Positions 1-64,000 of a stretch of 64,000 nucleotides of DNA are shown here, in pieces (the stretch's first letter is position 1; each line of letters starts with the position of its first letter). Both the position numbers and the translations under genes were made by a program. The stretch spans positions 2,438,843-2,502,842 of the forward strand of contig NZ_MQWB01000001.1 of NCBI RefSeq assembly GCF_002257665.1. The letters are read 5' to 3'. The stretch is from Rubricoccus marinus (GTDB lineage Bacteria; Bacteroidota; Rhodothermia; Rhodothermales; Rubricoccaceae). The notes beneath the pieces are model-generated. The model had not been told where the DNA came from. It searched no databases and worked only from the letters and a program-made list of their open reading frames with translations.

Positions 1-18
1 CTCCGACTCCTCCGACTG

Positions 19-990
19 ATGGCCGCCAAGAAAGCCGCCCTGGGCAAAGGCCTAAGCGCCCTCCTCCCCTCCCAGCCCGGCGCCCCGGATGCCGAAGGCG
101 AAGAAGGGCTGCCGCGCACGCGGCTCTACAACTTCGACGAACGCCAGAGGCTCGCCGGCCGCGTGGCCGACGTCGAGATCGACTCGATCCGGCCGAACCC
201 GTACCAGCCGCGCAAGGACTTCGACGAGTCCGCCCTGGATGAGCTCGCGGACTCCATCCGCCAACTCGGCGTGATCCAGCCGCTGACGGTCCGCTCGACC
301 GGCCGCAACCAGTTCGAGCTCATCTCCGGCGAGCGCCGCTTGCGCGCCAGCCGCCGCGCCGGGCTCAAGATGGTGCCCGCCTACGTCCGCGAGGCCACGA
401 CCGAGGAGATCCTTGAGATGGCCATCGTCGAGAACGTGCAGCGCGAGGACCTCAACCCGGTCGAGATCGCGCTCGGTTACCAGCGCCTAACCGAAGAGGT
501 GGGCCTGACGCAGGAGCAGGTGGCGGAAAAGGTCTCCAAAAGCCGCTCGGCGGTTGCCAACACGCTGCGCTTGCTCAAGCTGCCACCGCGCGTTCAGGCG
601 TCGCTGCGCGAGGGCACCGTTACCGCGGGCCACGCCCGGATGCTCGTCGCGTTGGAAGACGAAGACGCGCAGCTCGCGCTCCACCGCGAGATCGTGGACG
701 ACGGCCTGAGCGTCCGCGAGGTCGAGCGCCGCGTCCGCGCCATGCGGGACAGCGCCTCTGGCGCCGCGACCGAGCCGTCCCCGACGGCGGAGAAGGCCGC
801 AGAAAAGACCGAGGCGCTCTCCTCGCGCGACAAGCTCCAGATCGAGAAGTACGAGTCCGACCTCCGCGAGCGGCTCGCCACCCAAGTCCAGATCCGCCAC
901 CGCGGTTCGGACGGCGCCGGCACCATCACGCTCTCCTACTACTCCCCCGAGGACCTGGAGCGCGTGATCGAGGCGCTGACGGGCCGCTAG
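19..990 (+). CDS. parB: Chromosome-partitioning protein ParB
   Basis: ParB is a CTP-dependent clamp that loads at parS sites and works with ParA to segregate the chromosome origin. The protein is 323 aa. Visible motifs are the box I sequence NPYQPR (60-65), the nucleotide-binding arginine motif GERRLRAS (104-111), box III ENVQREDLNPVE (138-149) and a helix-turn-helix at about 163-184; the charged tail after about 270 should be the dimerisation domain. The ATG at 19 opens the usual lysine-rich, GKGLSALL-containing N-terminus. parA is expected just upstream, outside the window. No parS-like 16-mer was seen. One copy of the CGCCAGAGGC motif (142-151) encodes RQR near residue 42, in the variable linker before the core fold. 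Confidence 0.97.
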   Translation: MAAKKAALGKGLSALLPSQPGAPDAEGEEGLPRTRLYNFDERQRLAGRVADVEIDSIRPNPYQPRKDFDESALDELADSIRQLGVIQPLTVRSTGRNQFELISGERRLRASRRAGLKMVPAYVREATTEEILEMAIVENVQREDLNPVEIALGYQRLTEEVGLTQEQVAEKVSKSRSAVANTLRLLKLPPRVQASLREGTVTAGHARMLVALEDEDAQLALHREIVDDGLSVREVERRVRAMRDSASGAATEPSPTAEKAAEKTEALSSRDKLQIEKYESDLRERLATQVQIRHRGSDGAGTITLSYYSPEDLERVIEALTGR

Positions 991-994
991 CCCC

Positions 995-1657
995 GTGGCG
1001 GCCTCTGGCGAACGCCGCCGGCCCCGCAGCCTGTGGCGCGCGGGGCTCGCCGCTCTCCTCGTGTTGGCCGCTTCGCCTCTGGCGGCGCAGACGCCGGACT
1101 CCACGGCCACGCCAGAGGCCGACCTCACGCCTCGCCTCGTTCCAGCCGCGCCAGAGGCCAGCGTCGTGGTCGTGGACACGGCGGCCGTGGACACCCTTCG
1201 TACGCCGGGCCGAGCGCTCCGCCGATCCCTGCTCGCGCCGGGGTTGGGGCAGGTGTACAACGGGCAGGCGGAGAAAACGCCGTTCGTGATTGTGGCGCTG
1301 CTGGGGGCAGGCGCCTACGCGGCGTACAACCACGACCGCTACCTGCTCTACCGCCACGCGTTTCTCTACCAGTCCCGCGTGGAGGCGGGGATCACACCCA
1401 ACGAGTTCGAGCGCTTCGCCGACGAATGGGTAGAGGCCGGCTCGCTCTCGGCCGTCACGCTCCGCAGCCTGCGCGAAAACGCCCGCTCCAGCCGCGACAT
1501 CGCCATCGTGCTTACCGGCGCTGTCTACGCGCTCCAGGCGCTCGACGCGTACGTCTCGGCTCACCTCCAGGACTTCGACGTGGGCGAGGACCTCTCGCTG
1601 CACGTCGCGCCCGAGGCCTCTGGCGGCGTCACGCTCACGATGCGCCTCGGCCTGTAG
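995..1657 (+). CDS. DUF5683 domain protein, membrane/exported
   Basis: A 220-aa protein with a GTG start four bases after the parB stop, so it is probably translated from the same message. The N-terminus has a basic stretch and a hydrophobic signal or anchor ending SPLAAQ at about residue 32. The core at about 73-110 has the DUF5683 pattern LLAPGLGQVYNGQ followed by a hydrophobic segment and a Tyr/His-rich stretch. In Bacteroidota, DUF5683 genes commonly follow parB, often with dapB and lepB; here those two are missing and an alpha-oxoamine synthase follows. The function is unknown. Several residues (ASG, LAA, PEA, PEASG) come from the iterated 10-mer. Confidence 0.85.
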   Translation: MAASGERRRPRSLWRAGLAALLVLAASPLAAQTPDSTATPEADLTPRLVPAAPEASVVVVDTAAVDTLRTPGRALRRSLLAPGLGQVYNGQAEKTPFVIVALLGAGAYAAYNHDRYLLYRHAFLYQSRVEAGITPNEFERFADEWVEAGSLSAVTLRSLRENARSSRDIAIVLTGAVYALQALDAYVSAHLQDFDVGEDLSLHVAPEASGGVTLTMRLGL

Positions 1658-1798
1658 CCCCTCGCGCGGGCGTTCGCGCCAGAGGCTCGCGCGGGAGAGA
1701 AAGGGGCCGCGGGGCCTCTGGCGGCCGGAAGCGCACCCGCGCGCGCACCGTTCTTGTGCTCTTGGCGAGCCGCGGACCCGGTCTGCACATGGTCCGAC

Positions 1799-1806
1799 TA
1801 TCTTGA
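1799..1806 (+). promoter_or_regulatory. Candidate -7 promoter box TATCTTGA
   Basis: The sequence matches the Bacteroidota -7 consensus TAnnTTTG except at the last bases and lies 31 nt before the ATG at 1838. No convincing -33 TTG element is visible. It favours the 1838 start over the longer reading frame opening at 1754, because the longer N-terminus would lie upstream of the expected transcription start. Confidence 0.4.
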
Positions 1807-1837
1807 ACGGTCCCGCCTGTGGCCCCCCGGTCCTGCC

Positions 1838-3172
1838 ATGTCCGCTCTCGCTCCCCGTCGCGATCCCGCCTCCGCCTCCACGGCGCCCAAAGCCATCTTC
1901 GAGAAGGCGCGCCAGTTCTTCGCGCCCGATGGCCGGTATATGCAGTCCAAGGCGGCTGGCGTGTACCCGTACTTCCGGCCGATCGAGGTCGCCGAAGGCA
2001 CCCGCGCCGTCATCAACGGCAAGGAGGTCATCATGGCCGGGTCCAACAACTACCTCGGCCTCACGAACCACCCGGCGGTGGTCGAAGCCGCGCAAGCGGC
2101 CATCGAGAAATACGGCTCGGGCTGCACCGGCAGCCGGTTCCTCAACGGCACGCTGGACCTCCACATTGAATTGGAGGCCCGCCTTGCACGGTTCATGGGC
2201 ACCGAGGCCTGCGTGCTGTTCTCGACGGGTTACATGACCAACCTCGGCGTGATTCAGTCCATCGCGGGACGCGGCGACTTGCTGTTCTCGGACAAAGACA
2301 ACCACGCGTGCATCGTGGCTGGCACGCAAGTGGCCGCGGCGGAGACCGTCCGCTACCGGCACGACGACATGGCGCACCTCCGGCTTCTTTTGGAGAAGCA
2401 CAGCGCGGAGCGCCCGAACGCCGGCAAGATCATCGTCACCGACGGCGTGTTCTCGATGTCCGGCACCATCGCGAACGTTCCTGGTCTGGTAGAGCTCGCC
2501 GAAGAGTTCGGCGCCGGCCTGATGCTGGACGACGCGCACGCCGTCGGCGTGGTCGGCCCCGGCGGCAAAGGCACGGCTGCGCAGTTCGGCCTGGTGGACA
2601 AGGTGGACTTCACGACGGGCACGTTCTCCAAGTCCTTCGCGAGCCTGGGCGGCTTCGTCGTCGGCTCGCACGAGAACATCGAGTACATCCGCCACACGGC
2701 GAGCGCGCACATCTTCAGCGCCTCCATGCCGCCCGCCAACGTCGCGACGGTCCTCGCCTGCCTCGACATTCTCGAAGCCGAGCCCGAGCGGCTCACGCGC
2801 TTGGACGAGGTCGCGAACAAGATGCGCGATGGCTTCCGCGCCAGAGGCTTCAACGTCTGGACCAGCCAAACGCCGATCATCCCGGTCGTTATCGGCGACC
2901 AGATGACATGCCTCCGGATGTGGGGCGACCTCCTCAAAGAAGGCGTCTTCGTCAACCCCGTCGTCCCGCCGGCCGTCCCTCGCGGGCAGTCGCTGATGCG
3001 CACCAGCTACATGGCGACGCACTCGGACGAGGAGTTGGACGAGATCCTGGACATCTTCCAGCGCGTCGGCATCCAGCACGGCGTTGTGACCAAGGACGGC
3101 AAGCCCGGCACCTTCATCTCCGACCACGGCGACGCCAGAGGTGAGGCCGTCCCGCCATCCCTGCAGGGATAG
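1838..3172 (+). CDS. Alpha-oxoamine synthase, probably serine palmitoyltransferase
   Basis: A PLP-dependent class II aminotransferase-fold enzyme (444 aa) that condenses an amino acid with an acyl-CoA. Substrate-binding GSNNYLGL is at 68-75, the PLP-stacking region DNHACIVAG at 154-162, the PLP-binding DDAH at 231-234 and the Schiff-base lysine K265 in TGTFSKSFASLGG. The YMQSKAAGVYPYFRPIE start of the fold resembles the sphingolipid-synthesising members of Bacteroidota, so serine palmitoyltransferase is the best guess; 8-amino-7-oxononanoate synthase and 2-amino-3-ketobutyrate-CoA ligase belong to the same family. No biotin or threonine genes lie beside it. The start was chosen for a family-like N-terminus and the upstream promoter box. 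It converges on the NADH dehydrogenase gene. Confidence 0.85.
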   Translation: MSALAPRRDPASASTAPKAIFEKARQFFAPDGRYMQSKAAGVYPYFRPIEVAEGTRAVINGKEVIMAGSNNYLGLTNHPAVVEAAQAAIEKYGSGCTGSRFLNGTLDLHIELEARLARFMGTEACVLFSTGYMTNLGVIQSIAGRGDLLFSDKDNHACIVAGTQVAAAETVRYRHDDMAHLRLLLEKHSAERPNAGKIIVTDGVFSMSGTIANVPGLVELAEEFGAGLMLDDAHAVGVVGPGGKGTAAQFGLVDKVDFTTGTFSKSFASLGGFVVGSHENIEYIRHTASAHIFSASMPPANVATVLACLDILEAEPERLTRLDEVANKMRDGFRARGFNVWTSQTPIIPVVIGDQMTCLRMWGDLLKEGVFVNPVVPPAVPRGQSLMRTSYMATHSDEELDEILDIFQRVGIQHGVVTKDGKPGTFISDHGDARGEAVPPSLQG

Positions 3173-3181
3173 AGGAAGAGC

Positions 3182-3223
3182 GCCTCTGGCGCGATCCCGG
3201 TGTGAGCTCGGGGCGCCAGAGGC
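3182..3223. terminator. Inverted motif pair between convergent genes
   Basis: GCCTCTGGCG at 3182-3191 and its reverse complement at 3214-3223 form a 10-bp stem with a 22-nt loop between the stops of the oxoamine synthase and the NADH dehydrogenase. The right arm abuts the latter's stop codon. There is no T-tract, so terminator function is inferred from position and symmetry. Confidence 0.45.
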
Positions 3224-4612
3224 CTAGTTCGGCGGCTCGGCGAGGTCCGGGCTGTACGAGCCGCGGGGAGAGTCCGCCTCTGGCGAGGCGGCGAGGCGCG
3301 GCCGGGGGTCCAAGTCGTCGTGTTCGGGCTCCGCCGCGAGGATGAGGCGCGGCCCGCGGTCGTAGGTGAAGTAGCTGTAGGCCCAGTTGAGCAGAACCGA
3401 GATCTGGTTGCGGAAGCCCGCGAGCTTGACCACGTGGAGCCCCGCCCAGCCCAGCCACGCGAAAAAGCCCTTCATCGTAAAGCCGGACGGGAGTTCCAGG
3501 ATTGCCGCGTTCCGCCCGATCGTCGCCATCATGCCGAGGTCGGTGTACCGGAAGGGCGTCGGTTCCAGACCGCGCAACGCGCGCTCGATCTCGCCAGCGG
3601 CGTGGATGCCTTGCTGGATCGCCACCTGGGCCACCTGAGGGTACAGATCCCCATTGGGATCGCTTGCGCCTGCGGCGTCGCCCACGACGAACACCCCGGG
3701 GTAGCCCGCCACGCGCAGCGAGTCGTCCACGACGGCGCGCCCCCCGCTCACCTGTTCTGTTCCAAGCGTGTCCACGAGCGGGTTGGCCCGCACGCCCGCG
3801 GCCCAGACCACGGTCTTCGCCGGGATCGACTCGCCAGAGGCGAGGTGCGCGGCCTCTGGCGTCACGCGCGAGACCTGCTGGTGGAGGCGCACGTCTACAC
3901 CGCGGCGCTCCAGCGCTCGCTTGGTGTATGCCTGGAGGTTGGGGGCGTAGGCCTGCATAAGCGCGTCGCTCCCATCAAGGAGGATCACGCGGGCCTGCGA
4001 CGTATCGAGCCCGGGGAAGTCCTCGTCCAAGACAGCAAACAGTTCCGTCAGCGCGCCCGCCGTCTCCACTCCCGTCGCCCCGCCGCCGACGACGACGAAC
4101 GTGAGCACGCCAGAGGCGAGCAGCGACGGGTCCCGGTTGGCAGCCTCGAACTGGCGCAACACGTGAGAGCGGAGCGCGATGGCGTCCGGCACGTTTTTGA
4201 GTGGGAAGCCGTACTGCTGCGCGCCCTCTACGCCGTAATACGCCGTGCTGGCGCCCGGTGCGAGGATGAGGTAGTCGTACGGGACCGGGGGCCCCGGCTC
4301 CACCTCCAGCCTCTGGCGCGCGAGATCAACGCCCGTGACGGTCCCGAGGCGGAAGTCGACGTTTTTCTGGTTGTGGTAGAGGTGCCGCGCAGGTTGCGTG
4401 ATGTCGTCCGAGTCCAGCCCGGCCGTGGCGACCTGGTAGAGCAGCGGCTGGAATTTGTGGTAGTTGTTGCGGTCGACGACGAGCACGTCCACGGCCTCGC
4501 GCTTGAGCGCTTTGACGGCCTCCATCCCTCCGTGTCCCGTTCCCACCACGACCACGCGCGGACGAGCTCCATCGGGGTGGCGTTCGAATCCTCGAATCGT
4601 TGGGCCTGGCAT
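3224..4612 (-). CDS. ndh: Type II NADH dehydrogenase (NAD(P)/FAD-dependent oxidoreductase)
   Basis: A single-subunit, non-proton-pumping NADH:quinone oxidoreductase of the cytoplasmic membrane face, 462 aa. The FAD-binding Rossmann motif VVVVGTGHGGMEA is at about 20-32 and the second, NADH-binding motif VVVGGGATGVETAG at about 173-186. The FAD-contact motif VFVVGDAA sits near 307 and is followed by the quinone-site-like PQVAQVAIQQG. The C-terminal hydrophobic or amphipathic region (about 385-425, GFFAWLGWAGLHVVKLAGFRN) is the usual membrane-binding segment. Length and motif order are normal. The last 35 residues are acidic, proline-rich and partly motif-encoded. It is the only gene of the respiratory chain in the window. 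Confidence 0.93.
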   Translation of the reverse strand: MPGPTIRGFERHPDGARPRVVVVGTGHGGMEAVKALKREAVDVLVVDRNNYHKFQPLLYQVATAGLDSDDITQPARHLYHNQKNVDFRLGTVTGVDLARQRLEVEPGPPVPYDYLILAPGASTAYYGVEGAQQYGFPLKNVPDAIALRSHVLRQFEAANRDPSLLASGVLTFVVVGGGATGVETAGALTELFAVLDEDFPGLDTSQARVILLDGSDALMQAYAPNLQAYTKRALERRGVDVRLHQQVSRVTPEAAHLASGESIPAKTVVWAAGVRANPLVDTLGTEQVSGGRAVVDDSLRVAGYPGVFVVGDAAGASDPNGDLYPQVAQVAIQQGIHAAGEIERALRGLEPTPFRYTDLGMMATIGRNAAILELPSGFTMKGFFAWLGWAGLHVVKLAGFRNQISVLLNWAYSYFTYDRGPRLILAAEPEHDDLDPRPRLAASPEADSPRGSYSPDLAEPPN

Positions 4613-4640
4613 CGCTGCTACCTGCTGTGTCGCGCTGCTA

Positions 4641-4658
4641 CGCCAGAGGCCTCTGGCG
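4641..4658. repeat. 18-bp palindrome CGCCAGAGGCCTCTGGCG
   Basis: A type B arrangement (two 10-mers overlapping at their outer ends) in the 214-bp divergent gap between the NADH dehydrogenase start and the small gene at 4827. Apart from this palindrome and a candidate promoter, nothing else is visible in the gap. Confidence 0.9.
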
Positions 4659-4826
4659 AGTTGGGCGTCCGAAGGCGGTTCGCGACGTGTTCACTGCGGG
4701 GCACCCGGGGGAACGCCGGTCCGCGGCATCGGGCAAACCCCGTTCGCGCCTCATTCACGGCCAGACACGCATCTTTATGCCGCACCGCGTCGTTGACTTG
4801 ACATAATGCAGCAATCCACACCTAGC

Positions 4827-4976
4827 ATGACGATCCGCAAGACTTTGGCCGCCGCCTGCGCGGCCGTTCCCGCCTTCCTGACCTTCGCCGTCTACACCGC
4901 TCGCCTGAGCGACTTCCAGCTCGACCTCAGTTCGGACGATCTCGACGGTCAGCTCCTCGCGCGCAACGACGACTAA
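4827..4976 (+). CDS. Small unknown membrane or exported peptide
   Basis: A 49-aa reading frame (56 aa if the in-frame ATG at 4806 is used). It opens MTIRKTL, continues with a hydrophobic alanine-rich segment to about residue 24, and ends in an acidic tail rich in Asp and Leu (LSSDDLDGQLLARNDD). This looks like a signal peptide or single membrane anchor with a short external tail. TTGACA at 4797-4802 could be part of a promoter, in which case the later ATG is the better start. I do not recognise a family. Support is the composition, the clean gap around it and the inverted motif copies after its stop. Confidence 0.45.
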   Translation: MTIRKTLAAACAAVPAFLTFAVYTARLSDFQLDLSSDDLDGQLLARNDD

Positions 4977-4980
4977 GCCC

Positions 4981-5068
4981 GCCTCTGGCGAGCCTGTTGC
5001 GATGACGATTCCCGCCAGAGGCGCCTCGGTGCCTCTGGCGGCGTTGTATCTACGCTACGCCTCTGGCG
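4981..5068. repeat. Cluster of four copies of the 10-mer, alternating orientation
   Basis: Copies at 4981-4990 (GCCTCTGGCG), 5013-5022 (CGCCAGAGGC), 5031-5040 and 5059-5068 (both GCCTCTGGCG) fill the gap between two convergent small genes and run into the 3' end of the minus-strand gene. Several alternative hairpins with 10-bp stems are possible. Confidence 0.8.
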
Positions 5069-5321
5069 GAGAGTCGATCTCGCCCTTGTGCCCGTGGTGG
5101 TCGCCGTGCTCCTTGACGTAGCGCTTGTTGTAGTCGCGCTCGTACTCCTCTTCGATCTCATGCTCGGAGATGTCCTCCGTTTGGGTCTGCACGCGGTCGA
5201 ACGCGGCCACGTTGGTGTCGAGCGGTTCGTCCGGTTGCTCGTCTTCGAGGAAGAGCGACCCCGCTTGAGGTGGATCGTCGGCGGAAACGTCTTCGGGCGG
5301 GGTGTGCTGTTTGTCGGCCAT
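5055..5321 (-). CDS. Small acidic protein of unknown function, His-rich tail
   Basis: An 88-aa reading frame starting MADKQHTPPEDV. It is hydrophilic and strongly acidic, with a probable helix rich in Glu, Asp and Tyr in the second half (EHEIEEEYERDYNKRYVKEH) and a histidine-rich end (GDHHGHKGE) that could bind metal. The reading frame continues further upstream, but the internal ATG at 5321 marks where composition becomes protein-like. There is no signal peptide and I recognise no family. It lies downstream of the glutamine synthetase gene on the same strand, beyond a stem-loop, so it probably has its own promoter. Confidence 0.6.
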   Translation of the reverse strand: MADKQHTPPEDVSADDPPQAGSLFLEDEQPDEPLDTNVAAFDRVQTQTEDISEHEIEEEYERDYNKRYVKEHGDHHGHKGEIDSPPEA

Positions 5322-5412
5322 GAGGAGCGTGAGAGATGAGGGGGCTTCTAACCCCTCCCCCTCGCGGAGGGTCCACACAGTGTCTCTCACCCCAGCGATC
5401 TGAGGTACCACG

Positions 5413-5430
5413 GCCTCTGGCGCCAGAGGC
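5413..5430. repeat. 18-bp palindrome GCCTCTGGCGCCAGAGGC
   Basis: A type A palindrome in the 226-bp gap between glutamine synthetase and the small acidic gene, both on the minus strand. The gap also holds the GC-rich stem-loop at 5486-5519. Confidence 0.9.
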
Positions 5431-5485
5431 ATTGCGGGCGTGCGGGGTCGCTGTCGTCCAGCGCTGGCCCGCGTCCCAAACGCAG

Positions 5486-5519
5486 CGCGCCCCCGCCAGA
5501 GGAGACTAGCGGGGGCGCG
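5486..5519 (-). terminator. GC-rich stem-loop after glutamine synthetase
   Basis: Arms 5486-5496 (CGCGCCCCCGC) and 5509-5519 form an 11-bp perfect stem with a 12-nt loop, about 30 nt past the glutamine synthetase stop on the minus strand. Only a weak T-rich stretch follows, so it may be a terminator or an RNA-stabilising hairpin. The loop contains a one-base variant of the iterated motif. Confidence 0.5.
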
Positions 5520-5547
5520 AGAAGAGAGAGGCGAATAGCCCCCAGCT

Positions 5548-7725
5548 CTACTTGATGAACAGCATCTCGCGATAGGTCGGCATCGGCCACAGGTCGGCCG
5601 GGACCGCCTTCTCGATCTCGTCGCACGAGGTGCGGGCTTTGGCCATCGCAGGGACCACTTTGCTCTCCATCGCGGCGGCCTCGTCCTTGGCCTTGTGTGC
5701 GGCTTCGAGCGCTTTGTCCAAGCCCTTGAGAGCCTTGGTGAGCGCGTTCACTTCGGTCACCACGCGCCCGGCGGTGTCCCGCGTGCCGCTGGCGTCCAGT
5801 CCCATGCCGTCGATGGCGCCAGAGGCCTCGCCGAGTTCGCCGAGGTAGCGGATCGCAGCTGGGAGAACGAGGGTGCGGAGCATCGTGCCGGTCGTGGCGG
5901 CCTCGATGTTGATCGTCGTCGCGTACTGCTCGATCAGGATCTCTTTGCGGGACTCCAGTTCGCGCTCGCTGAGCACCCCGAAGCGCTCGAACACGGCGAC
6001 GTTCTTCTCGTCGGTAAGCGTGCCGAGGGCCTCTGGCGTGGTCTTGAGGTTGAGGAGCCCGCGCTCGGCGGCCTCGTCCTGCCACGCCTGCGCGTAGCCG
6101 TCGCCGTTGAAGACGATGGCCTTGTGCTCGCGGATGGTCTCGGCGATGACCTCCTGGGCGGCGCTCATGAGTGCCTTCTTGGAGGACTTCTTGCCCATCT
6201 TCGCCTCCATCCGGTCCACCATGTCGGAGATGGCCTCAGCCGCGATCGTGTTGAGGACCACGAGTGGGAAGCTCACCGACTGGCTGGAGCCGACGGCGCG
6301 GAACTCGAACTTGTTGCCGGTAAAGGCGAACGGGCTCGTGCGGTTGCGGTCGCCAGCGTGGCGCGGAAGCGTGGGCAGGACCGGCGAGCCCAAGCCGAGA
6401 AGGCCGGAGCTCTTGCTCTCGGTCGCCGTGCCGGCGTCGAGGATCTGCTCGAATACGTCCGTCAGCTGGTCGCCGAGGAAGATCGAGATAATGGCCGGGG
6501 GCGCCTCGTTAGCACCCAGGCGGTGGTCGTTGGCCGCGGTCGCGATGCTCGCGCGCAAGAGGTCCTGGTGCGTGTGGACCGCCTGGATCACCGCGGCACA
6601 GAAGAACAGGAAAAGCGTGTTGGAGTGCGGCGTGTCGCCGGGCTCCAGGAGGTTTAGGCCCGTATCGGTGGACATGGACCAGTTGACGTGCTTGCCGGAC
6701 CCATTGACGCCTGCAAATGGCTTCTCATGGAGCAGGCAGGCGAGGCCGAAGCGCGGCGCCATCCGCTGCAGCGTCATCATCATGAGCTGCTGGTGGTCGG
6801 CGGCGATGTTCGCGTTCTCGAAGATGGGCGCGAACTCGTACTGACCGGGTGCCACCTCGTTGTGCCGCGTGGAGACGGGCACGCCGAGGCGGTATAGCTC
6901 GGTCTCGACGGCGTTCATGAACGCCATCACGCGCTCGGGGATGGAGCCGAAGTAGTGGTCGTCCATCTCCTGACCGCGCGGTGGCGCAGCGCCGATCAGG
7001 GTCCGACCGGCCGTGACGAGGTCCGGGCGGTCCAGGTAGAAGCTTTCATCTACGAGGAAGAACTCCTGCTCGCTTCCACACGTCGCGTAGACGCGGCCCA
7101 CCTTCTCGTCGAAGAGGTCGAGCGCGCGGCGCGCCTGGGCGTTGAGCGCCTCCATGCTGCGAAGGAGCGGGATCTTGTGGTCCAGCGCCTCGCCCGTCCA
7201 GCTCGCGAAAGCCGTCGGGATGCAGAGCGTGGCCGAGCCATTGTGCTCGACGAGGAATGCCGGGCTCGTGGGGTCGTAGGCCGTGTAGCCACGGGCCTCG
7301 AACGTGGCTCGGAGGCCGCCGCCCGGGAACGAGGACGCGTCGGGCTCGCCCTGGACGAGGGCCTTGCCCGAGAACTCGGCAACGGCGCCACCGCCAGCGT
7401 TGGGCGTGATAAACGAGTCGTGCTTTTCGGCCGTGCGGCCGGTCAGCGGCTGGAACCAGTGCGTGTAGTGCGTCGCGCCGCGCTCCACGGCCCACTCCTT
7501 CATCGCGAGCGCGACGGCGTCCGCCACGGTCTCGTCAAAGGGCTCGCCCTTCTCGATGGTCGCCATGAGGCGCTTGTAGACCGCCTTGGGAAGGCGGGAC
7601 TTCATCTCGGCGAGGCCGAACGTGTTGGAGCCGAAAATGGCCTCGACGTCCCCAGACGACGAGTGGCCGTTGACGAACGTCGACCCTTGCGGGTGGGAGC
7701 GGGAGCGGGACAAGGTGGCAGGCAT
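5548..7725 (-). CDS. glnN: Glutamine synthetase type III
   Basis: Makes glutamine from glutamate, ammonia and ATP in the cytoplasm. At 725 aa it has the size of the large GSIII class (about 700-730 aa), not the 450-aa GSI. The N-terminal GSIII signature [17 protein letters not shown] is near residue 31, the HWFQPLTG motif near 91 and a glutamate-site-like [14 protein letters not shown] near 284. The catalytic core with [10 protein letters not shown] and the nucleotide region [14 protein letters not shown] follow. GSIII is characteristic of Bacteroidota and cyanobacteria. The adjacent Lrp/AsnC regulator on the same strand suggests amino-acid-responsive control. Over 2.2 kb it contains only two copies of the iterated 10-mer. 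Confidence 0.96.
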
Positions 7726-7763
7726 GGGAGAAGGAAGATGCCGGGGTGTGAGAAATCAGGAGT

Positions 7764-7816
7764 CGCCAGAGGCCTCTGGCGGGGTGGAACCGTTGGGCGC
7801 CTCTGGCGCCAGAGGC
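7764..7816. repeat. Two adjacent 18-bp palindromes upstream of glutamine synthetase
   Basis: CGCCAGAGGCCTCTGGCG (7764-7781, type B) and GCCTCTGGCGCCAGAGGC (7799-7816, type A) lie in the 92-bp gap between the Lrp-type gene and the glutamine synthetase gene. Either could end the Lrp message or form structure in the glutamine synthetase leader. Confidence 0.85.
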
Positions 7817-7817
7817 G

Positions 7818-8297
7818 CTAGTCGGTGGGGACGAGCGTCATGGGCGCGGCGTGGAGGTAGCTCGTCTCTTTAAGGGTGGAGAGCACGAGGCTGGTCTCGG
7901 TCCCCCGAACGCCCGGGAGCGCCTGGAGCGAGCCGAGGAGCGCTTCGAGCGAGGCCGTGTTGGCGACGCGGACCTTGAGGAGGTGCGAGCCGCCTCCCGT
8001 GACGGAATGCAGCTCTTGGACCTCGTCCATGTCGGTCACGGCCTGGATGAACTCGGCGTAGTGCTCGGAGCTGGCGGAGCGGACGCGGACAAACGCTGTG
8101 ATGTCGCGCCCGAGTCGTTTGGCGTCCAGGATCGCGTGGTAGCCCGTGACGACGCCGCGCTCCTCAAGCTTCCGCATCCGCTCGCTAACGCTCGGGATGG
8201 AGAGCCCCACCGCCTCGGCGATCTCGGTCCGCTTGATGCGGCCTCGCGTCTGAAGAAGGCGGAGAATGGTCGCGTCGGTTTCGTCGAGTCGTTCCAC
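7818..8297 (-). CDS. Lrp/AsnC family transcriptional regulator
   Basis: A DNA-binding feast/famine regulator of 159 aa from the GTG at 8297. The reading frame can begin at another GTG (8345), giving 175 aa. The helix-turn-helix (IKRTEIAEAVGLSIPSVSERMRKLEERGVV, about residues 20-50) is followed by the RAM/AsnC ligand and oligomerisation domain, with the typical HSVTGGGSHLLKVRV stretch. The later start was preferred because VERLDETDATIL is where Lrp homology normally begins. It lies directly upstream of glutamine synthetase on the same strand, so that gene is the likely target (inference). Confidence 0.9.
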   Translation of the reverse strand: MERLDETDATILRLLQTRGRIKRTEIAEAVGLSIPSVSERMRKLEERGVVTGYHAILDAKRLGRDITAFVRVRSASSEHYAEFIQAVTDMDEVQELHSVTGGGSHLLKVRVANTASLEALLGSLQALPGVRGTETSLVLSTLKETSYLHAAPMTLVPTD

Positions 8298-8415
8298 GGA
8301 TGTCTTTTTTGGAGGCAACGCGTCAAAGGTAGCGCGGCAACTCACGCCAAGGCCCCATCTCGCCTTACTTGTTTACACCTTCGCAATACGACGCCTCACT
8401 TCCTGCGCGTGATCG

Positions 8416-8433
8416 CGCCAGAGGCCTCTGGCG
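8416..8433. repeat. 18-bp palindrome CGCCAGAGGCCTCTGGCG
   Basis: A type B palindrome between the Lrp gene and the tRNA, 12 bp upstream of the tRNA's candidate -7 box. A further single copy is at 8453-8462. Confidence 0.9.
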
Positions 8434-8444
8434 AGCGCCGTTCG

Positions 8445-8452
8445 TAGATTCG
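8445..8452 (+). promoter_or_regulatory. Candidate -7 box TAGATTCG for the tRNA
   Basis: Fits TAnnTTyG and lies 57 nt upstream of the mature tRNA 5' end, a reasonable distance for a precursor with a leader. No clear -33 element. Confidence 0.4.
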
Positions 8453-8508
8453 GCCTCTGGCGCCGCAGCGCGCCGGGGGCGATTTCCGCATTCGGCGACG
8501 TCGCCTGA

Positions 8509-8582
8509 GGGCCTGTAGCTCAGTTGGTTAGAGCAGTCGACTCATAATCGATAGGTCGCGGGTTCAAGCCCCGCCGGGCCCA
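8509..8582 (+). tRNA. tRNA-Ile with CAU anticodon (lysidine type)
   Basis: A 74-nt cloverleaf. The acceptor stem GGGCCTG pairs with CGGGCCC (one T-G), the D arm is GCTC/GAGC, the anticodon stem GTCGA/TCGAT encloses CTCATAA, and the T arm is GCGGG/CCCGC around TTCAAGC. The anticodon is CAT. The loop CTCATAA and the GACTCATAATCG context match the isoleucine tRNA whose C34 is changed to lysidine to read AUA. An elongator methionine tRNA is the alternative. CCA is not encoded. Confidence 0.85.
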
Positions 8583-8632
8583 CCTTACCCCTTGGCGCCG
8601 GAGTCTCCGGCGAAGCCCATTCCGCCCGCCGA

Positions 8633-9751
8633 ATGCTCCGTCCCCTCGCCCTCGCGCTTCTCCTCGCGTGCGCCGCCGCGCCAGAGGCTCAGGACCGTCA
8701 GATCCTCTTCCCGGACGTGCCGGGGCTCCACACGATGGTGGTGGACCTCCATACGCACACCGTCTTTTCCGACGGCGACGTGTGGCCGACGATCCGAGTG
8801 CAAGAGGCTCGGCGTGACGGGTTGGACGCCCTCGCCATCACCGATCACCTGGAGTTGCTCAAGCGCGCGCCCGATGTCCCGGGCCTGGACCGGAACCGCT
8901 CGGCCGAGATCGCCCTTGAGGCGAGCGCGAACGGCGTAAGCCCCTTGCTGGTCATCCGGGGCGCGGAGATCACGCGCGAGCAGCCGTACGGGCACGCCAA
9001 CGCGGTGTTCATCGAGGACGCCAACGCTCTGTTGCTGGACAGCGCGCGCGACGTGTTCGCAGAGGCCCGGCGGCAGGGCGCGTTCACGTTTATCACGCAC
9101 CCCGCCTGGACGACGCAGCGGAAAGACGCCATCGCGCGCCTGACCGACGAGCAGCGCCAGCTCGTCGCCGACAGCCTCGTGCAGGGGATCGAAGTCGTCA
9201 ATGACCAGACGTACTCCGACGAGGCGCTCCAGCTGGCCCTCGACTTCGGCCTCGCCATACTTGGCACGTCGGACCTCCACGGCGTCGCGGACTGGACGTT
9301 TCACGAGGCCTCTGGCGGCCACCGGCCGGTCACGCTCGTGCTCGCGCCCGAGCGCAGCGCCAGCGGCCTCCGGGCGGGGCTGGACGCGGGCCGGACCGTT
9401 GCCTTGTTCAAGCAGACGCTGATCGGCCGGGAGCGCGATGTGCTCCCCCTGCTCTGGGCGACGCTCGGTATCGGGCGCACCTTCTACAACAACGGCGGGA
9501 TTTCGGTCTTGAACGTCGAGCTCGTCAACCGCTCCACTACCCCTCTCCTTCTAGAGAACCGCAGCGCCTACGCCCTCCACAACGGGATCGGCGTCATCAC
9601 CGTCCCCGCCGAGGGCTCGGTCGTCGTCCGGTTCAAGACGCTTGAGCGCGTCCTCTCGGTCCCGATCTCGTTTGCCGTGCTCAACGCGGTAACGGCGCCC
9701 GGCGAGCACCCCGTTCTCAGCATGGAGGTAGGGCCGGGCATGAACCGGTAA
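8633..9751 (+). CDS. Secreted PHP-domain phosphoesterase
   Basis: A metal-dependent phosphoesterase-like protein of 372 aa with an N-terminal signal peptide (MLRPLALALLLACAAAPEAQ), so it probably acts in the periplasm or outside. The PHP metal motifs are in order: DLHTHTVFSDGD (38-49), ITDHLE (69-74), the glutamate in RGAEI, a THPAW motif and GTSDLHG. It resembles Sb-PDE family phosphodiesterases, a group seen in Bacteroidota and marine bacteria; the substrate is unknown. The C-terminal 100 residues look like a beta-rich accessory domain. It starts 50 bp after the tRNA. The iterated 10-mer supplies the PEA residues at the signal-peptide end. Confidence 0.88.
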   Translation: MLRPLALALLLACAAAPEAQDRQILFPDVPGLHTMVVDLHTHTVFSDGDVWPTIRVQEARRDGLDALAITDHLELLKRAPDVPGLDRNRSAEIALEASANGVSPLLVIRGAEITREQPYGHANAVFIEDANALLLDSARDVFAEARRQGAFTFITHPAWTTQRKDAIARLTDEQRQLVADSLVQGIEVVNDQTYSDEALQLALDFGLAILGTSDLHGVADWTFHEASGGHRPVTLVLAPERSASGLRAGLDAGRTVALFKQTLIGRERDVLPLLWATLGIGRTFYNNGGISVLNVELVNRSTTPLLLENRSAYALHNGIGVITVPAEGSVVVRFKTLERVLSVPISFAVLNAVTAPGEHPVLSMEVGPGMNR

Positions 9752-9786
9752 ACCCAGGCGGCGGCACGCGTCGGCCACATCTCGCG

Positions 9787-9804
9787 CGCCAGAGGCCTCT
9801 GGCG
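9787..9804. repeat. 18-bp palindrome CGCCAGAGGCCTCTGGCG
   Basis: A type B palindrome in the 92-bp gap between the PHP gene and recG, upstream of the recG promoter box. Confidence 0.9.
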
Positions 9805-9832
9805 GTGACGCACGCTGTCAGGGGGGCGTCGA

Positions 9833-9840
9833 TAGTTTCC
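9833..9840 (+). promoter_or_regulatory. Candidate -7 box TAGTTTCC, 3 nt before the recG ATG
   Basis: Matches TAnnTTTG at five of six fixed positions. Only CAT separates it from the ATG at 9844, so if it is used the recG mRNA would be leaderless or nearly so. Confidence 0.35.
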
Positions 9841-9843
9841 CAT

Positions 9844-11958
9844 ATGGCCTCTGGCGACCCGAACCCCACCGTCCTCGACACCGACATCCAGGAGCTCCCC
9901 GGCGTGGGCGAGCGCCGCGCCGAGCCGCTGCGCAAGGCGGGGATCTCGACGTTCCGCGACCTCCTGCGGCACTACCCGCGGCGGTACCTGGACCGGAGCA
10001 CGGTGACGCCCATCCGCCAGATCGTCGAGGGCGGGACCGAGGCCATCATGGTGGTTGGGACCGTTACCGGCAAGAGTCAGGTCGGCCAGGGCCGCAAGGT
10101 GCGCTTCGAGCTCAAGGTGACCGACGAGAGCGGCGGCACGCTCAAAGCCGTGTGGTTCCGCGGCGGGCACTACATCGGCCGGCAGTTCCGCAACGGCGAC
10201 CGCCTCGCGCTGCACGGCAAGGTCGAGAAGTACGGCTCGACGTTCTCGATGGCGCACCCCGACTTCGACAAGCTGGACGACGCCAAGGCGGCGCTCGACA
10301 CGGGCCGCATCATCCCGCTCTACCCGGGGACTGCCGCGCTCGAAAAGGTCGGCCTCACGAGCCGCGCGTTTCGGCGCCTCATCTATGGCCTGTTTAAAGA
10401 GCACGGCTTGGCCATTCCCGAGGTGCTCCCCGAGTCGGTCCGCCAGAGGCACGATCTCATCGCGGGCAACGTCGCGCTCCGCGCCGTGCACTTCCCCAAG
10501 TCCCGCGACGAGCTGGGCCGCGCCGTACGCCGCCTCAAGTTCGAGGAGTTCTTTTTCCTCCAGCTCCTCCTCGCGCTCACCAAAGGCCGCCAGAAGCGCG
10601 AGCCGGGCACGACGCTCGCGGGCATGGGGCCTCTGGCGCGGCGGTTCGTGGAGGACGTGCTGCCGTTCGAGATGACGGGCGCGCAGAAAAAGGCGCTGCG
10701 CCACATCGCGCAGGACACGGCCTCTGGCGCGCAGATGAGCCGGCTCGTGCAGGGGGACGTGGGCAGCGGCAAGACCGTTGTCGGCGTGGCCGCGATGCTC
10801 ATGGCCGTGGACGCCGGCTTCCAGGCCGCGTTTATGGCGCCGACCGAGATCCTGACCGAGCAGCACTACGCGAACATCAAGAGCTATCTGGAGCCTCTGG
10901 ACCTCAACGTGCAGCTCCTCATCGGCGGGCAGCGCAAAAAGCTGCGCGAGGAGATCCTGGAGAGCGTGGCCGGGGGCGAGGCCGACGTGGTCGTGGGGAC
11001 GCACGCCATCATCGAGGACACCGTCGCGTTCAAAAACCTCGGGCTGGCCGTCGTGGACGAGCAGCACCGCTTTGGCGTGATGCAGCGCGCGAGCATGTTC
11101 CGCAAGGGGCTCCGCCCGCACATGCTCATGATGACCGCGACGCCTATCCCCCGCTCGCTCGCGATGACGGTCTACGGCGACCTGGACGTGACAGTCATGG
11201 ACGAGCTTCCCGCCGGCCGCAAGCCCATCGACACGCGGCTGTACACGGAGAAGCGGCGCGAGGACATGTACGCCTTTCTCAAGGAGCAGCTACGCGAAGG
11301 GCAACAGGCCTACGTCGTGTATCCGCTCGTGGAGGAGAGCGAAAAGCTGGACCTCAAAGACGCCGAGACGGGCGCGTCCGAACTCATGGAGCGCTTCCGT
11401 CCGTATAAAGTGGACCTCGTCCACGGCCGGATGCTGGCCTACGAGAAGGACGAGGCCATGGAGCGTTTCAAGGGTGGCGAGACCGACATCCTCGTCGCCA
11501 CGACCGTGATCGAGGTCGGCGTGGACGTGCCCAACGCGACGGTCATGGTGATTGAGCACGCCGAGCGGTTCGGGCTCTCGCAGTTGCACCAGCTCCGTGG
11601 CCGCGTTGGCCGTGGCGGCGACCAGTCGTACTGCTTCCTCATGGCCGACTACAAGCAGACCGCCGAGAGCAAGGAGCGTTTGCAGGCGATGGTGGAGACG
11701 ACCGACGGCTTCGTGATCTCGGAAACCGACCTCCGCATCCGTGGCGCAGGCGACTTTTTCGGGACGCGCCAGTCCGGTTTGCCCGACCTCAAGATCGGCG
11801 ACGTGGTGCGCGACCAGGAGATCCTCGGCGAGGCGCGAGAGGCCGCCTTCGCGCTCGTCGAATCGGACCCCGAGCTCCGCGCGCCAGAGGTGGCGAGCGC
11901 ACGCGAGCACTTCGCGCGGACAGCGCCGAAATCACTCGGCTTCGCGCGCGTGGGATAG
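9844..11958 (+). CDS. recG: ATP-dependent DNA helicase RecG
   Basis: A branch-migration helicase that remodels stalled replication forks and Holliday junctions, 704 aa. The N-terminal helix-hairpin-helix and wedge (OB) domain covers about 15-190. Walker A is GDVGSGKT, the Walker B box is DEQH, motif III is MTATPIPRSLA, and the C-terminal helicase half carries TTVIEVGVDVPNA and QLRGRVGRGG. The TRG-like motif and C-terminal region are intact. ATG 9844 was preferred to a GTG at 9805 because the promoter box and an 18-bp palindrome occupy the extra segment. At least four motif copies lie inside the gene, encoding RQR, LAR and ASG in variable loops. Confidence 0.97.
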   Translation: MASGDPNPTVLDTDIQELPGVGERRAEPLRKAGISTFRDLLRHYPRRYLDRSTVTPIRQIVEGGTEAIMVVGTVTGKSQVGQGRKVRFELKVTDESGGTLKAVWFRGGHYIGRQFRNGDRLALHGKVEKYGSTFSMAHPDFDKLDDAKAALDTGRIIPLYPGTAALEKVGLTSRAFRRLIYGLFKEHGLAIPEVLPESVRQRHDLIAGNVALRAVHFPKSRDELGRAVRRLKFEEFFFLQLLLALTKGRQKREPGTTLAGMGPLARRFVEDVLPFEMTGAQKKALRHIAQDTASGAQMSRLVQGDVGSGKTVVGVAAMLMAVDAGFQAAFMAPTEILTEQHYANIKSYLEPLDLNVQLLIGGQRKKLREEILESVAGGEADVVVGTHAIIEDTVAFKNLGLAVVDEQHRFGVMQRASMFRKGLRPHMLMMTATPIPRSLAMTVYGDLDVTVMDELPAGRKPIDTRLYTEKRREDMYAFLKEQLREGQQAYVVYPLVEESEKLDLKDAETGASELMERFRPYKVDLVHGRMLAYEKDEAMERFKGGETDILVATTVIEVGVDVPNATVMVIEHAERFGLSQLHQLRGRVGRGGDQSYCFLMADYKQTAESKERLQAMVETTDGFVISETDLRIRGAGDFFGTRQSGLPDLKIGDVVRDQEILGEAREAAFALVESDPELRAPEVASAREHFARTAPKSLGFARVG

Positions 11959-11988
11959 GCCTCTGGCGGGGACAGGAATGCGCGTGGG

Positions 11989-12006
11989 GCCTCTGGCGCC
12001 AGAGGC
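11989..12006. terminator. Type A palindrome between recG and the aromatic-pathway gene
   Basis: GCCTCTGGCGCCAGAGGC sits midway in the 62-bp convergent gap; a further single copy (11958-11967) overlaps the last base of the recG stop. A bidirectional terminator role is inferred; there is no T-tract. Confidence 0.45.
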
Positions 12007-12020
12007 CCCACAGCACAGGC

Positions 12021-14021
12021 TCAGGCCGCGACCGGGCTCAAGACCTCCCGCCCCAACTCCGCCAGCGCCTCCAGCGTGAGCGACTGCGGCCCGTCCGAGA
12101 GCGCCTGATCCGGGTCCGGGTGCGCCTCCACGATGAGGCCGTGCGCGCCAGCGGCCAAGGCCGCGCGGCACAGCGCGGGGACCCACCGGCGGGCGCCAGC
12201 GGCGTGGCTGGGGTCCACGATGACGGGCAGGTGCGTCCGCTCTCGTGCGACGACCACCGCCGAGAGGTCCAGCGTGTTGCGCGTCGCCGTCTCGAACGTG
12301 CGGATGCCGCGCTCGCACAGGATCACGCGCTCGTTGCCGCCCGCGAGGACGTACTCCGCCGCCGCCAGCCACTCGTCGATAGAGGACGACATGCCGCGCT
12401 TGAGCAGAACTGCCGTTTGCGTGCGCCCGACCTCTTTGAGCAGCTCGAAGTTCTGCATGTTGCGCGCGCCGATCTGGAGCACGTCGGCCTCTCGCGCGAC
12501 GGCCTCCACGTCGCGCGGGTGCAGCACCTCGGTCACGATGGGGAGGCCGTTGGCGCGGCCGGCCTCGTGCATCATCGTCAGTCCCTCGAAGCCGAGCCCC
12601 TGGAAATCGTACGGCAGCGTGCGCGGCTTGAAGCACCCGCCGCGGAGCATGACGCCTCCCGCCTCGCGGACGCCTCTGGCGGACTCGAAGATCTGCTCGC
12701 GGCTCTCGACCGAGCACGGCCCGGCGATCAGGACAGGCGGCTCGTCGCCGCCGATGCGCACGTCACCGATCTGCACGACCGTATCCGGCCGGTCGCCGCG
12801 GTCGACGAGCTTGGCGCGGCGGGCCTTGACGCTGGCCGTGCCGCGCGTGGCCGGGGCGCGAGAGGCGACGGGCGCAGCCTCTGGCGTCGCCGTGCGGTCG
12901 CGCCCGGCGTGGAAGACGGGGTACGAGCCGAGCACGCGGAGCGACTGCGTGTGGGCGCGCGCGGCCTCAACCGCGGCGGCGACCTCTGGCGTTCGCGCGT
13001 CGCCCTCGATGTCGGCGTAGAACAGGCTCTGGAACGGCGTCGTGGGAGAGGGGCGGCTTTCGAGCTTGGTCAGGTTGATCTCGGCATCGGCGAACACCTG
13101 CAGGACCCGCGCGAGCGCGCCGGTCTCGTGATTCGTGGAGAGCACGAGCGAGGTTTTGTGCGGCAGCCGCGCATCGTGCGCCAGAGGCTCCCGCGCGACG
13201 ATGAGGAAGCGCGTGAAGTTGTCTTTCCGGTTCGCGATGTTGCGCTTGATGATGTGGAGCCCGTAGCGCTCCGCGGCGTCCTCGCCTGCGATCGCGGCGC
13301 GCGTCGGATCGCCGGACTCGGCCACGAGCCGGGCCGCGCCGGCGGTGTCGTCCTCGGCCTCGACGCGGGCCGAGAGCCCGTCCAGGAACAGGCTGCACTG
13401 GCGGATCGCCTGCGGGTGTGAGCCGATGCGCTGGATCTGCTCCACCTCGACCGGCTGCGGCGCCATCAGGCAGTGCTCCACCTTCAGGATCTCCTCCCCC
13501 ACGAGGTGCAGGCCGGGCGCTACGAGCAGGTCGTACACGCCCGAGATCGGTCCGGCGGTCGTGTTCTCGACCGGCAGGAGCGCGCGGTCGGCCCGGCCAG
13601 AGGTCAGCGCCTCCAGCGCGCCGCCAAAGGTTGTCGCGCCCTCGTACGTCACGCCGTCCATCGCGGCAAAGTGGTGCCGCGCGGCGGAGTGGCTGTAGCA
13701 GCCCGGCACGCCCTGGTAGGAGATCCGCAAGCCCGCCGCCTCGCCAGAGGCGTGGGCGGACTGGAAACGGACCGAGTGGCGCAGGATCTCGCGGTAGAGC
13801 TGGCTCGCGAAGTAGCCGTCCACGCCGGCCTCTTCCGCGAGCGCGTGGACGCGCGCCAGAAGCGACTGCTCGCGCTGGGCGTCTTGCAGCGGGAGCGCGT
13901 CGTTCTCGGCTTTGAGGTCGGCCACGTCGCGGACGAGGTCTTGCCGTTCGGCGAGGGCGGCGATCAGCCGCCGGTCGGTGGCGTCGAGGGCGTCGCGGAG
14001 GGATCGGAGGGCGTCGGACAT
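12021..14021 (-). CDS. Trifunctional chorismate mutase / prephenate dehydratase / DAHP synthase
   Basis: A 666-aa fusion carrying the first step of the shikimate pathway and two steps of phenylalanine synthesis. Residues 1-88 are an AroQ-type chorismate mutase. Residues 98-276 are prephenate dehydratase, with the NFTRF motif at 268-272. Residues 288-370 are an ACT regulatory domain with the phenylalanine-site ESRP at 321-324. After a motif-coded Ala/Pro linker, residues 405-666 are a type I-beta DAHP synthase (AGPCS 433-437, IGARNMQN 517-524, HPDP 634-637). Two-domain fusions of these activities are well known; all in one chain is unusual. The ACT domain probably gives phenylalanine feedback, possibly over both ends. 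An attenuator-like leader precedes it. Confidence 0.92.
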
Positions 14022-14049
14022 GAGGCGGGGCGCCAGAGGCGCAGGCAAC

Positions 14050-14078
14050 AAAAAAAGCCCGCTCGGAAGGAGCGGGCT
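14050..14078 (-). terminator. Rho-independent terminator acting as attenuator
   Basis: On the minus strand AGCCCGCTC and GAGCGGGCT form a perfect 9-bp stem with a 5-nt loop, followed by seven T. It lies 29 nt upstream of the aromatic gene's ATG and 29 nt downstream of the leader peptide stop. No minus-strand gene precedes it except the leader, so the terminator is placed to control read-through into the aromatic gene. Confidence 0.85.
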
Positions 14079-14092
14079 CGGCAGAAGGCGTC

Positions 14093-14109
14093 GTGTGGGC
14101 GTCCGGCTA
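14093..14109 (-). promoter_or_regulatory. Leader hairpin that could compete with the attenuator
   Basis: On the minus strand GCGTCC and GGACGC (17 nt in all, loop TAGCC) form a hairpin that includes the leader peptide stop codon. Just upstream, GACGGGCC and GGCCCG can form another stem overlapping the Trp codon of the leader. These are candidate pause or anti-terminator elements; the switching geometry has not been computed. Coordinates are approximate to a few bases. Confidence 0.45.
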
Positions 14110-14196
14110 GGACGCGGGCCACGGCCCGTCGCTACCGGCCCGCGCATCGAAATACGCGGGGGCGGTAAACGAATAGGAGGGCGCGGCGAACGGCAT
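14107..14196 (-). CDS. Aromatic-residue-rich leader peptide
   Basis: A 29-codon reading frame starting [10 protein letters not shown] and ending PWPAS. It has three Phe (3, 10, 16), two Tyr (8, 15) and one Trp (26), over 20% aromatic in a stretch where neighbouring genes use mostly Ala, Gly and Arg. It ends 29 nt before a perfect terminator hairpin, which is followed after another 29 nt by the start of the Phe/shikimate trifunctional gene. That layout matches ribosome-mediated attenuation as in the enteric pheA and trp operons. There is no obvious Shine-Dalgarno sequence. A TAGTCTTG box four bases upstream suggests a leaderless start. Confidence 0.7.
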
Positions 14197-14200
14197 GGCC

Positions 14201-14208
14201 CAAGACTA
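14201..14208 (-). promoter_or_regulatory. Candidate -7 box TAGTCTTG for the attenuator leader
   Basis: Read on the minus strand this differs from TAnnTTTG at one position and ends four bases before the leader peptide ATG, so transcription would begin at or next to that ATG. A copy of the iterated 10-mer ends 3 nt upstream of it. Confidence 0.45.
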
Positions 14209-14382
14209 CTCGCGCCAGAGGCCCGGCGCCACGTTTTCTTCACAGGTGGCCTCTGGCGCCGCAGCGAGTGCCGCGCCAGCGGCGGGGGATTTTTCGGAGT
14301 CGGGCTTTCTGTGTGCCCGCTTGACTGGCTACCATTCCGGTAAGCGCTTTCATACGCTCCCTTTCCACCGCCGACAGACCTC

Positions 14383-16527
14383 ATGACTCTCGATACCCCC
14401 TTCGCGCGCATAGCGCTCCTCTTCGCCTTTCTGTGCCTCGCGCCCGCCTCTGGCGCGCAGGACCAGCCCGCGATGTTCTACAGCGGCGAGTTCAACGGCT
14501 TCACCGCTGCCCCGATGACCTACCTCGGGCCCGGACCGGACAACTGGGTCGTCACGCTGGCGGCCCCCGCGACGGACGCGGAGTCCAACTTCCTCTTCCG
14601 CAACAGCAGCGAGAACTTCAACGAGAAGTGGTCGCGCGGGGACGCCGTCGCGTTCGACGCGCTCACGACGTGGTTCGACCAGGGCGGCGACGGCCGGATC
14701 GCCGTCACGGCCGGCAACAGCTACACGTTCGTGATGCAGGACGTGGGCAACACCGAGAACTCCTCGGGCATCGTGATCGAGACGAGCGGGCCTCTGGCGG
14801 CCGTCGCGGGCGTGAGCCGCGCGCCTGCGGCTCCGCAGGGCTCGCAGCGGCCCGTGATCACGGCAACGCTCAGCGCGCCTCTGCCGACAGGACAGGGCGT
14901 CTACCTCCGCTCTACCGCCGACGCTTTCGCGAGCTCCACCGTGACCGAGATGGCGTGCGCCGCCCAGACGTGTACCGCCGAGATCCCCGCCTCTGGCGTC
15001 GGCGCGACGGTCGTGTACTACGTGTTCTCCTCCGCCGACGGCCTCCTCATCAGCGGCGCGCAGGCGGACCGGTTCACGGCCAACCTGAACAACAACGGCG
15101 GCGCGAACTACAGCTACACCGTCGCCGCGTCCACAGCCACGGTTTCCGGCGCGGACGGCTACCGCATGTTCGCCGCGCCAGAGGCCGGCTTCACGGTCGG
15201 CGACCTCCAGGCGTTCTCGCTCGTGCAGGGCATCCCCTCCAGCAGCCCCGACGAGGCGGACAACGTCTACACGTGGAACGGGGCCGCCTACGAAGGCGCC
15301 GCTTCCGCAGCGGACGCCCTGCCCAGCGGTGAGGGCTTTTTCTGGTTCCTCCGCGACACCAACCGGGGTGGCAGCACGCCCTTCCCCGTTACGCTCACGT
15401 CCTCCGGCGCCGCGCCGACCGGTGATGTCCAGGTCAGCTTCTCCAGCACGGACTTTCTGGCCGGCAACCCCTTCCAGGGCGACTTCCGGCTGAACAGCCT
15501 CCAACTCGCGGGCGGCGCTCTGCAAAACGACGTGTCGATTTGGGACCCCAACGGCGCCGGGATGTCCAACGGCAACGCCGGCACCTACGTCACGCGGTCC
15601 CGCAGTTCGGACGCGACCGTCGCGGCCTGGCAGGGCTTCTGGGTCGAGGCCTCCTTTGCCCCGACGGCCCTCAAGTCCGGCGGCTTCTCGCTCACGTACC
15701 CTGTCAGCGGCGTCACGTCCGGCGCCGTGTTCGTGGGCAAAACGAGCGCGCCCGTTTCGCGCCTCCGCTTCCTGCTGAACGGCGACGGCGTCGCAGACCA
15801 CGCGACCTCGCTCGTCGTCTCGCCAGAGGCGGACCTGGGCTACGACGCCTACGACCTCGGCAAGCGGACGCCTCTGGCGGAGCGCTACGTCGCCCTCGCG
15901 TTCGAGGGATCCGAGTTCCTACAGGCGACGGCCTCCGTCCCGAGCGGCGCCGAGAGCGCCATCGCGCTGCCTCTGGCGCTCGACGCGGTTGGCTACTCCG
16001 GCTCGCTCACGCTGACGTGGACGCGCGAAGAAGCGGACCTGCCCGAGGGCTGGGCCTACCTGCTCCGCGACCACGTGACGGGCGAGACCATCGACCTGCT
16101 GGCGACGGACCGGTACACCTTCTCGGTCTCCGCCGCGAAGTCCGCCCGCTCGCGCGAGGAGATCCTCACGCAGTCCGGCGCCCTCACGGATGGCGAGATC
16201 CGCTTCACGCTCGTCGCCGGCCCCGCCAACGTGGTCGCGACGGAGGGCGCCGCCGCGCCAGAGGCCGACGCGCTCACCGCCGCGTACCCCAACCCGACGA
16301 GCGGCGCGGTCCGCATCGGGCTGGACCTCGCCTCTGGCGGCGACGCCACGCTCGTCGTCTTCGACCTGCTCGGCCGCGAGGTCGCGCGCGAGGCGCTGGG
16401 CGTCCGCCCGGCGGGCCCCCAGAACGTGACGCTGGAGACCGCCGCGTGGGCGACGGGCACCTACCTCGTCCGCCTGGACGTGGACGGCGAGCCGCGCGCC
16501 ACGCGCCGCCTGGTGCGCGTTCGCTAG
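14383..16527 (+). CDS. Secreted protein with type IX secretion C-terminal sorting domain
   Basis: A 714-aa exported protein. The signal peptide ends near residue 25 (APASGAQ). The body is Gly/Ser/Thr/Asn-rich and beta-like, with no catalytic motif I recognise; a repeated [21 protein letters not shown] segment and a later [23 protein letters not shown] segment resemble parts of large Bacteroidota surface proteins. The last 80 residues start [15 protein letters not shown] and end in a basic TRRLVRVR, the type A sorting signal (TIGR04183-like) recognised by the Por secretion system and cleaved at the surface. No T9SS machinery gene is in the window. A strong terminator follows. Confidence 0.85.
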
Positions 16528-16551
16528 CGCTGGGAGCGTGACTCCCCTCTT

Positions 16552-16597
16552 AGCCGGTGTGCCTGAGGCGTTCGCGCCAGAGGCACACCGGCTTTTC
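16552..16597 (+). terminator. Rho-independent terminator after the T9SS cargo gene
   Basis: AGCCGGTGTGCCT (16552-16564) pairs perfectly over 13 bp with its complement ending at 16593, followed by TTTTC. A copy of CGCCAGAGGC overlaps the 3' arm, showing how the motif can be built into a classical terminator. Confidence 0.8.
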
Positions 16598-16747
16598 TAT
16601 GCCTCTGGCGCAGGCCGCCGGGCCGCATCCGTGCCCGCCCCTCTCGCACGCGCCAGAGGCTCGGTCGCGTAAGAATCCACCGGCACAAATATGAGGATGA
16701 ACCAACGCGCGTTGCGCAGTACTCTGCCCCACGCCCTCCCCTCTCCT

Positions 16748-17482
16748 ATGCGTCACCTGGTACTCCTCCTCGCCCTGTTCCTGTCTGTCCCGGCCCTCGC
16801 GCAAGAGGGGACCGTCCGCTACGAGATCACGACGCGGCTCGACATCGAGCTTCCTCCAGAGATGCAGCACATGGCGGACCAGTTTCCGTCCACGATGACG
16901 GCCTCGAAACTGCTCCACTTTGACGAGAGCTCGTCGCTGCTCGTCGCCGCCCCAGAGGCCGAAGAGGAGGACGAAGACTTCTCCTCGGGCGGGATGCGCG
17001 TGATGTTCCGCCGCGCCCAGGAGGAGAACGCGCTCTACGTGGACCGCGACGCGGGCACGAGCGTCGAGAAGCGGGACTTCATGGGCCGCACGTTCCTCAT
17101 CGACGGCGAGCCGGAGCCTCTGGCGTGGCGCCTCACCGACGAGCAGAGCGAGTTCCTGGGGTACCCATGCATGAAAGCGACTGCCATGCGCGACACCGTC
17201 GCTGTCGAGGCGTGGTTCACGCCGGAGATACCCGTCTCGGCCGGCCCCGAGGACTTCGGTGGCCTGCCCGGCCTCATCCTCGTGCTCACCCTGGACGACG
17301 CGCGCCAGACGTTTATCGCACGCGAGGTCACGTTGGAGCCTCTGGCGGAGGGCACCATCGCCGCGCCGGAAGACGGCCGCCGCGTGACGGAGGAGGAGTT
17401 CACGACCATCATGAAGGAGAAGATCGAGGAGATGCAGAAGGCGTACGGCGGACGCCGCGGCGGCTTCACCATCCGGGGCTGA
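16748..17482 (+). CDS. GLPGLI family protein
   Basis: A 244-aa exported protein with a signal peptide (MRHLVLLLALFLSVPALAQ). The family-defining motif GPEDFGGLPGLILVL lies at about residues 176-190. The ATG at 16748 was chosen because it opens the signal peptide directly; the frame extends back to 16691 without adding a plausible N-terminus. GLPGLI proteins (TIGR01200) are restricted to Bacteroidota relatives and are usually encoded next to a TonB-receptor-like barrel, as here 82 bp downstream. Their biochemical role is not known. The C-terminus ends in a basic, glycine-rich tail. Confidence 0.88.
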   Translation: MRHLVLLLALFLSVPALAQEGTVRYEITTRLDIELPPEMQHMADQFPSTMTASKLLHFDESSSLLVAAPEAEEEDEDFSSGGMRVMFRRAQEENALYVDRDAGTSVEKRDFMGRTFLIDGEPEPLAWRLTDEQSEFLGYPCMKATAMRDTVAVEAWFTPEIPVSAGPEDFGGLPGLILVLTLDDARQTFIAREVTLEPLAEGTIAAPEDGRRVTEEEFTTIMKEKIEEMQKAYGGRRGGFTIRG

Positions 17483-17531
17483 CGCCTCCCGCCAGAGGCC
17501 GAGCCTCTGGCGACATCGCCGCTCCTTCCCT

Positions 17532-17549
17532 GCCTCTGGCGCCAGAGGC
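17532..17549. repeat. 18-bp palindrome just before the outer-membrane receptor gene
   Basis: GCCTCTGGCGCCAGAGGC (type A) ends 15 nt before the ATG at 17565. Another inverted pair (17491-17514) lies just upstream. A hairpin this close to the start codon could affect ribosome access. Confidence 0.85.
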
Positions 17550-17564
17550 CCGCCCGGTTCTCGT

Positions 17565-20378
17565 ATGCGCTCGCTCTGCCTCGTTCTCCTTCTCGCTCCC
17601 TGTGCCGTCTGGGCGCAGGTCTCCGTCACCGGCACCGTCTCGGATTCCACCGGCCTCCCGCTCCCGGGCGCGACGGTCGTGCTGATGCAGCCCGCGGACT
17701 CCGTCCTTGTCTCCTTTGCCTCCTCGCGCGCGGATGGCGCTTTCGAGGTCCGGCGCGTGCGCGAGGGGGCCTACATCCTCAAAGTGTCGTTTGTCGGCTA
17801 CCAGTCGGCCACGCAGGACATCGAGGTCGGCGGCGACGCGCTGGACGTGGGCAGCCTCGTGCTGCAAGAGGCCGTGGACGAACTAGGCAAGCTCGTCGTA
17901 GACGGGGAGCGCGTGCCCATCGTGCTGCGAGGCGACACGCTGGACTACGACGCCGCGGCCTTTGGCACGCGGCAGGGCGCGAGCGTGGAAGACCTCTTGC
18001 GGCAACTCCCCGGCATGGAGGTCGAGGAGGACGGCTCCGTGACCGCGCAGGGCCAGAAGGTCCAGAGGGTGCTCGTGGACGGCAAGGAGTTCTTCGGCGA
18101 CGATCCCACCGTCGCCACCCGCAACCTCCCCGCCGACGCCGTCGAGCGCGTGCAGGTCTACGACAAGTCCTCCGACACCGCCGAGTTCACCGGCGTGGAA
18201 GACGGCGAGGAAGAGCGCACCATCAACCTCGAACTCAAGGAAGACCGCAAAAGCGGCTACTTCGGCAACGTCGGCGGCGGGCTGGGCGGCGTGCCCTCCA
18301 GCAACGCCAGCGGCGCCGGGCTCCCCTCAGCCTCCGGCGCCAGCGGCCCCGGGATGCTGTACGACGCGCAGGCCTCCGTCAACCGCTTCAGCCCGTCCAC
18401 GCAGATCTCGTTTATCGGCAACGTCAACAACATCAACCGGCAGAGCTTCTCCGTCGGCGACTACTTCCAGTTCATGGGCGGCATGAGCATGATGGCCAAC
18501 GGCGGCACATTCCGCGTCGGCGGCGGCGGCATCCCCGTGGGCGAGGACCTGGGCGACGGCTTCTCGGACACGGCCTCTGGCGGGATCAACTTCAACCGCG
18601 AGTTCAGCCCGAAGACCTCGATCCGCACGAGCTACTTCCTGCACAACCTGGACAAGACGCGCCAGAGGTCGATCCAGCGCCAGCAGTTCTTCGGCGAGGA
18701 CCTCTCCTCGCGCCTGGAGGAAACCGCCGACGGCGACGACGGCACTCAGATCCACCGCCTCAACCTCTTCGGCGAGCACAAGATCAGCGACGGGCACGAC
18801 ATCCGCCTCCGCTCCTCGCTCCGCTACGGCACCAACGGCGCCCGCACGTTTACCGAGCAGCAAACCTTCAACACCGCCGACCTCCTCGAAAACACCAGCG
18901 ACACCGACATCGACACCGACGGCTCCAACGCCGGAGGCGACGCGGCGCTCACGTACCGCCGCAAGTTCGGCCGCCGCAGCCTCGTCGCCGAGCTCAACGC
19001 CGACCTCAACCAGACCGACGCCGACGCGGATTTCCTCGCGACCAACCGGTTCTACGCCAGCGGCGACCTCCTCACGACCGAGGAGATCAACCAGTTGCAG
19101 TCCCAACGCGGCGACACGTTCACGGCCGGCGGCTCCTTGCTGTTCACCCAGCCTCTGGCGCCGAAGCAGGCGCTCCAGGCGCGAGTCGAGCATCGCGAGA
19201 CGCGAGAGGACCAGACGCGCGAGGTGTTCGACATCCTGGGCGATGTGCGAACGCTCAACGCCGCTCAGAGCTCGGCCTTTGAGCGGACCTACCTCTACGA
19301 CAAGGTCGGCGTGACCTACGTGCGCAATACGGAGCCCGTGAGCCTTTCCGCAGGCCTGACAGCGCAGCTCACGCGCCTGGACGGCACCCAGCGCGGCGCG
19401 GACCAGAACATCGACCAGCAGTACCTCCGCCTGTTGCCCGAGGCGACCGTCAGCTACGCCTTCTCGCAGAGCCGGAACGTCGAGCTCCGCTACGAGACCT
19501 CGACGCGCGAGCCCAGCGTGCGCGAGTTGCAGCCCGTCGTGGACATCACGGACCCGCTGCGGATCTACGTCGGCAACCCGGACCTCCGGCCCGCTTACAC
19601 ACACAGTCTCAACGCGCGCTACCTCACCTTCGACCAGTTCACCTCCACCAACTTCTTCGGCTTCGTCCGCGGCTCCTACAGCCCGACGGCGATTTCCACC
19701 TCGCGGACGGTGGACGCGCAGTTCCGCCAGACCTCCACGCCCATCAACACGTCGGGGACGTGGAGCGTGATCGGCAACGGCTCGTTCGGGACGGTCTACA
19801 AGCCCATCAAAAGCCGCGTCAGCCTCTCCGCCAACACGCTGTTCAACCGGGCCGTCGAGATCATCAACGGCGACGAAAACGCCTCCAGCCTCTTCCGCGG
19901 CACGCTCAACGCGACCGTGCAGAACCGCAACAAGGAGCGCTTCGACCTCTCGATCGGTCCGAAGATCACGTACAACAACGCGGCGTACTCCCTCAACCCG
20001 CAGCTCGACCGCAGCTACGTCAACTGGGGCCTCTCCGCCGGCCTAGGCTGGACGCCCAGCGACGCGTTCGAGATCAGCACCGACTTCGACCTCGACGTGT
20101 ACGGCAACGCCGTCGCGGGCGGCAGCGCGAGCACCCAGGCCGTTCCCCTCTGGCGCGCCTCCGCCGCCTACACCATCATGCAAGGCCGCGGCCGCATCGA
20201 GCTGGTGGCGACGGACCTCCTGGACCGCAACCTCGGCGTGACGTACAACAACACGGCCTCGTACCTGGAGGAGGAGCGCGTGAGCTCGCTCGGCCGCTAC
20301 GTGCTGCTCCGCTTCGTGTACGACCTCGCGGGATCGGGCGGCGGCCCTGGCCGCCCCGGCATCCGCATCATGGGCTGA
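17565..20378 (+). CDS. TonB-dependent receptor-like outer-membrane beta-barrel protein
   Basis: A 937-aa outer-membrane protein. A signal peptide (to VWAQ, about 18) is followed by a carboxypeptidase-regulatory-like beta-sandwich (about 20-105, GTVSDSTGLPLPGATVVL). A plug-like domain follows at about 120-225 (RQLPGMEVEEDGSVTAQGQKVQRVLVDG split around VDGKEFFGDDP), then a long barrel ending in an aromatic-poor strand near FVYDLAGSGG. It lacks an obvious TonB box, as is common in this subgroup. It follows the GLPGLI gene in the same orientation, so both probably work together at the cell surface; the ligand is unknown. The interior contains a Gly/Ser-rich insertion at about 240-265. Confidence 0.85.
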   Translation: MRSLCLVLLLAPCAVWAQVSVTGTVSDSTGLPLPGATVVLMQPADSVLVSFASSRADGAFEVRRVREGAYILKVSFVGYQSATQDIEVGGDALDVGSLVLQEAVDELGKLVVDGERVPIVLRGDTLDYDAAAFGTRQGASVEDLLRQLPGMEVEEDGSVTAQGQKVQRVLVDGKEFFGDDPTVATRNLPADAVERVQVYDKSSDTAEFTGVEDGEEERTINLELKEDRKSGYFGNVGGGLGGVPSSNASGAGLPSASGASGPGMLYDAQASVNRFSPSTQISFIGNVNNINRQSFSVGDYFQFMGGMSMMANGGTFRVGGGGIPVGEDLGDGFSDTASGGINFNREFSPKTSIRTSYFLHNLDKTRQRSIQRQQFFGEDLSSRLEETADGDDGTQIHRLNLFGEHKISDGHDIRLRSSLRYGTNGARTFTEQQTFNTADLLENTSDTDIDTDGSNAGGDAALTYRRKFGRRSLVAELNADLNQTDADADFLATNRFYASGDLLTTEEINQLQSQRGDTFTAGGSLLFTQPLAPKQALQARVEHRETREDQTREVFDILGDVRTLNAAQSSAFERTYLYDKVGVTYVRNTEPVSLSAGLTAQLTRLDGTQRGADQNIDQQYLRLLPEATVSYAFSQSRNVELRYETSTREPSVRELQPVVDITDPLRIYVGNPDLRPAYTHSLNARYLTFDQFTSTNFFGFVRGSYSPTAISTSRTVDAQFRQTSTPINTSGTWSVIGNGSFGTVYKPIKSRVSLSANTLFNRAVEIINGDENASSLFRGTLNATVQNRNKERFDLSIGPKITYNNAAYSLNPQLDRSYVNWGLSAGLGWTPSDAFEISTDFDLDVYGNAVAGGSASTQAVPLWRASAAYTIMQGRGRIELVATDLLDRNLGVTYNNTASYLEEERVSSLGRYVLLRFVYDLAGSGGGPGRPGIRIMG

Positions 20379-20525
20379 GCCTCTGGCGCCGGACCTCTGG
20401 CGTTCCGGCGCCGGGAAAGCCGGCCTTCTGGCGCCAGCGGCCGCTTTGCTTCAGGCGGGTGTCCCGCCCCCGCGCCCCGGAGCCTTGCGCGGCCTCTGGC
20501 GTTGTCGGCCCACTCCCCTCTCCGC

Positions 20526-22175
20526 ATGGCCGACACCCGCAACCCCGCCATCGTCGTCGTTGACGACGAGCCCGACGTGCTCCGCGCCATCGCGCGGGAC
20601 CTCCGCCGCCAGTATGGCGAGAGCTACCGCGTGATCCGCGCCTCCTCGGGCGCCGAGGCTGTGGACGCGGTCCAGAAACTGACGGAGCGCGGCGACGCCG
20701 TGGCCCTCGTGCTCAGCGACCAGCGAATGCCCGACCTGGACGGCGTGGCGACGCTGAAAAGGGTCGCCGAGATCGCGCCAGCGGCCAAGCGCGCCATGCT
20801 GACGGCCTACGCCGATACCGACGCCGCCATCGGCGCCATCAACAGCGGGCGGATCGATTACTACCTCCTCAAGCCGTGGGACCCGCCAGAGGAGAAGCTC
20901 TTCCCCGTCTTGGACGACCTGCTCGCGGACTGGCGCGGCACGTGGCGCCCTGGCTTCGGCGGCTTCCGCCTGATCGCCGACCGCTGGAGCTCGGACGGCC
21001 ACAGGCTCCGCGACTTCCTCTCGCGCAACCAGATCCCGTACACGTTCCTCGACGTCGAGCGCGACGAAAGCGCCTGCGAGCTGGCCTCTGGCGCCACGCT
21101 CCCGCTTGTCGTCACGCCCGACGGCGCGCACTTGGAGAACCCGACCAACGCCGAGGTGGCCCAGGCCTCGGGGCTCAGCCAAACGGCCGAGCGGGAGTTC
21201 TACGACCTCGCCATCATCGGCGGCGGCCCGGCGGGGCTGGCGAGCGCGGTCTACGGCGCGAGCGAAGGCCTCAAAACGGTCCTCATCGAGCGCGAGGCGC
21301 CGGGCGGGCAGGCCGGCACGTCCAGCCGCATCGAGAACTACCTCGGCTTTCCCTCCGGCCTTTCAGGCGCCGACCTCGCACGGCGCGGCGTGAGCCAGGC
21401 CAAGCGCTTCGGCGTCGAGATCCTCGCGCCCGTGAGCGTGGAGTCGATCCGCGCCGAGGGGCCGTACAAGATCCTCTCGCTCAGCACGGGTTCCGAGGTG
21501 GCCTGCCACGCGCTCATGCTCGCGACGGGCGTGGATTGGCGCACGCTCCCGGCCTCTGGCGCGGACGAGATGGCCGGCCAGGGCGTCTACTACGGCGCCG
21601 CGATGACCGAGGCCATCGGCTGCCAGGACGAGCACGTGTTCGTCGTCGGCGCAGGCAACTCGGCAGGGCAGGCGGCGCTGCACTTCGCGGAGTACGCCGC
21701 GCAGGTCACGATCCTCGTCCGCGGCGACGACCTCGCGAAAAGCATGAGCCAGTACCTCGTGGACCGCATCGAGGCGCACGAGCAGATCGAGGTCTGCCTG
21801 GGCCACGAGATCGAGGCCTGCCACGGCAACGGCCACCTGGAGCGCATCACGATCCGGGACCGCGAGGGGGGCGGGACGACCGAGGTCGAGACGCATTACG
21901 TGTTCGTCTTTATCGGCGCGACGCCCCAGACGGACTGGCTGGGCGACTTCATCGCGCGCGACGACAAGGGGTTTGTCCGCACCGGGCCGGACCTCACGCC
22001 AGAGGACCTCGCGCACTGGCCTCTGGCGCGAGACCCGTTCCTGCTGGAAACCAGCGTGCCCGGCGTGTTCGTGGCGGGCGACGTGCGCCACGAGTCGGTC
22101 AAGCGCGTCGCCAGCGCCGTCGGCGAGGGCTCCGTCGCGGTCGCGTTCGTGCACCAACACCTGGCGTCGCTGTAG
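20526..22175 (+). CDS. Receiver domain fused to thioredoxin-reductase-like flavoprotein
   Basis: A 549-aa fusion. Residues 1-125 are a complete response-regulator receiver: acidic D13/D14, phospho-acceptor D65, T93 and K116. From about 225 onward it is a thioredoxin-reductase-fold FAD/NAD(P) oxidoreductase (IIGGGPAGLASAVYG, later VVGAGNSAGQAALHFAEYA and VFVAGDVRHESVKR). The redox CxxC of true thioredoxin reductases is replaced by YYGAAMTEA, so it cannot reduce thioredoxin by the usual route. Such fusions are known, often beside cyclic-nucleotide-domain histidine kinases; one lies 4 kb away at 26073. The start at 20526 fits the receiver fold. A thioredoxin-like linker domain may occupy 135-215. 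Confidence 0.9.
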   Translation: MADTRNPAIVVVDDEPDVLRAIARDLRRQYGESYRVIRASSGAEAVDAVQKLTERGDAVALVLSDQRMPDLDGVATLKRVAEIAPAAKRAMLTAYADTDAAIGAINSGRIDYYLLKPWDPPEEKLFPVLDDLLADWRGTWRPGFGGFRLIADRWSSDGHRLRDFLSRNQIPYTFLDVERDESACELASGATLPLVVTPDGAHLENPTNAEVAQASGLSQTAEREFYDLAIIGGGPAGLASAVYGASEGLKTVLIEREAPGGQAGTSSRIENYLGFPSGLSGADLARRGVSQAKRFGVEILAPVSVESIRAEGPYKILSLSTGSEVACHALMLATGVDWRTLPASGADEMAGQGVYYGAAMTEAIGCQDEHVFVVGAGNSAGQAALHFAEYAAQVTILVRGDDLAKSMSQYLVDRIEAHEQIEVCLGHEIEACHGNGHLERITIRDREGGGTTEVETHYVFVFIGATPQTDWLGDFIARDDKGFVRTGPDLTPEDLAHWPLARDPFLLETSVPGVFVAGDVRHESVKRVASAVGEGSVAVAFVHQHLASL

Positions 22176-22183
22176 CGGCGTGC

Positions 22184-22231
22184 CGCCAGAGGCCTCTGGC
22201 GGAGAGCGCCCCGGTTGCGTTCGCCAGAGGC
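22184..22231. terminator. Palindrome plus extra motif copy between convergent genes
   Basis: CGCCAGAGGCCTCTGGCG (22184-22201) and a further CGCCAGAGGC (22222-22231), abutting the lytic transglycosylase stop, fill most of the 56-bp convergent gap. A bidirectional terminator role is inferred. Confidence 0.4.
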
Positions 22232-24523
22232 CTAGCGCGCGCCGTAGAGGCCTTCGTAGATCGCGCGGTTGCGGGTCAGGATCTTGACGTAGTCGCGCGT
22301 TTCGCGGAAAGGAATGCGCTCGGTGAACAGCGCGTCGCGCCCGTACTCCGGGAACGCCCGCCACGCGTCGATCTGGTGCGGGCCCGCGTTGTACGCCCCG
22401 AACACGGCGGGCAGCGCGCCCCCGTACGCAGCCACCTGCTGCCCGACGTAGCGCGTGCCGAGGTACACGTTGACCTCGGGGAGGTACAGCAAGTCGGGGT
22501 CCCAGCCGTCCAGCCCTTCCTCTTGCGCGAGGGCTCGCGCCGTGGCGGGCATGAGTTGCATGAGCCCCCGCGCGCCGACGTGGGACGTGGCGCGCGCCGA
22601 AAACTGGGACTCCTGCCGGATCAGCGCTGCGGCGACGAACGGGTCCACCCCGCGCGCCTCGGCTTCGGCCGAGATCATGCGCCGGAACGGGAACGGGTAC
22701 AGGACGCGGAGCCGCCGCGCGTTCGTGCCTCCGCCCAGCGACAGTCCGATCTGGATCGCGTGCCGGCCGTAACCCCGCTCCACGAGCGCCTCGGCGAGCG
22801 CGTACCGCGCGGCGTCCCCCCGGCCTACGCGGGCGATGGCGCGATCCAGTTCCGCCTCGGCGGCGTCGTCGAACCCGGCCTCGCGGAGCACGTCCACGCC
22901 CCGCAAGGCCTGCTCCGCGCCAGAGGCCGCGGCGGGGTCCTCTGGCGGCGACGCGCTCATAGGGAGGGGCCAGAAGTCCACGCCAAGCGCTCGGCTCGCG
23001 AGGAGCGCGTAGTACGAGTCGCGCTCCTGGCGCAGGACGCCCTGAAAACGCGCGTCCGCAGCTGTGGAGTCTCCGGACGCTGCGAGCGCCTCCCCGGCCC
23101 AGTAGAGCGCGCGGAGGGCGTGCGTGCCCCCGGGCTGGCGCGCTCGGTAGCCGTCCCAGAGCCGAGCCGCTTCTGCGTAGTCCTCCTCCAGGAACGCCTG
23201 CCCCGCCCGGCGCATCGTCGCGAGGCCCGCCCAGCGCGACCCGGCGTGCTCCTGCTCGACGCGCTGGTAGAGCGGGAGCGCCGCGGCGAGGTCCCCGCCC
23301 TGGTGGAGCACGTCGGCGGCGAAGTAGAGGTTGGGGGCCGGGTCGCCAGAGGCGAGGCCGAGGTAGAGCGCCGCGGCCTCTGGCGTGCGCCCCATCCGGC
23401 CGAGCGTGCCGGCCCACAGCTCGCGCGCGTCGGTCCGGCTGAGGATGGGCGCGAGCACGGCCTCCACCTCGTCGTAACGCTGGGCGTCGAAGAGCGCGTC
23501 GGCCGCTTTGTAGCGGATCTCGGCTTGCTGGGCGGGGGTGCCCGCGCCAGAGGCCAGCCACGCGGCGTAGGCATCTGCGGCCTCGGCGTTGAGGCCGAGC
23601 GCGCGGTCGGTCTCCGCGAGCGCCAGCCAGTCGGCGGCCTCTGGCGTGCCCGTGCGGAGGCGCGCGGCAGCGTCGCGCGCGGCGGCGCTTCCAGGCGAGG
23701 CGCCGATGGCCTCTCGGAAACGCGCGCGTGCGGTCTCGGCCTCGCCCGCTTCGGCGGCGAGGTCGCCAGAGGCGAGCGCGAAGGCGGCCTGAGCCGGACC
23801 GGACGCCGCCTGCGTGCGGGCCCGATCCGCCAAAACCCGCGCCGCGCCGAGATCGCCCGACTTGCGCGCGGCCTCGATACGCGCCGCCCACGCTCGGCGA
23901 CCGAGCGCGCCCCGCGTGTACGGCCCGGCGACCGCCTCGACGCGCTCGGCATCGCCGCTCTGCGCCAGCGCTTCCGCTTCCAGCACCGCCCGCCACTCGG
24001 CCGAGACGCCCGGCACCTCCGCAAGGGCGCGGTTCCCCGCCTCGGGGTCTTGCCGGGCCATCACGAGCGCCCGCCGCAACCGGGCCGCGTCGCGCTCGAT
24101 GCCCATGCGAGCCGGGTCGGACGTGCTGAGAAACGCGTCGTACCCCTCGCGCGCCGCGTCCAAGTCACCGGCGTCATCGCGGGAGCGCGCGAGGAGGTAG
24201 ATCCCCCGGCCTCCATCCAGCGAGTCAAGCCCTTCCACGCCGTTCAGGAGAACGCCGACGCGCTCCCACTCCCCCCCGGCGGCTTCCGCGCGAGCGGCCA
24301 GCACGCGCGTCTCGGGAGTCAGGGCCTCCAGGTCGCTCGCTGTGTACGAGCGGAGGAGTTGCGCCGCGCCCCAGGGGCGGTCCGCGTCGAGGTAAGCCGC
24401 GGCTTGCGTAAGCGCCTCGGCGTCCGGGACCTCCTCCGGCGTGTTGCCGTCGGCGCCGCAGCCGCTGGCGAGCACCAGAAGGAACGGGAGCAACACGAGG
24501 CGGCAGGTCACGGAGAGCGTCAT
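22232..24523 (-). CDS. Lytic murein transglycosylase with TPR-like repeats, lipoprotein
   Basis: A 763-aa Slt70-like enzyme that cleaves peptidoglycan between MurNAc and GlcNAc. The N-terminus is a lipoprotein signal (LPFLLVLASGCGAD, lipobox LASGC). About 550 residues of alanine-rich helical repeats follow, forming the superhelical shell. The catalytic SLT domain occupies the last 170 residues, with catalytic Glu in ALIRQESQFSARATSHVGARGLMQLMPATA and the later FGAYNAGP motif. The ATG at 24523 was chosen for the lipobox. Many motif-coded PEA, ASG and ARG tripeptides sit in the helical repeat region, where sequence is tolerant, and few in the catalytic domain. Confidence 0.93.
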   Translation of the reverse strand: MTLSVTCRLVLLPFLLVLASGCGADGNTPEEVPDAEALTQAAAYLDADRPWGAAQLLRSYTASDLEALTPETRVLAARAEAAGGEWERVGVLLNGVEGLDSLDGGRGIYLLARSRDDAGDLDAAREGYDAFLSTSDPARMGIERDAARLRRALVMARQDPEAGNRALAEVPGVSAEWRAVLEAEALAQSGDAERVEAVAGPYTRGALGRRAWAARIEAARKSGDLGAARVLADRARTQAASGPAQAAFALASGDLAAEAGEAETARARFREAIGASPGSAAARDAAARLRTGTPEAADWLALAETDRALGLNAEAADAYAAWLASGAGTPAQQAEIRYKAADALFDAQRYDEVEAVLAPILSRTDARELWAGTLGRMGRTPEAAALYLGLASGDPAPNLYFAADVLHQGGDLAAALPLYQRVEQEHAGSRWAGLATMRRAGQAFLEEDYAEAARLWDGYRARQPGGTHALRALYWAGEALAASGDSTAADARFQGVLRQERDSYYALLASRALGVDFWPLPMSASPPEDPAAASGAEQALRGVDVLREAGFDDAAEAELDRAIARVGRGDAARYALAEALVERGYGRHAIQIGLSLGGGTNARRLRVLYPFPFRRMISAEAEARGVDPFVAAALIRQESQFSARATSHVGARGLMQLMPATARALAQEEGLDGWDPDLLYLPEVNVYLGTRYVGQQVAAYGGALPAVFGAYNAGPHQIDAWRAFPEYGRDALFTERIPFRETRDYVKILTRNRAIYEGLYGAR

Positions 24524-24705
24524 GGGCTGCCAATGCCGCTGCCCCCCGTTGGTTGCACGCCGCGTGCGTCGCGGCCTCTGGCGAGCACGCCCGGGCGCGT
24601 AGCCTCTGGCGCGAGGGCGGCACGCCAGAGGCTCAGGGATTTCCCGGCGACACACCGGTGGCAGCACCGTTCGCGAGGTTAGGGGCACACACCTCCCAAA
24701 CCGAC

Positions 24706-24927
24706 GTGTCTACCCCCGCAGATCAGAACAACACCGACAGCAACGCGCAGAAGGACCCCGAGAACTGGGTCACCGGCGACGAGAAGATGACCGGCGCGCA
24801 GCAGTCGTACCTCCACACCCTCGCGCAAGAGGCCGACGCCGACCCCTCCGAAGTGGAAGGCCTGACCAAGGCCGAGGCCTCCGAGAAGATCGAGGAGCTT
24901 CAGGACAAGACCGGGCGCGGCCAGTAG
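24706..24927 (+). CDS. DUF3072 family small protein
   Basis: A 73-aa hydrophilic protein from a GTG start. It has the family pattern DPENWVTGDEKMTGAQQSYLHTLAQEA (split around residues 19-45) followed by GLTKAEASEKIEELQ. The second half resembles a short SAP-like or helix-loop-helix fold. Upstream in-frame sequence is Arg/Ala-rich and unlike the family, hence the GTG start. DUF3072 proteins occur widely as single small genes; no function is established. Its 3' end is followed by a stem-loop. Confidence 0.8.
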   Translation: MSTPADQNNTDSNAQKDPENWVTGDEKMTGAQQSYLHTLAQEADADPSEVEGLTKAEASEKIEELQDKTGRGQ

Positions 24928-24953
24928 CCGCTGGCGCCCACCCTTCCCCTCGT

Positions 24954-24979
24954 GAGCCGCTCCACACCCGGGGCGGCTC
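24954..24979. terminator. Stem-loop between DUF3072 and purU
   Basis: GAGCCGCTCC (24954-24963) pairs with GGGGCGGCTC (24970-24979) over 10 bp with one G-T pair, 26 nt after the DUF3072 stop. No strong T-tract follows. Confidence 0.5.
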
Positions 24980-25053
24980 GCGCTCGTTTGGCCCCTGGCG
25001 GCGGAGGGCGCCGCAGGGCTCGGTGGCTTGGCTGGGAGCCCCGCGCCAGAGGC

Positions 25054-25917
25054 TCAAGCGAACACGACGGTCTTGTTGCCGTGCACGAGCACGCGCCCTT
25101 CCAAGTGCCACCGAAGCGCTCGCGCGAGCACGTCGCGCTCCAGCGTCTGCCCGAGCCGCTTGAGATCGGCGACGGACTGCCGGTGCGTGACGCGTGCGAC
25201 GCCCTGCTCTAGGATCGGCCCCTCGTCCAGATCGTCCGTGACGTAGTGCGCCGTCGCGCCGATCACCTTGACGCCGCGCTCGAACGCCTGCCGGTATGGG
25301 TCCGCGCCGATAAAAGCGGGCAGGAACGAGTGATGAATGTTGAGGATGCGCTGGGGGTAGCGCCCTACGAACGCCGGCGAAAGGATCTGCATGTAGCGCG
25401 CGAGGACGACGAGATCGATCCCGGCGTCTTCGTACAGCGCGAGCGTTTGCGCCTCGGCCTCCGGCTTGGTTTCCCGCGTGACCGGGATGTGGTGGAAGGC
25501 CACGCCAAAGCGCTCCACCTCTTCGCGGAGCGCGTCGTGGTTGCTGACCACGAGCGGGATTTCGGCGTCCAACTCGCCGCGGCGCCACAGCCACAGGATC
25601 TCCAAGAGCGCATGGTCCACCTTGGAGACCATCAGCGCGAGCCTCTGGCGCCGCGAGGCGTAGAGGATGCGCCACTCCATCTCGAACGGCTCCGCCACGA
25701 CGCGCGCGAAGGCCGCCTCTAGCGCGCCCGCGCCGAGGTCGAGGTGTGGCGTGGTGAACTCCGCCCGGAGGAAGAAGCGACCGCCCTCGGGGTCGGTAGA
25801 GTGCTGGTCTAGCGCGGTGATGTTGGCGCCGTGGTTGCGCAAAAACCCGCTGACCGCCGCGACGATGCCGGGGGCGTCGGGGCAGGTGATAAGGAGGCGC
25901 GCGAGAGGGACGGACAT
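25054..25917 (-). CDS. purU: Formyltetrahydrofolate deformylase
   Basis: Hydrolyses 10-formyl-tetrahydrofolate to formate and tetrahydrofolate, balancing one-carbon units and feeding PurT-type purine synthesis. 287 aa, normal for the family. Residues 1-85 are an ACT domain (LLITCPDAPGIVAAVSGFL). The formyltransferase-fold catalytic domain follows, with the region around SNHDALREEVERFGVAFHHIPV, the catalytic HHSFLPAFIGADPY and the C-terminal ATAHYVTDDLDEGPIL carrying the essential Asp. It is divergent from the sensor kinase at 26073; the 155-bp gap holds four copies of the iterated 10-mer and no clear promoter box. Confidence 0.95.
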   Translation of the reverse strand: MSVPLARLLITCPDAPGIVAAVSGFLRNHGANITALDQHSTDPEGGRFFLRAEFTTPHLDLGAGALEAAFARVVAEPFEMEWRILYASRRQRLALMVSKVDHALLEILWLWRRGELDAEIPLVVSNHDALREEVERFGVAFHHIPVTRETKPEAEAQTLALYEDAGIDLVVLARYMQILSPAFVGRYPQRILNIHHSFLPAFIGADPYRQAFERGVKVIGATAHYVTDDLDEGPILEQGVARVTHRQSVADLKRLGQTLERDVLARALRWHLEGRVLVHGNKTVVFA

Positions 25918-26072
25918 GAGGATTCAGGCGGAGGCCTCAAGATCGCTCGGGACGGCTACATCTGGCCTCTGGCGACGCGCCTCCGCCCGCACGCCAGAGG
26001 CTCGCGCTCCAGATCGTCCCCGGGAGCCCCGCGCCAGAGGCCGCGTTCACGGCGTACACAGCCTCTGGCGCC

Positions 26073-27503
26073 ATGCTCACCGCCGCCGATTTTCAGTCCG
26101 TCGACGTGTTCCATGACCAGCCGGAGGCCGACCTCGCGTGGCTGGCCGAGACGGCCGAGGAGCGGCGCTATGCCGAGGGCGAGGCGCCGTTCGAGACCGG
26201 CGCCAAGGCCGTGGAGATGTTCGTGGTGTTGGAAGGGGCCTTCCAAATCTTTACCCTCGATGGGGGGCAGCGGCGCCCGTTCGGGACGATCCACGCGGGC
26301 GACATCTCGGGGCTGCTCCCGTTCTCACGCATGGAGACCTTCGGCGGAGAAGGCGTGGTGACGGAGGACGCGCGGATCGCCGCGATCCACAAGGACCACT
26401 TCTGGGAGATGATGGAGCGGATGCCCGAAGTCGGCAAGCGGCTCGTGGCGCGGATGACCGACCGCGTGCGGGAGTCCTCGCGGCAGGACCAGCAGCGCGA
26501 GAAGATGCTCTCGCTTGGCAAGCTTTCGGCTGGCTTGGCGCACGAGCTCAACAACCCCGCCGCCGCCATCCAGCGCGGCGCCAGCGACCTGCGAGACCGC
26601 TTTAGCAGGATGATGCCGCTGGTCTCCAGCCTGGTCGGCCACGGGCTCTCGCCGGACCAGGTGGAGGCCGCGCGGGCCGCCTTCAAGACGTGCACGGCGC
26701 CCGGGGTAGGCTCGCAGTCCGCGCTGGAGCGCAGCGAGCGCGAGGACGAGCTGGCCGACTGGCTGGACGACCACGGCGTGCCGCAGGCGTACGTCGTCGC
26801 CGAAGTCCTCGCGGAGGAGGGCGCCACGCCCCAATCGCTGGACCGCCTCGCGCGTGAGATCCCGCCAGAGGCACTCTCAGACGTGGTCCTGTGGATTGAG
26901 AAGGGGCTGGCCGTGGACCGGCTCATGGCCGAGATCGAGCGGTCGGCCGCGCGCATCTCGGATCTCGTCGCGTCGGTCAAGTCGTACTCGCACATGGACC
27001 GCGCGCCCACGCGCCAGACGACGGACCTCCACGAGGGGATCGAGCAAACCCTCACCATGCTGGGCCACTCCATCCGCAAAAAGAGCCTCAGCGTGCAGCG
27101 CGAGTGGGGCGAGGACATTCCCGGCGTCTGCGTCTACCCCGGCGAGATCAACCAGGTCTGGACCAACCTCCTCGACAACGCCATCGACGCCGCGCCAGAG
27201 GCGGGCACGCTCACACTGCGGTCCCGCCGCGAGGGCCGCCTGATCTGCGTGGACATCGAGGACGACGGCGAGGGCATCCCGCAAGAGGCCGTGGACCGCA
27301 TCTTCGAGCCCTTTTTTACCACGAAGGACCCCGGCAAAGGGACAGGCCTCGGGCTGGACGTGGTGCAGCGCATCGTGGCGCAGCACGAGGGCCGGATCGA
27401 CGTGGCGAGCGAGCCCGGCCGGACGACGTTCACGGTCTGCCTCCCCATTGAGGCGCCCCGCCAAGCCGTGGAGGTGCCCGAAGGCGAGGCTCCCGGCGCA
27501 TAG
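26073..27503 (+). CDS. Sensor histidine kinase with cyclic-nucleotide-binding-like domain
   Basis: A soluble 476-aa kinase with no membrane segment. Residues about 5-115 form a cyclic-nucleotide-binding-like beta-barrel, lacking an obvious phosphate-binding-cassette Arg. The phospho-acceptor H157 lies in LSAGLAHELNNPAAAIQ. After a long helical spacer (about 175-310) the ATPase has the N box (NLLDNAIDA, 365-373), the G1 box DDGEGI (397-402), FEPFFTTK (411-418) and GKGTGLGL (421-428). The AHELNNPA variant is typical of kinases paired with receiver/thioredoxin-reductase-like fusions. The window contains exactly such a fusion at 20526, a plausible partner (inference). Confidence 0.9.
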   Translation: MLTAADFQSVDVFHDQPEADLAWLAETAEERRYAEGEAPFETGAKAVEMFVVLEGAFQIFTLDGGQRRPFGTIHAGDISGLLPFSRMETFGGEGVVTEDARIAAIHKDHFWEMMERMPEVGKRLVARMTDRVRESSRQDQQREKMLSLGKLSAGLAHELNNPAAAIQRGASDLRDRFSRMMPLVSSLVGHGLSPDQVEAARAAFKTCTAPGVGSQSALERSEREDELADWLDDHGVPQAYVVAEVLAEEGATPQSLDRLAREIPPEALSDVVLWIEKGLAVDRLMAEIERSAARISDLVASVKSYSHMDRAPTRQTTDLHEGIEQTLTMLGHSIRKKSLSVQREWGEDIPGVCVYPGEINQVWTNLLDNAIDAAPEAGTLTLRSRREGRLICVDIEDDGEGIPQEAVDRIFEPFFTTKDPGKGTGLGLDVVQRIVAQHEGRIDVASEPGRTTFTVCLPIEAPRQAVEVPEGEAPGA

Positions 27504-27544
27504 CGCCTCTGGCGGCCTCGATGTCCAGGGTCTACCCGGTTTCC

Positions 27545-27562
27545 GCCTCTGGCGCCAGAGGC
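27545..27562. repeat. 18-bp palindrome between the kinase and DUF2461 genes
   Basis: GCCTCTGGCGCCAGAGGC (type A), 31 bp upstream of the DUF2461 gene's promoter box; it may close the kinase message. Confidence 0.85.
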
Positions 27563-27592
27563 CCGCGACACGCCCCTGGCGCGGCCGCCCGC

Positions 27593-27600
27593 TAGCTTCG
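27593..27600 (+). promoter_or_regulatory. Candidate -7 box TAGCTTCG
   Basis: Fits TAnnTTyG, 20 nt before the ATG at 27621. The same octamer followed by GG precedes the phnA gene at 50349. Confidence 0.5.
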
Positions 27601-27620
27601 GGTCTCTTTCTCGCCCTCGC

Positions 27621-28331
27621 ATGACGCCCGACTCCCTCCCCCCCTTCCCCGGCTTCCGCGACGAGGCCTTCGCGTTTCTCCGCGACCTCCGCGCCCACAA
27701 CGAGCGGGACTGGTTCAAGCCGCGCAAGGCCACCTACGACGACGAGCTGCTGTGGCCGGCGCGCTGCCTCGTCGGCGAACTCGCGGAGGCGATGCCGCGT
27801 GCCGGGCTCCCACTCACGGGCGACCCGAAAAAGGCCCCGTTCCGCATCTATCGTGACACGCGCTTTTCCAAGAACAAAGCGCCCTACAAAACGCACCTCG
27901 GCCTCGTCCTCTCCCGCGACGGCAAGAAGAAAAGCCCCGGCTCGCTCTATGTCCACGTCGAGCCCGAGCACTGCTTCCTGGCGGCGGGCTTCTGGGCGAT
28001 GGAGTCCCCACTGCTGCGCCGCTGGCGCGAGCGGATCGCTGGGGCGCCAGAGGCCTGGCTCGCGGTGGTGGAGGAACTGGAAGGCAGCGGGCTCACGCTC
28101 GGGACCGGCCCCGCGGGCACGCTCAAGCGGATGCCGCGCGGTTTCGAGGGCTTCGCGGACGCCGCCATCGCGCCGTACCTCAAGTGGAAGGGGACCGTCG
28201 CCACGCGCGAGGTGGCGCCAGAGGCCACGCAGTCGCCCGGCTTCGCTGGCGACGTGGTCGCCTTCGCGCAGGACGCGATGCCGCTCCTGGCCTGGGGCTG
28301 GAACGTGGCGGACGCGGCCCCCGGCGCCTGA
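27621..28331 (+). CDS. DUF2461 family protein
   Basis: A 236-aa cytoplasmic protein of the widespread DUF2461 (TIGR02453) family. Characteristic stretches are FLRDLRAHNERDWFKPRKATY near the N-terminus, FRIYRDTRFSKNKAPYKTHLG near 75-95, and the HVEPEHCFLAAGFW motif near 117-130. The fold has no assigned biochemical function. The gene has its own promoter box and converges on umuD with a 27-bp gap carrying two direct copies of GCCTCTGGCG-like sequence. Confidence 0.88.
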   Translation: MTPDSLPPFPGFRDEAFAFLRDLRAHNERDWFKPRKATYDDELLWPARCLVGELAEAMPRAGLPLTGDPKKAPFRIYRDTRFSKNKAPYKTHLGLVLSRDGKKKSPGSLYVHVEPEHCFLAAGFWAMESPLLRRWRERIAGAPEAWLAVVEELEGSGLTLGTGPAGTLKRMPRGFEGFADAAIAPYLKWKGTVATREVAPEATQSPGFAGDVVAFAQDAMPLLAWGWNVADAAPGA

Positions 28332-28358
28332 GCCTCTGGCGCCCAGCCTCTGGCGTGG

Positions 28359-28685
28359 TTACCGCGCGCCGACGAGGAAGTGCGTCACCACGCCGAACAC
28401 CTCCTCGTTCCCGGCGCCAGAGGCCATCGCGAGGAGCCCATCGCGCTCCACGACGACGAGGTCGTGCGCCTCTGGCGTGCGCGTGCAGTCCACGACCGCG
28501 AGGTCGCCCGCGCGGAGGTCGAGCGCGCCGGGCGAGAGGCCTTCAACGGTCACGAGAAAGCGGCCGGCGAGCGTGCCCGCCTCCGTCAGGCCCACGACTT
28601 CGTTGAGGTCGATGCGGTGGTGGCGGCTCTCGGCGACGACGGGCGCGACGAAGCCGACAACGCTGGAACGGGGTTCGGGGGACAT
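28359..28685 (-). CDS. umuD: UmuD'-like protein, degenerate
   Basis: A 108-aa S24/LexA-peptidase-like protein encoded 53 bp downstream of umuC. It aligns with the C-terminal half of UmuD (HRIDLNEVV, LRAGDLAVVD, TPEAHDLVVVERDG, FGVVTHFLV). It lacks the N-terminal self-cleavage segment and starts about where processed UmuD' starts. A serine is near the catalytic position (EGLSP in place of GDSM), but the catalytic lysine of GEFxVKR is absent (GLLAMAS). It may therefore be a constitutive UmuD' needing no RecA-stimulated cleavage, forming the Pol V accessory dimer. The frame extends upstream, but no homology precedes the ATG at 28685. Confidence 0.75.
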   Translation of the reverse strand: MSPEPRSSVVGFVAPVVAESRHHRIDLNEVVGLTEAGTLAGRFLVTVEGLSPGALDLRAGDLAVVDCTRTPEAHDLVVVERDGLLAMASGAGNEEVFGVVTHFLVGAR

Positions 28686-28738
28686 GGGCCTCTGGCGAGG
28701 GAAACGTGGAAAGGAGTGGCGGGAGCGCCAGAGGCGCC

Positions 28739-30115
28739 CTAGACGCGGACGGTCGGGAGGTCGGCGCGGACGGTGGTGTACCGCGGGCTGGTGTGGTTGC
28801 GCTGGGTTTCCCACGCGCGCGCCGCGCCCGGGCGGCGCAGGTGCGTGGCGGCGAGGAACACGGCCGGGCTCATCGCGGGCTGGGCGTAGCGCCGGTTGAG
28901 CGCGTCCATGGTCTCGAACAGCCTCTGGCGCTCCGGCGAGCGCGGGCTGAACAGGTCCGCCTGCGCCTCCGCCGACGGCGCGAGGTCGAGCAGCATCACG
29001 CCGGCTTTCTTGTAGCGGAACGGCGTGCCCCTGGCGTCGCCCGATGCCCACGACTGCGCCAGAAGCGCGTGGACTGCGCTCAGGATGGCGTCCGTGCACG
29101 AGGTCGGCGTCGCCAGAGGAAGCGCGAGCGAGGCCGAGCGGTGCGGGCCGGGGCCGTGGCGGCCGGTGTGGTAGAAGATCTGGACGGCCTTCGCGGCCAA
29201 GCCCTCCTCGCGCAGCGTGGCGCAGGCGGCACTGGCGTGCGTGCTCAGCGCTTCGCGCAGCGCCAGAGGCTCGGTCACGGGTGTGCCAAAGCTCCGGCTC
29301 CGCATCAGCGTGCGGCGCGGCCTCGGGGCGCGCTCCAGCGGGATGCAGGACACGCCGCGGAGCTCGTACACCGTCCGCATCCCGACGGTGTGGAGGTGCT
29401 TCCGCACCCACGCGTCGGAGAGGTCGCGGAGCTGACGGGCCGTCTTGACGCCTCTGGCGTCCAGCTTGCGCGCTGTCGCGCGGCCGACGCCCCAGACATC
29501 CTGGACGGGCACCAATTCCAGCGCGCGGGACATCGCCTCTGGCGAGAGGCCGTGTAGCGAGACGGCGCCGCCGCGGAGCCGCGCGAGTTCGCTGGCCGCT
29601 TTGCAGAGCGTCTTCGTCGGCGCGATGGAGACGCGGACGGGGATCTTGGTCCACGCGAGGACGCGGTCGCGGATCGTCTTCGCCAATGCGCGCAGCCGCG
29701 CCGGGTCACGGTCTTCTGGCGTCGGCGTGTGGAGGACGAGAAACGCCTCGTCGATGGAATACGGCTCCACGTCGGGCGTGAACGTGCCCAGGACCTCCAT
29801 CACGCGGCGGCTGAAATCGCCGTAGAGCTCGTAGTTAGACGAGAACACGGCCGCGCCCATGCGCTCCAGTTGCCGCTTCGTCTTGAAGTACGGCGCCCCG
29901 TTGGGAATCCCGGCGCGTTTGACCTCCTGGCTCCGCGAGACGATGCACCCGTCGTTGTTGGAGAGGACGACGACGGGCCTCTGGCGGAGGTCGGCGCGGA
30001 AGACGCGCTCGCAGGAGACGTAGAAGTTGCTGGCGTCGACGAGCGCGAAAAGGCGCGACGGCGAAGCCTCCGGAGGGGCGGGCAACACGAGAGGACGGGC
30101 GGGAAGGGGCTCCAA
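28739..30115 (-). CDS. umuC: Y-family DNA polymerase, UmuC type
   Basis: Translesion DNA polymerase V catalytic subunit, 458 aa. The palm starts FALVDASNFYVSCERVF (D27, metal site), followed by the NNDGCIVSRSQEVK motif and the second metal site YSIDEAFL at about 119-126. The HhH region (VPVQDVWGVGRATARKL) and little-finger domain with SRSFGTPVT follow. It precedes umuD, the reverse of the usual umuD-umuC order. The first 20 residues are Pro-rich and variable. The start at 30115 could instead be a later codon, since homology begins near residue 21. SOS control is likely, but I see no recognisable LexA box. Confidence 0.93.
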   Translation of the reverse strand: MEPLPARPLVLPAPPEASPSRLFALVDASNFYVSCERVFRADLRQRPVVVLSNNDGCIVSRSQEVKRAGIPNGAPYFKTKRQLERMGAAVFSSNYELYGDFSRRVMEVLGTFTPDVEPYSIDEAFLVLHTPTPEDRDPARLRALAKTIRDRVLAWTKIPVRVSIAPTKTLCKAASELARLRGGAVSLHGLSPEAMSRALELVPVQDVWGVGRATARKLDARGVKTARQLRDLSDAWVRKHLHTVGMRTVYELRGVSCIPLERAPRPRRTLMRSRSFGTPVTEPLALREALSTHASAACATLREEGLAAKAVQIFYHTGRHGPGPHRSASLALPLATPTSCTDAILSAVHALLAQSWASGDARGTPFRYKKAGVMLLDLAPSAEAQADLFSPRSPERQRLFETMDALNRRYAQPAMSPAVFLAATHLRRPGAARAWETQRNHTSPRYTTVRADLPTVRV

Positions 30116-30209
30116 CCTCGGCGCGAGCCGGTGACACCCGCGGTGTCAGTAGGCCTCAGAGCGCCGCCAGGGGCCTCTGGCGGCCCATCCGTGCGCCAGA
30201 GGCCGCCCC

Positions 30210-30626
30210 CTACCCGAGCGTCCCGCGCACGGCCCCACCGGCCACCTCGCCAGAAAGCGTGCTGTACGACCACCGCCCCGATACGGCGCCACGTGGGTCT
30301 TCCTCGATCTCGATGCGGATGCCGTCGTCCGCGATCTCGGGCGTGAGCGTGAGGCGGTACGCGCCGAACCCGGTCTCCTGAGCGTACAGCGTGCCTCGCC
30401 TTTGGCTCAGACGGAACCCGCTTTCCACATCGGTCGCCTTCCACTCCGCCTCGCCGCTGCCGCACCCGATGGCGTCGCAGGGGTCGCCTACCGGGCGCTC
30501 GAAGGTGATACGGGCGACGCGCTCGCCTTCACCGCTGTAGAGCGAGAGATCGTAGGTGTTGCCGCCAGAGGCGCTGTCGCACGCGGCGAGCGCGAGAAGC
30601 GGGAGCAGGAAGAGGAGCCGTGTCAT
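30210..30626 (-). CDS. Small lipoprotein of unknown function
   Basis: A 138-aa protein with a lipoprotein signal (LPLLALAACDS, lipidated Cys16). The mature part is beta-rich and has two further cysteines (DPCDAIGCGSG) that may form a disulfide, and a GRWSYSTLSGE segment near the end. No family recognised. It shares a style of signal, size and strand with the next lipoprotein upstream at 30684, and both may respond to the same condition; a type B palindrome (30636-30653) separates them. Confidence 0.7.
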   Translation of the reverse strand: MTRLLFLLPLLALAACDSASGGNTYDLSLYSGEGERVARITFERPVGDPCDAIGCGSGEAEWKATDVESGFRLSQRRGTLYAQETGFGAYRLTLTPEIADDGIRIEIEEDPRGAVSGRWSYSTLSGEVAGGAVRGTLG

Positions 30627-30635
30627 GCGTGGTGG

Positions 30636-30653
30636 CGCCAGAGGCCTCTGGCG
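30636..30653. repeat. 18-bp palindrome between two lipoprotein genes
   Basis: CGCCAGAGGCCTCTGGCG (type B), beginning 10 bp upstream of the 30626 start codon. Confidence 0.85.
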
Positions 30654-30683
30654 AGCGTTGCGGGTTGCAGGGAATTGAGGAGG

Positions 30684-31187
30684 TCAGCCGGCGATGATGA
30701 ACTCCGTTGCGCGGCGCGTGAGCTGCGCCTCGAAGGGGCCGCTAAAGAGCGGGCCGCCGGTAAAGCCGCCGTACGAGGTCCACGTGCCGACAAACCGCTC
30801 GCCGTCATCCTCGAACGAGCCCCGAAGCCTATACCCTATCTCCGCATCCGCGCGGGAGCCGACAAGAACGGCGAAGCGGAGCTCGATGGTGCCGTCCTCC
30901 AGCGTCTGCCCGCTGATGGTCCCCTCGCCGTCCACGGCGCCTTCCATCGTTCCTCCGTCGGCGGCCGCGCGGAGGTCCCACTGGCCCTGCCAGCCGTCCG
31001 GGATGCTGCTCACGTCGCTCGGGATGTACGTCAGGCCGATCCGGCCCCGCGTCAGGACCGCGCCCTCGCTCTGGCCGCTGGCGTTGAACGCTGTAAAGCT
31101 GTAAACGCTCAGGAAGTCGTCGCCGAAGCTGGGGCCGCTGTCGCAGGCGGCGAGGAGGAAAAGAGGGACGAGCAGGAGTCGGCGCAC
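30684..31187 (-). CDS. Lipoprotein of unknown function
   Basis: A 167-aa protein starting with GTG. The signal is RRLLLVPLFLLAACDSG with a clear lipobox. The mature part alternates short beta-like segments (TGGPL, GTWTSYGGF, WDLRAAADGGTMEGAVDGEG) and resembles small lipocalin-like or repeat-type lipoproteins, though I cannot assign a family. The reading frame runs far upstream without a stop, but only the GTG at 31187 gives a signal peptide. The 184-bp gap to bioY is divergent and contains a type A palindrome at 31286 and the bioY promoter box. Confidence 0.68.
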   Translation of the reverse strand: MRRLLLVPLFLLAACDSGPSFGDDFLSVYSFTAFNASGQSEGAVLTRGRIGLTYIPSDVSSIPDGWQGQWDLRAAADGGTMEGAVDGEGTISGQTLEDGTIELRFAVLVGSRADAEIGYRLRGSFEDDGERFVGTWTSYGGFTGGPLFSGPFEAQLTRRATEFIIAG

Positions 31188-31285
31188 GGCGAGGGAATGA
31201 GTGTGTCCCGCCCATACGGAGCCCGCCCCGCCCGCGCTGCACCGGCTCTGGCGCGCGGGAGGCATGCACGCGGGGTCTGCGCGCG

Positions 31286-31303
31286 GCCTCTGGCGCCAGA
31301 GGC
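31286..31303. repeat. 18-bp palindrome upstream of bioY
   Basis: GCCTCTGGCGCCAGAGGC (type A) in the divergent gap. A single CGCCAGAGGC (31323-31332) lies between it and the promoter box. Confidence 0.85.
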
Positions 31304-31336
31304 CCACGACGTTTCCGGATCCCGCCAGAGGCTCCG

Positions 31337-31344
31337 TAGTTTGC
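31337..31344 (+). promoter_or_regulatory. Candidate -7 box TAGTTTGC for bioY
   Basis: Close to TAnnTTTG, 27 nt before the bioY ATG, with a motif copy immediately upstream. Confidence 0.4.
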
Positions 31345-31371
31345 CCGCTCACCTCCGACCTCTCTGCCGCG

Positions 31372-31953
31372 ATGTCCGCTCTCGCTCTCTCCGCTCCCCG
31401 CCCGTCCATCCTCGACGCCCTCCGTGGCCCGCGCGCGACCGTTGCCGCGCAGGTGGCCGGCGTCGTCGGTTTCGCCGCGCTGGCGGCCCTCGGCGCGCAG
31501 GCGCGCATCTACCTCTGGGAGGTGCCCGTCACGTTCCAGACGCTCGCCGTCTACGGCGCCGGCCTGTTCCTCGGCTCGCGCAACGGCGCGCTCTCGATGG
31601 CGCTGTACCTCGTCGCCGGCCTCGCCTTCCCCGTCTTCGCCTCTGGTGCCTTTGGCGCCGAGTACCTCTTCGGGACTACGGGCGGCTACCTCCTCTCCTA
31701 CCCGATCGTCGCGCTCCTCGTGGGCATGATGACGAAGCGTTGGACCTCGTTCGTCGGCGCCGCTGCGGCGATGACCATCGGCTCGCTCCTCGTGTTCACC
31801 GCGGGCGTGACGTGGCTGCACTTCGCCGCCGGCCACGCGACGTGGATGGAGTCCATCGTCAAGGGCGCGCTGCTCTTTATCGCGTTCGACCTCGCGAAGG
31901 TGTGGCTGGCCGCTGGCGCGTTCGCCGGCCTGCGCCAGATCTCGCGTGACTAA
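31372..31953 (+). CDS. bioY: Biotin transporter BioY
   Basis: The substrate-binding membrane subunit (S component) of an energy-coupling-factor biotin importer, 193 aa. About six hydrophobic helices are visible. The BioY signature VTFQTLAVYGAGLFLGSRNGALSMALYLVAGLAFPVF (split) is at about 52-88, followed by GGYLLSYPIVA near 103. No ATPase or transmembrane coupling genes (bioM, bioN) are adjacent, so it either works alone or shares a module encoded elsewhere. Its stop overlaps the GTG of the following zinc-finger gene, implying translational coupling. Confidence 0.93.
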   Translation: MSALALSAPRPSILDALRGPRATVAAQVAGVVGFAALAALGAQARIYLWEVPVTFQTLAVYGAGLFLGSRNGALSMALYLVAGLAFPVFASGAFGAEYLFGTTGGYLLSYPIVALLVGMMTKRWTSFVGAAAAMTIGSLLVFTAGVTWLHFAAGHATWMESIVKGALLFIAFDLAKVWLAAGAFAGLRQISRD

Positions 31954-32389
31954 CTCCCCGGATCGTTCCGGCCCCTCGGCCTCTGGCGAGACGCGCACCA
32001 CGCGCCCGCCAGAGGCCGATTCGCGTTTTACGGTCCCCCTCCGCGGCGTGGACGTGGACGCCGAGACGCGGTGCGCGCACTGGCACAGCGCCGTGGACAT
32101 CGTCGCGCTGCGGTGCGGCTGCTGCGACGCGTTCTACCCCTGCGCGTCCTGCCACGAGGCCACGGTGGGCCGGGCGTTTACGCCCTGGCCTCTGGCGCGG
32201 GCCGACGAGCCCGCCGTCCTCTGCGGCGCCTGCCGCACGCTTCTGACGCCAGGGGCCTACCTCGCCTCTGGCGACGCCTGCCCATCGTGCGGCGCGGCGT
32301 TCAACCCCGGGTGCCGCGCGCACCGCGGGCTGTATTTCGAAGCGCCAGAGGCCTCTGGCGACCGCGCCGTTGCCGCCCCGGGCTCCTAA
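31946..32389 (+). CDS. CHY zinc finger protein
   Basis: A 147-aa protein with a GTG start that overlaps the bioY stop by eight bases. The CHY-type zinc module is visible: RCAHWHSAVDIVALRCGCCDAFYPCASCHEA (split, about 43-72) and the later CGACRTLL, CPSCGAAFNPGCRAH. The N-terminal 30 residues and the C-terminal PEASG-containing tail are motif-coded and probably disordered. CHY zinc fingers are small stand-alone proteins in many bacteria; no function is proven. A role in metal or redox homeostasis is only a guess. Its stop is 3 bp from the stop of the opposing gene. Confidence 0.85.
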   Translation: MTNSPDRSGPSASGETRTTRPPEADSRFTVPLRGVDVDAETRCAHWHSAVDIVALRCGCCDAFYPCASCHEATVGRAFTPWPLARADEPAVLCGACRTLLTPGAYLASGDACPSCGAAFNPGCRAHRGLYFEAPEASGDRAVAAPGS

Positions 32390-32392
32390 CGC

Positions 32393-33046
32393 TCAGGCGA
32401 CCGACGCCGTGAAGTAGTCCGCGCCGCCAGGCTGCGCGTGCAGCGCGAGCACGCCCGCGTGCGCGAGTTGGACGAGCGTCTTGGACGCTTTCCAGGGCGG
32501 CACGCCCGCGAGCCGCGCGTAGCCCTCCACGGTGACGCGCTCGTGGCGGTCCAGGTAGGCCAGCAGCTTCCGCTCGCGCTCGCCAAAGGTGAACCGCGCG
32601 CCGGTCCCCTTGCGCTGCTCCTTCATGAGCAGCACGGCCTCCCGCGAGGCCTCGACGGACTGGTCCTCCACGCGCACGAACACCTTGCGCTTCTGGCGCG
32701 GGTCCGCGTCCGGCCGGAGGTAATGGGGCCGGTCCATCGATGGCGGCACGTCCACGACGAGCGCCAGCCGGCGGCGGCTCACCCGCACGGGCTCGACCTC
32801 GATCTCGACCTCGGGCTCGACCCGCCCGCCGAGTGCTTCGCGCAGCGCGAACAGTTCCTCGTCCGCGTCCTTTACGCCCACGACCGAGCCGTCGTCGTCC
32901 ACGCCGATGAGGACCTTGCCGCCGTCGGTGTTGGCGAGCGCGATGATCTCGCGCGCGAGGCGGTCCGGGCGCGGCACGCGGTTCTTGAACTCCAGGTAGC
33001 GGCCCTCCCCCATCGCGGCGAGGCGGCGGAGATCATCGAGGGTCAT
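32393..33046 (-). CDS. AlbA_2 (Schlafen-like) DNA-binding domain protein
   Basis: A 217-aa protein with an N-terminal AlbA_2 fold. The motif YLEFKNRVPRPDRLAREIIALANTDGGKVLIGVDDDGSVVG (split, about 17-57) is typical, and the fold extends to about 140 with an Arg/Lys-rich segment (DPRQKRKVFVRVED). The C-terminal 60 residues (FGERERKLLAYLDRHERVTVEGYARLAGVPPWKASKTL, split) form a winged-helix-like domain. Such proteins bind nucleic acid and are often annotated as ATP-binding or regulators. It lies downstream of gpsA on the same strand, separated by about 150 bp. Confidence 0.8.
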   Translation of the reverse strand: MTLDDLRRLAAMGEGRYLEFKNRVPRPDRLAREIIALANTDGGKVLIGVDDDGSVVGVKDADEELFALREALGGRVEPEVEIEVEPVRVSRRRLALVVDVPPSMDRPHYLRPDADPRQKRKVFVRVEDQSVEASREAVLLMKEQRKGTGARFTFGERERKLLAYLDRHERVTVEGYARLAGVPPWKASKTLVQLAHAGVLALHAQPGGADYFTASVA

Positions 33047-33182
33047 AGGGGAAGGGGTCGGGGGGAGAGTCCGGCCAACGCGCCAGAGGCGGTCGGCGTT
33101 GCCTTTGCCGTCGTTTGCGGCGCGGTACGTGGGCGGCTCGGCCTCTGGCGCTTGGGACCGCCTGTGTGGACCAGGCGCACGC

Positions 33183-33200
33183 GCCTCTGGCGCCAGAGGC
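33183..33200. repeat. 18-bp palindrome abutting the gpsA stop
   Basis: GCCTCTGGCGCCAGAGGC (type A) ends one base before the gpsA stop codon. The genes on both sides are on the minus strand, so it would terminate or insulate gpsA from the AlbA_2 gene. Confidence 0.85.
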
Positions 33201-34241
33201 TCAGGCGAAGGCGGAGCCGTCGAGGTGCGCGGCCTCGTGCTTGGGATCGCGCGTCATCAGCGAGCAGACCTCGTCGTACGGCGCGCTCTCGCCGTCGATG
33301 ACGCGCGCGACGGCCTCGGTGATGGGCATCTCGATGCCGTAGCGGGAGGCGAGTTCGCGGACGGACGCGGTGGTCTTCATGCCCTCGACGACCATCGTCA
33401 TCGCGTCGGCGGCTTCCTCCAGCGACTTCCCGCCGCCAATCATCTCGCCGAAGCCGCGGTTGCGGCTGTGCTTCGAGAAGCACGTCACCACCAGGTCCCC
33501 GAGCCCCGCGAGGCCCGCGAACGTGTGCGCCGCGGCGCCCATCGCGAGGCCGAGGCTCGTGATCTCGGCCAGCCCGCGCGTCACGAGCGCGGCCTTGGCG
33601 TTGTCGCCCAGCCCCATCCCGTCGCCCATGCCGGCGGCGAGCGCCATCACGTTCTTGACCGAGCCCGCGATTTCGACGCCGACCAGGTCCGTGTTGGTGT
33701 AGACGCGCAGCGAGGGCGTCATGAACAGCGCCTGCACCTGCTCCGCGATGGCGAGGTCCGGGATGCTCACCACCACGCTCGTCGGCTGCCCCAGAGCGAC
33801 CTCCTCGGCGTGGCTCGGCCCGTAGAGCACGCCCACGCGGGCCTCTGGCGCCAGAGGCAGCGCCTCGCGGAGCACGCCGCTCGTCGTCAGCAGCGTCCCG
33901 TTCTCGATCCCCTTGGCGACCGAGACGATGGCCTCGGGCTCGGTCGCCCGGTCCGCGAGTTGCGTGGCAACGCTGCGGAGCGACTGGCTGGGTACGGCGA
34001 ACAGCCACACGCTTGCGCCAGAGGCGGCTTCGTGGAGGTCCGACGTGACGCGGAGGCTTGCCGGAAGCTCGGCGTTGGGGAGGTAGGCGGCGTTGCGGCG
34101 CGTGGCCGCGATCTCGCGCGCGGCGTCTTCGCGGCGGGCCCAGAGGGTGACCGGGTGGCCGGCTTTCGCGAGGCTGTAGGCGAGGGCCGTGCCCCAGCTT
34201 CCAGCGCCGAAGACGGCGGTATGGGCGGTTTCGATGTCCAT
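33201..34241 (-). CDS. gpsA: Glycerol-3-phosphate dehydrogenase [NAD(P)+]
   Basis: Reduces dihydroxyacetone phosphate to sn-glycerol 3-phosphate for phospholipid synthesis; cytoplasmic, 346 aa. The NAD(P) motif VFGAGSWGTALA is at about 9-20. The GPSHAEEV motif, the catalytic lysine in SVKNVMALAAGMGDG and the substrate-binding arginine in FSKHSRNRGFG are present. A full 18-bp palindrome (33841-33858) lies inside the gene and encodes PLAPEA in the loop just before GVLYGPSHAEEV. A TACCTTCG box sits only three bases upstream of the ATG, so the mRNA may be leaderless. Confidence 0.96.
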   Translation of the reverse strand: MDIETAHTAVFGAGSWGTALAYSLAKAGHPVTLWARREDAAREIAATRRNAAYLPNAELPASLRVTSDLHEAASGASVWLFAVPSQSLRSVATQLADRATEPEAIVSVAKGIENGTLLTTSGVLREALPLAPEARVGVLYGPSHAEEVALGQPTSVVVSIPDLAIAEQVQALFMTPSLRVYTNTDLVGVEIAGSVKNVMALAAGMGDGMGLGDNAKAALVTRGLAEITSLGLAMGAAAHTFAGLAGLGDLVVTCFSKHSRNRGFGEMIGGGKSLEEAADAMTMVVEGMKTTASVRELASRYGIEMPITEAVARVIDGESAPYDEVCSLMTRDPKHEAAHLDGSAFA

Positions 34242-34244
34242 GCG

Positions 34245-34252
34245 CGAAGGTA
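34245..34252 (-). promoter_or_regulatory. Candidate -7 box TACCTTCG, 3 nt before the gpsA ATG
   Basis: Read on the minus strand it fits TAnnTTyG. The spacing predicts transcription starting at about the A of the ATG. Confidence 0.45.
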
Positions 34253-34308
34253 CGGTGGAGCCACCGGGATGGGTCCGGCCGCCCGTGAGCCTCGGCCCCG
34301 GCGCGCTC

Positions 34309-34326
34309 GCCTCTGGCGCCAGAGGC
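34309..34326. repeat. 18-bp palindrome between purM and gpsA
   Basis: GCCTCTGGCGCCAGAGGC (type A), 18 bp beyond the purM stop on the minus strand and upstream of the gpsA promoter box; consistent with ending the purM message. Confidence 0.85.
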
Positions 34327-34344
34327 GAGCAGCCGCGGCGATCG

Positions 34345-35358
34345 CTACGCTGCGTCCGCCTTGACCACGCGGCCGATCTCGAAGGCGGGCTCGCCGAGCG
34401 CGCCCAGAACCGTCTTCGCGCGGGCCTTTTTGGCCGCCGGCACGATGGCGACGAGCCCCACGCCGAGGTTGAACGTGCGCCGCATGTCCTCCTCCGGCAC
34501 CTCGCCCACTTCCTGGATCAGGCGGAACAGGCCCGGCCGTTTCCACGCGCTGTAGTCCACCGCGATGTCCAGCCCATCCGGAAGCACCCGGCGCGTGTTG
34601 CCCTCAATGCCGCCGCCGGTCACGTGCGAGAAGCCCGTCGCGAGGTCCTCCGCGATCAGCGCCTGGATGCTGTCGAGGTAGGAGCGGTGGACGCGGAGAA
34701 GCGCCTCCCCGACGGACGCGCCGCCGAGCGCCTCTGGCGTGTCCGCGGCCACGTAGCGGTCGAAGAGGACCTTCCGCGCGAGGCTGTAGCCGTTGGTGTG
34801 CAGGCCGGAAGAGGGCACGCCGAGAAGCACGTCGCCCTCCTCGATGTCGCGGCCGTCCACGATGGAATCCCGCTCCACGATGCCGATCACGCAGCCTGCG
34901 AGGTCGTAGTCGCCCGTTTTGTAGAGGTCCGGCATCTCGGCGGTCTCGCCGCCGATCAGCGCGCAGCCGTTGGCTTTGCACGCCTTCGCGAAGCCCAGCA
35001 CGACGGCCTCGAACACGTCGGGGCGCAGGCTGCCCGTGGCGAAGTAGTCCAGGAAGAACAGCGGGCGCGCGCCGCTTACGGCGATGTCGTTGACGCAGTG
35101 GTTGACGAGGTCCTCGCCGATCGTGTCGTGCTTGCCGACGCGCGTGGCCACCTTGAGCTTGGTCCCCACGCCGTCGATGCTGCTCACCAGCACGGGATCG
35201 CGCATGGCGCCAGAGGCCGCGAGGTGGAACAGCCCACCAAAGCTGCCGATCTCGGTCAGCACGCCGGGCGTGAACGTCTCCCGTACGGGGCCTTTGATGC
35301 GGCGCACGGCCTCTTCGCCTGCGTCAATGTCGACTCCTGCTTCCTTGTACGTCGCCAT
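34345..35358 (-). CDS. purM: Phosphoribosylformylglycinamidine cyclo-ligase
   Basis: AIR synthetase, the fifth step of purine synthesis; 337 aa, normal length. Seen are the N-terminal YKEAGVDIDAGEEAV, the glycine-rich SSIDGVGTKLKVA (nucleotide-binding side), the HCVNDIAVSGARPLFFLDY motif, the GGETAEMPDLY motif and the GGGIEGNTRRVLP motif. No other purine gene is adjacent, although purU and apt are within 20 kb. The C-terminal half has few motif copies; one encodes ASGA at about 47. Confidence 0.97.
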   Translation of the reverse strand: MATYKEAGVDIDAGEEAVRRIKGPVRETFTPGVLTEIGSFGGLFHLAASGAMRDPVLVSSIDGVGTKLKVATRVGKHDTIGEDLVNHCVNDIAVSGARPLFFLDYFATGSLRPDVFEAVVLGFAKACKANGCALIGGETAEMPDLYKTGDYDLAGCVIGIVERDSIVDGRDIEEGDVLLGVPSSGLHTNGYSLARKVLFDRYVAADTPEALGGASVGEALLRVHRSYLDSIQALIAEDLATGFSHVTGGGIEGNTRRVLPDGLDIAVDYSAWKRPGLFRLIQEVGEVPEEDMRRTFNLGVGLVAIVPAAKKARAKTVLGALGEPAFEIGRVVKADAA

Positions 35359-35404
35359 GTGTGGGCTGGGGGTTGTGCCGGGAAGCTACCGGCGGAGCCG
35401 CCCA

Positions 35405-35432
35405 GTTCCGAGTTCCGGGTTCCGAGTTCCGG
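35405..35432. repeat. Four tandem heptamers GTTCCGA/GTTCCGG
   Basis: Two perfect 14-bp units, each made of GTTCCGA followed by GTTCCGG, lie in the 177-bp gap upstream of purM. The gap also has a type A palindrome at 35473-35490 and no other feature I can see. Confidence 0.8.
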
Positions 35433-35535
35433 GTTAAGGCCGCATCCAACAAGAGCCGCATGCCCTACGTGCGCCTCTGGCGCCAGAGGCGAAAGGCACG
35501 GTCCTCCTCTGGCGGGTCGCACGCCGCGGAGCCGT

Positions 35536-36321
35536 TTATCCCTCTGCCTCCGCCTTCCATGGCGGCGCGGTCTTGCCCAGGAACGCCGCGACGCCCGCCT
35601 TGCAGTCGTCGGTGCTGCGGGCGAGCGCGTTGAGGCGCGTGGCGTAGCTCACGCCCTCGGCCCAGCCCATGCCGTGCACGTCCGCGAGGAGCCGCTTGGT
35701 GAGTGCCACCGCCGTCCCGCTCGTCTCCGCCGCGAGCGAGCGGCACAGCGCGTCGGTCTCGGCGTCGAGGTCCTCTGGCGCGACCGCGCGCGTGATCAGG
35801 CCACAGGCCTCGGCCTCTTGCGCCGTGATGAGGCGGCCGGTGAGCATGAGATCGCGCAGGGCGGCGTCGCCGAGCTTGCGGCGCGCGATGACGGCCACGA
35901 TGGCGGGCACGAAGCCGATGCGGACCTCGGTGAACCCCAGCTTGGAGCCAGAGGCCACGAGCGAGAAGTCGCACGCGGCGGCGAGCCCGCAGCCGCCCGC
36001 GATGGCGTGGCCGCCCACCTTGGCCACGATGGGCTTCGGGTGCTGCACGATGGCGTCGAACAAACCCGCGAGGTGCTCGGAGTCGGCGAGGTTGGCCTCG
36101 GCGCTGGCGGTCTGAAGGCCCTGAAGCGCGGCGAGATCGGCACCGGCAGAGAACGCCGAGCCGCTCCCGGTCAGCACGATCACGCGGACGGACGCGTCGC
36201 CAGAGGCCTCGTCCAGCCTCTGGCGGAGCGCGGCCACGAGGTCGGCGTTGAGCGCGTTGCGGACCTCGGGGCGGTCCATCGTGAGGGTGAGGACGGACCC
36301 TTCAGAAACAGCGGTGAGCAT
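35536..36321 (-). CDS. Enoyl-CoA hydratase/isomerase family protein
   Basis: A crotonase-fold enzyme of 261 aa acting on an acyl-CoA. The oxyanion-hole motif SAFSAGADLAAL is near 55-66 and KVGGHAIAGGCGLAAACDFSL near 100-120. The glutamate of TEVRIGFVPAIV sits at the position used by methylglutaconyl-CoA and enoyl-CoA hydratases, and a second acidic residue is plausible. Methylglutaconyl-CoA hydratase of leucine breakdown is one candidate, but no other leucine-degradation gene is nearby. The last residues (KTAPPWKAEAEG) are typical of the family. Confidence 0.9.
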   Translation of the reverse strand: MLTAVSEGSVLTLTMDRPEVRNALNADLVAALRQRLDEASGDASVRVIVLTGSGSAFSAGADLAALQGLQTASAEANLADSEHLAGLFDAIVQHPKPIVAKVGGHAIAGGCGLAAACDFSLVASGSKLGFTEVRIGFVPAIVAVIARRKLGDAALRDLMLTGRLITAQEAEACGLITRAVAPEDLDAETDALCRSLAAETSGTAVALTKRLLADVHGMGWAEGVSYATRLNALARSTDDCKAGVAAFLGKTAPPWKAEAEG

Positions 36322-36570
36322 GGGGAGTTGGTGGGCGGCGGAGCCGGAAGATCGGGCGAGAAGGGGCTCGGAGGGCGAAGAGAGCCCTCGAAAGCGGCCC
36401 GAAAAAGAAGACTTCGCCGTGAGAGAACCCTACCTCATGTTTGCAGGTAGCCCATTTAGACAACGCTGGTGTCACCCGGCGCGTGTCGCTCTGATCGAGT
36501 GATCGACCGCACGGGAGCTTGAACGGCTCTCGCCCACGGTGGCTCGCTCTCCATATCATCCCCCCTCCCC

Positions 36571-37038
36571 ATGTTCAACAAGATCTCCCTCCTCGCACTC
36601 GCGTTTGTCCTGCCGCTCGCGGCTTGCGCCGACGACGACACCGTCGAAACCACGACCGTCGACGATGTCGCGGTTGTTGATCCGGTAACCCCGGCTGACG
36701 ACATGATGACTGACGACACCACGATGGAGTCCGACGTCACCGCACAGGCGACGCTCGACGCCGTCCCGGCTGAAGGCCTCACCGCCATGGCGCCCGGCGC
36801 AGCCGTCGCCAACATCGATTCGTGGATCGCGAAGCTGAGCGACGTTCCCGAGGCCTCTGGCGTCGTCGAAGGTCTCCAGACGCTGAAGACGCAGCTCACG
36901 ACCGACCCGCTCGACGGTGCCGCCATCGGCGCAACGCTGAGCTCGCTCGGTGAGCAGACGACTGCAGCAGCCGGCGGCGACGCCGCGCTCGAGCAGCTCG
37001 GCGCCGCGCTCTCCTCGGCTGGCAGCAGCCTCATGTAA
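36571..37038 (+). CDS. Small acidic lipoprotein of unknown function
   Basis: A 155-aa protein with lipoprotein signal LALAFVLPLAACADDD (Cys19). An Asp/Thr-rich acidic linker (about 20-55, MMTDDTTMESD) is followed by a helical region of about 95 residues rich in Ala, Leu and Gly without Cys. No family recognised. It uses ATG with a 249-bp upstream gap in which no clear promoter was found. It is followed by one of the best intrinsic terminators in the window, suggesting a strongly expressed single-gene unit. Base composition is slightly less GC-rich than its neighbours, and it has a single copy of the motif. Confidence 0.72.
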   Translation: MFNKISLLALAFVLPLAACADDDTVETTTVDDVAVVDPVTPADDMMTDDTTMESDVTAQATLDAVPAEGLTAMAPGAAVANIDSWIAKLSDVPEASGVVEGLQTLKTQLTTDPLDGAAIGATLSSLGEQTTAAAGGDAALEQLGAALSSAGSSLM

Positions 37039-37069
37039 GCGCAACCGGATAGGCCTCGGCCTTTCCACG

Positions 37070-37101
37070 AGCCGCTCTCCTTCGGGAGGGCGGCTTTTTT
37101 T
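37070..37101 (+). terminator. Rho-independent terminator with TTCG tetraloop
   Basis: AGCCGCTCTCC (37070-37080) pairs over 11 bp (one T-G) with GGAGGGCGGCT (37085-37095), loop TTCG, followed by seven T. It terminates the small lipoprotein gene. Confidence 0.92.
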
Positions 37102-37121
37102 GTGTGCCTCCCATCCCTCGC

Positions 37122-37139
37122 GCCTCTGGCGCCAGAGGC
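37122..37139. repeat. 18-bp palindrome between terminator and convergent gene
   Basis: GCCTCTGGCGCCAGAGGC (type A) lies between the intrinsic terminator and the stop of the minus-strand gene at 37160, so it could serve the opposing message. Confidence 0.85.
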
Positions 37140-37159
37140 GCGAAGCTCCACCGCTCCGC

Positions 37160-37918
37160 CTATCCCTCCATTCCCGCCAGAGGCGCCTCGGCCAGAAACC
37201 GGTACAGCGGCCACAGCGCCGCCTGCTCCTCGATGGCGCGCGCGACGAGGCGCGGCCCCAGCGCGTCCATCTCCTCGCGTCCGATCCGGCGCATGATCCA
37301 GATGCCCTTGGCGCGCTCCAGGCCGTCCGGCAACGCCGCCAGAGGCTCGGAGAACTCGGGGCGGCCTTCGGGCTTGGTAACGTGAGGCGCGAACGAGAAG
37401 CGGTAGCCGCGTTCGATGAGCCCGTTGAGGATCGCGAGCGCATCGGACGGCTCGTCCATCAGCCTCTGGCGGGCCGGACCGAACAGGCCGCGCGCGTAGT
37501 CGCCGATGTAGAGCCCCCAGCGGAAGGCGTCGGGGTGGACGGCGTGGCTGAGTTGGATGTCCGTCAGCCTCTTGCGCGGCAGGCGGTAGAAGCTCATCCA
37601 GAGGTGGCTGTGCGAGCCGCCGGCGCCGAAGTCGTTTTTGAGGATGCGCGAGAAGACGTTTTTCTCGGTCTCGAACGGGATGCCGTTGGGGATCACCCAG
37701 TTGAGCGCGAGGTCGTCGCGGTAGAGCTTGAACGGCTCGGTAATGGCGCGCTTGATGACCTCCTTCTCCTCGCGGTAGCGTCCGATGTGCGGCTCGGCAC
37801 GCAAGCGCTCCAGCGCCTCCAGGCCCTCGGCGGGGAAGCCATCGAAGCGGAGCGCCAGAGGCTCGGGCGTGACAAACGGCGGGGCGGCGTCGGGGACGGG
37901 GGGCAGATCGGGCGGCAT
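37160..37918 (-). CDS. Conserved-looking protein of unknown function
   Basis: A 252-aa cytoplasmic protein from ATG 37918; the frame could start 12 codons earlier. I do not recognise the family with confidence. Distinctive stretches look conserved rather than random: FKLYRDDLALNWVIPNG, ETEKNVFSRILKNDFGAGG, SHSHLWMSFYRLPRKRLTD, HAVHPDAFRWGLYIGDYARG and RAKGIWIMRRIGREEMD. The His/Trp/Tyr-rich centre suggests a compact domain like those found at the N-termini of some restriction-type ATPases, but that is a guess. It is divergent from an HsdR_N-type nuclease gene with a 97-bp gap. Confidence 0.72.
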   Translation of the reverse strand: MPPDLPPVPDAAPPFVTPEPLALRFDGFPAEGLEALERLRAEPHIGRYREEKEVIKRAITEPFKLYRDDLALNWVIPNGIPFETEKNVFSRILKNDFGAGGSHSHLWMSFYRLPRKRLTDIQLSHAVHPDAFRWGLYIGDYARGLFGPARQRLMDEPSDALAILNGLIERGYRFSFAPHVTKPEGRPEFSEPLAALPDGLERAKGIWIMRRIGREEMDALGPRLVARAIEEQAALWPLYRFLAEAPLAGMEG

Positions 37919-38015
37919 GCGGTGCGTACCAGTGTCCCCGTGACGGGTTCTCACGCCAAAGGCCTCTGGCGCGTTGGAGCCGGCGTGCGATCTTGCTCAG
38001 TCTTTCTCTTGCCTT

Positions 38016-39131
38016 ATGTCCAACCTCCGCGACCGCATTGAGACCGCCCGCGAGCGGCTCGCTACGAACAGCTTCGATAACGAGGCCGCGATCCGCTCCG
38101 GCGTCGTTGATCCCATCCTAAACGCGCTTGGATGGGACCTCTACAACCCGTCAATAAACAAGCCCGAGTACCGCGTCGGTGCGCGGCGCGTTGACCTCGC
38201 CTTGTTCGTAGGAGAGCGGCCGGCGGTTTTTGTCGAAGTCAAGCAGCCCGGCAAGGCTGCGGGCGCCGACCGCCAGCTGTTCGAGTACGCGTTCATGGAG
38301 GGCGTGCCTCTGGCGGTGCTGACGGATGGCGCGACGTGGAGCGTGCACGTCCCCGCCGAGCAGGGCTCAATGGAGGAGCGCCGAGCATTCTTCCTCGACC
38401 TCGCGGAGCGGTCGCTGACGGAAGGCGCCGACAAGCTCACGCGCTACCTCGCGCGCGACGCCGTGGCCTCTGGCGAGGCGTTCGACCGCGCACGCCGCGA
38501 CTGCCAGCGCGCCCGCCAGAGGCGTGGGGCGCTAGCGGCGATCCCGCAGGCGTGGGCCAATCTCGTCAAGAGCGAGGACGCTACGATCTTGGAGCGTCTG
38601 GCGGCAGAGGTGGAGAGCGTGAGCGGCTTCCAGTCCGAGCCCGCCGACCTCGTGGCGTTTCTCGCCACGCTCGCGCCCGCCTCTGGCGCGCTGCCGAAGG
38701 GCAAGAAGTCGAAGCCTCGAACGCCCAGGCGACAGAAGCCGGCGCCTCTCGCGCCAGAGGCAACGCCACCTGCTGCGCTGAATGCGAGCGCGCTCCCCGC
38801 CAGAGGCTTCGAACTCGACGGACGGTTCGTGGCCTGCAAAACGGGAGCGGACGTATTGGCGGGGGTTCTGCGCGCCTTTTCTGAGCGAGACCCGTCGTTC
38901 CTAGAGCGGTTCGATGTGGCAACCCGAACCAAGAAGCGGAGGCTTCTCGCCCCGACGCCAGAGGCGCTCTATCCCGGCAAGCCGGAGTTCCACCGCCAAG
39001 TGCGCGAGGTCACAGACGGGTGGCTCGTGGCGACGCACAGCTCGTCGGCAGCCAAGCAGGCGACGATTGCGAAAGCCGTCGCTCTGATGCCCCGCGTGGC
39101 GTCAGAACTCAAGGTCCGGTTCCAGAAGTAG
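38016..39131 (+). CDS. Lone HsdR_N-type (PD-(D/E)xK) nuclease-like protein
   Basis: A 371-aa protein. The N-terminal 100 residues match the nuclease domain found in type I restriction R subunits: E23 in FDNEAAIR, D60 in RRVDLALF, and E74-x-K76 in VEVKQPGK form the PD-(D/E)xK set. There is no helicase domain and no hsdM or hsdS gene nearby. A Lys/Arg-rich linker (about 225-260) leads to a second domain of about 110 residues (GFELDGRFVACKTGADVLAGVLRAF, split) of a kind sometimes associated with restriction or DNA-end-processing proteins. Solitary members of this family are common and uncharacterised. Confidence 0.8.
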   Translation: MSNLRDRIETARERLATNSFDNEAAIRSGVVDPILNALGWDLYNPSINKPEYRVGARRVDLALFVGERPAVFVEVKQPGKAAGADRQLFEYAFMEGVPLAVLTDGATWSVHVPAEQGSMEERRAFFLDLAERSLTEGADKLTRYLARDAVASGEAFDRARRDCQRARQRRGALAAIPQAWANLVKSEDATILERLAAEVESVSGFQSEPADLVAFLATLAPASGALPKGKKSKPRTPRRQKPAPLAPEATPPAALNASALPARGFELDGRFVACKTGADVLAGVLRAFSERDPSFLERFDVATRTKKRRLLAPTPEALYPGKPEFHRQVREVTDGWLVATHSSSAAKQATIAKAVALMPRVASELKVRFQK

Positions 39132-39137
39132 CTCCCG

Positions 39138-39155
39138 CCTCTGGCGCCAGAGGCT
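39138..39155. terminator. Type A palindrome after the HsdR_N-type gene
   Basis: GCCTCTGGCGCCAGAGGC, seven bases beyond the stop codon, in a convergent gap that also holds a long imperfect inverted repeat. Confidence 0.45.
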
Positions 39156-39180
39156 CTACGTGCGCCATTCTCCAGACAGG

Positions 39181-39266
39181 TGTCATCGCGAGCGAAGCGC
39201 GGCGATCTCGTCCCGCCGAGCGCTGAACCGCGAGATCGCCGCGTCGCTGCGCTCCTCGCGATGACA
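39181..39266. repeat. Long imperfect palindrome, REP-like dispersed repeat
   Basis: Arms 39181-39210 (TGTCATCGCGAGCGAAGCGC then GGCGATCTCG) and 39231-39266 are reverse complements apart from a short insertion in one arm, with a 20-nt loop. The GCGAG...GAAGC pattern resembles short repeats that many bacterial genomes carry between genes. It lies between convergent genes. It is unrelated in sequence to the 10-mer that dominates the window. Confidence 0.75.
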
Positions 39267-39340
39267 GCGGTTTGGGCCTCTGGCGCCGGACGTCTCAGGC
39301 GCCAGAGGCTTCGAGCACCGCGTATGCGCCGCCTCTGGTG

Positions 39341-39985
39341 TCAGGCCGCGACCCGCGTGTAGCGCACGTCGCGGACGAAGACCTCGCCGCCGGCACTGTC
39401 CGGGCCGTAGATGTCGAGCGTGAGCTCGTCGCCGCTGCACTCGAAGGCGGTCCGGCCGCGCTCCCACTCCTCGAAGACGCTCTCGGTCGCGAACGGGTTG
39501 GGCTCAGCCGCGCCGCCGTTGACGCTCACCGACGAGGTCAGCTCGGCCTCGCCCGGCGTCATCACGATCCGGTCGTCCTCGACGGCGTAGGTCGCGCGCG
39601 CGGTCCCACTGTAGTCGTTGCGGACGCTCACCGTCTGGCCCATCACGGCCGCGTTGATCGTGACGGAGAAGTTCTCGAACCGCTGCACGGCGTCGCCAGA
39701 GGCCTCGAAGACGAGCAGCGCGCGCCCGCTGCTGCCGCCGACGGAGAACTGCGCGTCCGGGATCTGCTGCATCGCGGGGACCTTGCCTACGTCCATCGAC
39801 GCCGGGTCGATCTGCCACGTGCCGACAAGGCAGCCGGCGCCGCTGGCGTTGGAGAGAGCCGCGGCCTCTGACGCGGAGGTGGCGTCGCCAGAGGCGGAAT
39901 CGTCAGAGGGGGCGGCGTCCGCGGGCGCGTCGGAGGCGCAGCCGCTGGCGAGGAGGAGGACGGCGGAGAGCAGGAGGGTGCGCAT
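39341..39985 (-). CDS. Lipoprotein of unknown function
   Basis: A 214-aa protein with a lipoprotein signal (MRTLLLSAVLLLASGCAS, Cys16) and a low-complexity Ser/Asp/Ala linker to about residue 50. The mature domain begins GCLVGTWQIDPASM, typical of lipocalin-like small lipoproteins that open with a GTW motif. It contains alternating beta strands ending RDVRYTRV. A second Cys near 190 (FECSGDEL) may pair with C51. No close family assigned. It sits upstream of polA on the opposite side of a 52-bp gap, same strand. Confidence 0.72.
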   Translation of the reverse strand: MRTLLLSAVLLLASGCASDAPADAAPSDDSASGDATSASEAAALSNASGAGCLVGTWQIDPASMDVGKVPAMQQIPDAQFSVGGSSGRALLVFEASGDAVQRFENFSVTINAAVMGQTVSVRNDYSGTARATYAVEDDRIVMTPGEAELTSSVSVNGGAAEPNPFATESVFEEWERGRTAFECSGDELTLDIYGPDSAGGEVFVRDVRYTRVAA

Positions 39986-40037
39986 GGCGGGGAGAGGGGG
40001 TGTCCCTCTCCCCTACCGGATGCGGACGCCAGAGGCG

Positions 40038-43000
40038 TCAGTGCGCGTCCAGCCAGTTGTCGGCCACGCCCACGTCTACCACGACCGGCACGTCGAGCGG
40101 GAAGGCGGCGGTCATCTCGCGCCGGATCAACTCCGTCGCGGCGTCCACCTCCGCCAGAGGCACCTCGAAGACGAGCTCGTCGTGGACCTGGAGGATCATG
40201 CGCGTCTCCAACCCCGCAAGAGGCAGCGCGTTGTGCAGCGAGACCATCGCGCGCTTGATCATGTCCGCCTGCGTGCCCTGGATGGGCATGTTGAGCGCGA
40301 TGCGCTCCGAGTAGGCCCGGTCGTTAGGGTTGCGGGAGTTGAGCTGCGGGAGGTAGCGGCGGCGGCCGAGCAGCGTCTCCGCGTAGCCTCTGGCGCGGGC
40401 GTCGTCCACGAGCCCGTCCAGGAACCGGATCACGGTCGGGTAGCTGGCGCGGTACTGGTCGATGAGCTCCTGCGCCTCGGAGTTGGAGATCCGCATCCGG
40501 TTGGCGAGCCCGAAGGCGCTGATGCCGTACGGGATGCCGTAGTTGACCTGCTTGACCCGGTCGCGCTGCGGGCGCGTGACGTCCTCGTAGTCCACGTCGA
40601 ACACGCGGGCGGCGGTCGCGGTGTGGATGTCGCGCCCTTCGCTGAACGCCTCCACGAGCCCCGCGTCCTGGCTCATGTGCGCGATGATGCGGAGCTCGAT
40701 CTGCGCGTAGTCCGCCGCCAACAGCTTGCACCCATCCGCTGCGACGAACGCGCGGCGGATCTCGCGGCCCATCTCGGTCCGGATGGGGATGTTCTGGAGG
40801 TTGGGGTTGGAGGACGAGAGGCGGCCTGTGGCCGTGACCGTCTGGTTAAAGTCGGTGTGGATGCGGCCCGTCTCGGGGTGGATGAGCTCGGGCAGGCGGT
40901 CGGCGTAGGTGCTCTTGAGCTTGGACACTTTGCGCCAGTCCAGGATGAGCGCGGGCAGGGTGTGCTCCTGGGCGAGCTCGCTGAGCACGTTCTCGGCCGT
41001 GCTGGGCGCGCCGCTCTTGGTCTTCGCCAGAGGCTGGAGCCCGAGGCCCCACGTCGGCGCCTCTTCGGCGAGTTGCTTTTTGGTCTTGGGCTTCGCATCG
41101 GGGTCGCCCTCAACTTTGCCCGACTCGTTGTCGCGCACGTCTTGCTCCCACTGCGCGGCCGCCGCGCGCTCCTCGTCCGTGGGCGGGTCGTTGAACAGGA
41201 TCTCGCCGATCTGCTTGGGCGAGCCGATGTTGAAGACGCGGCCCGCGAGCTCGCCGACCTCCTTCTCGATCCGCTCCATCTCGGCTTCGAGTTGGACGCT
41301 GATCTTGTCCAGGACCTTTACGTCCACCTTGACGCCGCGCCGCTCGATGTCGGCCAAGACCGGCACGAGGGGAAACTCGATCTCCTCCGCGATGGCGAGG
41401 AGCTTATCGTCGATGAGCTTCTGGCGCAGGAGCGGGACGAGGCGGAGCGTGATGTCGGCGTCCTCGCAGGCGTAGGGGCCCACGTCCTCCACCGGCACGT
41501 CGCGCATGTTGAGCGCGTTCTTGCCCGTGCCGATCAGGTCCGTGATGGGCTGCGGGCGGTAGTTGAGGTAGAAGCTAGAGACGTCGTCCAGCTTGTGGCT
41601 GGCCTCGGGCTCGATGAGGTAGTGCGCCACCATCGTGTCGAAAAACGGCCCGGCCACCTCGACGCCGTGGTTGCCCAGGACGAGCAGGTCGTACTTCACG
41701 TTGTGGCCGACCTTCTCGACGCCGGGGTCCTCCAGCCTCTGGCGAATCGCGTCCAGGGCCTCTTGCGTCTGCGTCCCGTCAGGCAGCGGCGTGGGGACGT
41801 AGACGGCGCGTTTTTCCTTGGACGAAAGCGACACGCCGACAAGCGAGGCCTCCATCGCGTCCACGCTCGTGGTCTCGGTGTCGAACGCCAGAGGCTCGCC
41901 CGCGGCCTCCTCAGCGGCGGTGCCGAGGTCGGCCTTCTCGTAGACCGTCGCGTAGCTCACGGCGTCGGAGTCCATCGCGGTGACGGGCTCGTAGGGGCCG
42001 AAGTCGAAGTCCAGCGACGGGTCGCTCTCGGGCAGGTGCGTGCTCTGCCTCTTGCGGTAGCCGCCAGAGGCGCGGGTGCGCTCGCGGCCCTCGGCGTAGT
42101 CCTTGACGCGGTTGCGCAGCCGCGTGCCGAAGCCGACGTGGTCGAAGAGGTTGTTCAGCGCGCCGATGTCGGGGTCGGTGCGGCGGAGCGAGTGCCAGTC
42201 CAACGGGTCGCCGAAGTCGTCGGTGACGTCGAGGTCGGTGGCGATAGTGACGAGCTTTTTGCTGAGCAGCGCGTCCTCGGCGTGGTTGGTGAGGCCGTCG
42301 TTGGCGCGCTTGCCCTTGACCTCGTCGCGGTGCTCGATGAGGTTCTCGACGGTCTTGTACTGCTTGATGAGCTTGATGGCGGTCTTCTCGCCGATCCCGG
42401 GCACGCCGGGCACGTTGTCCGCGCTGTCGCCCATGAGCGCGAGGAGCTCGATGAACTGCACGGGCTCCAGGCCGTCGTACTTCTCGCGGAAGGTCTCGGC
42501 GGTCTCGCGGTTGAACACCTCGCCCATGTACGGCGGGCGCAGCATGTGCACGCAGCCGGGGCCGGCGCCAGAGGCCTCGTCGGAGAGGAGCTGGCGGAAG
42601 TCCTTGTCGGCGGAGAAGATGACGACGTCCACGCCCTCGCCCTCGGCGCGGCGGCAGAGCGTGCCGATCACGTCGTCGGCTTCCATCCCGTCCACTTCCA
42701 GAACGGGGATGTCGAAGCCGCGGCAGAGGTCCTTGATAAGCGGGATGCAGGACTTGATCTCGCTCGGCATCGGCGGCCGGTGCGCTTTGTAGTCCTCGTA
42801 GAGCTCGTCGCGGAAGTTGGGCCCGCCCGTGAGCGGGTCGAACACGACGGCGATGTGCTCGGGCTGGTGGTCCTCCAGCAGCTTGAGCAGCGCCGTCGCG
42901 AAGCCGTAGAGCGTGCGCGTATCGGTCCCGTCGGGCGCGTTCATGGACGCGTTCTTCATGCTGAAGAAGGCGCGGTAGGCCAGCGCCATCGCGTCGGCGA

Positions 43001-43256
43001 GGAACAGCGTCTCGCGCTCCTCCCCTTCCTCGTCGTCTTCGCCAGAGGCCTCTGGCGCGTCGTCAGGTGCGTCGGCGTCGGGCTCGTCCCAGGGCGGCGT
43101 GTCGTCGCTGGAGGGCGCCTCTGGCGCGGGCTCCGCTGTGGCGGAGGCGCTTGGCGCGCTGAACAGGTCGGGCGCGCCGGCTGGCGCGGTGTCGCCAGAG
43201 GCCTCTGGCGTGGCGGGCGGCTCGGGGAGGTCGTCGAAGAGCGAGGGCTCGGGCAT
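40038..43256 (-). CDS. polA: DNA polymerase I
   Basis: A 1072-aa DNA polymerase with 5' nuclease, proofreading and polymerase domains. After an unusual acidic N-terminal extension of about 95 residues comes the 5'-3' exonuclease (FLADAMALAYRAFF; MEADDVIGTL; FSADKDFRQLL). The 3'-5' exonuclease looks active (FDTETTS; GHNVKYD; YACEDAD). The polymerase has SSSNPNLQNIPIRTEMG, the ADYAQIELR metal site, the O-helix RDRVKQVNYGIPYG and VHDELVFEV. A 45-residue charged insertion precedes KTKSGAPSTAENVL in the thumb. The start at 43256 gives MPEPSLFDDL. The extension and insertion are rich in PEASG, APEA and similar, encoded by clustered copies of the 10-mer. Confidence 0.97.
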   Translation of the reverse strand: MPEPSLFDDLPEPPATPEASGDTAPAGAPDLFSAPSASATAEPAPEAPSSDDTPPWDEPDADAPDDAPEASGEDDEEGEERETLFLADAMALAYRAFFSMKNASMNAPDGTDTRTLYGFATALLKLLEDHQPEHIAVVFDPLTGGPNFRDELYEDYKAHRPPMPSEIKSCIPLIKDLCRGFDIPVLEVDGMEADDVIGTLCRRAEGEGVDVVIFSADKDFRQLLSDEASGAGPGCVHMLRPPYMGEVFNRETAETFREKYDGLEPVQFIELLALMGDSADNVPGVPGIGEKTAIKLIKQYKTVENLIEHRDEVKGKRANDGLTNHAEDALLSKKLVTIATDLDVTDDFGDPLDWHSLRRTDPDIGALNNLFDHVGFGTRLRNRVKDYAEGRERTRASGGYRKRQSTHLPESDPSLDFDFGPYEPVTAMDSDAVSYATVYEKADLGTAAEEAAGEPLAFDTETTSVDAMEASLVGVSLSSKEKRAVYVPTPLPDGTQTQEALDAIRQRLEDPGVEKVGHNVKYDLLVLGNHGVEVAGPFFDTMVAHYLIEPEASHKLDDVSSFYLNYRPQPITDLIGTGKNALNMRDVPVEDVGPYACEDADITLRLVPLLRQKLIDDKLLAIAEEIEFPLVPVLADIERRGVKVDVKVLDKISVQLEAEMERIEKEVGELAGRVFNIGSPKQIGEILFNDPPTDEERAAAAQWEQDVRDNESGKVEGDPDAKPKTKKQLAEEAPTWGLGLQPLAKTKSGAPSTAENVLSELAQEHTLPALILDWRKVSKLKSTYADRLPELIHPETGRIHTDFNQTVTATGRLSSSNPNLQNIPIRTEMGREIRRAFVAADGCKLLAADYAQIELRIIAHMSQDAGLVEAFSEGRDIHTATAARVFDVDYEDVTRPQRDRVKQVNYGIPYGISAFGLANRMRISNSEAQELIDQYRASYPTVIRFLDGLVDDARARGYAETLLGRRRYLPQLNSRNPNDRAYSERIALNMPIQGTQADMIKRAMVSLHNALPLAGLETRMILQVHDELVFEVPLAEVDAATELIRREMTAAFPLDVPVVVDVGVADNWLDAH

Positions 43257-43449
43257 CGAAAGCGGTCGGCGGAGTCTGGGGCGCATGGTAACGCGCACGA
43301 GCGACAGCGGTTTGGCGCAGCGGGAAGGATGTGGGGCCCCCTGGCGCCAGCGGCCGAAGACCGCACGAAAGCAGGGTGGCGCGCGAGAGGCCTGGGATCT
43401 TGTCCCGCGTTCCTTCATCCCCTATCTCTCCATCCCGCCTCCCTCCCGC

Positions 43450-44127
43450 ATGGTCCTCCTCTTCGACATCGACGGCACGCTCCTTCAGTCCCACGGCGTC
43501 GGCCGCCGCGCCGTGGAGCACTCGCTGCAGGCGCACTTCGGGCGCCCGTTCGACACGCAGTCGGTCCCGTTCTCGGGCAAGACGGACCCCCAGATCTTCC
43601 GCGAGATCCTCTCGGACCCCGACATCGCCGGCGATCTGGACCTCGACCTTGACGTGGCGGTCCGCCAGGCCTGCGAGGCGTACGCCCGCCGGATGCACGC
43701 GACCTGGGACGAGGCGACCGTCGACGCGCTCCCGGGTGCGGTCGAACTCGTGGAGCAGCTCGGCGCCAGAGGCGAGCCGCTGGGGCTTCTCACCGGCAAC
43801 CTGGAGCCCATGGCGCATCTCAAAGTCGGCCGCATCGGGCTCGGCGAGGCCTTCGCGTTCGGCGCCTACGGCTCGGACCGCGAGGCGCGCAACGAGCTCC
43901 CCCTCGTGGCGCTGGAGCGCGCCAGAGGCCTGTTTGAGCGTCCTCTGGCGGCGGAGGACCTCGTCCTCATCGGCGACACCCCGCGCGACGTGGAGGCGGC
44001 GCAGGCGGTCGGCGCAAAAAGCGTGGCGGTCGCGACGGGCCGCTACGACATGGACGCGCTCAACCAGACCGGCGCGACGGTCGTGCTCGAAACGCTGGAA
44101 GCGTTCAGCCTCGACGCGCTGGCGTAG
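43450..44127 (+). CDS. HAD-superfamily phosphatase (phosphoglycolate phosphatase-like)
   Basis: A 225-aa haloacid-dehalogenase hydrolase. The nucleophile motif is FDIDGTLL (D6, D8), motif II is LLTGN near 116, and the acidic motif is LIGDTPRDVEAA near 176. The C1 helical cap between about 15 and 90 fits the phosphoglycolate phosphatase/beta-phosphoglucomutase subgroup. The actual substrate is not determined by sequence. It is divergent from polA (193-bp gap with no motif palindrome and no clear box) and convergent with the TrmH-type gene. Two motif copies encode ARG in loops near residues 103 and 160. Confidence 0.88.
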   Translation: MVLLFDIDGTLLQSHGVGRRAVEHSLQAHFGRPFDTQSVPFSGKTDPQIFREILSDPDIAGDLDLDLDVAVRQACEAYARRMHATWDEATVDALPGAVELVEQLGARGEPLGLLTGNLEPMAHLKVGRIGLGEAFAFGAYGSDREARNELPLVALERARGLFERPLAAEDLVLIGDTPRDVEAAQAVGAKSVAVATGRYDMDALNQTGATVVLETLEAFSLDALA

Positions 44128-44134
44128 AGGGCTC

Positions 44135-44152
44135 GCCTCTGGCGCCAGAGGC
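44135..44152. terminator. Type A palindrome between convergent HAD and TrmH genes
   Basis: GCCTCTGGCGCCAGAGGC starts seven bases after the HAD stop; the opposing stop is 33 bp further. No T-tract. Confidence 0.45.
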
Positions 44153-44185
44153 GTGGACCCGCCCATTCCCCCACGGCGCATCCTG

Positions 44186-44986
44186 CTATCCCTGCACCCA
44201 CGCGTGCATCAGGATGCCGGCTGCGACCGACACGTTGAGCGACTCGGCGCCTTCTCCTCCGCCGCCGGGGATCCACACGCCGCCCGTCAGCCTCTGGCGC
44301 GAGGCCTCGGAGAGCCCGTGCCCCTCGCTGCCCATGACCAGCGCAGAGGGGGCGCGCGGCGCCCACTCCGCCAGAGGCACGCTGGAGCCGGGCGCGGCGT
44401 GCGCGCCCCAGAGCGCGAGGCCTCTGGCGCGGAGCGCGTCGAGCGCCGCGCCGAGATCGTCCACGCGCGAGAGGCGCACGTCCCACAAACCGCCCATCGC
44501 GGCGCGGACGGCCTTGGGGCCTTCGAAGTCGGCGCTGTTGGCGTCGGCCAGGACGGCATCCACGCCGAACCACGCGGCCGTTCGCACCAGCGCGCCCACG
44601 TTGCCGGGGTCCTGCACGCCGTCCAAGACCAAAACCCGTGAGGCCGCCGGCGCCTCCCCTGGGCGCCGATCCGGTGGCGCCAGAGGCGCGACGATGGACC
44701 GCGCCACGCCCACGACGCCCTGCGAGGTCCGCGCGTCGCCCACGCGCGCCATGTCTTTCGCCGCCACGCGGTGGACGGGCACGCCTCTGGCGTCCAGGCG
44801 CGAAATGAGCAGACTGATGCGGTCGGTCTCCGCGGCCTCGTGCGCCACGAGCACCTCCGCAAGAGGCGCCCCAGCGGCTTCGGCGGACTCGACCGAGCGG
44901 ACGCCCTCCACCAGGAACGCGCCGTTCTGACGACGCCCCTTGCGGGACGAGAGAGAAGCGAGGTCTTTAAGCCGCTGGCGGGTCAC
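44186..44986 (-). CDS. TrmH/SpoU-family RNA 2'-O-methyltransferase
   Basis: A SAM-dependent rRNA or tRNA ribose methyltransferase with a trefoil-knot (SPOUT) fold, 266 aa. The N-terminal substrate-binding domain (RKGRRQNGAFLVEGVRSVESA, split) precedes the knot with motif 1 NVGALVRTAAWFG, motif 2 MGSEGHGLS and motif 3 ESLNVSVAAGILMHA. The GTG start at 44986 matches the family N-terminus (TRQRLKDLASL). The open frame extends 110 codons further but shows no homology there. A TACCTCTG box one base upstream would make the mRNA leaderless. The specific target nucleotide is unknown. Confidence 0.9.
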   Translation of the reverse strand: MTRQRLKDLASLSSRKGRRQNGAFLVEGVRSVESAEAAGAPLAEVLVAHEAAETDRISLLISRLDARGVPVHRVAAKDMARVGDARTSQGVVGVARSIVAPLAPPDRRPGEAPAASRVLVLDGVQDPGNVGALVRTAAWFGVDAVLADANSADFEGPKAVRAAMGGLWDVRLSRVDDLGAALDALRARGLALWGAHAAPGSSVPLAEWAPRAPSALVMGSEGHGLSEASRQRLTGGVWIPGGGGEGAESLNVSVAAGILMHAWVQG

Positions 44987-45022
44987 GCAGAGGTACCGGG
45001 TGGGGAGCGGCAAGATCGGACG

Positions 45023-45040
45023 CGCCAGAGGCCTCTGGCG
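45023..45040. repeat. 18-bp palindrome in the TrmH-gdhA divergent region
   Basis: CGCCAGAGGCCTCTGGCG (type B), near the TrmH-type gene start. The divergent region 44987-45339 (353 bp) also holds the nested inverted repeat at 45150-45195 and the gdhA promoter box, and no convincing gene. Confidence 0.85.
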
Positions 45041-45149
45041 AGCGCTCGGCCGGAGTTTGGGTTCTGGCAGGGCGTGGCCTGTCTGTTTCCGCGTGAAGAC
45101 GGGGCCGAACCGCTCCTCAGGAGAATCCCGTGTTGAGAACAGAGCAGAT

Positions 45150-45195
45150 CCGCCGATAGCTTCCCCTGCCGGAAGCGCTTCCGATCCATCGGCGG
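45150..45195. promoter_or_regulatory. Nested inverted repeats upstream of glutamate dehydrogenase
   Basis: An outer pair CCGCCGAT (45150-45157) and ATCGGCGG (45188-45195) encloses a perfect 14-bp palindrome CGGAAGCGCTTCCG (45170-45183). The arrangement could be a regulator operator or a structured element. It lies about 90 bp upstream of the candidate gdhA promoter box and is unrelated to the 10-mer. Confidence 0.5.
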
Positions 45196-45281
45196 TATCT
45201 GGCCTGCATGCTTTCCTGACGTTCGCCATTTCCTCAAAGCGGCGAGCATTGCTCCTCATCACGAGCCGCTGCCCCTCCGCG

Positions 45282-45289
45282 TAGCTTTC
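45282..45289 (+). promoter_or_regulatory. Candidate -7 box TAGCTTTC for gdhA
   Basis: One mismatch from TAnnTTTG. It ends two bases before the first possible ATG (45292), so transcription should begin at or past that ATG, which argues for translation from the ATG at 45340. Confidence 0.4.
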
Positions 45290-45339
45290 GCATGGCGATC
45301 CCTTTCGACACACACCCGCTCCCGGCCCGCCGGGACTCC

Positions 45340-46653
<1,314 letters not shown>

Positions 46654-46740
46654 CGCCGCGTACGCGCCTCTGGCGCACGCCTCTCGCCATCCACCGATGG
46701 TGCGAGATTCCCGCCTCTGGCGTTCGCGCCAGAGGCGGTT

Positions 46741-48492
46741 TTGTATCCACACGCTCTGGTCCTCGCTCTGCGCCTCCTCGCCTTCCTGCTCGCCCTCGCC
46801 GCCGCCGGCTGCGCCACGCCCGTCCCCCCCACCGGTGGACCGGCCGACACGACGCCGCCCGCGCTCGTTTCCAGCTCGCCAGAGGCCGGAGCCGTGCGCG
46901 TGGCCTCTGGCGAGATCGTGCTCACGTTCTCCGAGCGGCTGGACGCGGCGGGTGCGCGCGCCGTCCAGGTGACGCCAGAGGCCGAGACGCCGCCCGAGGT
47001 GGAGATCCGCGGCCGCGAGGTCCGCATCACGCTGGACTCCCTGCGCGAGGCGACCACCTACGTCGTGACGGTCACGACCGACCTCCGCGACGCGCGGCGC
47101 GTGGCACTCCGGGCGCCGATCACGCTCGCCTTCGCAACGGGCGACGAGTTGGACCGCGCGCAGATCTCCGGCCGCGTGCTGCTGCCCCAGGACGGCACGC
47201 CGGCCTCTGGCGTCGCCGTGTGGGCCTACGCCGCGGACTCCTCCGGCGCGCTCCCCGATCCCAGCCAGAGGCCCCCGGACTACCAGACCGAGACCGGCGC
47301 CGACGGCGCGTTCTCGTTGGAATACCTCCGCCGCGGGACGTTCTTCGTGGCCGCCGTGCAAGACGCCAACCGCAACCGCCGCGCCGACCCCGGCGAAGCC
47401 TTCGCGCTCCCCGCCCGGCCTCTGGCGACGGCGGACACGACCGAAGCCGCGCCGCTGGCGCTGTACCTCGCGAGCGCAGACAGCCTCGCGCCCGAGCCGC
47501 AACGCGCCCGAGGCTTGAGCGACCAGCGCCTCGCCGTTCGCTTCTCCGAACTCGTGCGGCTGGGCTCCGCTTCGCCAGAGGCGTGGGCGTTGGCGGACTC
47601 CGCTTCTGGCGCGCGCGTGCCGATCCGCGCCGTCTACGTGGACCCGATCAGCCCGCAAGAGGTGCGCCTGGTCGCCTCGCGGCCTCTGGCGAACGTGCCG
47701 CACCAGATCGCGCAGGTCGCGCAAGGCGTTGTGACCGACTCCACCGGCAACGGGACGGCGGCGTTCAGCCTCACGTTCACGCCGCCCGCGCGGCCCGATA
47801 CGGTCACGGCGCGCTTCGCCGGCTTCGTGCCCTCGCCAGAGGCGCCGACAGACTCCGTTGTTACGCTCCGGCCAGGCGTGCTACCCGGCGTCCGCTTTAC
47901 CGCACCGCCAGACTCGGCCGCGCTCGACGCCGTCTCCGTCACCGGCGCGTCCACCGACGAGCCTCTGGCGTGGGAGACATCGGACGGGCTCACCTTCCGC
48001 TTTCTCGTCTCGCAAGAGGCCACGGCCTTTACGCTCCGCGCCGGCGACTCCACCCAGACGCAGCGATACCGGCGCCTGGCACCCAGCGAAACGGGCGCAC
48101 TTGTTGGGAGCATCGTAGACGCATCGGGCGGCTCCATCCGCGGAGCCTCTGGCGAGACCGTCCTCATCGAAGCGCTCCCCGCTTCGGGTGAGCCGTACCG
48201 CACCACAGCCGACGCCAGCGGCCGGTTCGCCTTCCCGGCGCTTCCCCCGGGTGAGTTCCGCGTTCGGTTCGTCGTCGACCGTGACGGCGACGGCGCGTGG
48301 ACGGGCGGGCGCCTCGCGCCCTACGCGGCTCCGGAGACTCTGGCGTTCGCCTCGGGCACGCAGACCATCCGCGCTCGCTTCGAGACGGACATGGGCGAGA
48401 TCGACCTCGGCGCGCTCGCGCTGCCAGAGGCCAGGTCTGCTCGTCCGGTGCGCCGCGGCCCTCCCTCCGGGCCGCCTCCGCCGGGACAGTAG
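46741..48492 (+). CDS. Ig-like domain lipoprotein
   Basis: A 583-aa surface or periplasmic lipoprotein, starting with TTG. The signal ends LALAAAGCATP. The N-terminal domain (about 30-135) begins PPTGGPADTTPPALVSSSPE (split) and matches the Big_5/SbsA Ig-like module common in Bacteroidota. A carboxypeptidase-regulatory-like or SdrD-like beta-sandwich follows (ISGRVLLPQDGTPASGVAVWAY, about 140-215, split), with calcium-site-like DANRNRRADPGEAF. A second similar module near the C-terminus has DRDGDGAWTGG. The tail is Pro/Gly-rich. It is rich in motif-coded PEA, ASG and PLA. It follows gdhA by 87 bp on the same strand. Confidence 0.82.
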   Translation: MYPHALVLALRLLAFLLALAAAGCATPVPPTGGPADTTPPALVSSSPEAGAVRVASGEIVLTFSERLDAAGARAVQVTPEAETPPEVEIRGREVRITLDSLREATTYVVTVTTDLRDARRVALRAPITLAFATGDELDRAQISGRVLLPQDGTPASGVAVWAYAADSSGALPDPSQRPPDYQTETGADGAFSLEYLRRGTFFVAAVQDANRNRRADPGEAFALPARPLATADTTEAAPLALYLASADSLAPEPQRARGLSDQRLAVRFSELVRLGSASPEAWALADSASGARVPIRAVYVDPISPQEVRLVASRPLANVPHQIAQVAQGVVTDSTGNGTAAFSLTFTPPARPDTVTARFAGFVPSPEAPTDSVVTLRPGVLPGVRFTAPPDSAALDAVSVTGASTDEPLAWETSDGLTFRFLVSQEATAFTLRAGDSTQTQRYRRLAPSETGALVGSIVDASGGSIRGASGETVLIEALPASGEPYRTTADASGRFAFPALPPGEFRVRFVVDRDGDGAWTGGRLAPYAAPETLAFASGTQTIRARFETDMGEIDLGALALPEARSARPVRRGPPSGPPPPGQ

Positions 48493-48534
48493 GCTCTGGC
48501 GCCAGAGGCCGAACCCGTGCCGCGGGCGCGCCGT

Positions 48535-48542
48535 TAGATCGG
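48535..48542 (+). promoter_or_regulatory. Candidate -7 box TAGATCGG for yqgE
   Basis: A weaker match to TAnnTTyG, 19 nt before the ATG at 48562 and downstream of a near-perfect type A palindrome (48494-48511). Confidence 0.3.
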
Positions 48543-48561
48543 CCCCTCCTCCCACCGCCGC

Positions 48562-49113
48562 ATGACCTCGCCCGTCCCCGGATCGCTGCTCCTCGCCGAG
48601 CCGCCGATGCCCGATCCCAACTTCAAGCGGACCGTCATCCTCATCTGCGAGCACACCATGGAGGGCTCATTCGGGCTCGTGCTCAACCGGCCCGCAAACG
48701 TGAAGCTCTCCGAAGTCGCAACGATCGACCTCCCGTTCGACGCGACGCTTTGGCACGGTGGCCCGGTCCAGCCGGACACGCTGCACTACCTCCACCCCTA
48801 CGGCGACACAGTCCCCGGCGCGATGCCGGTCCTGAACGACGTGTACTGGGGCGGCGAGTTCGACGCCATCTCGGACGGCATCGCCAGCGGCCGTCTGGAC
48901 GCGGATCGCATCCGCTTTTTCGTCGGCTACTCCGGTTGGGGCTCGGGGCAGTTGGACGCCGAAGCCGAGGACGGCTCGTGGATCGTCATGGAAGGCACGC
49001 CCGGCGTTGCCTTCGCCGAGGAGGACGACGACCTCTGGCGCCAGATCTTGCGTGAGATGGGTGGCGAGTACGCCTTGCTCTCCACGTTCCCGGATGACCC
49101 GCGGATGAACTAG
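48562..49113 (+). CDS. yqgE: YqgE/AlgH family protein
   Basis: A 183-aa cytoplasmic protein of the UPF0301 family. Typical features are PGSLLLAEPPMPDPNFKRTVILICEH at the N-terminus (split), GSFGLVLNRPAN near 34-45, the LWHGGPVQPDTLHYLH motif near 61-76, and RFFVGYSGWGSGQLDAE near 117-133. The family was named algH for alginate regulation in Pseudomonas, but the molecular function is not settled. The gene is preceded by a promoter box and a palindrome and converges on the Hcp-like gene. Confidence 0.93.
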   Translation: MTSPVPGSLLLAEPPMPDPNFKRTVILICEHTMEGSFGLVLNRPANVKLSEVATIDLPFDATLWHGGPVQPDTLHYLHPYGDTVPGAMPVLNDVYWGGEFDAISDGIASGRLDADRIRFFVGYSGWGSGQLDAEAEDGSWIVMEGTPGVAFAEEDDDLWRQILREMGGEYALLSTFPDDPRMN

Positions 49114-49184
49114 CGGAGGCACGCGCTCCGGTAATAGGCAAGAGCGACCGCTGGCCTCGTCGGCAGGCGCCCGCGTGACGCGTG

Positions 49185-49202
49185 GCCTCTGGCGCCAGAG
49201 GC
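49185..49202. terminator. Type A palindrome between convergent yqgE and Hcp-like genes
   Basis: GCCTCTGGCGCCAGAGGC in the middle of the 139-bp convergent gap; it is the only structure noticed there. Confidence 0.45.
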
Positions 49203-49252
49203 TCAGCTCAGGAAGTCGTGCGCACGCTACGGATCCTACGAAGCTAGGCCGG

Positions 49253-49759
49253 TCACCTGCCAGTGACGGTATTGACTTCGGTCTCGCGGCCTGAATCTGG
49301 ATGCGTGATCGCGATGCTCTCGAAGCTCAGAGACACCTGCTCCCTTCCGTCCTTTATGGAATGAGAGGTGACCGCCACGTTGGTGAGTTCGTACTTCAGC
49401 ACCACCGAATTGCCGCGCATCACGTCGAGCAAAGCCGATGGAATGGCACGCCCTCGCGCTAGCGCATCGATGAGCATAGGGGTAGAGCCGTCGATCTCCT
49501 TGACGATGACCACGTCGCCGTAGGTCACACTGGCTCGCCGTCTTCCCTGCCCCGTTCCCGGACCGGCCGCCCTCTCCCAATCATAGGAGACGGATACAAC
49601 GTCGATCCAGCCCATGTGGTCGCGGGCCTTTGCATCCCCGTCGATGCCATCCATCTTGAGGAAACCCGTTTGCGCGGTGGCTGGCAGGGCAATGAGCGCT
49701 ACCGCAGCGAGGGCGAGCAGGAACGGGAGCGTACGAGTCAGGAGGTAAGAGCGTGTCAT
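49253..49759 (-). CDS. Secreted Hcp-like (type VI tube family) protein
   Basis: A 168-aa protein of the Hcp1 fold family: after a signal peptide (MTRSYLLTRTLPFLLALAAV, cleavage near ALPATAQ at 30) it reads GFLKMDGIDGDAKARDHMGWIDVVSVSYDW (split), the Hcp N-terminal pattern of substrate-like MKIDGIxGES and the WIDVxSxSWG strand. Later strands (LKYELTNVAVTSHSIKDG and VSLSFESIAI) fit. True T6SS Hcp lacks a signal peptide, and no T6SS gene is in the window. This is probably one of the exported Hcp-like proteins of unknown role. The start could be two codons earlier (49765). Confidence 0.82.
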   Translation of the reverse strand: MTRSYLLTRTLPFLLALAAVALIALPATAQTGFLKMDGIDGDAKARDHMGWIDVVSVSYDWERAAGPGTGQGRRRASVTYGDVVIVKEIDGSTPMLIDALARGRAIPSALLDVMRGNSVVLKYELTNVAVTSHSIKDGREQVSLSFESIAITHPDSGRETEVNTVTGR

Positions 49760-49944
49760 GATCATCGCGTGGGATAAGTCTATCAGGACCAAAAGAGTAC
49801 GACCGGAAGCGAGAACCGCAAGCGGGTGGCGCCGGCCTGCTCCCCACCTCTGGCGCCAGAGGCCGAGCCCCATGTCTCTGGTGAGACCAACGCGTAACGG
49901 CGTACGTTGGCCGCACACTACGCGCCCACACGTTAGGCCTTGCG

Positions 49945-50325
49945 ATGCGGCTAGTTGTTTTCAGCCTCGTTTTCCTGCTCGCCGGATGCACAGCCTGGCG
50001 GCCCGTCCCGCGCGCGAGCGTTGGCGGCCCTACCAGTGGCCCCGAAACAGTCCGGCTCCTGCTGCTCGACGGTCGTCAGCTGTACATCAAAAAAGCATCA
50101 ACCGTGGGCGACAGCCTTATCGGCCGAGTGGAGAACGCCCGGGTCGCCTTCGCCCTTACGGACATTCGTCGCGTGGATACACAGCAACCATCCGCCGGTA
50201 AAACCCGCACTGCTACCGGCGTAGCTAGTGGAGCGGCCGTCGGAGTTGGCATCGCAGCCGCACTGCTCGCGCTCGTGGCTCTCGCCGCGGCGAGCCTGCT
50301 CGACGGGATCTACGGCGGCTCGTAA
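49945..50325 (+). CDS. Small lipoprotein with C-terminal membrane segment
   Basis: A 126-aa protein. The N-terminus is a lipoprotein signal (VFSLVFLLAGCTAW, Cys15). The middle 60 residues form a beta-like domain (VRLLLLDGRQLYIKKASTVGDSLIGRVENARVAFAL, split) similar to small domains that read a parameter into a regulated response. The C-terminus has a 25-residue hydrophobic stretch of Ala, Gly, Val and Leu (AVGVGIAAALLALVALAAASLL, split). Family not recognised. Upstream 185 bp separates it from the divergent Hcp-like gene and holds a near-palindromic motif pair at about 49850. Confidence 0.7.
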   Translation: MRLVVFSLVFLLAGCTAWRPVPRASVGGPTSGPETVRLLLLDGRQLYIKKASTVGDSLIGRVENARVAFALTDIRRVDTQQPSAGKTRTATGVASGAAVGVGIAAALLALVALAAASLLDGIYGGS

Positions 50326-50348
50326 AGCCTCTGGCGCCCGCGCCCCGG

Positions 50349-50356
50349 TAGCTTCG
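50349..50356 (+). promoter_or_regulatory. Candidate -7 box TAGCTTCG for the PhnA gene
   Basis: Fits TAnnTTyG exactly, 17 nt before the ATG at 50374; a copy of GCCTCTGGCG lies about ten bases upstream of it. Confidence 0.5.
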
Positions 50357-50373
50357 GGCTCCCCACCGAGCTT

Positions 50374-50715
50374 ATGCCTGAGCCTCCCCCCTGCCCTCAC
50401 TGCTCCTCCGTCTACGTCTACGAGGACGGCAACAACTACGTCTGCCCCGAGTGCGCGCACGAGTGGTCACAGGACGCCGCCGAGGTGGCGGCGCCAGAGG
50501 CCTCTGGCGTGACCGACGCCAACGGCACGCCCCTGGCGGACGGCGACACCGTGACGGTCATCAAAGACCTCAAGGTGCGCGGCTCGTCGTCCGTGGTCAA
50601 AGTCGGCACCAAGGTCAAGAACATCCGCCTGACCGACGGCGATCACGACATCGACTGCAAGATCCCCGGCATCGGCGCGATGGGCCTCAAGTCCGAGTTC
50701 GTGCGCAAGGCGTGA
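50374..50715 (+). CDS. PhnA family protein (YjdM-like)
   Basis: A 113-aa protein with an N-terminal zinc ribbon ([25 protein letters not shown], split, Cys at 7, 10, 24, 27) and a C-terminal PhnA domain ([25 protein letters not shown] and [20 protein letters not shown], split). The link between PhnA proteins and phosphonate use rests on location in E. coli and is doubtful; many are single genes as here. The segment between the two domains has the 18-bp palindrome at 50492-50509, encoding PEASG. It has its own promoter box. Confidence 0.92.
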
Positions 50716-50779
50716 CACGTGCCCCCCTCTGCCAGCGCACCTCCCCGCTTTTCGTTTCTCGCCTCCATTTTCCCGACCC

Positions 50780-50797
50780 CGCCAGAGGCCTCTGGCG
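50780..50797. repeat. 18-bp palindrome upstream of DUF2164 gene
   Basis: CGCCAGAGGCCTCTGGCG (type B), nine bases before the ATG at 50806. Confidence 0.85.
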
Positions 50798-50805
50798 CCG
50801 TGCCC

Positions 50806-51042
50806 ATGCCCATCTCACTCCCTGACCCGACGCGCCGCCACCTCACGCGCGCCATTCAGGCCTACTTCCAGGATGAGCGCGACGAAACCATCGGGGACCT
50901 GCAGGCAGGGTTCGTCCTGGACTTCGTGCTGGAGGAGATCGGTCCGTCCATCTACAACCAGGGCCTCCGCGACGCCCAAGCACGGCTCCGCGTCGTCGTG
51001 GACGACCTCGACGTAGCGCTCGGCGAGCCGGAGCCGGTCTGA
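50806..51042 (+). CDS. DUF2164 family small protein
   Basis: A 78-aa cytoplasmic protein of the DUF2164 family: LPDPTRRHLTRAIQAYFQDERDETIGDLQAGFVLDFVLEEIGPSIYNQGLRDA (split) is the whole family pattern. The frame can be extended to a GTG at 50719, but those residues are motif-coded and unlike the family, so ATG 50806 is chosen. The function is unknown. Confidence 0.88.
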   Translation: MPISLPDPTRRHLTRAIQAYFQDERDETIGDLQAGFVLDFVLEEIGPSIYNQGLRDAQARLRVVVDDLDVALGEPEPV

Positions 51043-51044
51043 GA

Positions 51045-51062
51045 GCCTCTGGCGCCAGAGGC
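51045..51062. terminator. Type A palindrome joining two convergent stops
   Basis: GCCTCTGGCGCCAGAGGC begins two bases after the DUF2164 stop, and its last base is the first base of the opposing stop codon. It fills nearly the whole 19-bp convergent gap. Confidence 0.5.
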
Positions 51063-51250
51063 TAGCCGAACCACCCCGCGAGCCACGCCAAGAGCGGGAC
51101 CGCGAAAAGGACCATCAGACCGATAAACAGCCACGTCATCGCCGTCACGCCGGCCTTGGACTCGGGGAACTCGTAGCCGCAGACCTCGCACTCCGGCGCC
51201 TCGGCGTCGGTCGGCATGGCGCAGGCGGGGCACTCTCGGGTCTCGCTCAC
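51062..51250 (-). CDS. Zinc-ribbon protein with one membrane helix
   Basis: A 62-aa protein starting with GTG inside the overlap with the mnmA stop. Four cysteines form a zinc ribbon (CPACAMPTDAEAPECEVCGY, Cys at 7, 10, 21, 24). This is followed by a single hydrophobic segment (WLFIGLMVLFAVPLLAWLAGW, split). It is translationally coupled to mnmA by a GTGA overlap. Small zinc-ribbon membrane proteins of this type are common and usually unassigned. Confidence 0.72.
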   Translation of the reverse strand: MSETRECPACAMPTDAEAPECEVCGYEFPESKAGVTAMTWLFIGLMVLFAVPLLAWLAGWFG

Positions 51251-52548
51251 GACAGGACGGGCAGCGTGGTGTGCATCTCGCCGTCGCCAGAGGCTCCGGC
51301 GCGCTTCGCCTCTAGCGCGCCGTCGCGGTGCGCGGCGTCGATCCAGCCGCCGGCGAGCACGTCGTCGCCGTCGTACAGCACGAGCGCCTGTCCGGGCGCG
51401 GGCGCCGAGCGCGGGGCCTCGAAGACGGCTTCGACGGAGTCCTCGCCGGTCTGCCGCACGAGCGCGGGCGCGCCGGGGTCCTTGTAGCGCACCTGCGCCG
51501 TTACGCGCGTCTCCTCCGGGAAGCCACCCACGCCGACCCAGTTGAGGTCGCTCGCGAGAACGGTCCGTCCGCTCAGCGCCTCGCGCGGCCCGAGGTAGAC
51601 CGTCTCCGTCAGCGGGTCGATGCGCGTGACGTAGATGGGCTCGCTCCACGCGAGTCCGAGTCCGCGCCGCTGCCCTACGGTGTAGAACGGCGTCCCGCGG
51701 TGCTGCCCCAGAACGTCGCCAGAGGCCTCCCACACGAAATCGCCGCCCACGCGCTCGGCGAGGCCGGGACGGCGGCGCTCCAGCCAGCCTCGGTAGTCGC
51801 CATCGGGCACGAAGCAGATCTCGTAGGAGTCCTTCTTGTCGGCCACTTCGAGGTGTCCCATCTCGGCCGCGAGGGCGCGGATGTCCGGCTTCGTCATCGC
51901 GCCGAGCGGGAGCAGCGTGCGCGCGAGGTGCGCCTGCTCCACGCCCCACAGCGCGTAGCTCTGGTCCTTGTTGCGGTCCACGCCGCGCGAGAGGATGTAG
52001 CGGCGGGAGGTAGCCTGCGGGGAGCGGCCAGCGGCAGACTCCGCCTCTGGCGCCAGAGGCCCTCCCGTTGCCACGTCTCCACCGCCCAATACCTCCGCGC
52101 CAGAGGCCCGGACCCTCGCGTAGTGCCCCGTCGCGATCCACTCGCAGTCCAGCGCGTCGGCGCGCTTGAGGAGGGCGGCCCACTTGACGTGGGTGTTGCA
52201 CAGCACGCAGGGGTTGGGCGTGCGTCCGGTGAGGTAGTCGCGCTCGAAGCGGTCGATGACGAACGAGCCGAACTCGTCGCGGATGTCGACGATGAAGTGC
52301 GGCACGCCGAGCCGGACGGCAACGGCGCGGGCGTCGTTCATGTCGTCCAAGGAGCAACAGCCGACCTGCTTGCCACCGGGCGCCTTTGCGCGAGCCTGCG
52401 CCTCGGCCTTGCCGCCGGTCGTGGCGTGGTCCCACGTCTTCATGGTGACGCCCACCACGTCGTACCCCTGCTCATGGAGCAAGGCCGCGGCGACGCTGGA
52501 ATCGACGCCGCCGCTCATGGCGACAAGTACGCGGCCGTGACGGCTCAT
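51247..52548 (-). CDS. mnmA: tRNA-specific 2-thiouridylase
   Basis: Adds sulfur to U34 of tRNAs for Lys, Glu and Gln using ATP and a persulfide relay; 433 aa. The PP-loop is SGGVDSS (12-18). The catalytic cysteines lie in NPCVLCN and YEICFVPDGDY. The tRNA-contact motif ATGHYARV is present, as are the C-terminal beta-barrel elements (GQHRGTPFYTVGQRRGLGLA, split). Compared with the usual about 360 aa it has an insertion of about 30 residues after ATGHYARV, rich in Gly, Ala, PLAPEA and ASG and containing an 18-bp palindrome (52043-52060). Another Lys/Ala/Gly-rich insertion is near residue 45. It is followed by the overlapping zinc-ribbon gene. Confidence 0.96.
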   Translation of the reverse strand: MSRHGRVLVAMSGGVDSSVAAALLHEQGYDVVGVTMKTWDHATTGGKAEAQARAKAPGGKQVGCCSLDDMNDARAVAVRLGVPHFIVDIRDEFGSFVIDRFERDYLTGRTPNPCVLCNTHVKWAALLKRADALDCEWIATGHYARVRASGAEVLGGGDVATGGPLAPEAESAAGRSPQATSRRYILSRGVDRNKDQSYALWGVEQAHLARTLLPLGAMTKPDIRALAAEMGHLEVADKKDSYEICFVPDGDYRGWLERRRPGLAERVGGDFVWEASGDVLGQHRGTPFYTVGQRRGLGLAWSEPIYVTRIDPLTETVYLGPREALSGRTVLASDLNWVGVGGFPEETRVTAQVRYKDPGAPALVRQTGEDSVEAVFEAPRSAPAPGQALVLYDGDDVLAGGWIDAAHRDGALEAKRAGASGDGEMHTTLPVLS

Positions 52549-52692
52549 GGGATCTCAGGGTGGGACGGAAGGGGCAGAGGGAACCTAGGTGCAACAACGC
52601 GGCGCACCCGTCCTTCTCGCGCGTTCCGCTGGTTTTTCGCTTGGGTGGGCCCCTGGCGACAGGCAACTTGAGCGCTCCAACCCCACGCCCCT

Positions 52693-53091
52693 ATGACCCC
52701 GCGACCGCCCTCGCCGAGACGCCGAATCAACGCCGCTGGCGCGCCCGCTGCCATTGGTCCGTACTGCCAGGGACTGCTCGTGGGCGAGACGTTGTACGTC
52801 TCGGGCCAGATCGCGATGGACCCGGAGAGCGGCGAGAAGATCGAGGGCGACATCCAGGAGGAGACGGCGCAGGTGCTGGACAACATCGCGGCCGTGCTCC
52901 GCGAGGCGCAGATGGACTTCGCGCATGTCGTGCAGGTAACGGTTTTCCTGCGCGACATGGACGATTACGCGCTCATGAACGAGGTCTACTCCCGCTACTT
53001 CAGCGGCGCCACGCCCGCCCGCGAGGCCCTCGAAGTGGGCAAGCTGCCGCGCGACGCGCAGGTCGAGATCTCCTGCATCGCGGTCGCCTAA
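52693..53091 (+). CDS. ridA: RidA family enamine/imine deaminase
   Basis: A 132-aa RidA/YER057c/UK114 protein that hydrolyses reactive 2-aminoacrylate released by PLP enzymes. The core is intact: GAPAAIGPYCQGLLVGETLYVSGQI (split), the EETAQVLDNIAAVL helix, TVFLRDMDDYALMNEVYSRYF and TPAREALEVGKLPRDAQVEI, which keeps the essential arginine (PAREALEV). The N-terminal 12 residues are Pro/Arg-rich and extend the family length slightly; translation might start later. It converges on apt. Confidence 0.94.
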   Translation: MTPRPPSPRRRINAAGAPAAIGPYCQGLLVGETLYVSGQIAMDPESGEKIEGDIQEETAQVLDNIAAVLREAQMDFAHVVQVTVFLRDMDDYALMNEVYSRYFSGATPAREALEVGKLPRDAQVEISCIAVA

Positions 53092-53110
53092 TTCTAATTC
53101 TCTGGGGCGC

Positions 53111-53128
53111 GCCTCTGGCGCCAGAGGC
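53111..53128. terminator. Type A palindrome abutting the apt stop
   Basis: GCCTCTGGCGCCAGAGGC ends one base before the apt stop and starts 19 bp after the ridA stop, in a 37-bp convergent gap. Confidence 0.5.
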
Positions 53129-53650
53129 TTACCCCTCGGTCATCAGCGCGTGGACACGCGTGCCTTCGGGGAGCGCCGCGCGGCCACCGAGGAACGCGAG
53201 TTCCAGCACGAACGACGCGCCGACAACCGCCGCGCCCTCGCGCGAGACGAGCCGGCACGCCGCCCCCGCCGTGCCGCCGGTCGCGATCACGTCGTCGTGG
53301 ACGAGCACGCGTGCGCCCGGTGGCAGGACGTCTTTGGGCAGTTCGATGGCGTCCTCGCCGTACTCCAGCGCGTAGGTCTCGCGCGGCCCCGCCAGAGGCA
53401 GCTTGCCCGGCTTCCGCGCCGGCACGAGCCCGGCGCCGAGCCGCACTGCTAGCGCGCCGCCAAACCAGTACCCACGCGACTCGATGGCGAGCACGTGCGT
53501 CACGCCTGCGTCTTTCCACGGCTCCGCCAACGCCTCGACGCCTCTGGCGAACAGGGCTGCGTTGGCTAGGACAGGCGTGAGGTCTTTGAACTGGATGCCC
53601 GGCTCGGGAAAGTCAGGAACGGTGCGGACGGCGGCGTCGAAGTCGGACAT
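53129..53650 (-). CDS. apt: Adenine phosphoribosyltransferase
   Basis: Salvages adenine to AMP with PRPP; 173 aa, typical length. The N-terminal VRTVPDFPEPGIQFKDLTPVL (split) is the family start, followed by VLAIESRGYWFGGALA, LVPARKPGKLP and the PRPP-binding VLVHDDVIATGGTAGA. ATG 53650 opens MSDFDAAVRTVP. The 252-bp gap to the next gene contains a type A palindrome at 53772-53789 and two more motif copies; I saw no gene in it. Confidence 0.96.
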   Translation of the reverse strand: MSDFDAAVRTVPDFPEPGIQFKDLTPVLANAALFARGVEALAEPWKDAGVTHVLAIESRGYWFGGALAVRLGAGLVPARKPGKLPLAGPRETYALEYGEDAIELPKDVLPPGARVLVHDDVIATGGTAGAACRLVSREGAAVVGASFVLELAFLGGRAALPEGTRVHALMTEG

Positions 53651-53771
53651 GGGCGCGATGGAGTGGAAGGGGGAAGATCGCCGTCGGGCGGGCCTCTGGC
53701 GCAGGGGGGTGATGCGTACTGCGTGATGCGCACGGAGTAGCAACATGGGGCTCTGGCATTCGACTCCGCTC

Positions 53772-53789
53772 GCCTCTGGCGCCAGAGGC
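53772..53789. repeat. 18-bp palindrome in the apt-53903 divergent gap
   Basis: GCCTCTGGCGCCAGAGGC (type A), with further single copies at 53691-53700 and 53829-53838 in the same gap. Confidence 0.85.
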
Positions 53790-53902
53790 GAAACAGGTGG
53801 GGCGCGGCACCTCTCTCCCCTCGCTGTCGCGCCAGAGGCACCGAGCGGCGCGCTATTCTCCGACACGCGGGGCGCCGGCACGGTCTCCGCGAGGTACCGC
53901 GC

Positions 53903-54340
53903 ATGCTCCCGTTCCGCCTCTGGCGAATCGCTCTCGCCCTTCCCTTCCTTCTCGCGGCGGCCGCGTCGGCGCAGACCCTGGACCCGCACGGCGCACCCTC
54001 GGCGATCGAGTCCCACCGCGACGTGCTGCTGGGCGAGACGTCCATCGTGGGCCGGTGGGACGCCGTGGAGGTGCGTGGCGACCGTTCGACAACGCTCGAC
54101 CTCCGCTTGCGGCGCCTCGCGAAAACGCTCATCGTCAACCCGACGGGCCGCGCCACGCTCCGCGGGTGGGACGAGCGGCTCAATGGCGGCCGGCCGGAGG
54201 CGTTCGTGGGCACCGTCGCCAGAGGCCGCTTGCGCCTGGAGGCACTCCCCGGCGCCGCTCGCCTCGCGCTCCATGGCGGCCGCCTGTGGATCACCGACCC
54301 CAGCGGGACGACGACCGTCTACGCGTGGCGCGGGCGGTAG
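53903..54340 (+). CDS. Exported protein of unknown function
   Basis: A 145-aa protein with a signal peptide (FRLWRIALALPFLLAAAASAQ, split), so periplasmic or secreted. The mature part is Arg-rich and beta-like (TTLDLRLRRLAKTLIVNPTGRATLRGWDERLNGG, split; LWITDPSGTTTVYAWRGR at the C-terminus). I recognise no family. It is convergent with the CPBP-family gene, with a near-palindromic motif pair in the 41-bp gap (one mismatch). Confidence 0.65.
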   Translation: MLPFRLWRIALALPFLLAAAASAQTLDPHGAPSAIESHRDVLLGETSIVGRWDAVEVRGDRSTTLDLRLRRLAKTLIVNPTGRATLRGWDERLNGGRPEAFVGTVARGRLRLEALPGAARLALHGGRLWITDPSGTTTVYAWRGR

Positions 54341-54381
54341 GGCCGCCTCGCGTGTCGCGCCAGAGGCCTCTGGCAGCGTGG

Positions 54382-55146
54382 CTATGGCGCCTCGCCGCCA
54401 AACATTTCCTCCCACGGGTTCCGCCCCAGCACCCAGACGTAGAACTCGGCGCCGAGCACGCCGTGGTAGATCCCGAGCGGCCACAGGTTCTCGTGTTTCT
54501 GGTACAGCCCGGCGTAGGCCAGCCCGAGGCCCGTTGTGGCCGCGGTGAGTTCCCAGTTGGGGACGTGGACCGACCCGAACGCGGCGGCGGCGATCGGCGT
54601 GACGAGGTACGGGCTCAAGCCCCCATCGCTGAGGTGGCGCGTGACCATGCCTTGCACGAGCATCTGCTGCGTAAGCCCCCACGCGGGGTAAAGCACGAGA
54701 AGCGGCAGCATGTCCGCTTCCAGCCGCAGCGTCCCCTGCGCCGCGCCGATCGCGACCATCCCGGCCGTTGCGACACCCGCCAGGATGGAGGCGTCGCGGA
54801 ACGCCGGGCCGAGGTTCTCTGACGTGAACCCGAGGTCGCGGAAAAAGTCCTCGTCCGTCACGCCGCGGTACCCCACGTAGCCGCCCCAGCCGCCGATCAC
54901 GACAGGGATGTACGCCGCCGAGAGTCCGGCTTCCGACGCCGCGAGGTGCCCCACGCCCGTCAGCGCGACGGCGCCCATCTCGGCCCATTGGCGCGGCGTG
55001 ATCGTCGGCTGCCCGGGCGCGGGGTTGATCGGGATGCGCAGCGAGAGCGTCATCGGTGGGGCCTCTGGCGCGAGCCAGTCCCCCGGTTGCGCGAGCGGAG
55101 CCGCCAGAGGCGCGAGGAGCAGGAGAACAGCGGCCAGCCGGGTCAT
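54382..55146 (-). CDS. CPBP-family membrane protein with altered active site
   Basis: A 254-aa integral membrane protein resembling CPBP (CAAX-processing/bacteriocin-protection) intramembrane proteases. The second motif is FGSVH (190-194) and the third has H228 in GIYHGVLGAEFY. The first motif, normally EExxxR, is QQMLVQ (160-165), so both catalytic glutamates and the arginine are changed. An N-terminal signal peptide or first helix (MTRLAAVLLLLAPLAAPLAQ) is followed by helices at about 60-90, 115-140, 145-165, 185-210 and 220-245. It may be an inactive paralogue with a scaffold role or a glutamine-dependent variant. Confidence 0.72.
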   Translation of the reverse strand: MTRLAAVLLLLAPLAAPLAQPGDWLAPEAPPMTLSLRIPINPAPGQPTITPRQWAEMGAVALTGVGHLAASEAGLSAAYIPVVIGGWGGYVGYRGVTDEDFFRDLGFTSENLGPAFRDASILAGVATAGMVAIGAAQGTLRLEADMLPLLVLYPAWGLTQQMLVQGMVTRHLSDGGLSPYLVTPIAAAAFGSVHVPNWELTAATTGLGLAYAGLYQKHENLWPLGIYHGVLGAEFYVWVLGRNPWEEMFGGEAP

Positions 55147-55234
55147 GTGGCAGAAGCTAGGGGCTCGTCCGAACGGCCGCGTAGCACGTCTGGTGCGCGT
55201 GCGCCTCTGGCGCCGGAGGGACCGCGCGCGAGCC

Positions 55235-55242
55235 TACCTTCG
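55235..55242 (+). promoter_or_regulatory. Candidate -7 box TACCTTCG for the Wzi-like gene
   Basis: Fits TAnnTTyG, 20 nt before the ATG at 55263. Confidence 0.45.
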
Positions 55243-55262
55243 CGTGCCCCTCCGCTCCGCCC

Positions 55263-56954
55263 ATGTGCCGCTTTCTCCCGCTCCTCGCTCTCCCCTTTCT
55301 CCTCCTCGCTGCGCCAGAGGCCCGCGCTCAGGCCGAGGGGCTGACGCAGATCGAGAGCGACCTCGAACGGTTCGTGCTGCGCCAGCACGCGCTCGGGCGC
55401 CTGCCGCGGCTGGACCCCGGCGCGCTGCCGCTCAACACGCGCGCGGCCCTCGCGATGCTGGACTCGATCGACGCGAGCGGGATGTCTGCCGTGGACCGGG
55501 CGCTTCTGGACGGCTACCTGGGCCGCGAGACCGCCGGGTTCCTGGGTGCCCGCGCCGAGTCTACGCCGCTGTACGCCAACCGCCGCTCGTTTATCTCCAC
55601 CTCTGGCGACGGCTACGGGTTGGAGGCCTCTCCCCTTCTGGACCTCTCCTACGGTCCGGCGCAGATCAACCGCGCCGAGGAGGGCGGGACTGAAACCGGC
55701 TCGGCGTGGACGCTCGCCAGAGGCCTCCGCGTAGCCGGTCACGCCGGGCACTTTTTCGCCGAGACGCGCATCGCGGAAACGCAGGAGTTGGTGCCCAACG
55801 GCTCGCGCACACGCAGCACGGCGCCGCGCATCGCCTTTGCGCGCACAACCGGCGGGACAGCCAACGCCCCCGACGCCGAGTACGATTACGTCCGCTCCAC
55901 GGGCATCGTCGGCTACCGCGACCGCTTTGTCGAGCTCCGCGCTGGGCGCGACCGCAACCGGCTCGGCTTCGCCAGAGGCTCGCTCATCCTCAGCAACTAC
56001 GCGTCCGAGTACGACCATGCGCAGGTGCGCCTGAACGTCGGCCCGCTCTCCTTTCAAAGCGTGTACGCGCGCTTCCTAGACCCGCGAGAGGCCGGCGGGA
56101 GCGACTCCGACGGCGTCGTGGAGCAGCGCTACGGCGCGTTCCACCGCGTGGCGTACCGGCCGGGCGCGGGCGTGGAGATCGAGGTCTTCGAGACCGTCAT
56201 CTTCGGCGACCGCGAGGACGACAACCGCAACGGCTTCGAACTCGCCTACCTCACGCCGTTCGCGCTGTACCGCGCCGTCGAGCGCGACCTCGGCAGTCCG
56301 GACAACATCTTGCTCGGTGCTGGCGCTGCCTGGCGCCCGACCTCTGGCGTCCGCGTCTACGGCCAGGGCCTCTTGGACGAGTTAGTCGCGGCCCGCTTTT
56401 TCGACGACGCGTGGACCAGCAAGTGGGGCTTCGTACTCGGCGCGCAGGTCTCGGACCCAAAGATTCCTGGACTCGGTCGGCTGGTCAACACGGATCTCCA
56501 GGTGGAATACAGCCGCATCCGCCCGTACGTCTACGCCCACCGCGACTCCGTCACCGCCGCCGTTCATTACGGCGATGTGCTCGGCCACCCGGCCGGCCCC
56601 AACGCGAGCGACCTCAACGTGCGCCTGGAGCACCGTCCCTCCCGCGATCTCGTTTTCTCCGCCGACCTCTCCTATACCGTCCGCGGCCGCAACACCGACC
56701 TGCTCAACTACGGCTCCGATCCGCAGCGCGAGAACGGTGACCGCGTCCCCGAGCCCAACCCGACGCTCCAGGGCGTCCGCCAGAGGCTCGCGTTCGCGGA
56801 TGTCAGCTTCGGCGCCCGCGTGCTCCCGGACGCGACGGTCGGCCTCCGCGTCCTCGCGCGCATGACCGACGACGAGGCGTTCGGCCGCTCGGGCTTTGTC
56901 GCCCCGCAGCTCTTCCTCCGCTGGTCCGCCGTCCCCCTCGGGCCGCGGTACTAG
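55263..56954 (+). CDS. Wzi-like capsule assembly outer-membrane protein
   Basis: A 563-aa outer-membrane beta-barrel of the capsule assembly Wzi family. A signal peptide (to APEARAQ, about 23) precedes an N-terminal helical region (LTQIESDLERFVLRQHALGRL, split, and RAALAMLDSID). Alternating strands follow up to a C-terminal LFLRWSAVPLGPRY ending in an aromatic residue. Wzi anchors or organises surface polysaccharide. It stands opposite the minus-strand polysaccharide operon, which fits that role. It has its own promoter box and converges on the acyltransferase gene. Motif copies encode ARG and RQR in loops, few in strands. Confidence 0.83.
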   Translation: MCRFLPLLALPFLLLAAPEARAQAEGLTQIESDLERFVLRQHALGRLPRLDPGALPLNTRAALAMLDSIDASGMSAVDRALLDGYLGRETAGFLGARAESTPLYANRRSFISTSGDGYGLEASPLLDLSYGPAQINRAEEGGTETGSAWTLARGLRVAGHAGHFFAETRIAETQELVPNGSRTRSTAPRIAFARTTGGTANAPDAEYDYVRSTGIVGYRDRFVELRAGRDRNRLGFARGSLILSNYASEYDHAQVRLNVGPLSFQSVYARFLDPREAGGSDSDGVVEQRYGAFHRVAYRPGAGVEIEVFETVIFGDREDDNRNGFELAYLTPFALYRAVERDLGSPDNILLGAGAAWRPTSGVRVYGQGLLDELVAARFFDDAWTSKWGFVLGAQVSDPKIPGLGRLVNTDLQVEYSRIRPYVYAHRDSVTAAVHYGDVLGHPAGPNASDLNVRLEHRPSRDLVFSADLSYTVRGRNTDLLNYGSDPQRENGDRVPEPNPTLQGVRQRLAFADVSFGARVLPDATVGLRVLARMTDDEAFGRSGFVAPQLFLRWSAVPLGPRY

Positions 56955-56971
56955 CCTCTGGCGCCAGAGGC
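56954..56971. terminator. Type A palindrome bridging the two stops of the Wzi and acyltransferase genes
   Basis: The GCCTCTGGCGCCAGAGGC palindrome starts with the last base of the Wzi gene's TAG and ends with the first base of the opposing TAG, so a 22-bp palindrome including both stop codons results. Confidence 0.55.
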
Positions 56972-59124
56972 TATCCCTCCGCCTCTGGCGAGGCAGCTCG
57001 CGACGGCACTACGCGGTCCAGTTCGCGCGCCAAGGGCTCGGCGAGAGCCTCGGCGTAGGTCGCCGTGATGTGGTGAGGGTCGCGGAAGGTCACCATCTCG
57101 CCTCGGCGAGCGGTGCACGTGCCCCCGGGGCACACGAGGTCTGTCAGGTCCAAGACCGATGCGCCTCTGGCGCGGGCCGAGGCCTTGAGAATCGCGTAGA
57201 CCCGCTCTCCGGAATCGTGGTCCGCCGCGAAATCGCACGAGGACGGGTCGGGCGTGCGGCCGAACGCCGCATAGTGCTCCTGGCGCGAGAGGCAGACCGG
57301 CGTGTCTGTCGGCGCCCACGGCGTGTCGCGGAACACGACAACGTCGCCGGAGGCCTCCGCGAGTGCCACGAGGGTCTGGTCCATCCCCTCGCGCCACGCC
57401 TCTGGCGAGATCGGGGTCTGATGCGAGATCGCGAGAACAACGAGGTCCGGGCGTGCGGCGCGGATGGAGTCCATGACCAGTCCCGTCCACGTCTCGCACT
57501 CTGTGTAGATGCGGTCCAGGCGCGGGTCGACGTAGGAGACGCCGAGCGGCGCGCACCCAGACTTGGTGTGGTACGAGAGCGTCCAGCCGCGCTGTTTCGC
57601 GATGGCCTGCAACGCAGGCGCCCACTGCGCCGCGTGGCTGTCGCCGAGCAGGACGACCTCGCGACCCGTCTCTGGCGCCTGCACGGTCGGCGTGGAGTCA
57701 GCGCCAGAGGCGAGGTTTTCGCCAGAGGCGAACACGTCAGTGCAGTCCTCGCCAAGCGTGTCGCTGACCGTGCTCCGCTGGCACTCGCGCTCGTAGAGAT
57801 CCGGGACATCCTTCAGCACATTCGTCAGCGCTCGGTGCCGCGGGCTCTCGGCCAGGCCTCTGGCGGCGACGTACCATCCGCCTCCGATCACGAGAGAAAG
57901 CACGGTCACGCCTGCCAGGAGCCCGAGTCCCCGCCGGGACGAGGCCGCGAACCAGCGGTTGTGGCGGACAGGGTTCTCAATAAACCGGTAGGACACCTCT
58001 GCCAAGAGCAACGAGCCCAGCGCGAGCGCGACGCGCGTCGCCAGAGGCAGCTCCCCGTATAGCCCGGCGGCGAACACCAGAACCGGCCAGTGCCAGAGGT
58101 ACCACGAGTACGAGAGCCGCCCCAGCTCTTGCAGCGGTCGCCACGCGAGGGTTCGCGCGAGAGCCGTCCGTGTCGCGGCCGTTCCGCCACGGAGCGCGAG
58201 CGCCGTGCCGACGGTCGGCAGCAGAGCGGCCCAACCGGGGAAAGGCGTCGTTGTCGTGAACGCTACGCCAGAGGCGAGAACGGCTATGAGGCCGGCCCAC
58301 CCCAGCGCGTGCGCCAGAGGCGAGACGGGGTCGGAACCGCCCTCAAAGCGAAGGCCAGCCAGGCCTCTGGCGGGCTCCCCATTATCGGTCGCGTCGCCTC
58401 TGGCGCCAGAGGCAGCCTGCGGCGCGAGAACCGCCAGCGCGCCGAGGCCGAACTCCCAGGCGCGCGCAGGTGAGAAAAAGAACGCCCAGTGCGCGTACCG
58501 CGAGCCCATCAGGGCCAGCATGAACCCGAACGAGAGGAGCGAGACGAGGGCCGCGCCCCATACGAGCCTCTGGCGATGGCGCGGGGCCGCCCCAGCCTTT
58601 CTAAACGCCGCCCACCCTGCCAGAAGCACACCGACCAGCAGCGGCCACGCGATGTAGAATTGCTCTTCCACCGCGAGCGACCACGTGTGCAGCAGCGGGT
58701 TTGTCTCGGCGCCAGCGGCGAGGTAGTCCGTCGCGTCGCTCACAAACAGCAGGTTGGAGGCGTACGCCGCCGTCGCGAGTGCCGTCCGTGCGATCAGCGC
58801 CTGCTCCACAGGCGCGTAGAACACGGCGGCGAAAAGCGCCACGCCCACAATCAGCGCTGCCGCCGCGGGCAGCAGCCTCCGCGCACGGCGGGCGTAGAAC
58901 CGCCAGAGGTCCACACGCCCGGTCTCGTTCACCTCGCGCACGAGCAAGCCCGTGATGAGGTACCCCGAGAGCACGAAGAACACGTCCACGCCGATGTAGC
59001 CGCCCGAGAATCCCGGCACGCCCGCGTGGTACAGCACGACCAAGAGGACCGCGATGCCGCGCAAGCCCTGTATGTCCTGGCGCCACGTCGGACGTGGCGT
59101 TGCCGTGCCCTCTCCTACGCTCAC
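56971..59124 (-). CDS. Membrane acyltransferase with SGNH domain (OafA/YrhL-like)
   Basis: A 717-aa inner-membrane O-acyltransferase that acetylates or acylates surface polysaccharide. The acyltransferase-3 part (about 1-430) begins RGIAVLLVVLYHAGVPGFSGGYIGVDVFFVLSGYLIT (split), with the catalytic histidine in VLYHAG and about ten helices. The periplasmic C-terminal SGNH domain has the nucleophile motif VVLLGDSHAAQWAP and the terminal DPHHIT. Its ATG overlaps the upstream CapD-like gene stop by 4 bases, so it is translated as part of the polysaccharide operon. Two motif palindromes and single copies lie in loop regions. Confidence 0.93.
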   Translation of the reverse strand: MSVGEGTATPRPTWRQDIQGLRGIAVLLVVLYHAGVPGFSGGYIGVDVFFVLSGYLITGLLVREVNETGRVDLWRFYARRARRLLPAAAALIVGVALFAAVFYAPVEQALIARTALATAAYASNLLFVSDATDYLAAGAETNPLLHTWSLAVEEQFYIAWPLLVGVLLAGWAAFRKAGAAPRHRQRLVWGAALVSLLSFGFMLALMGSRYAHWAFFFSPARAWEFGLGALAVLAPQAASGARGDATDNGEPARGLAGLRFEGGSDPVSPLAHALGWAGLIAVLASGVAFTTTTPFPGWAALLPTVGTALALRGGTAATRTALARTLAWRPLQELGRLSYSWYLWHWPVLVFAAGLYGELPLATRVALALGSLLLAEVSYRFIENPVRHNRWFAASSRRGLGLLAGVTVLSLVIGGGWYVAARGLAESPRHRALTNVLKDVPDLYERECQRSTVSDTLGEDCTDVFASGENLASGADSTPTVQAPETGREVVLLGDSHAAQWAPALQAIAKQRGWTLSYHTKSGCAPLGVSYVDPRLDRIYTECETWTGLVMDSIRAARPDLVVLAISHQTPISPEAWREGMDQTLVALAEASGDVVVFRDTPWAPTDTPVCLSRQEHYAAFGRTPDPSSCDFAADHDSGERVYAILKASARARGASVLDLTDLVCPGGTCTARRGEMVTFRDPHHITATYAEALAEPLARELDRVVPSRAASPEAEG

Positions 59125-61034
59125 GGCGTCGCCAGAGGCTCCAGGGTGGAGCCGTCACCGGAGGCGGGCCCCGCCTCGGACCGGCCGCTGCCCTCGGGCG
59201 CCGCGCTTTCAGGCTTGTACGACGGCACGACGTACTGGAACGCGTCGCGCACCGCCTGATCGCTCCCCGTCTGGGCCGCTTCGAGGAGGGCTTCCAGTTT
59301 GGCCGGGAAGCTCGCATCTGGCGCGCCCTTCCGAGCAACGAAGATCTTCTCGTGCGGCGAGGCTTCGATGCCTTCCTCTGCTAGCAACAGCTCCTCGAAA
59401 AGCTTTTCGCCAGGCCGGGCGCCAGAGAACACGATCTCGATGTCTACCCCGGGCTCCAAGCCCGAAAGCAAGATGAGGTCGCTCGCGAGGTCCGCGATCT
59501 TGACCGGGTCGCCCATATCGAGCACGTAGACGCGGTTCTTGTCGTCCAGCGCGCCCGCCTGCAGCACGAGCTGCGCGGCCTCGGGGATGGTCATGAAGTA
59601 GCGCACCATGTCCGGGTGCGTGACCGTGATTGGCCCGCCGCGCTTGATCTGATCGCGGAACAGAGGCACCACGCTGCCGCGGCTGCCCAGCACGTTGCCG
59701 AACCGGACGGACGCCATGAGGCACTCGCTTCGGCTCGCGACGTCGGCGACGACCTTTTCCGCCACGCGCTTGGATGCGCCCATGACATTGGTGGGGTTCA
59801 CCGCCTTGTCCGTCGAGATGTTGACGAGACGTTCCACGCCGTGCTCGGAGCACAGCTCGGCGACGTTGCGCGTGCCCATCACGTTGTTCCACACGGCCTG
59901 CTCGGGGTTGGCCTCCATCAGCGGGACGTGCTTATGCGCGGCCGCGTGGAAGACGACTTCAGGCTTGAAGCGCTCGAACACGGAGTGGAGCGAGTGCCGA
60001 TCTCGCACGTCGCAGATAACCGCTTCGCGCTCGATGTGACCCCAGCGCTGCGCCATCTCACGGTTGATGAGATACACGCTGTTCTCACCGCGCCCGAGCA
60101 GCGTGATCTGCGCCGGCCCGAACTGCGCCACTTGGCGCACGATCTCGGACCCGATAGAGCCGCCGGCACCCGTCACCATCACGCGCTTCCCCTTCAGGTA
60201 AGCCCTGATCGGCTCAGGCTCCAGTCGCACGGGTTCGCGCCGGAGCAGGTCTTCCACGTCGATGTCGCGGAACTGCAAGATCTCGACCTCGCCAGAGGCC
60301 AGGTCCGTAAGCGTGGGGACCGCCCGGCTGGGGACGCCGGCGCGCTGGCTGGCTTCCACGATGCCGCGGATGACATCGCCCTTTGCAGACGGCATCGCGA
60401 TCAGCACTTCGTCGACCTCCTGTTCGCGTACGGTCTCCTCCAGCAAGCTCAGCGCTCCGAAGACAGGCAGGCCGAGGTGCGGCTGCTTTGTTTTCCAATC
60501 CTTGTCGTCCAAGAATCCGACAGGTGTGAGCGCCGCTTCGGGGTGCCGGAGCATCTCGCGTGCGAGCATCACACCCGCCTCGCCCGCGCCTACGATCAGC
60601 ACTCGTTTCCCGGCCTCTTGCGGGCGCCTCTGGCGCTCGTTGCGCAAGCGGCTGACCATGCGCAGCCCGCTAAGTGCGAGGACGGCAAGGAGCCCCTCGA
60701 TGATGGGCACACTGCGCGGGACGGGCGCCACGCCGCGATCCACGGAGAACCCGAAGGCGATCAAAACGCCGACGGTCAACACCACCGTTACAACTCCGAC
60801 GACGATGAGGAGGCGCCGGAGGTCGCGGACGCTAACCCACCGCCAGGGGCGCAGGTACATCCGCGCGCCGTACAGCGCGACCACTTTTACGACGAGCGCG
60901 ACCGATCCGTACGCCAGAAGCTGGTTCACGAAGCCGTCCGCATTGCCTTCCAAGCGGAGCAGGAACGCCAGAGGCGTCAGAGCCGCCCAAACGAGGACGT
61001 CGGCCAGAAACTTGACGGCGGAGACGTTGCGCAT
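59121..61034 (-). CDS. PglF/CapD-like UDP-sugar 4,6-dehydratase (membrane-anchored)
   Basis: A 637-aa enzyme that converts UDP-GlcNAc to a 4-keto-6-deoxy sugar, the first step to bacillosamine. Four N-terminal helices (about 8-125) are followed by a Rossmann-like regulatory domain with VLIVGAGEAGVMLA (144-157). The catalytic SDR domain has the NAD motif TGAGGSIGSE (288-297). It also has the STDKAVNPTNVMGASK motif at about 412-427, with Met replacing the usual catalytic Tyr as in this subfamily. Homologues are PglF, WbpM and CapD. It lies 133 bp after the aminotransferase gene, with a hairpin (61112-61151) in the gap, and overlaps the acyltransferase start. Confidence 0.93.
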   Translation of the reverse strand: MRNVSAVKFLADVLVWAALTPLAFLLRLEGNADGFVNQLLAYGSVALVVKVVALYGARMYLRPWRWVSVRDLRRLLIVVGVVTVVLTVGVLIAFGFSVDRGVAPVPRSVPIIEGLLAVLALSGLRMVSRLRNERQRRPQEAGKRVLIVGAGEAGVMLAREMLRHPEAALTPVGFLDDKDWKTKQPHLGLPVFGALSLLEETVREQEVDEVLIAMPSAKGDVIRGIVEASQRAGVPSRAVPTLTDLASGEVEILQFRDIDVEDLLRREPVRLEPEPIRAYLKGKRVMVTGAGGSIGSEIVRQVAQFGPAQITLLGRGENSVYLINREMAQRWGHIEREAVICDVRDRHSLHSVFERFKPEVVFHAAAHKHVPLMEANPEQAVWNNVMGTRNVAELCSEHGVERLVNISTDKAVNPTNVMGASKRVAEKVVADVASRSECLMASVRFGNVLGSRGSVVPLFRDQIKRGGPITVTHPDMVRYFMTIPEAAQLVLQAGALDDKNRVYVLDMGDPVKIADLASDLILLSGLEPGVDIEIVFSGARPGEKLFEELLLAEEGIEASPHEKIFVARKGAPDASFPAKLEALLEAAQTGSDQAVRDAFQYVVPSYKPESAAPEGSGRSEAGPASGDGSTLEPLATP

Positions 61035-61111
61035 GCGGAGGAGTGGACTCGGGCCCGGGGGGTCAGGAACGGGTCGGTGTAAGGCGCGCCGGTGCGGTCG
61101 GCGGAAAGCAG

Positions 61112-61151
61112 CGGGGAGGCCCGCACAGGGTAATACGGGCCTAGCTCCCCG
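61112..61151 (-). other. Stem-loop between the aminotransferase and CapD-like genes
   Basis: CGGGGAGGCCCG (61112-61123) can pair with CGGGC (61136-61140) and CTCCCCG (61145-61151), leaving a four-base bulge. It lies inside the polysaccharide operon and may reduce downstream expression or mark an mRNA end. Confidence 0.4.
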
Positions 61152-61167
61152 CGCAGGTCAGAGTCCG

Positions 61168-62310
61168 TTACGCGATGGCGTGGTGCGTGCTCGCGACGGT
61201 GTCCACGACGCGCGCGATGTCGGCCGGCGACATCGAGGAACCAGACGGGAGGCAGAGGCCTCTGGCGAAGAGATCGGAAGAGACGTCTCCACCGATGAAC
61301 TCGTAGTCCTTGTAGATCGGCTGGAGGTGCATCGGCTTCCACACGGGCCGCGCCTCGGCGTTGACGGCTTCGAGGGCGAGGCGCACCTCCTCTGGCGTGG
61401 CGCCAAAGGCGTCAGGCTGGAGCGTCAGGCACGTCAACCACCGGGTGTTGCGTCCCCAGGGCGCTTCGGGCATGAACTCCACGCCGGGGAGATCGCCGAG
61501 GGCGTCCACGTATGCGTCGAAAACGGCGCGGCGGGCGTCCACGCGCTCGTCCAGCACGCGGAGCTGTCCCCGGCCGACGCCCGCGAGGAGGTTACTGAGC
61601 CGGTAGTTGAAGCCGATCTCGGAGTGCTCGTAATGCGGGGCCTGATCGCGCGCCTGCGTCGCCATCTTTTTGACGTGCTGGGCTGTCTCGGAGCGGTCCG
61701 TGACCAGCATCCCGCCGCCAGAGGTGGTGATGATCTTATTGCCGTTGAACGAGAAAATCCCCGCGCGGCCGAAGATGCCGGGCGACTTCCCTTTATAAGT
61801 CGCGCCCAGCGCCTCGGCGGCGTCCTCGATGATCGTGACGCCGTACTGCTCGCAGAGCGAGACGATCGGGTCCATGTCTACGGTCTGACCGTAGAGGTGG
61901 ACGGGCACGAAGGCTTTGAACTGATTCCCGCCAGAGGCGCGCGCGCGGAAGGCGTCCTCCACGAGGTTGGGGTCCACGTTCCACGACTCGCGCTCGCTGT
62001 CCACGAAGACGGGCGTGCCGCCCTCGTAGAGGATCGGGTTGACGCTGGCGCAGAACGTGAGGTCGCTCACGAGGACCTTATCGCCTGGTCCGATGCCGTG
62101 ATCGCGCAGGGCGAGGTGCAACGCGGCCGTGCCGGAGGAAAGCGCGACGGCGTGCTTCGCGCCCACGTATTCCGCGAACTCCGCCTCGAAGGCGTCGACG
62201 TGCGGGCCGACTGGCGCGACCCAGTTGGTGTCGAACGCTTCGGTGACGAAGGCGGCCTCGTCGGTCCCCATGTGGGGCGGCGAGAGGAAGATGCGCGGCA
62301 GATCGATCAT
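61168..62310 (-). CDS. DegT/DnrJ/EryC1-type PLP aminotransferase (PglE-like)
   Basis: A 380-aa PLP enzyme, sugar aminotransferase fold, that would aminate the 4-keto group of the UDP-sugar made by the CapD-like protein. Seen are IFLSPPHMGTDEAAFVTEAFD (split) at the N-terminus, the substrate motif SSGTAALHLAL, the PLP-phosphate region IIEDAAEALGA and the Schiff-base lysine in FSFNGNKIITTSGGGML. PglE of Campylobacter is the closest known role; other DegT members make amino sugars for lipopolysaccharide. The start at 62310 gives MIDLPRIFLSPP. It begins 20 bp after the acetyltransferase gene. Confidence 0.92.
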   Translation of the reverse strand: MIDLPRIFLSPPHMGTDEAAFVTEAFDTNWVAPVGPHVDAFEAEFAEYVGAKHAVALSSGTAALHLALRDHGIGPGDKVLVSDLTFCASVNPILYEGGTPVFVDSERESWNVDPNLVEDAFRARASGGNQFKAFVPVHLYGQTVDMDPIVSLCEQYGVTIIEDAAEALGATYKGKSPGIFGRAGIFSFNGNKIITTSGGGMLVTDRSETAQHVKKMATQARDQAPHYEHSEIGFNYRLSNLLAGVGRGQLRVLDERVDARRAVFDAYVDALGDLPGVEFMPEAPWGRNTRWLTCLTLQPDAFGATPEEVRLALEAVNAEARPVWKPMHLQPIYKDYEFIGGDVSSDLFARGLCLPSGSSMSPADIARVVDTVASTHHAIA

Positions 62311-62330
62311 ATCTAGGAGGTAACGGCGCT

Positions 62331-62936
62331 CTAAGGTCGCGCCAGAGGCCGTGCGGGAATGCCTACGGCTGTTACGTTCGCGGGAAGATCGCGCACGACG
62401 ACTCCGCCGGCGCCGACGACCGTCCACGCGCCCACGGTGGCGCCCGGGAGCGCCGCGCCGCCGACGCCGAGGAAGACGCCCTCCCCCAGCGTGACGCCGC
62501 CCGAGAGGTTGCACCCCGGCGCGACGTGCACGAAGTCGCCGATGTCGCCGTCATGGTCGACTGTCGCGGAGGTGTTGATAATGGCGTGCCGACCGACGAC
62601 TGTGTCGGGCTGAAGCACGGCGCCGGCGAACACGACCGTCCCGGGACCGAGAGCGACGCTCTCGTGCACTACGGCCGCGGGGTGCACGACTGTAGCCCAC
62701 GCTACGCTTGGGTACTCTCCGGCAATCCTCTGGCGGACGCGGTTGCTCCCGATCGCGATTACGGCTTGACCGGCGTGGGAAGAAAGCACCTCCGTGCGCC
62801 CTACCACCGGAACGCCGAGGACAGGCGAGGCCTCTGGCGCATCGTCAAGCATGCCTGCAATCTCAGCGCCAGAGGCCCGTAGCGTGGCGATGACCACTTT
62901 GGCGTGGCCGCCCGCGCCAACGACGAGGACGCTCAC
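62331..62936 (-). CDS. PglD/NeuD-like sugar acetyltransferase
   Basis: A 201-aa acetyltransferase with an N-terminal nucleotide-sugar-binding Rossmann part (MSVLVVGAGGHAKVVIATL, residues 1-75) and a left-handed beta-helix of hexapeptide repeats (about 85-195, for example GPGTVVFAGAVLQPDTVVGRH, split, ending VGIPARPLARP). It would acetylate the amino group of the UDP-4-amino sugar to complete UDP-diNAc-bacillosamine. Catalytic His and the acetyl-CoA-binding repeats are present. It overlaps the sugar transferase stop by four bases (ATGA), so it is coupled to it. Confidence 0.93.
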   Translation of the reverse strand: MSVLVVGAGGHAKVVIATLRASGAEIAGMLDDAPEASPVLGVPVVGRTEVLSSHAGQAVIAIGSNRVRQRIAGEYPSVAWATVVHPAAVVHESVALGPGTVVFAGAVLQPDTVVGRHAIINTSATVDHDGDIGDFVHVAPGCNLSGGVTLGEGVFLGVGGAALPGATVGAWTVVGAGGVVVRDLPANVTAVGIPARPLARP

Positions 62937-63610
62937 CGCTTCGCCGCCAGAGGCGACGGCGCGAGGGCAAGCCCGTTGGTCTCTGGCGCGGAGTGCGCCG
63001 AGCCCAGGAACTCGGGCATGGTGACGTGCTCGTCGGCCGAGACATCGGCACGTCGGACGACCTGCAGAACGGTTTGGAGCAAGATCTTGAGGTCAAGCGC
63101 GAGCGAGACGTTTTCGACGTACTCCACGTCGAGCGCGAACTTCTCCTCCCATGAGATCGCGTTGCGCCCGCCGATCTGCGCGAGGCCGGTCACGCCGGGG
63201 CGTACGTCGTGGCGACGGAGTTGCTCAGGGCTGTAGCGATCCATGTACCGCATGAGAAGCGGACGCGGCCCCACCAGACTCATCTCGCCGCGGACCACGT
63301 TCCACAGTTCGGGCAACTCGTCCAAGCTCGTACTGCGGAGGAACTGGCCGAACGGCGTAAGACGGTCCGCGTCGGGCAGGAGCGTTCCGTCAGGGCCTCT
63401 AGCGTCGGTCATCGTGCGAAACTTGACCATCTCGAACGGTTTGCCGTGGAGCCCAGGTCGCTGTTGCCGGAAGAGGACCGGCGAGCCCAGCTTCTGCCGG
63501 ACCAGGACGCCCACCCCGGCGAGGACCGGGCTCAGGACCACGAGCCCGAGGCCGGCGGCGGTGCGGTCCAGCATGGACTTCCCGAAACGGGCGTAGATGG
63601 AGCGGCGCAT
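62933..63610 (-). CDS. Phosphoglycosyl transferase (PglC-like sugar transferase)
   Basis: Transfers the first sugar phosphate to undecaprenyl phosphate, starting glycan assembly on the cytoplasmic side of the membrane; 225 aa. A short reentrant N-terminal helix (LDRTAAGLGLVVLSPVLAGVGVLV, split) is typical of the monotopic PglC/WcaJ-core class. The catalytic motifs are FRQQRPG, KFRTMT, SLDELPELWNVVRGEMSLVGPRPL (split) with the catalytic DE pair, and RPGVTGLAQ. The Ser/Ala-rich C-terminal tail is motif-coded. It directly precedes the acetyltransferase; the glycosyltransferase at 63686 is 75 bp upstream on the same strand. Confidence 0.94.
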   Translation of the reverse strand: MRRSIYARFGKSMLDRTAAGLGLVVLSPVLAGVGVLVRQKLGSPVLFRQQRPGLHGKPFEMVKFRTMTDARGPDGTLLPDADRLTPFGQFLRSTSLDELPELWNVVRGEMSLVGPRPLLMRYMDRYSPEQLRRHDVRPGVTGLAQIGGRNAISWEEKFALDVEYVENVSLALDLKILLQTVLQVVRRADVSADEHVTMPEFLGSAHSAPETNGLALAPSPLAAKR

Positions 63611-63685
63611 GAGTCGGTGAGGTGCGAGGAATGGCAGAGTACGCCAGAGGCCCGGGCGCTCACGCGGAACTCCAGACCCATTCGG

Positions 63686-64000
63686 TCAGGGCGTCGGCCG
63701 CCCCGTCTTAGCTAGGAGGCGTTCGTACTCCGCAAACAAGGACGCCCAGACGGCTTCGTGGGTGAAATGAGCGCGGACCCGCGCGCGACCAGCCCCCCCT
63801 TGCCTCTGTCGTAGGCCTGGATCGTTCACGTAGCGCGCGAGCGCATCCGCCAGAGGCTCGGTCTCCCCTACGGGCACGAGCGCACCAGTCTCGCCGTCCA
63901 CGACGGCGTCCACGGTCCCCGTGGCGCGTGCGCCCACAACGGGGAGACCTGCCGCTGCGGCTTCGATGGGCACATTGGGAAAGCCCTCTCGATACGACGG
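63686..64000 (-). CDS. Glycosyltransferase family 4 protein, C-terminal part
   Basis: Runs off the right edge of the window; 104 aa of the C-terminus are visible. It begins PSYREGFPNVPIEAAAAGLP, the nucleotide-sugar-binding EX7E motif of GT4 enzymes with the GxPVVGARATG motif after it. The frame is open at the edge. It should add a sugar to the lipid-linked glycan of the downstream PglC-like operon. The edge codon is part of this gene, not a start. Confidence 0.88.
   Translation of the reverse strand, partial: PSYREGFPNVPIEAAAAGLPVVGARATGTVDAVVDGETGALVPVGETEPLADALARYVNDPGLRQRQGGAGRARVRAHFTHEAVWASLFAEYERLLAKTGRPTP

Follow-up and report, generated by a model that had tools for sequence, protein, structure and literature searches.

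In Escherichia coli, the leaders of pheA and trp possess a Shine-Dalgarno site and an untranslated 5' region. Attenuator leaders of a different make have been described in Actinobacteria. Streptomyces lividans has the leaderless attenuator peptides LeuL, TrpL1 and IlvL (PMC8079986), and Corynebacterium glutamicum has leaderless attenuator peptides for ilvBNC, trpE, leuA and aroF (PMC4046766, citing Morbach 2000), of which the aroF leader carries Phe-Tyr-Phe before a DAHP synthase gene (PMC4046766). Translation of its ilvBNC leader takes place with no ribosome-binding site (PMC4046766). Mycobacteria have polycysteine leaderless short ORFs that sense cysteine (Canestrari 2020, cited in PMC9031893). 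As of 2010, knowledge of such systems was said to be confined to Proteobacteria and Actinobacteria, to which PMC2965389 added Firmicutes. For Bacteroidota, a study on Flavobacterium psychrophilum mentions clues for leader-peptide attenuation upstream of amino-acid biosynthesis operons (PMC9723704).

Attenuation requires a ribosome close behind the RNA polymerase, and timely loading of this ribosome is puzzling where Shine-Dalgarno sites are rarely used. Here we analyse a locus within a 64,000-nt stretch of Rubricoccus marinus DNA (the window, numbered from its first letter) at which a leaderless leader peptide probably governs a downstream fusion gene by ribosome-mediated transcription attenuation. 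The features of the locus are collected in Table 1.

Table 1. Features of the leader region and the gene it precedes, in window coordinates.
Feature	Position	Strand	Remarks
Weak -33 element GTG	14230..14232	(-)	21 nt upstream of the -7 box; relatives have TTG here
Alternative -33 element TGG	14229-14231	(-)	20-nt gap to the -7 box
-7 promoter box TAGTCTTG	14201..14208	(-)	consensus in Bacteroidota TAnnTTTG; begins 12 nt ahead of leader ATG
Predicted transcription start	14196	(-)	A of leader ATG; from the 12-nt box-to-start distance
Leader peptide ORF	14107..14196	(-)	29 codons, 3 Phe, 2 Tyr, 1 Trp; counterparts in relatives
Candidate regulatory codons	within 14107..14196	(-)	F3, Y8, F10, Y15, F16 (W26)
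Candidate antiterminator strand GCGCGGGCC	14137..14145	(-)	position matches GGCGGGC of relatives; window copy alone p = 0.30 versus shuffles
Leader-stop hairpin GCGTCC-TAGCC-GGACGC	14099..14115	(-)	stop codon inside the loop
Intrinsic terminator	14050..14078	(-)	9-bp stem 14078-14070 / 14064-14056, loop CTTCC, seven T at 14056-14050; counterparts at the same place in relatives
Structural gene under presumed control	12021..14021	(-)	666 aa; chorismate mutase + prephenate dehydratase + ACT domain + DAHP synthase fusion

Re-reading of the minus strand confirmed the 29-codon ORF and its aromatic content as given in the first-pass annotation, and likewise the statement that no minus-strand gene lies upstream of it, the neighbour being a divergent gene that starts at 14383 (+). 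The downstream gene, with its ATG at 14021 (-), had been called a phenylalanine/shikimate gene. It goes beyond pheA: the 666-aa protein contains the Pfam domains CM_2 (residues 8-87), PDT (100-278), ACT (299-354) and DAHP_synth_1 (415-656), and is thus a CM-PDT-ACT-DAHPS fusion. Such a four-domain protein couples entry into the shikimate pathway, its first step, with the Phe branch; no description of it was found in our search of the openly accessible literature.

The terminator arms AGCCCGCTC and GAGCGGGCT pair perfectly over 9 bp around a loop of 5 nt, spanning 14078-14056, and the terminator is also detected by a terminator scan; stem and T-run are as previously annotated. The distances from the leader stop to the stem and from the T-run to the ATG had both been given as 29 nt and measure 28 nt. 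A hairpin over the leader stop does exist, at the position given in Table 1 and not at 14093-14109 as proposed.

The first-pass placement of the TAGTCTTG box, four bases ahead of the ATG, is right. Measurements in Flavobacterium locate the -7 box TAnnTTTG at -12 to -5 (PMC9723704), and with the first base of TAGTCTTG 12 nt before the ATG, transcription is therefore expected to start on the A of the ATG itself. Of the 11 aromatic leaders found in this work, 10 have a promoter score of at least 10, the leader with a poor score being L042. Only 0.45% of shuffles score as high, and no long-ORF start in the window does (0/110). The box-to-start distance is 11-13 nt in nine of the 11 leaders and 15 nt in the remaining two. 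The first-pass proposal of leaderless translation is supported by this promoter spacing, kept to within 0-3 nt in 10/11 aromatic leaders and much the same in Trp leaders across the class, and the peptide is very probably translated from a leaderless 5' end. A scan for sigma-70 type promoters gave none, as expected for Bacteroidota.

One more sequence occurs around the leader. The decamer GCCTCTGGCG/CGCCAGAGGC is found 261 times in the window where 0.65 copies are expected. The whole genome has 14,176 copies, about one in every 312 bp, equally on both strands. Copies at 14213-14222 (-) and 14031-14040 (-) flank the leader, one of them lying within the promoter spacer. The same-genus genome G046 has 99 copies and seven other family members have 8-77. 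The decamer is a species-specific, highly iterated short sequence, with a density resembling that of HIP1 in cyanobacteria.

Relatives were searched in 114 genomes of the window's order, eight of which carry the full CM-PDT-ACT-DAHPS fusion, across three families (f1, f4 and f9). The first-pass annotation had proposed comparing Phe/Tyr codons and hairpins among relatives, and both are retained: a short aromatic-rich ORF and a terminator are found at the same place before all 8/8 fusion genes, and the same layout with unrelated sequence precedes three further chorismate-mutase-containing fusions in family f12 (L042, L048 and L050). Across these leaders a terminator lies between the leader ORF and the structural gene. 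Phe or Tyr codons are present in 11/11, with 4-12 aromatic residues each (p from 3e-6 to 0.04 each), and the clusters in relatives include YYGYWF, SFYFYGFAF, FSFYFYFYFGY (L016) and AYYAFSFYFYFYFYAF (L050). Between families the leader RNA sequence diverges and the ORF content is kept. Of all members, the window copy has diverged furthest, having a weak -33 element and a modest aromatic enrichment, with 6 residues in 28 codons (p = 0.002 versus a background of 4.9%), in addition to the antiterminator value listed in Table 1. Six of the eight fusion leaders come from close relatives and are therefore not independent, which limits the pooled codon tests likewise.

Aromatic leaders with a terminator were absent (0/40) from stand-alone genes (20 PDT and 20 DAHPS), and neither the second DAHPS gene of the window's genome nor its relatives have a leader. 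As a control, 90 loci (715 kb, both strands) were scanned for F/Y/W-dense ORFs followed by a terminator; this yielded nine trp leaders and no others. Sequence and comparison show the leader ORF, its aromatic cluster, the terminator, the promoter spacing, the antiterminator complementarity across families and the association with the gene, and the comparative evidence places the arrangement well beyond chance. It is the comparison that carries the case, the window copy alone being weak.

Codon choice was compared between leaders and structural genes in G+C-rich genomes, where TTT and TAT are rare. In eight leaders, TTT encodes 16/22 Phe (73%) versus 10/136 (7%) in the structural genes, and TAT encodes 11/21 Tyr versus 5/102. 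Within the leaders, T-ending codons account for 27/43 at Phe/Tyr-type codons versus 15/110 at other C/T-ending codons (Fisher p = 4e-9, an optimistic value since the leaders are partly related). As the other C/T-ending leader codons remain C-ending (95/110), the TTT/TAT excess is not a matter of loose codon use in short ORFs. Whether attenuators are sharpened by rare codons, as was proposed long ago, is disputed (PMC1183508).

In relatives, an antiterminator GGCGGGC:GCCCGCC folds before the 3' arm of the terminator exists, GGCGGGC being located directly after the aromatic codons. In the window, GCGGGC (14138-14143) is complementary to GCCCGC in the 5' arm of the terminator (14072-14077). Complementarity was tested sequence by sequence because the MAFFT alignment misplaces the diverged window copy. 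For 32 aromatic and trp leaders it is above that of shuffles (mean z = -1.97), and it is still retained in L016, L042, L048 and L050, the sequences of which are unrelated (p 0.000-0.026 each versus shuffles). The complementarity is thus found at the level of the family, the window copy by itself giving p = 0.30.

Folding of the leader RNA, also proposed in the first-pass annotation, showed the window copy to be stabler than dinucleotide shuffles (z = -3.97). In 10/10 copies folded, the terminator forms when the ribosome sits on the stop codon. When the ribosome is stalled instead, equilibrium still favours the terminator in most copies (P near 1), and only L042 and L050 have a thermodynamic preference for the antiterminator. 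Since the terminator wins at equilibrium in most copies despite the stalled ribosome, the switch must be kinetic, and we infer that the decision between antiterminator and terminator would be made during transcription.

A second attenuator of like design occurs in the window's genome, upstream of trpE (L269). It has the leader MTTDTLRAWTWWHPASAMGAQSRHA, a terminator, and a promoter TTG-N20-TAGTTTGC located 12 nt before the ATG. The boxes TAGTTTGC and TAGCTTGG precede the trp leaders of the family at a matching distance, which is 12-13 nt in four relatives. Sixteen Trp leaders from other families have box-to-start distances of 12-16 nt, where the start codon was picked by best score, a choice that favours this result. 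In a sample of the phylum, similar Trp leaders were found elsewhere in the class and, beyond it, in a single family (f24); they were absent from family f25. In some genomes of family f13, His-rich leaders with terminators precede hisG (L059-L062, L064, L067-L069, L072, L077 and L080), and most of these leaders lack the leaderless spacing, so that several start types may coexist. Another 14 hisG regions had no His-rich leader. Upstream of leuA, 30 genomes showed no leader that is Leu-rich and followed by a terminator, under the criteria used. The window's own genome, rated 97.7% complete, has no match to the hisG or leuA families, which suggests that its His and Leu pathways are missing or that the enzymes are divergent.

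Three other explanations were weighed. Attenuation could be real and the leader nevertheless be translated from an ordinary 5' untranslated region, transcribed from a promoter further upstream. The GTG in place of TTG as the -33 element of the window, the poor promoter score of L042 and the deviating hisG leaders of the order would fit such an arrangement, against which stands the box-to-start distance: 9/11 aromatic leaders have 11-13 nt, and the family's five trp leaders have 12-13 nt. We consider this explanation unlikely. Still less probable is that the short transcript acts as a small RNA in its own right, or that termination is constitutive and fixes a low expression, the aromatic codons being incidental. 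Equilibrium folding is mostly on the side of the terminator, and weak Rfam matches to small RNAs lie over the hairpin; all are below gathering scores, and a small-RNA identity of the leader on these grounds was rejected. What speaks against incidental codons is that four families retain the antiterminator and the aromatic codons, with the rare T-ending form of the latter, only before the same enzyme functions, and that trp operons share the layout with Trp-rich leaders.

Control of amino-acid genes by riboswitches, TRAP-like proteins or T-box-like elements occurs in other phyla, and a leader RNA bound by a metabolite or protein, with the ORF unused, would be the corresponding reading here. Against it, the ORF content is kept between families and the RNA sequence is not; a search of the leader against Rfam, including Phe_leader and Trp_leader, gave no family above its gathering score. 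This reading appears the most improbable of the three.

Ribosome-mediated attenuation, the layout put forward in the first-pass annotation, is thus favoured by the retention of leader and terminator in relatives, and the leader most likely works as a gauge of aromatic-amino-acid supply. For where transcription starts, for the stalling of the ribosome, for which amino acids are sensed and for the extent of termination, we infer the following course. RNA polymerase would initiate at the leader ATG, or one to two bases off, from a promoter of the -33/-7 type, and the ribosome would load on the 5' end without a Shine-Dalgarno sequence. During a shortage of charged Phe or Tyr tRNA, the ribosome would stall at the aromatic cluster, consisting mostly of the rare codons TTT and TAT; the GC-rich strand just downstream could then pair with the terminator's 5' arm, allowing read-through into the CM-PDT-ACT-DAHPS gene. 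With ample supply, the ribosome at the stop codon would mask the GC-rich strand, so that the terminator forms and transcription ends.

A wider generalisation is somewhat better than an even bet. Trp and aromatic attenuators across the class, and partly in the wider phylum, would keep the promoter box at a set distance of 12-16 nt from the leader start codon, 5'-end loading of the ribosome would be a design rule where Shine-Dalgarno sequences are little used, and rare T-ending Phe/Tyr codons would sense for the fused enzyme of the first step and the Phe branch. A conserved layout with the promoter on the start codon, before aromatic and tryptophan genes of many families, offers a concrete and testable answer to the problem of ribosome loading. 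It also permits annotation of amino-acid responses in little-studied bacteria from sequence only.

In comparison with described systems, the designation "new variant of the mechanism" in the first-pass annotation was too strong. Leaderless attenuator peptides are published for Actinobacteria (Corynebacterium, Streptomyces and mycobacteria), and the window leader is therefore not a new mechanism. Such leaders had also been called rarely described in relatives within Bacteroidota; leader attenuation has been noted in Flavobacterium, and our search of the openly accessible literature found no description of such a leader for the window's lineage or for the fusion gene. The Flavobacterium psychrophilum leaders belong to the same wider group and are likewise located before amino-acid biosynthesis genes; unlike for the window leader, neither a leaderless start nor an aromatic fusion gene is given in the passages concerned. 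With the polycysteine ORFs of mycobacteria, the window leader shares a leaderless short ORF that would gauge an amino acid through ribosome speed, whereas those ORFs are described as acting on the translation of genes downstream and the window leader has an intrinsic terminator instead. The E. coli pheA and trp attenuators are similar in their cognate-codon leader peptide and in the competition between antiterminator and terminator, and differ in having the Shine-Dalgarno site and 5' untranslated region, while the window leader has no Rfam match. The leaders of Actinobacteria resemble it in the short ORF, the cognate codons, the hairpin and U-run where present, and the lack of a ribosome-binding site or the leaderless start. 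They have their own promoter types and starts determined by RNA-seq, whereas the window leader combines a Bacteroidota -33/-7 promoter and a predicted start with the CM-PDT-ACT-DAHPS fusion. The window leader is thus a conserved new branch of ribosome-mediated attenuation, a mechanism known in kind.

Follow-up and report, generated by a model that had tools for sequence, protein, structure and literature searches.

Two genes stand back to back in the genome of Rubricoccus marinus (4.43 Mb in 15 contigs), within the 64-kb stretch of DNA considered in the current analysis and referred to here as the window. One of them encodes a protein without an obvious family (the left gene) and the other a lone nuclease (the right gene). 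Their arrangement raises the question whether they work together, as had been proposed in an earlier note on this DNA, and the further question how such a nuclease could be tolerated when no modification enzyme accompanies it.

Organisation of the locus

Both divergent open reading frames are present as had been described. The features of the locus are as follows.

33201-34241, minus strand: gpsA (NAD_Gly3P_dh families)
34345-35358, minus strand: purM, named by reading of the sequence
35536-36321, minus strand: enoyl-CoA hydratase gene (ECH_1, E-value 3e-52), the conserved neighbour of the left gene
37160-37918, minus strand: left gene, 252 residues from the ATG, DUF2461/DUF1054 (YktB)-like
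37919-38015, no strand: intergenic gap between the divergent genes, 97 bp with ATG starts
38016-39131, plus strand: right gene, 371 residues, with an HSDR_N-type PD-(D/E)XK domain, a linker and a SeqA-like C-terminal domain
38016-38519, plus strand: PD-(D/E)XK domain, approximately residues 1-168, with E23, D60, E74 and K76
38799-39131, plus strand: SeqA-like C-terminal DNA-binding domain, approximately residues 262-371, predicted from profile and model
39341-39985, minus strand: lipoprotein-like gene, named by reading, which adjoins polA in the sibling genome too (L165)
40038-43418, minus strand: polA (DNA_pol_A, E-value 1e-149), which forms with 39341-39985 a separate syntenic block

The start of the left gene is placed at the ATG at 37918, which agrees with the protein starts of the closest relatives in the alignment; an earlier GTG would move it to 37954. 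With this start on the minus strand and the ATG at 38016 on the plus strand, the divergent spacing of 97 bp given previously holds. The suggestion that the gap serves as a shared promoter region finds no backing: a search for sigma-70-like sites between 36900 and 39500, with a pattern perhaps ill-suited to this lineage, found none, and the junction is absent from the relatives examined.

Association of the two genes

The neighbourhood of the left gene has been compared in 29 of the 40 other genomes that encode it, the 11 others being lower-scoring and without a locus, in flanks of about 1.5 kb, some of which are ended by contig ends. L009, in which the gene is intact with a TAG just upstream of the start, is part of this count and lies outside the left-gene alignment (A1); L065 is in A1 and outside the 29 loci. 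L096 was kept out of alignment A4 (the stretch had stops at the contig edge), and L103 and L107 were not used.

The nuclease occurs in these flanks in none of the 29 relatives. The gene conserved beside the left gene is that of enoyl-CoA hydratase, which lies downstream in the same orientation in 23 of these relatives, at a distance of 18 to 319 bp in 21 and of 719 and 1316 bp in two, and which was not seen in 6. In R. marinus the small plus-strand gene at 36571-37038 is placed between the hydratase gene and the left gene. Both purM and gpsA then follow in the same five of eight longer relative loci, and not in L068 (the sibling), L065 and L072. A gene with a Schlafen AlbA_2 domain (32393-33046, E-value 5e-22) lies further along in the window and stays beside gpsA and purM in L063, L066, L070 and L073.

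Of the 195 class genomes compared, 41 encode the left gene, 25 the nuclease or a weaker relative of it, and eight both (Fisher p 0.19). When the nuclease is confined to its full-length relatives (8 genomes, sorted by alignment coverage), both genes are found in two of the 195 (p 0.68). A lack of co-occurrence in relatives had been named in the earlier note as part of what would refute the proposed functional pair, which is left unsupported.

The sibling genome carries the parts of the locus on three contigs: C241 bears the left gene and the hydratase gene, C202 the nuclease, and C83 both polA and the lipoprotein-like gene, a block that is followed there by a different gene. In G005 some 207 kb separate the left gene from a weaker relative of the nuclease, and an Hsp20 gene stands divergent from the left gene in G006. 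In G005, G006 and G008 polA was found without the lipoprotein-like gene at its side. Among the genomes examined, the junction is thus particular to that of R. marinus.

As judged from these genome comparisons, conserved pairing is lacking, and the two genes are most likely unrelated and chance neighbours. A joint function of the two divergent genes, as a module for defence or DNA processing, could be argued from the distance of 97 bp between them, and also from an occurrence, described below, of a domain like the left protein in an McrB-like ATPase beside McrC on Leptolyngbya plasmids. The absence of adjacency in the 29 relatives, the hydratase gene as the conserved neighbour, the three separate contigs of the sibling, and a co-occurrence no better than chance speak against such a module, which is largely refuted by the absent conserved pairing and which we consider extremely improbable. 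Divergent neighbours in a single genome are weak evidence of a module, and in the present case the relatives separate the genes at once.

Family and fold of the left gene product

The left protein had been described as a member of no recognised family, and direct scans agree with this: nothing is matched in Pfam, NCBIfam or PADLOC, and PHROGs gives a single hit (E-value 0.44). The strongly conserved blocks noticed in it are borne out by the alignment, where R103, L105, K106, N107, D108, F109, G110, G112 and G113 are invariant in all the 30 sequences. Sequence searches of the PDB with the protein and its alignment gave nothing useful.

The predicted structure of the left protein (pLDDT 84.8) has the fold of the DUF1054/YktB proteins, as indicated by matches to 2a8e (Z 17.0 over 198 residues at 2.9 A, with an identity of just 12%) and to 3mqz (Z 14.0). 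Its profile also resembles that of DUF2461 proteins (hhalign probability 92.8, E-value 4e-7). Taken as single sequences, three of 30 match DUF2461 in Pfam (best E-value 0.0081), and the protein of R. marinus itself matches neither the DUF2461 nor the DUF1054 family. A resemblance to the DNA-binding domain of McrB (Z 4.3-4.9) was not used, since this level is common by chance. A true DUF2461 gene, separate from the left gene, is encoded at 27663-28295 of the same window, and a gene of this family is found in 38 of the 40 genomes searched, R. marinus included.

A left-gene-like domain lies at residues 383-600 (E-value 9.8e-26 when this protein alone is searched) of an McrB-like ATPase of 869 residues encoded on plasmids of Leptolyngbya boryana. 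In this locus (L067) the fused domain precedes the AAA part of the ATPase (3804-6413), which is directly followed by McrC (6479-7762; McrBC, E-value 1.9e-41). The plasmid collection gave no McrB fusions beyond the four Leptolyngbya records. The presence of the domain in an McrB-like ATPase makes a link of the left gene to restriction not absurd, and it hints at nucleic-acid binding by the stand-alone left protein.

All the genomes in which the left gene was found, 41 in the class and 19 of 394 in the phylum, belong to the same order. Relatives were found neither in phages nor in viral contigs, the latter scanned with two peptide patterns. The left gene is most likely an old housekeeping gene of this order and a companion of the enoyl-CoA hydratase gene, and its linkage points to metabolism.

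Catalytic core of the nuclease

HSDR_N (PF04313) is the only Pfam family past the cut-off in the nuclease (36.2 against 25.1 bits, E-value 7.1e-9), and a phage family named endonuclease is matched as well (E-value 2.8e-10). The catalytic set of HSDR_N, E ... D ... E-x-K, is present. E23, D60, E74 and K76 are in the positions reported for them earlier and are invariant in the eight full-length sequences aligned, the R. marinus protein included; in a wider alignment of 17 sequences D60, E74 and K76 are invariant and E23 is kept in at least 90%.

The AlphaFold2 model of the nuclease has a mean pLDDT of 82.2 and a pTM of 0.53, a value at which the relative placing of the two domains is not fixed by the model. 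Residues 2-167 match BpuSI (Z 12.7, 149 residues) and the HsdR structure 3h1t (Z 11.6, 121 residues), and DrdV is matched as well (Z 10.9-11.2). The matches to type IIG systems in PADLOC (best E-value 6e-4) were not taken as an identity, as they probably reflect just the shared nuclease fold.

The nuclease therefore has the fold and the E, D, E-x-K set of the N-terminal domain of HsdR, and it differs from HsdR in what surrounds this domain. The absence of a helicase, remarked upon previously, is seen in its length of 371 residues and in its Pfam hits, which include no helicase family up to an E-value of 1. Of the nearby ORFs that were recognised or scanned, none was identified as a gene for a helicase, a methylase or a specificity subunit, in line with the earlier description. 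Type I restriction enzymes are defined by the helicase domains of HsdR and by the HsdM and HsdS partners, and the nuclease does not qualify as one of them.

The cutting activity is a prediction, and the context of the gene in its own genome is unremarkable, which would fit a remnant or a gene for a DNA-binding protein without cutting activity. Such a reading is at odds with catalytic residues that are invariant in eight of eight proteins and with a frame that is open throughout and shares an identity of 58-59% over the full length with the sibling copy; it is judged to be very improbable.

SeqA-like C-terminal domain

The PD-(D/E)XK domain is followed by a helical and disordered linker and by a C-terminal region that resembles SeqA. 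A profile of eight nuclease sequences finds five SeqA entries of the PDB (E-values 1.9e-4 to 0.017), with 3fmt at 1.9e-4. The SeqA family (PF03925) is matched by four members of the wider 17-sequence alignment (A3) when scanned singly (best E-value 1.5e-6), and is not matched by the R. marinus nuclease alone among Pfam hits up to an E-value of 10. Residues 266-369 of the model match SeqA-DNA complexes, 1lrr (Z 10.8, 102 residues, 2.5 A) and also 1iu3 and 3fmt, and 3sk7 is matched by the same region. Profile, single relatives and model agree on a SeqA-like tail, the profile and the model being not fully independent since both rest on the same eight-row alignment. The sequence and model comparisons show two folds in the nuclease rather than one, a predicted PD-(D/E)XK core and a SeqA-like tail.

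When 54 nuclease loci (48 distinct places) were compared with the model of the tail, nine strong matches were obtained, which are the eight sequences that built the model and a stretch of L045 at a contig end; there are four weak matches (E-values 2.6e-4 to 8.7e-3). Most lone HSDR_N relatives in this set are therefore without a clear SeqA-like tail.

SeqA-type domains are known for reading hemimethylated GATC. The contacts of SeqA with GATC are made through R116, T117, R118, N150 and N152, as given in PMC6225831, and these positions are occupied in the nuclease by K306, K307, R308, H341 and S343. Arginine or lysine is found at the position of R118 in all the eight full-length proteins and at that of R116 in seven, with histidine in one. 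N150 is kept in four of the eight and is replaced by histidine in the R. marinus nuclease, and the position of N152 has serine in all eight. The tail thus shares with the C-terminal domain of SeqA (PF03925; 1lrr, 3fmt) the fold and the basic character at R116, T117 and R118, but differs from it in the residues at N150 and N152 and in being fused to a nuclease. As a whole the GATC-contact set is not conserved, with its basic part kept and its asparagine pair changed. Binding of DNA by the predicted tail is probable. Hemimethylated GATC is an unlikely target and was discounted on account of the changes at N150 and N152.

Distribution and genomic context of the nuclease

A nuclease related to the right gene is patchily distributed in the class, with full-length relatives in 8 of the 195 genomes, the counts that include weaker relatives being given above. 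The plasmid and phage collections contain partial matches alone, in three plasmids and four Porphyromonas phages, which cover at most 40% of the query. In R. marinus the third-position G+C of the nuclease gene is 0.81, against 0.91-0.94 for seven other genes measured; the small gene at 36571-37038 is similarly low (0.82).

No mobile or defence gene is recognised beside the nuclease in R. marinus or in the sibling (G004), where it again stands alone and adjoins a sortilin-like (Vps10) gene. The relatives in G084 and G100 are surrounded by ORFs of low third-position G+C, mostly 0.2-0.3, and in G100 a phage integrase lies about 3.5 kb away. An integrative element in a viral contig (L169, 1-11101) contains a full-length relative, which carries a SeqA-like tail (E-value 2.3e-28 when this protein alone is searched). 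The gene is flanked on one side by integrase, RepB primase and AAA genes, and an IrrE-type regulator is encoded on the opposite side. In G105 an AAA_21 ATPase is encoded no more than about 1.3 kb from the relative, which has a DUF6338 protein as its neighbour in the other direction. The weaker relative in G005 adjoins an HsdM_N fragment and a SIR2_2-like protein (SIR2_2 below the cut-off). Since ORFs in DNA so rich in G+C are frequently called on the wrong strand, these neighbours have been sampled rather than fully surveyed. The loci sampled show a mobile context for some of the relatives, in integrase-bearing or defence islands.

Methylases have been searched for through the families PF02086 (Dam-type) and N6_Mtase. 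Of the eight genomes that encode a full-length relative, PF02086 was found in three, G038, G069 and G105, and not in the five others, R. marinus (G000), G004, G043, G084 and G100; the genome of R. marinus has one N6_Mtase match (E-value 1.4e-7). A second, short lone HSDR_N_2 protein of about 141 residues is also encoded in R. marinus (L001, G000 C1:3738925-3739203).

These data bear on a role in the affairs of the host. The nuclease might serve in repair or be linked to replication, recognising host DNA that is hemimethylated or special in some other way, in the manner of MutH or SeqA. This would account for the SeqA-like domain and for the solitary gene of the sibling with its Vps10 neighbour. 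The patchy distribution, the five of eight genomes with no PF02086 methylase and the mobile surroundings of some other relatives speak against it, and this role appears improbable.

Possible mode of action of the nuclease

The earlier interpretation of the locus is supported in part. The functional pair is not supported, and the nuclease keeps some support as a restriction-like gene on account of its PD-(D/E)XK core, its SeqA-like tail and the presence of some relatives in islands.

We tentatively prefer a reading in which two unrelated genes have been brought together at a junction that R. marinus alone has among the genomes examined, the left gene being a housekeeping gene and the nuclease a self-contained, restriction-like enzyme, most likely of type IV-like character. 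The SeqA-like C-terminal domain would grip DNA, and the HsdR-type PD-(D/E)XK domain would cut the DNA so gripped with no need of a helicase or a methylase. The DNA acted upon would most likely be foreign and bear a mark that the host lacks; host DNA being without the mark, the host would survive its own nuclease. The gene would spread as the single-gene cargo of mobile islands and would have become the neighbour of the left gene at the present junction. We infer the cutting of DNA, its targeting by modification and the role in defence alike. The nuclease is possibly modification-dependent and type IV-like, and cutting of this kind is a possible answer to the puzzle of self-cutting with no methylase.

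The modification-dependent enzyme DpnI joins a DNA-reading part to PD-(D/E)XK cutting and has no methylase. The same arrangement, which is also that of the nuclease, is found in McrBC according to PMC11090510. The nuclease differs from both in its reader domain and has no GTPase. Among lone HSDR_N endonucleases, COG2810 carries the name "predicted type IV restriction endonuclease", and it resembles the present nuclease, by its description, in having a stand-alone HSDR_N domain. A strong SeqA-like tail is confined to nine of the 54 loci of lone HSDR_N endonucleases scanned, which sets the R. marinus nuclease apart from most of them. COG2810 is called a restriction endonuclease in PMC5649159.

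The self-cutting puzzle could also be answered by a type II-like sequence-specific enzyme whose methylase is encoded elsewhere in the genome, or by an enzyme that borrows HsdM and HsdS in trans. HsdR-like domains are known to cut also in type IIG and similar enzymes, to which belong the matches to BpuSI and DrdV given above, and HsdR_N-HsdM fusions exist, as stated in PMC8432527. The N6_Mtase match in the R. marinus genome and the HsdM_N fragment beside the weaker relative in G005 are consistent with this explanation. Against it, no methylase is recognised beside the gene in R. marinus, nor among the one to four ORFs scanned per locus in G004, G043, G084, G100 and G105, and loss of a methylase would expose a resident target to cutting. 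We regard it as unlikely, though it is the foremost of the alternatives to a self-contained, restriction-like nuclease.

A bolder form of the preferred, modification-dependent reading is possible, though on balance doubtful. The proteins with HSDR_N and SeqA domains may represent a family, so far undescribed, of restriction enzymes that consist of one protein and depend on modification. Their SeqA-type domain would have been recruited and re-tuned (N152 to S) to read a mark of a different kind on invading DNA. The fold of the left protein, DUF2461/YktB-like, may for its part be a previously unlisted reader module of McrB, which would suggest that the stand-alone left protein also binds nucleic acid. 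No description of the combination of HSDR_N and SeqA was found in the literature searched, a scope outside which most subscription papers fall. The words DUF2461 and SeqA are absent from the main text of the census of McrBC systems (PMC11090510), and TIGR02453 and SeqA are absent from the paper on EVE domains (PMC7641849). If this proposal is true, SeqA-type domains would be a further kind of reader of DNA marks in restriction, for which one gene of some 1.1 kb would suffice. The occurrence of a DUF2461/YktB-like domain in McrB also offers a clue to what a widespread family of unknown function may do biochemically.

An iterated word in the window

The window is rich in the word GCCTCTGGCG, of which 261 copies occur in the 64 kb against 0.65 expected, both inside and between genes. 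Overlapping inverted copies are found at 32 places, and examples of the word are seen at 38306-38315, 38466-38475 and 39137-39154. A link between the nuclease and GCCTCTGGCG was considered and dropped because the sibling, which keeps the nuclease, has the longer word GCCTCTGGCGCC just 10 times. In the whole genome of R. marinus GCCTCTGGCGCC has 1834 + 1881 copies, and the reversed control word has 5. Seven others of the family have 0-17 copies of GCCTCTGGCGCC, and the sibling with its 10 copies is of the same genus as R. marinus. The longer word looks like an iterated word of the HIP1 type that has spread in one species only; a link between HIP1 and methyltransferases is given in PMC4390886.
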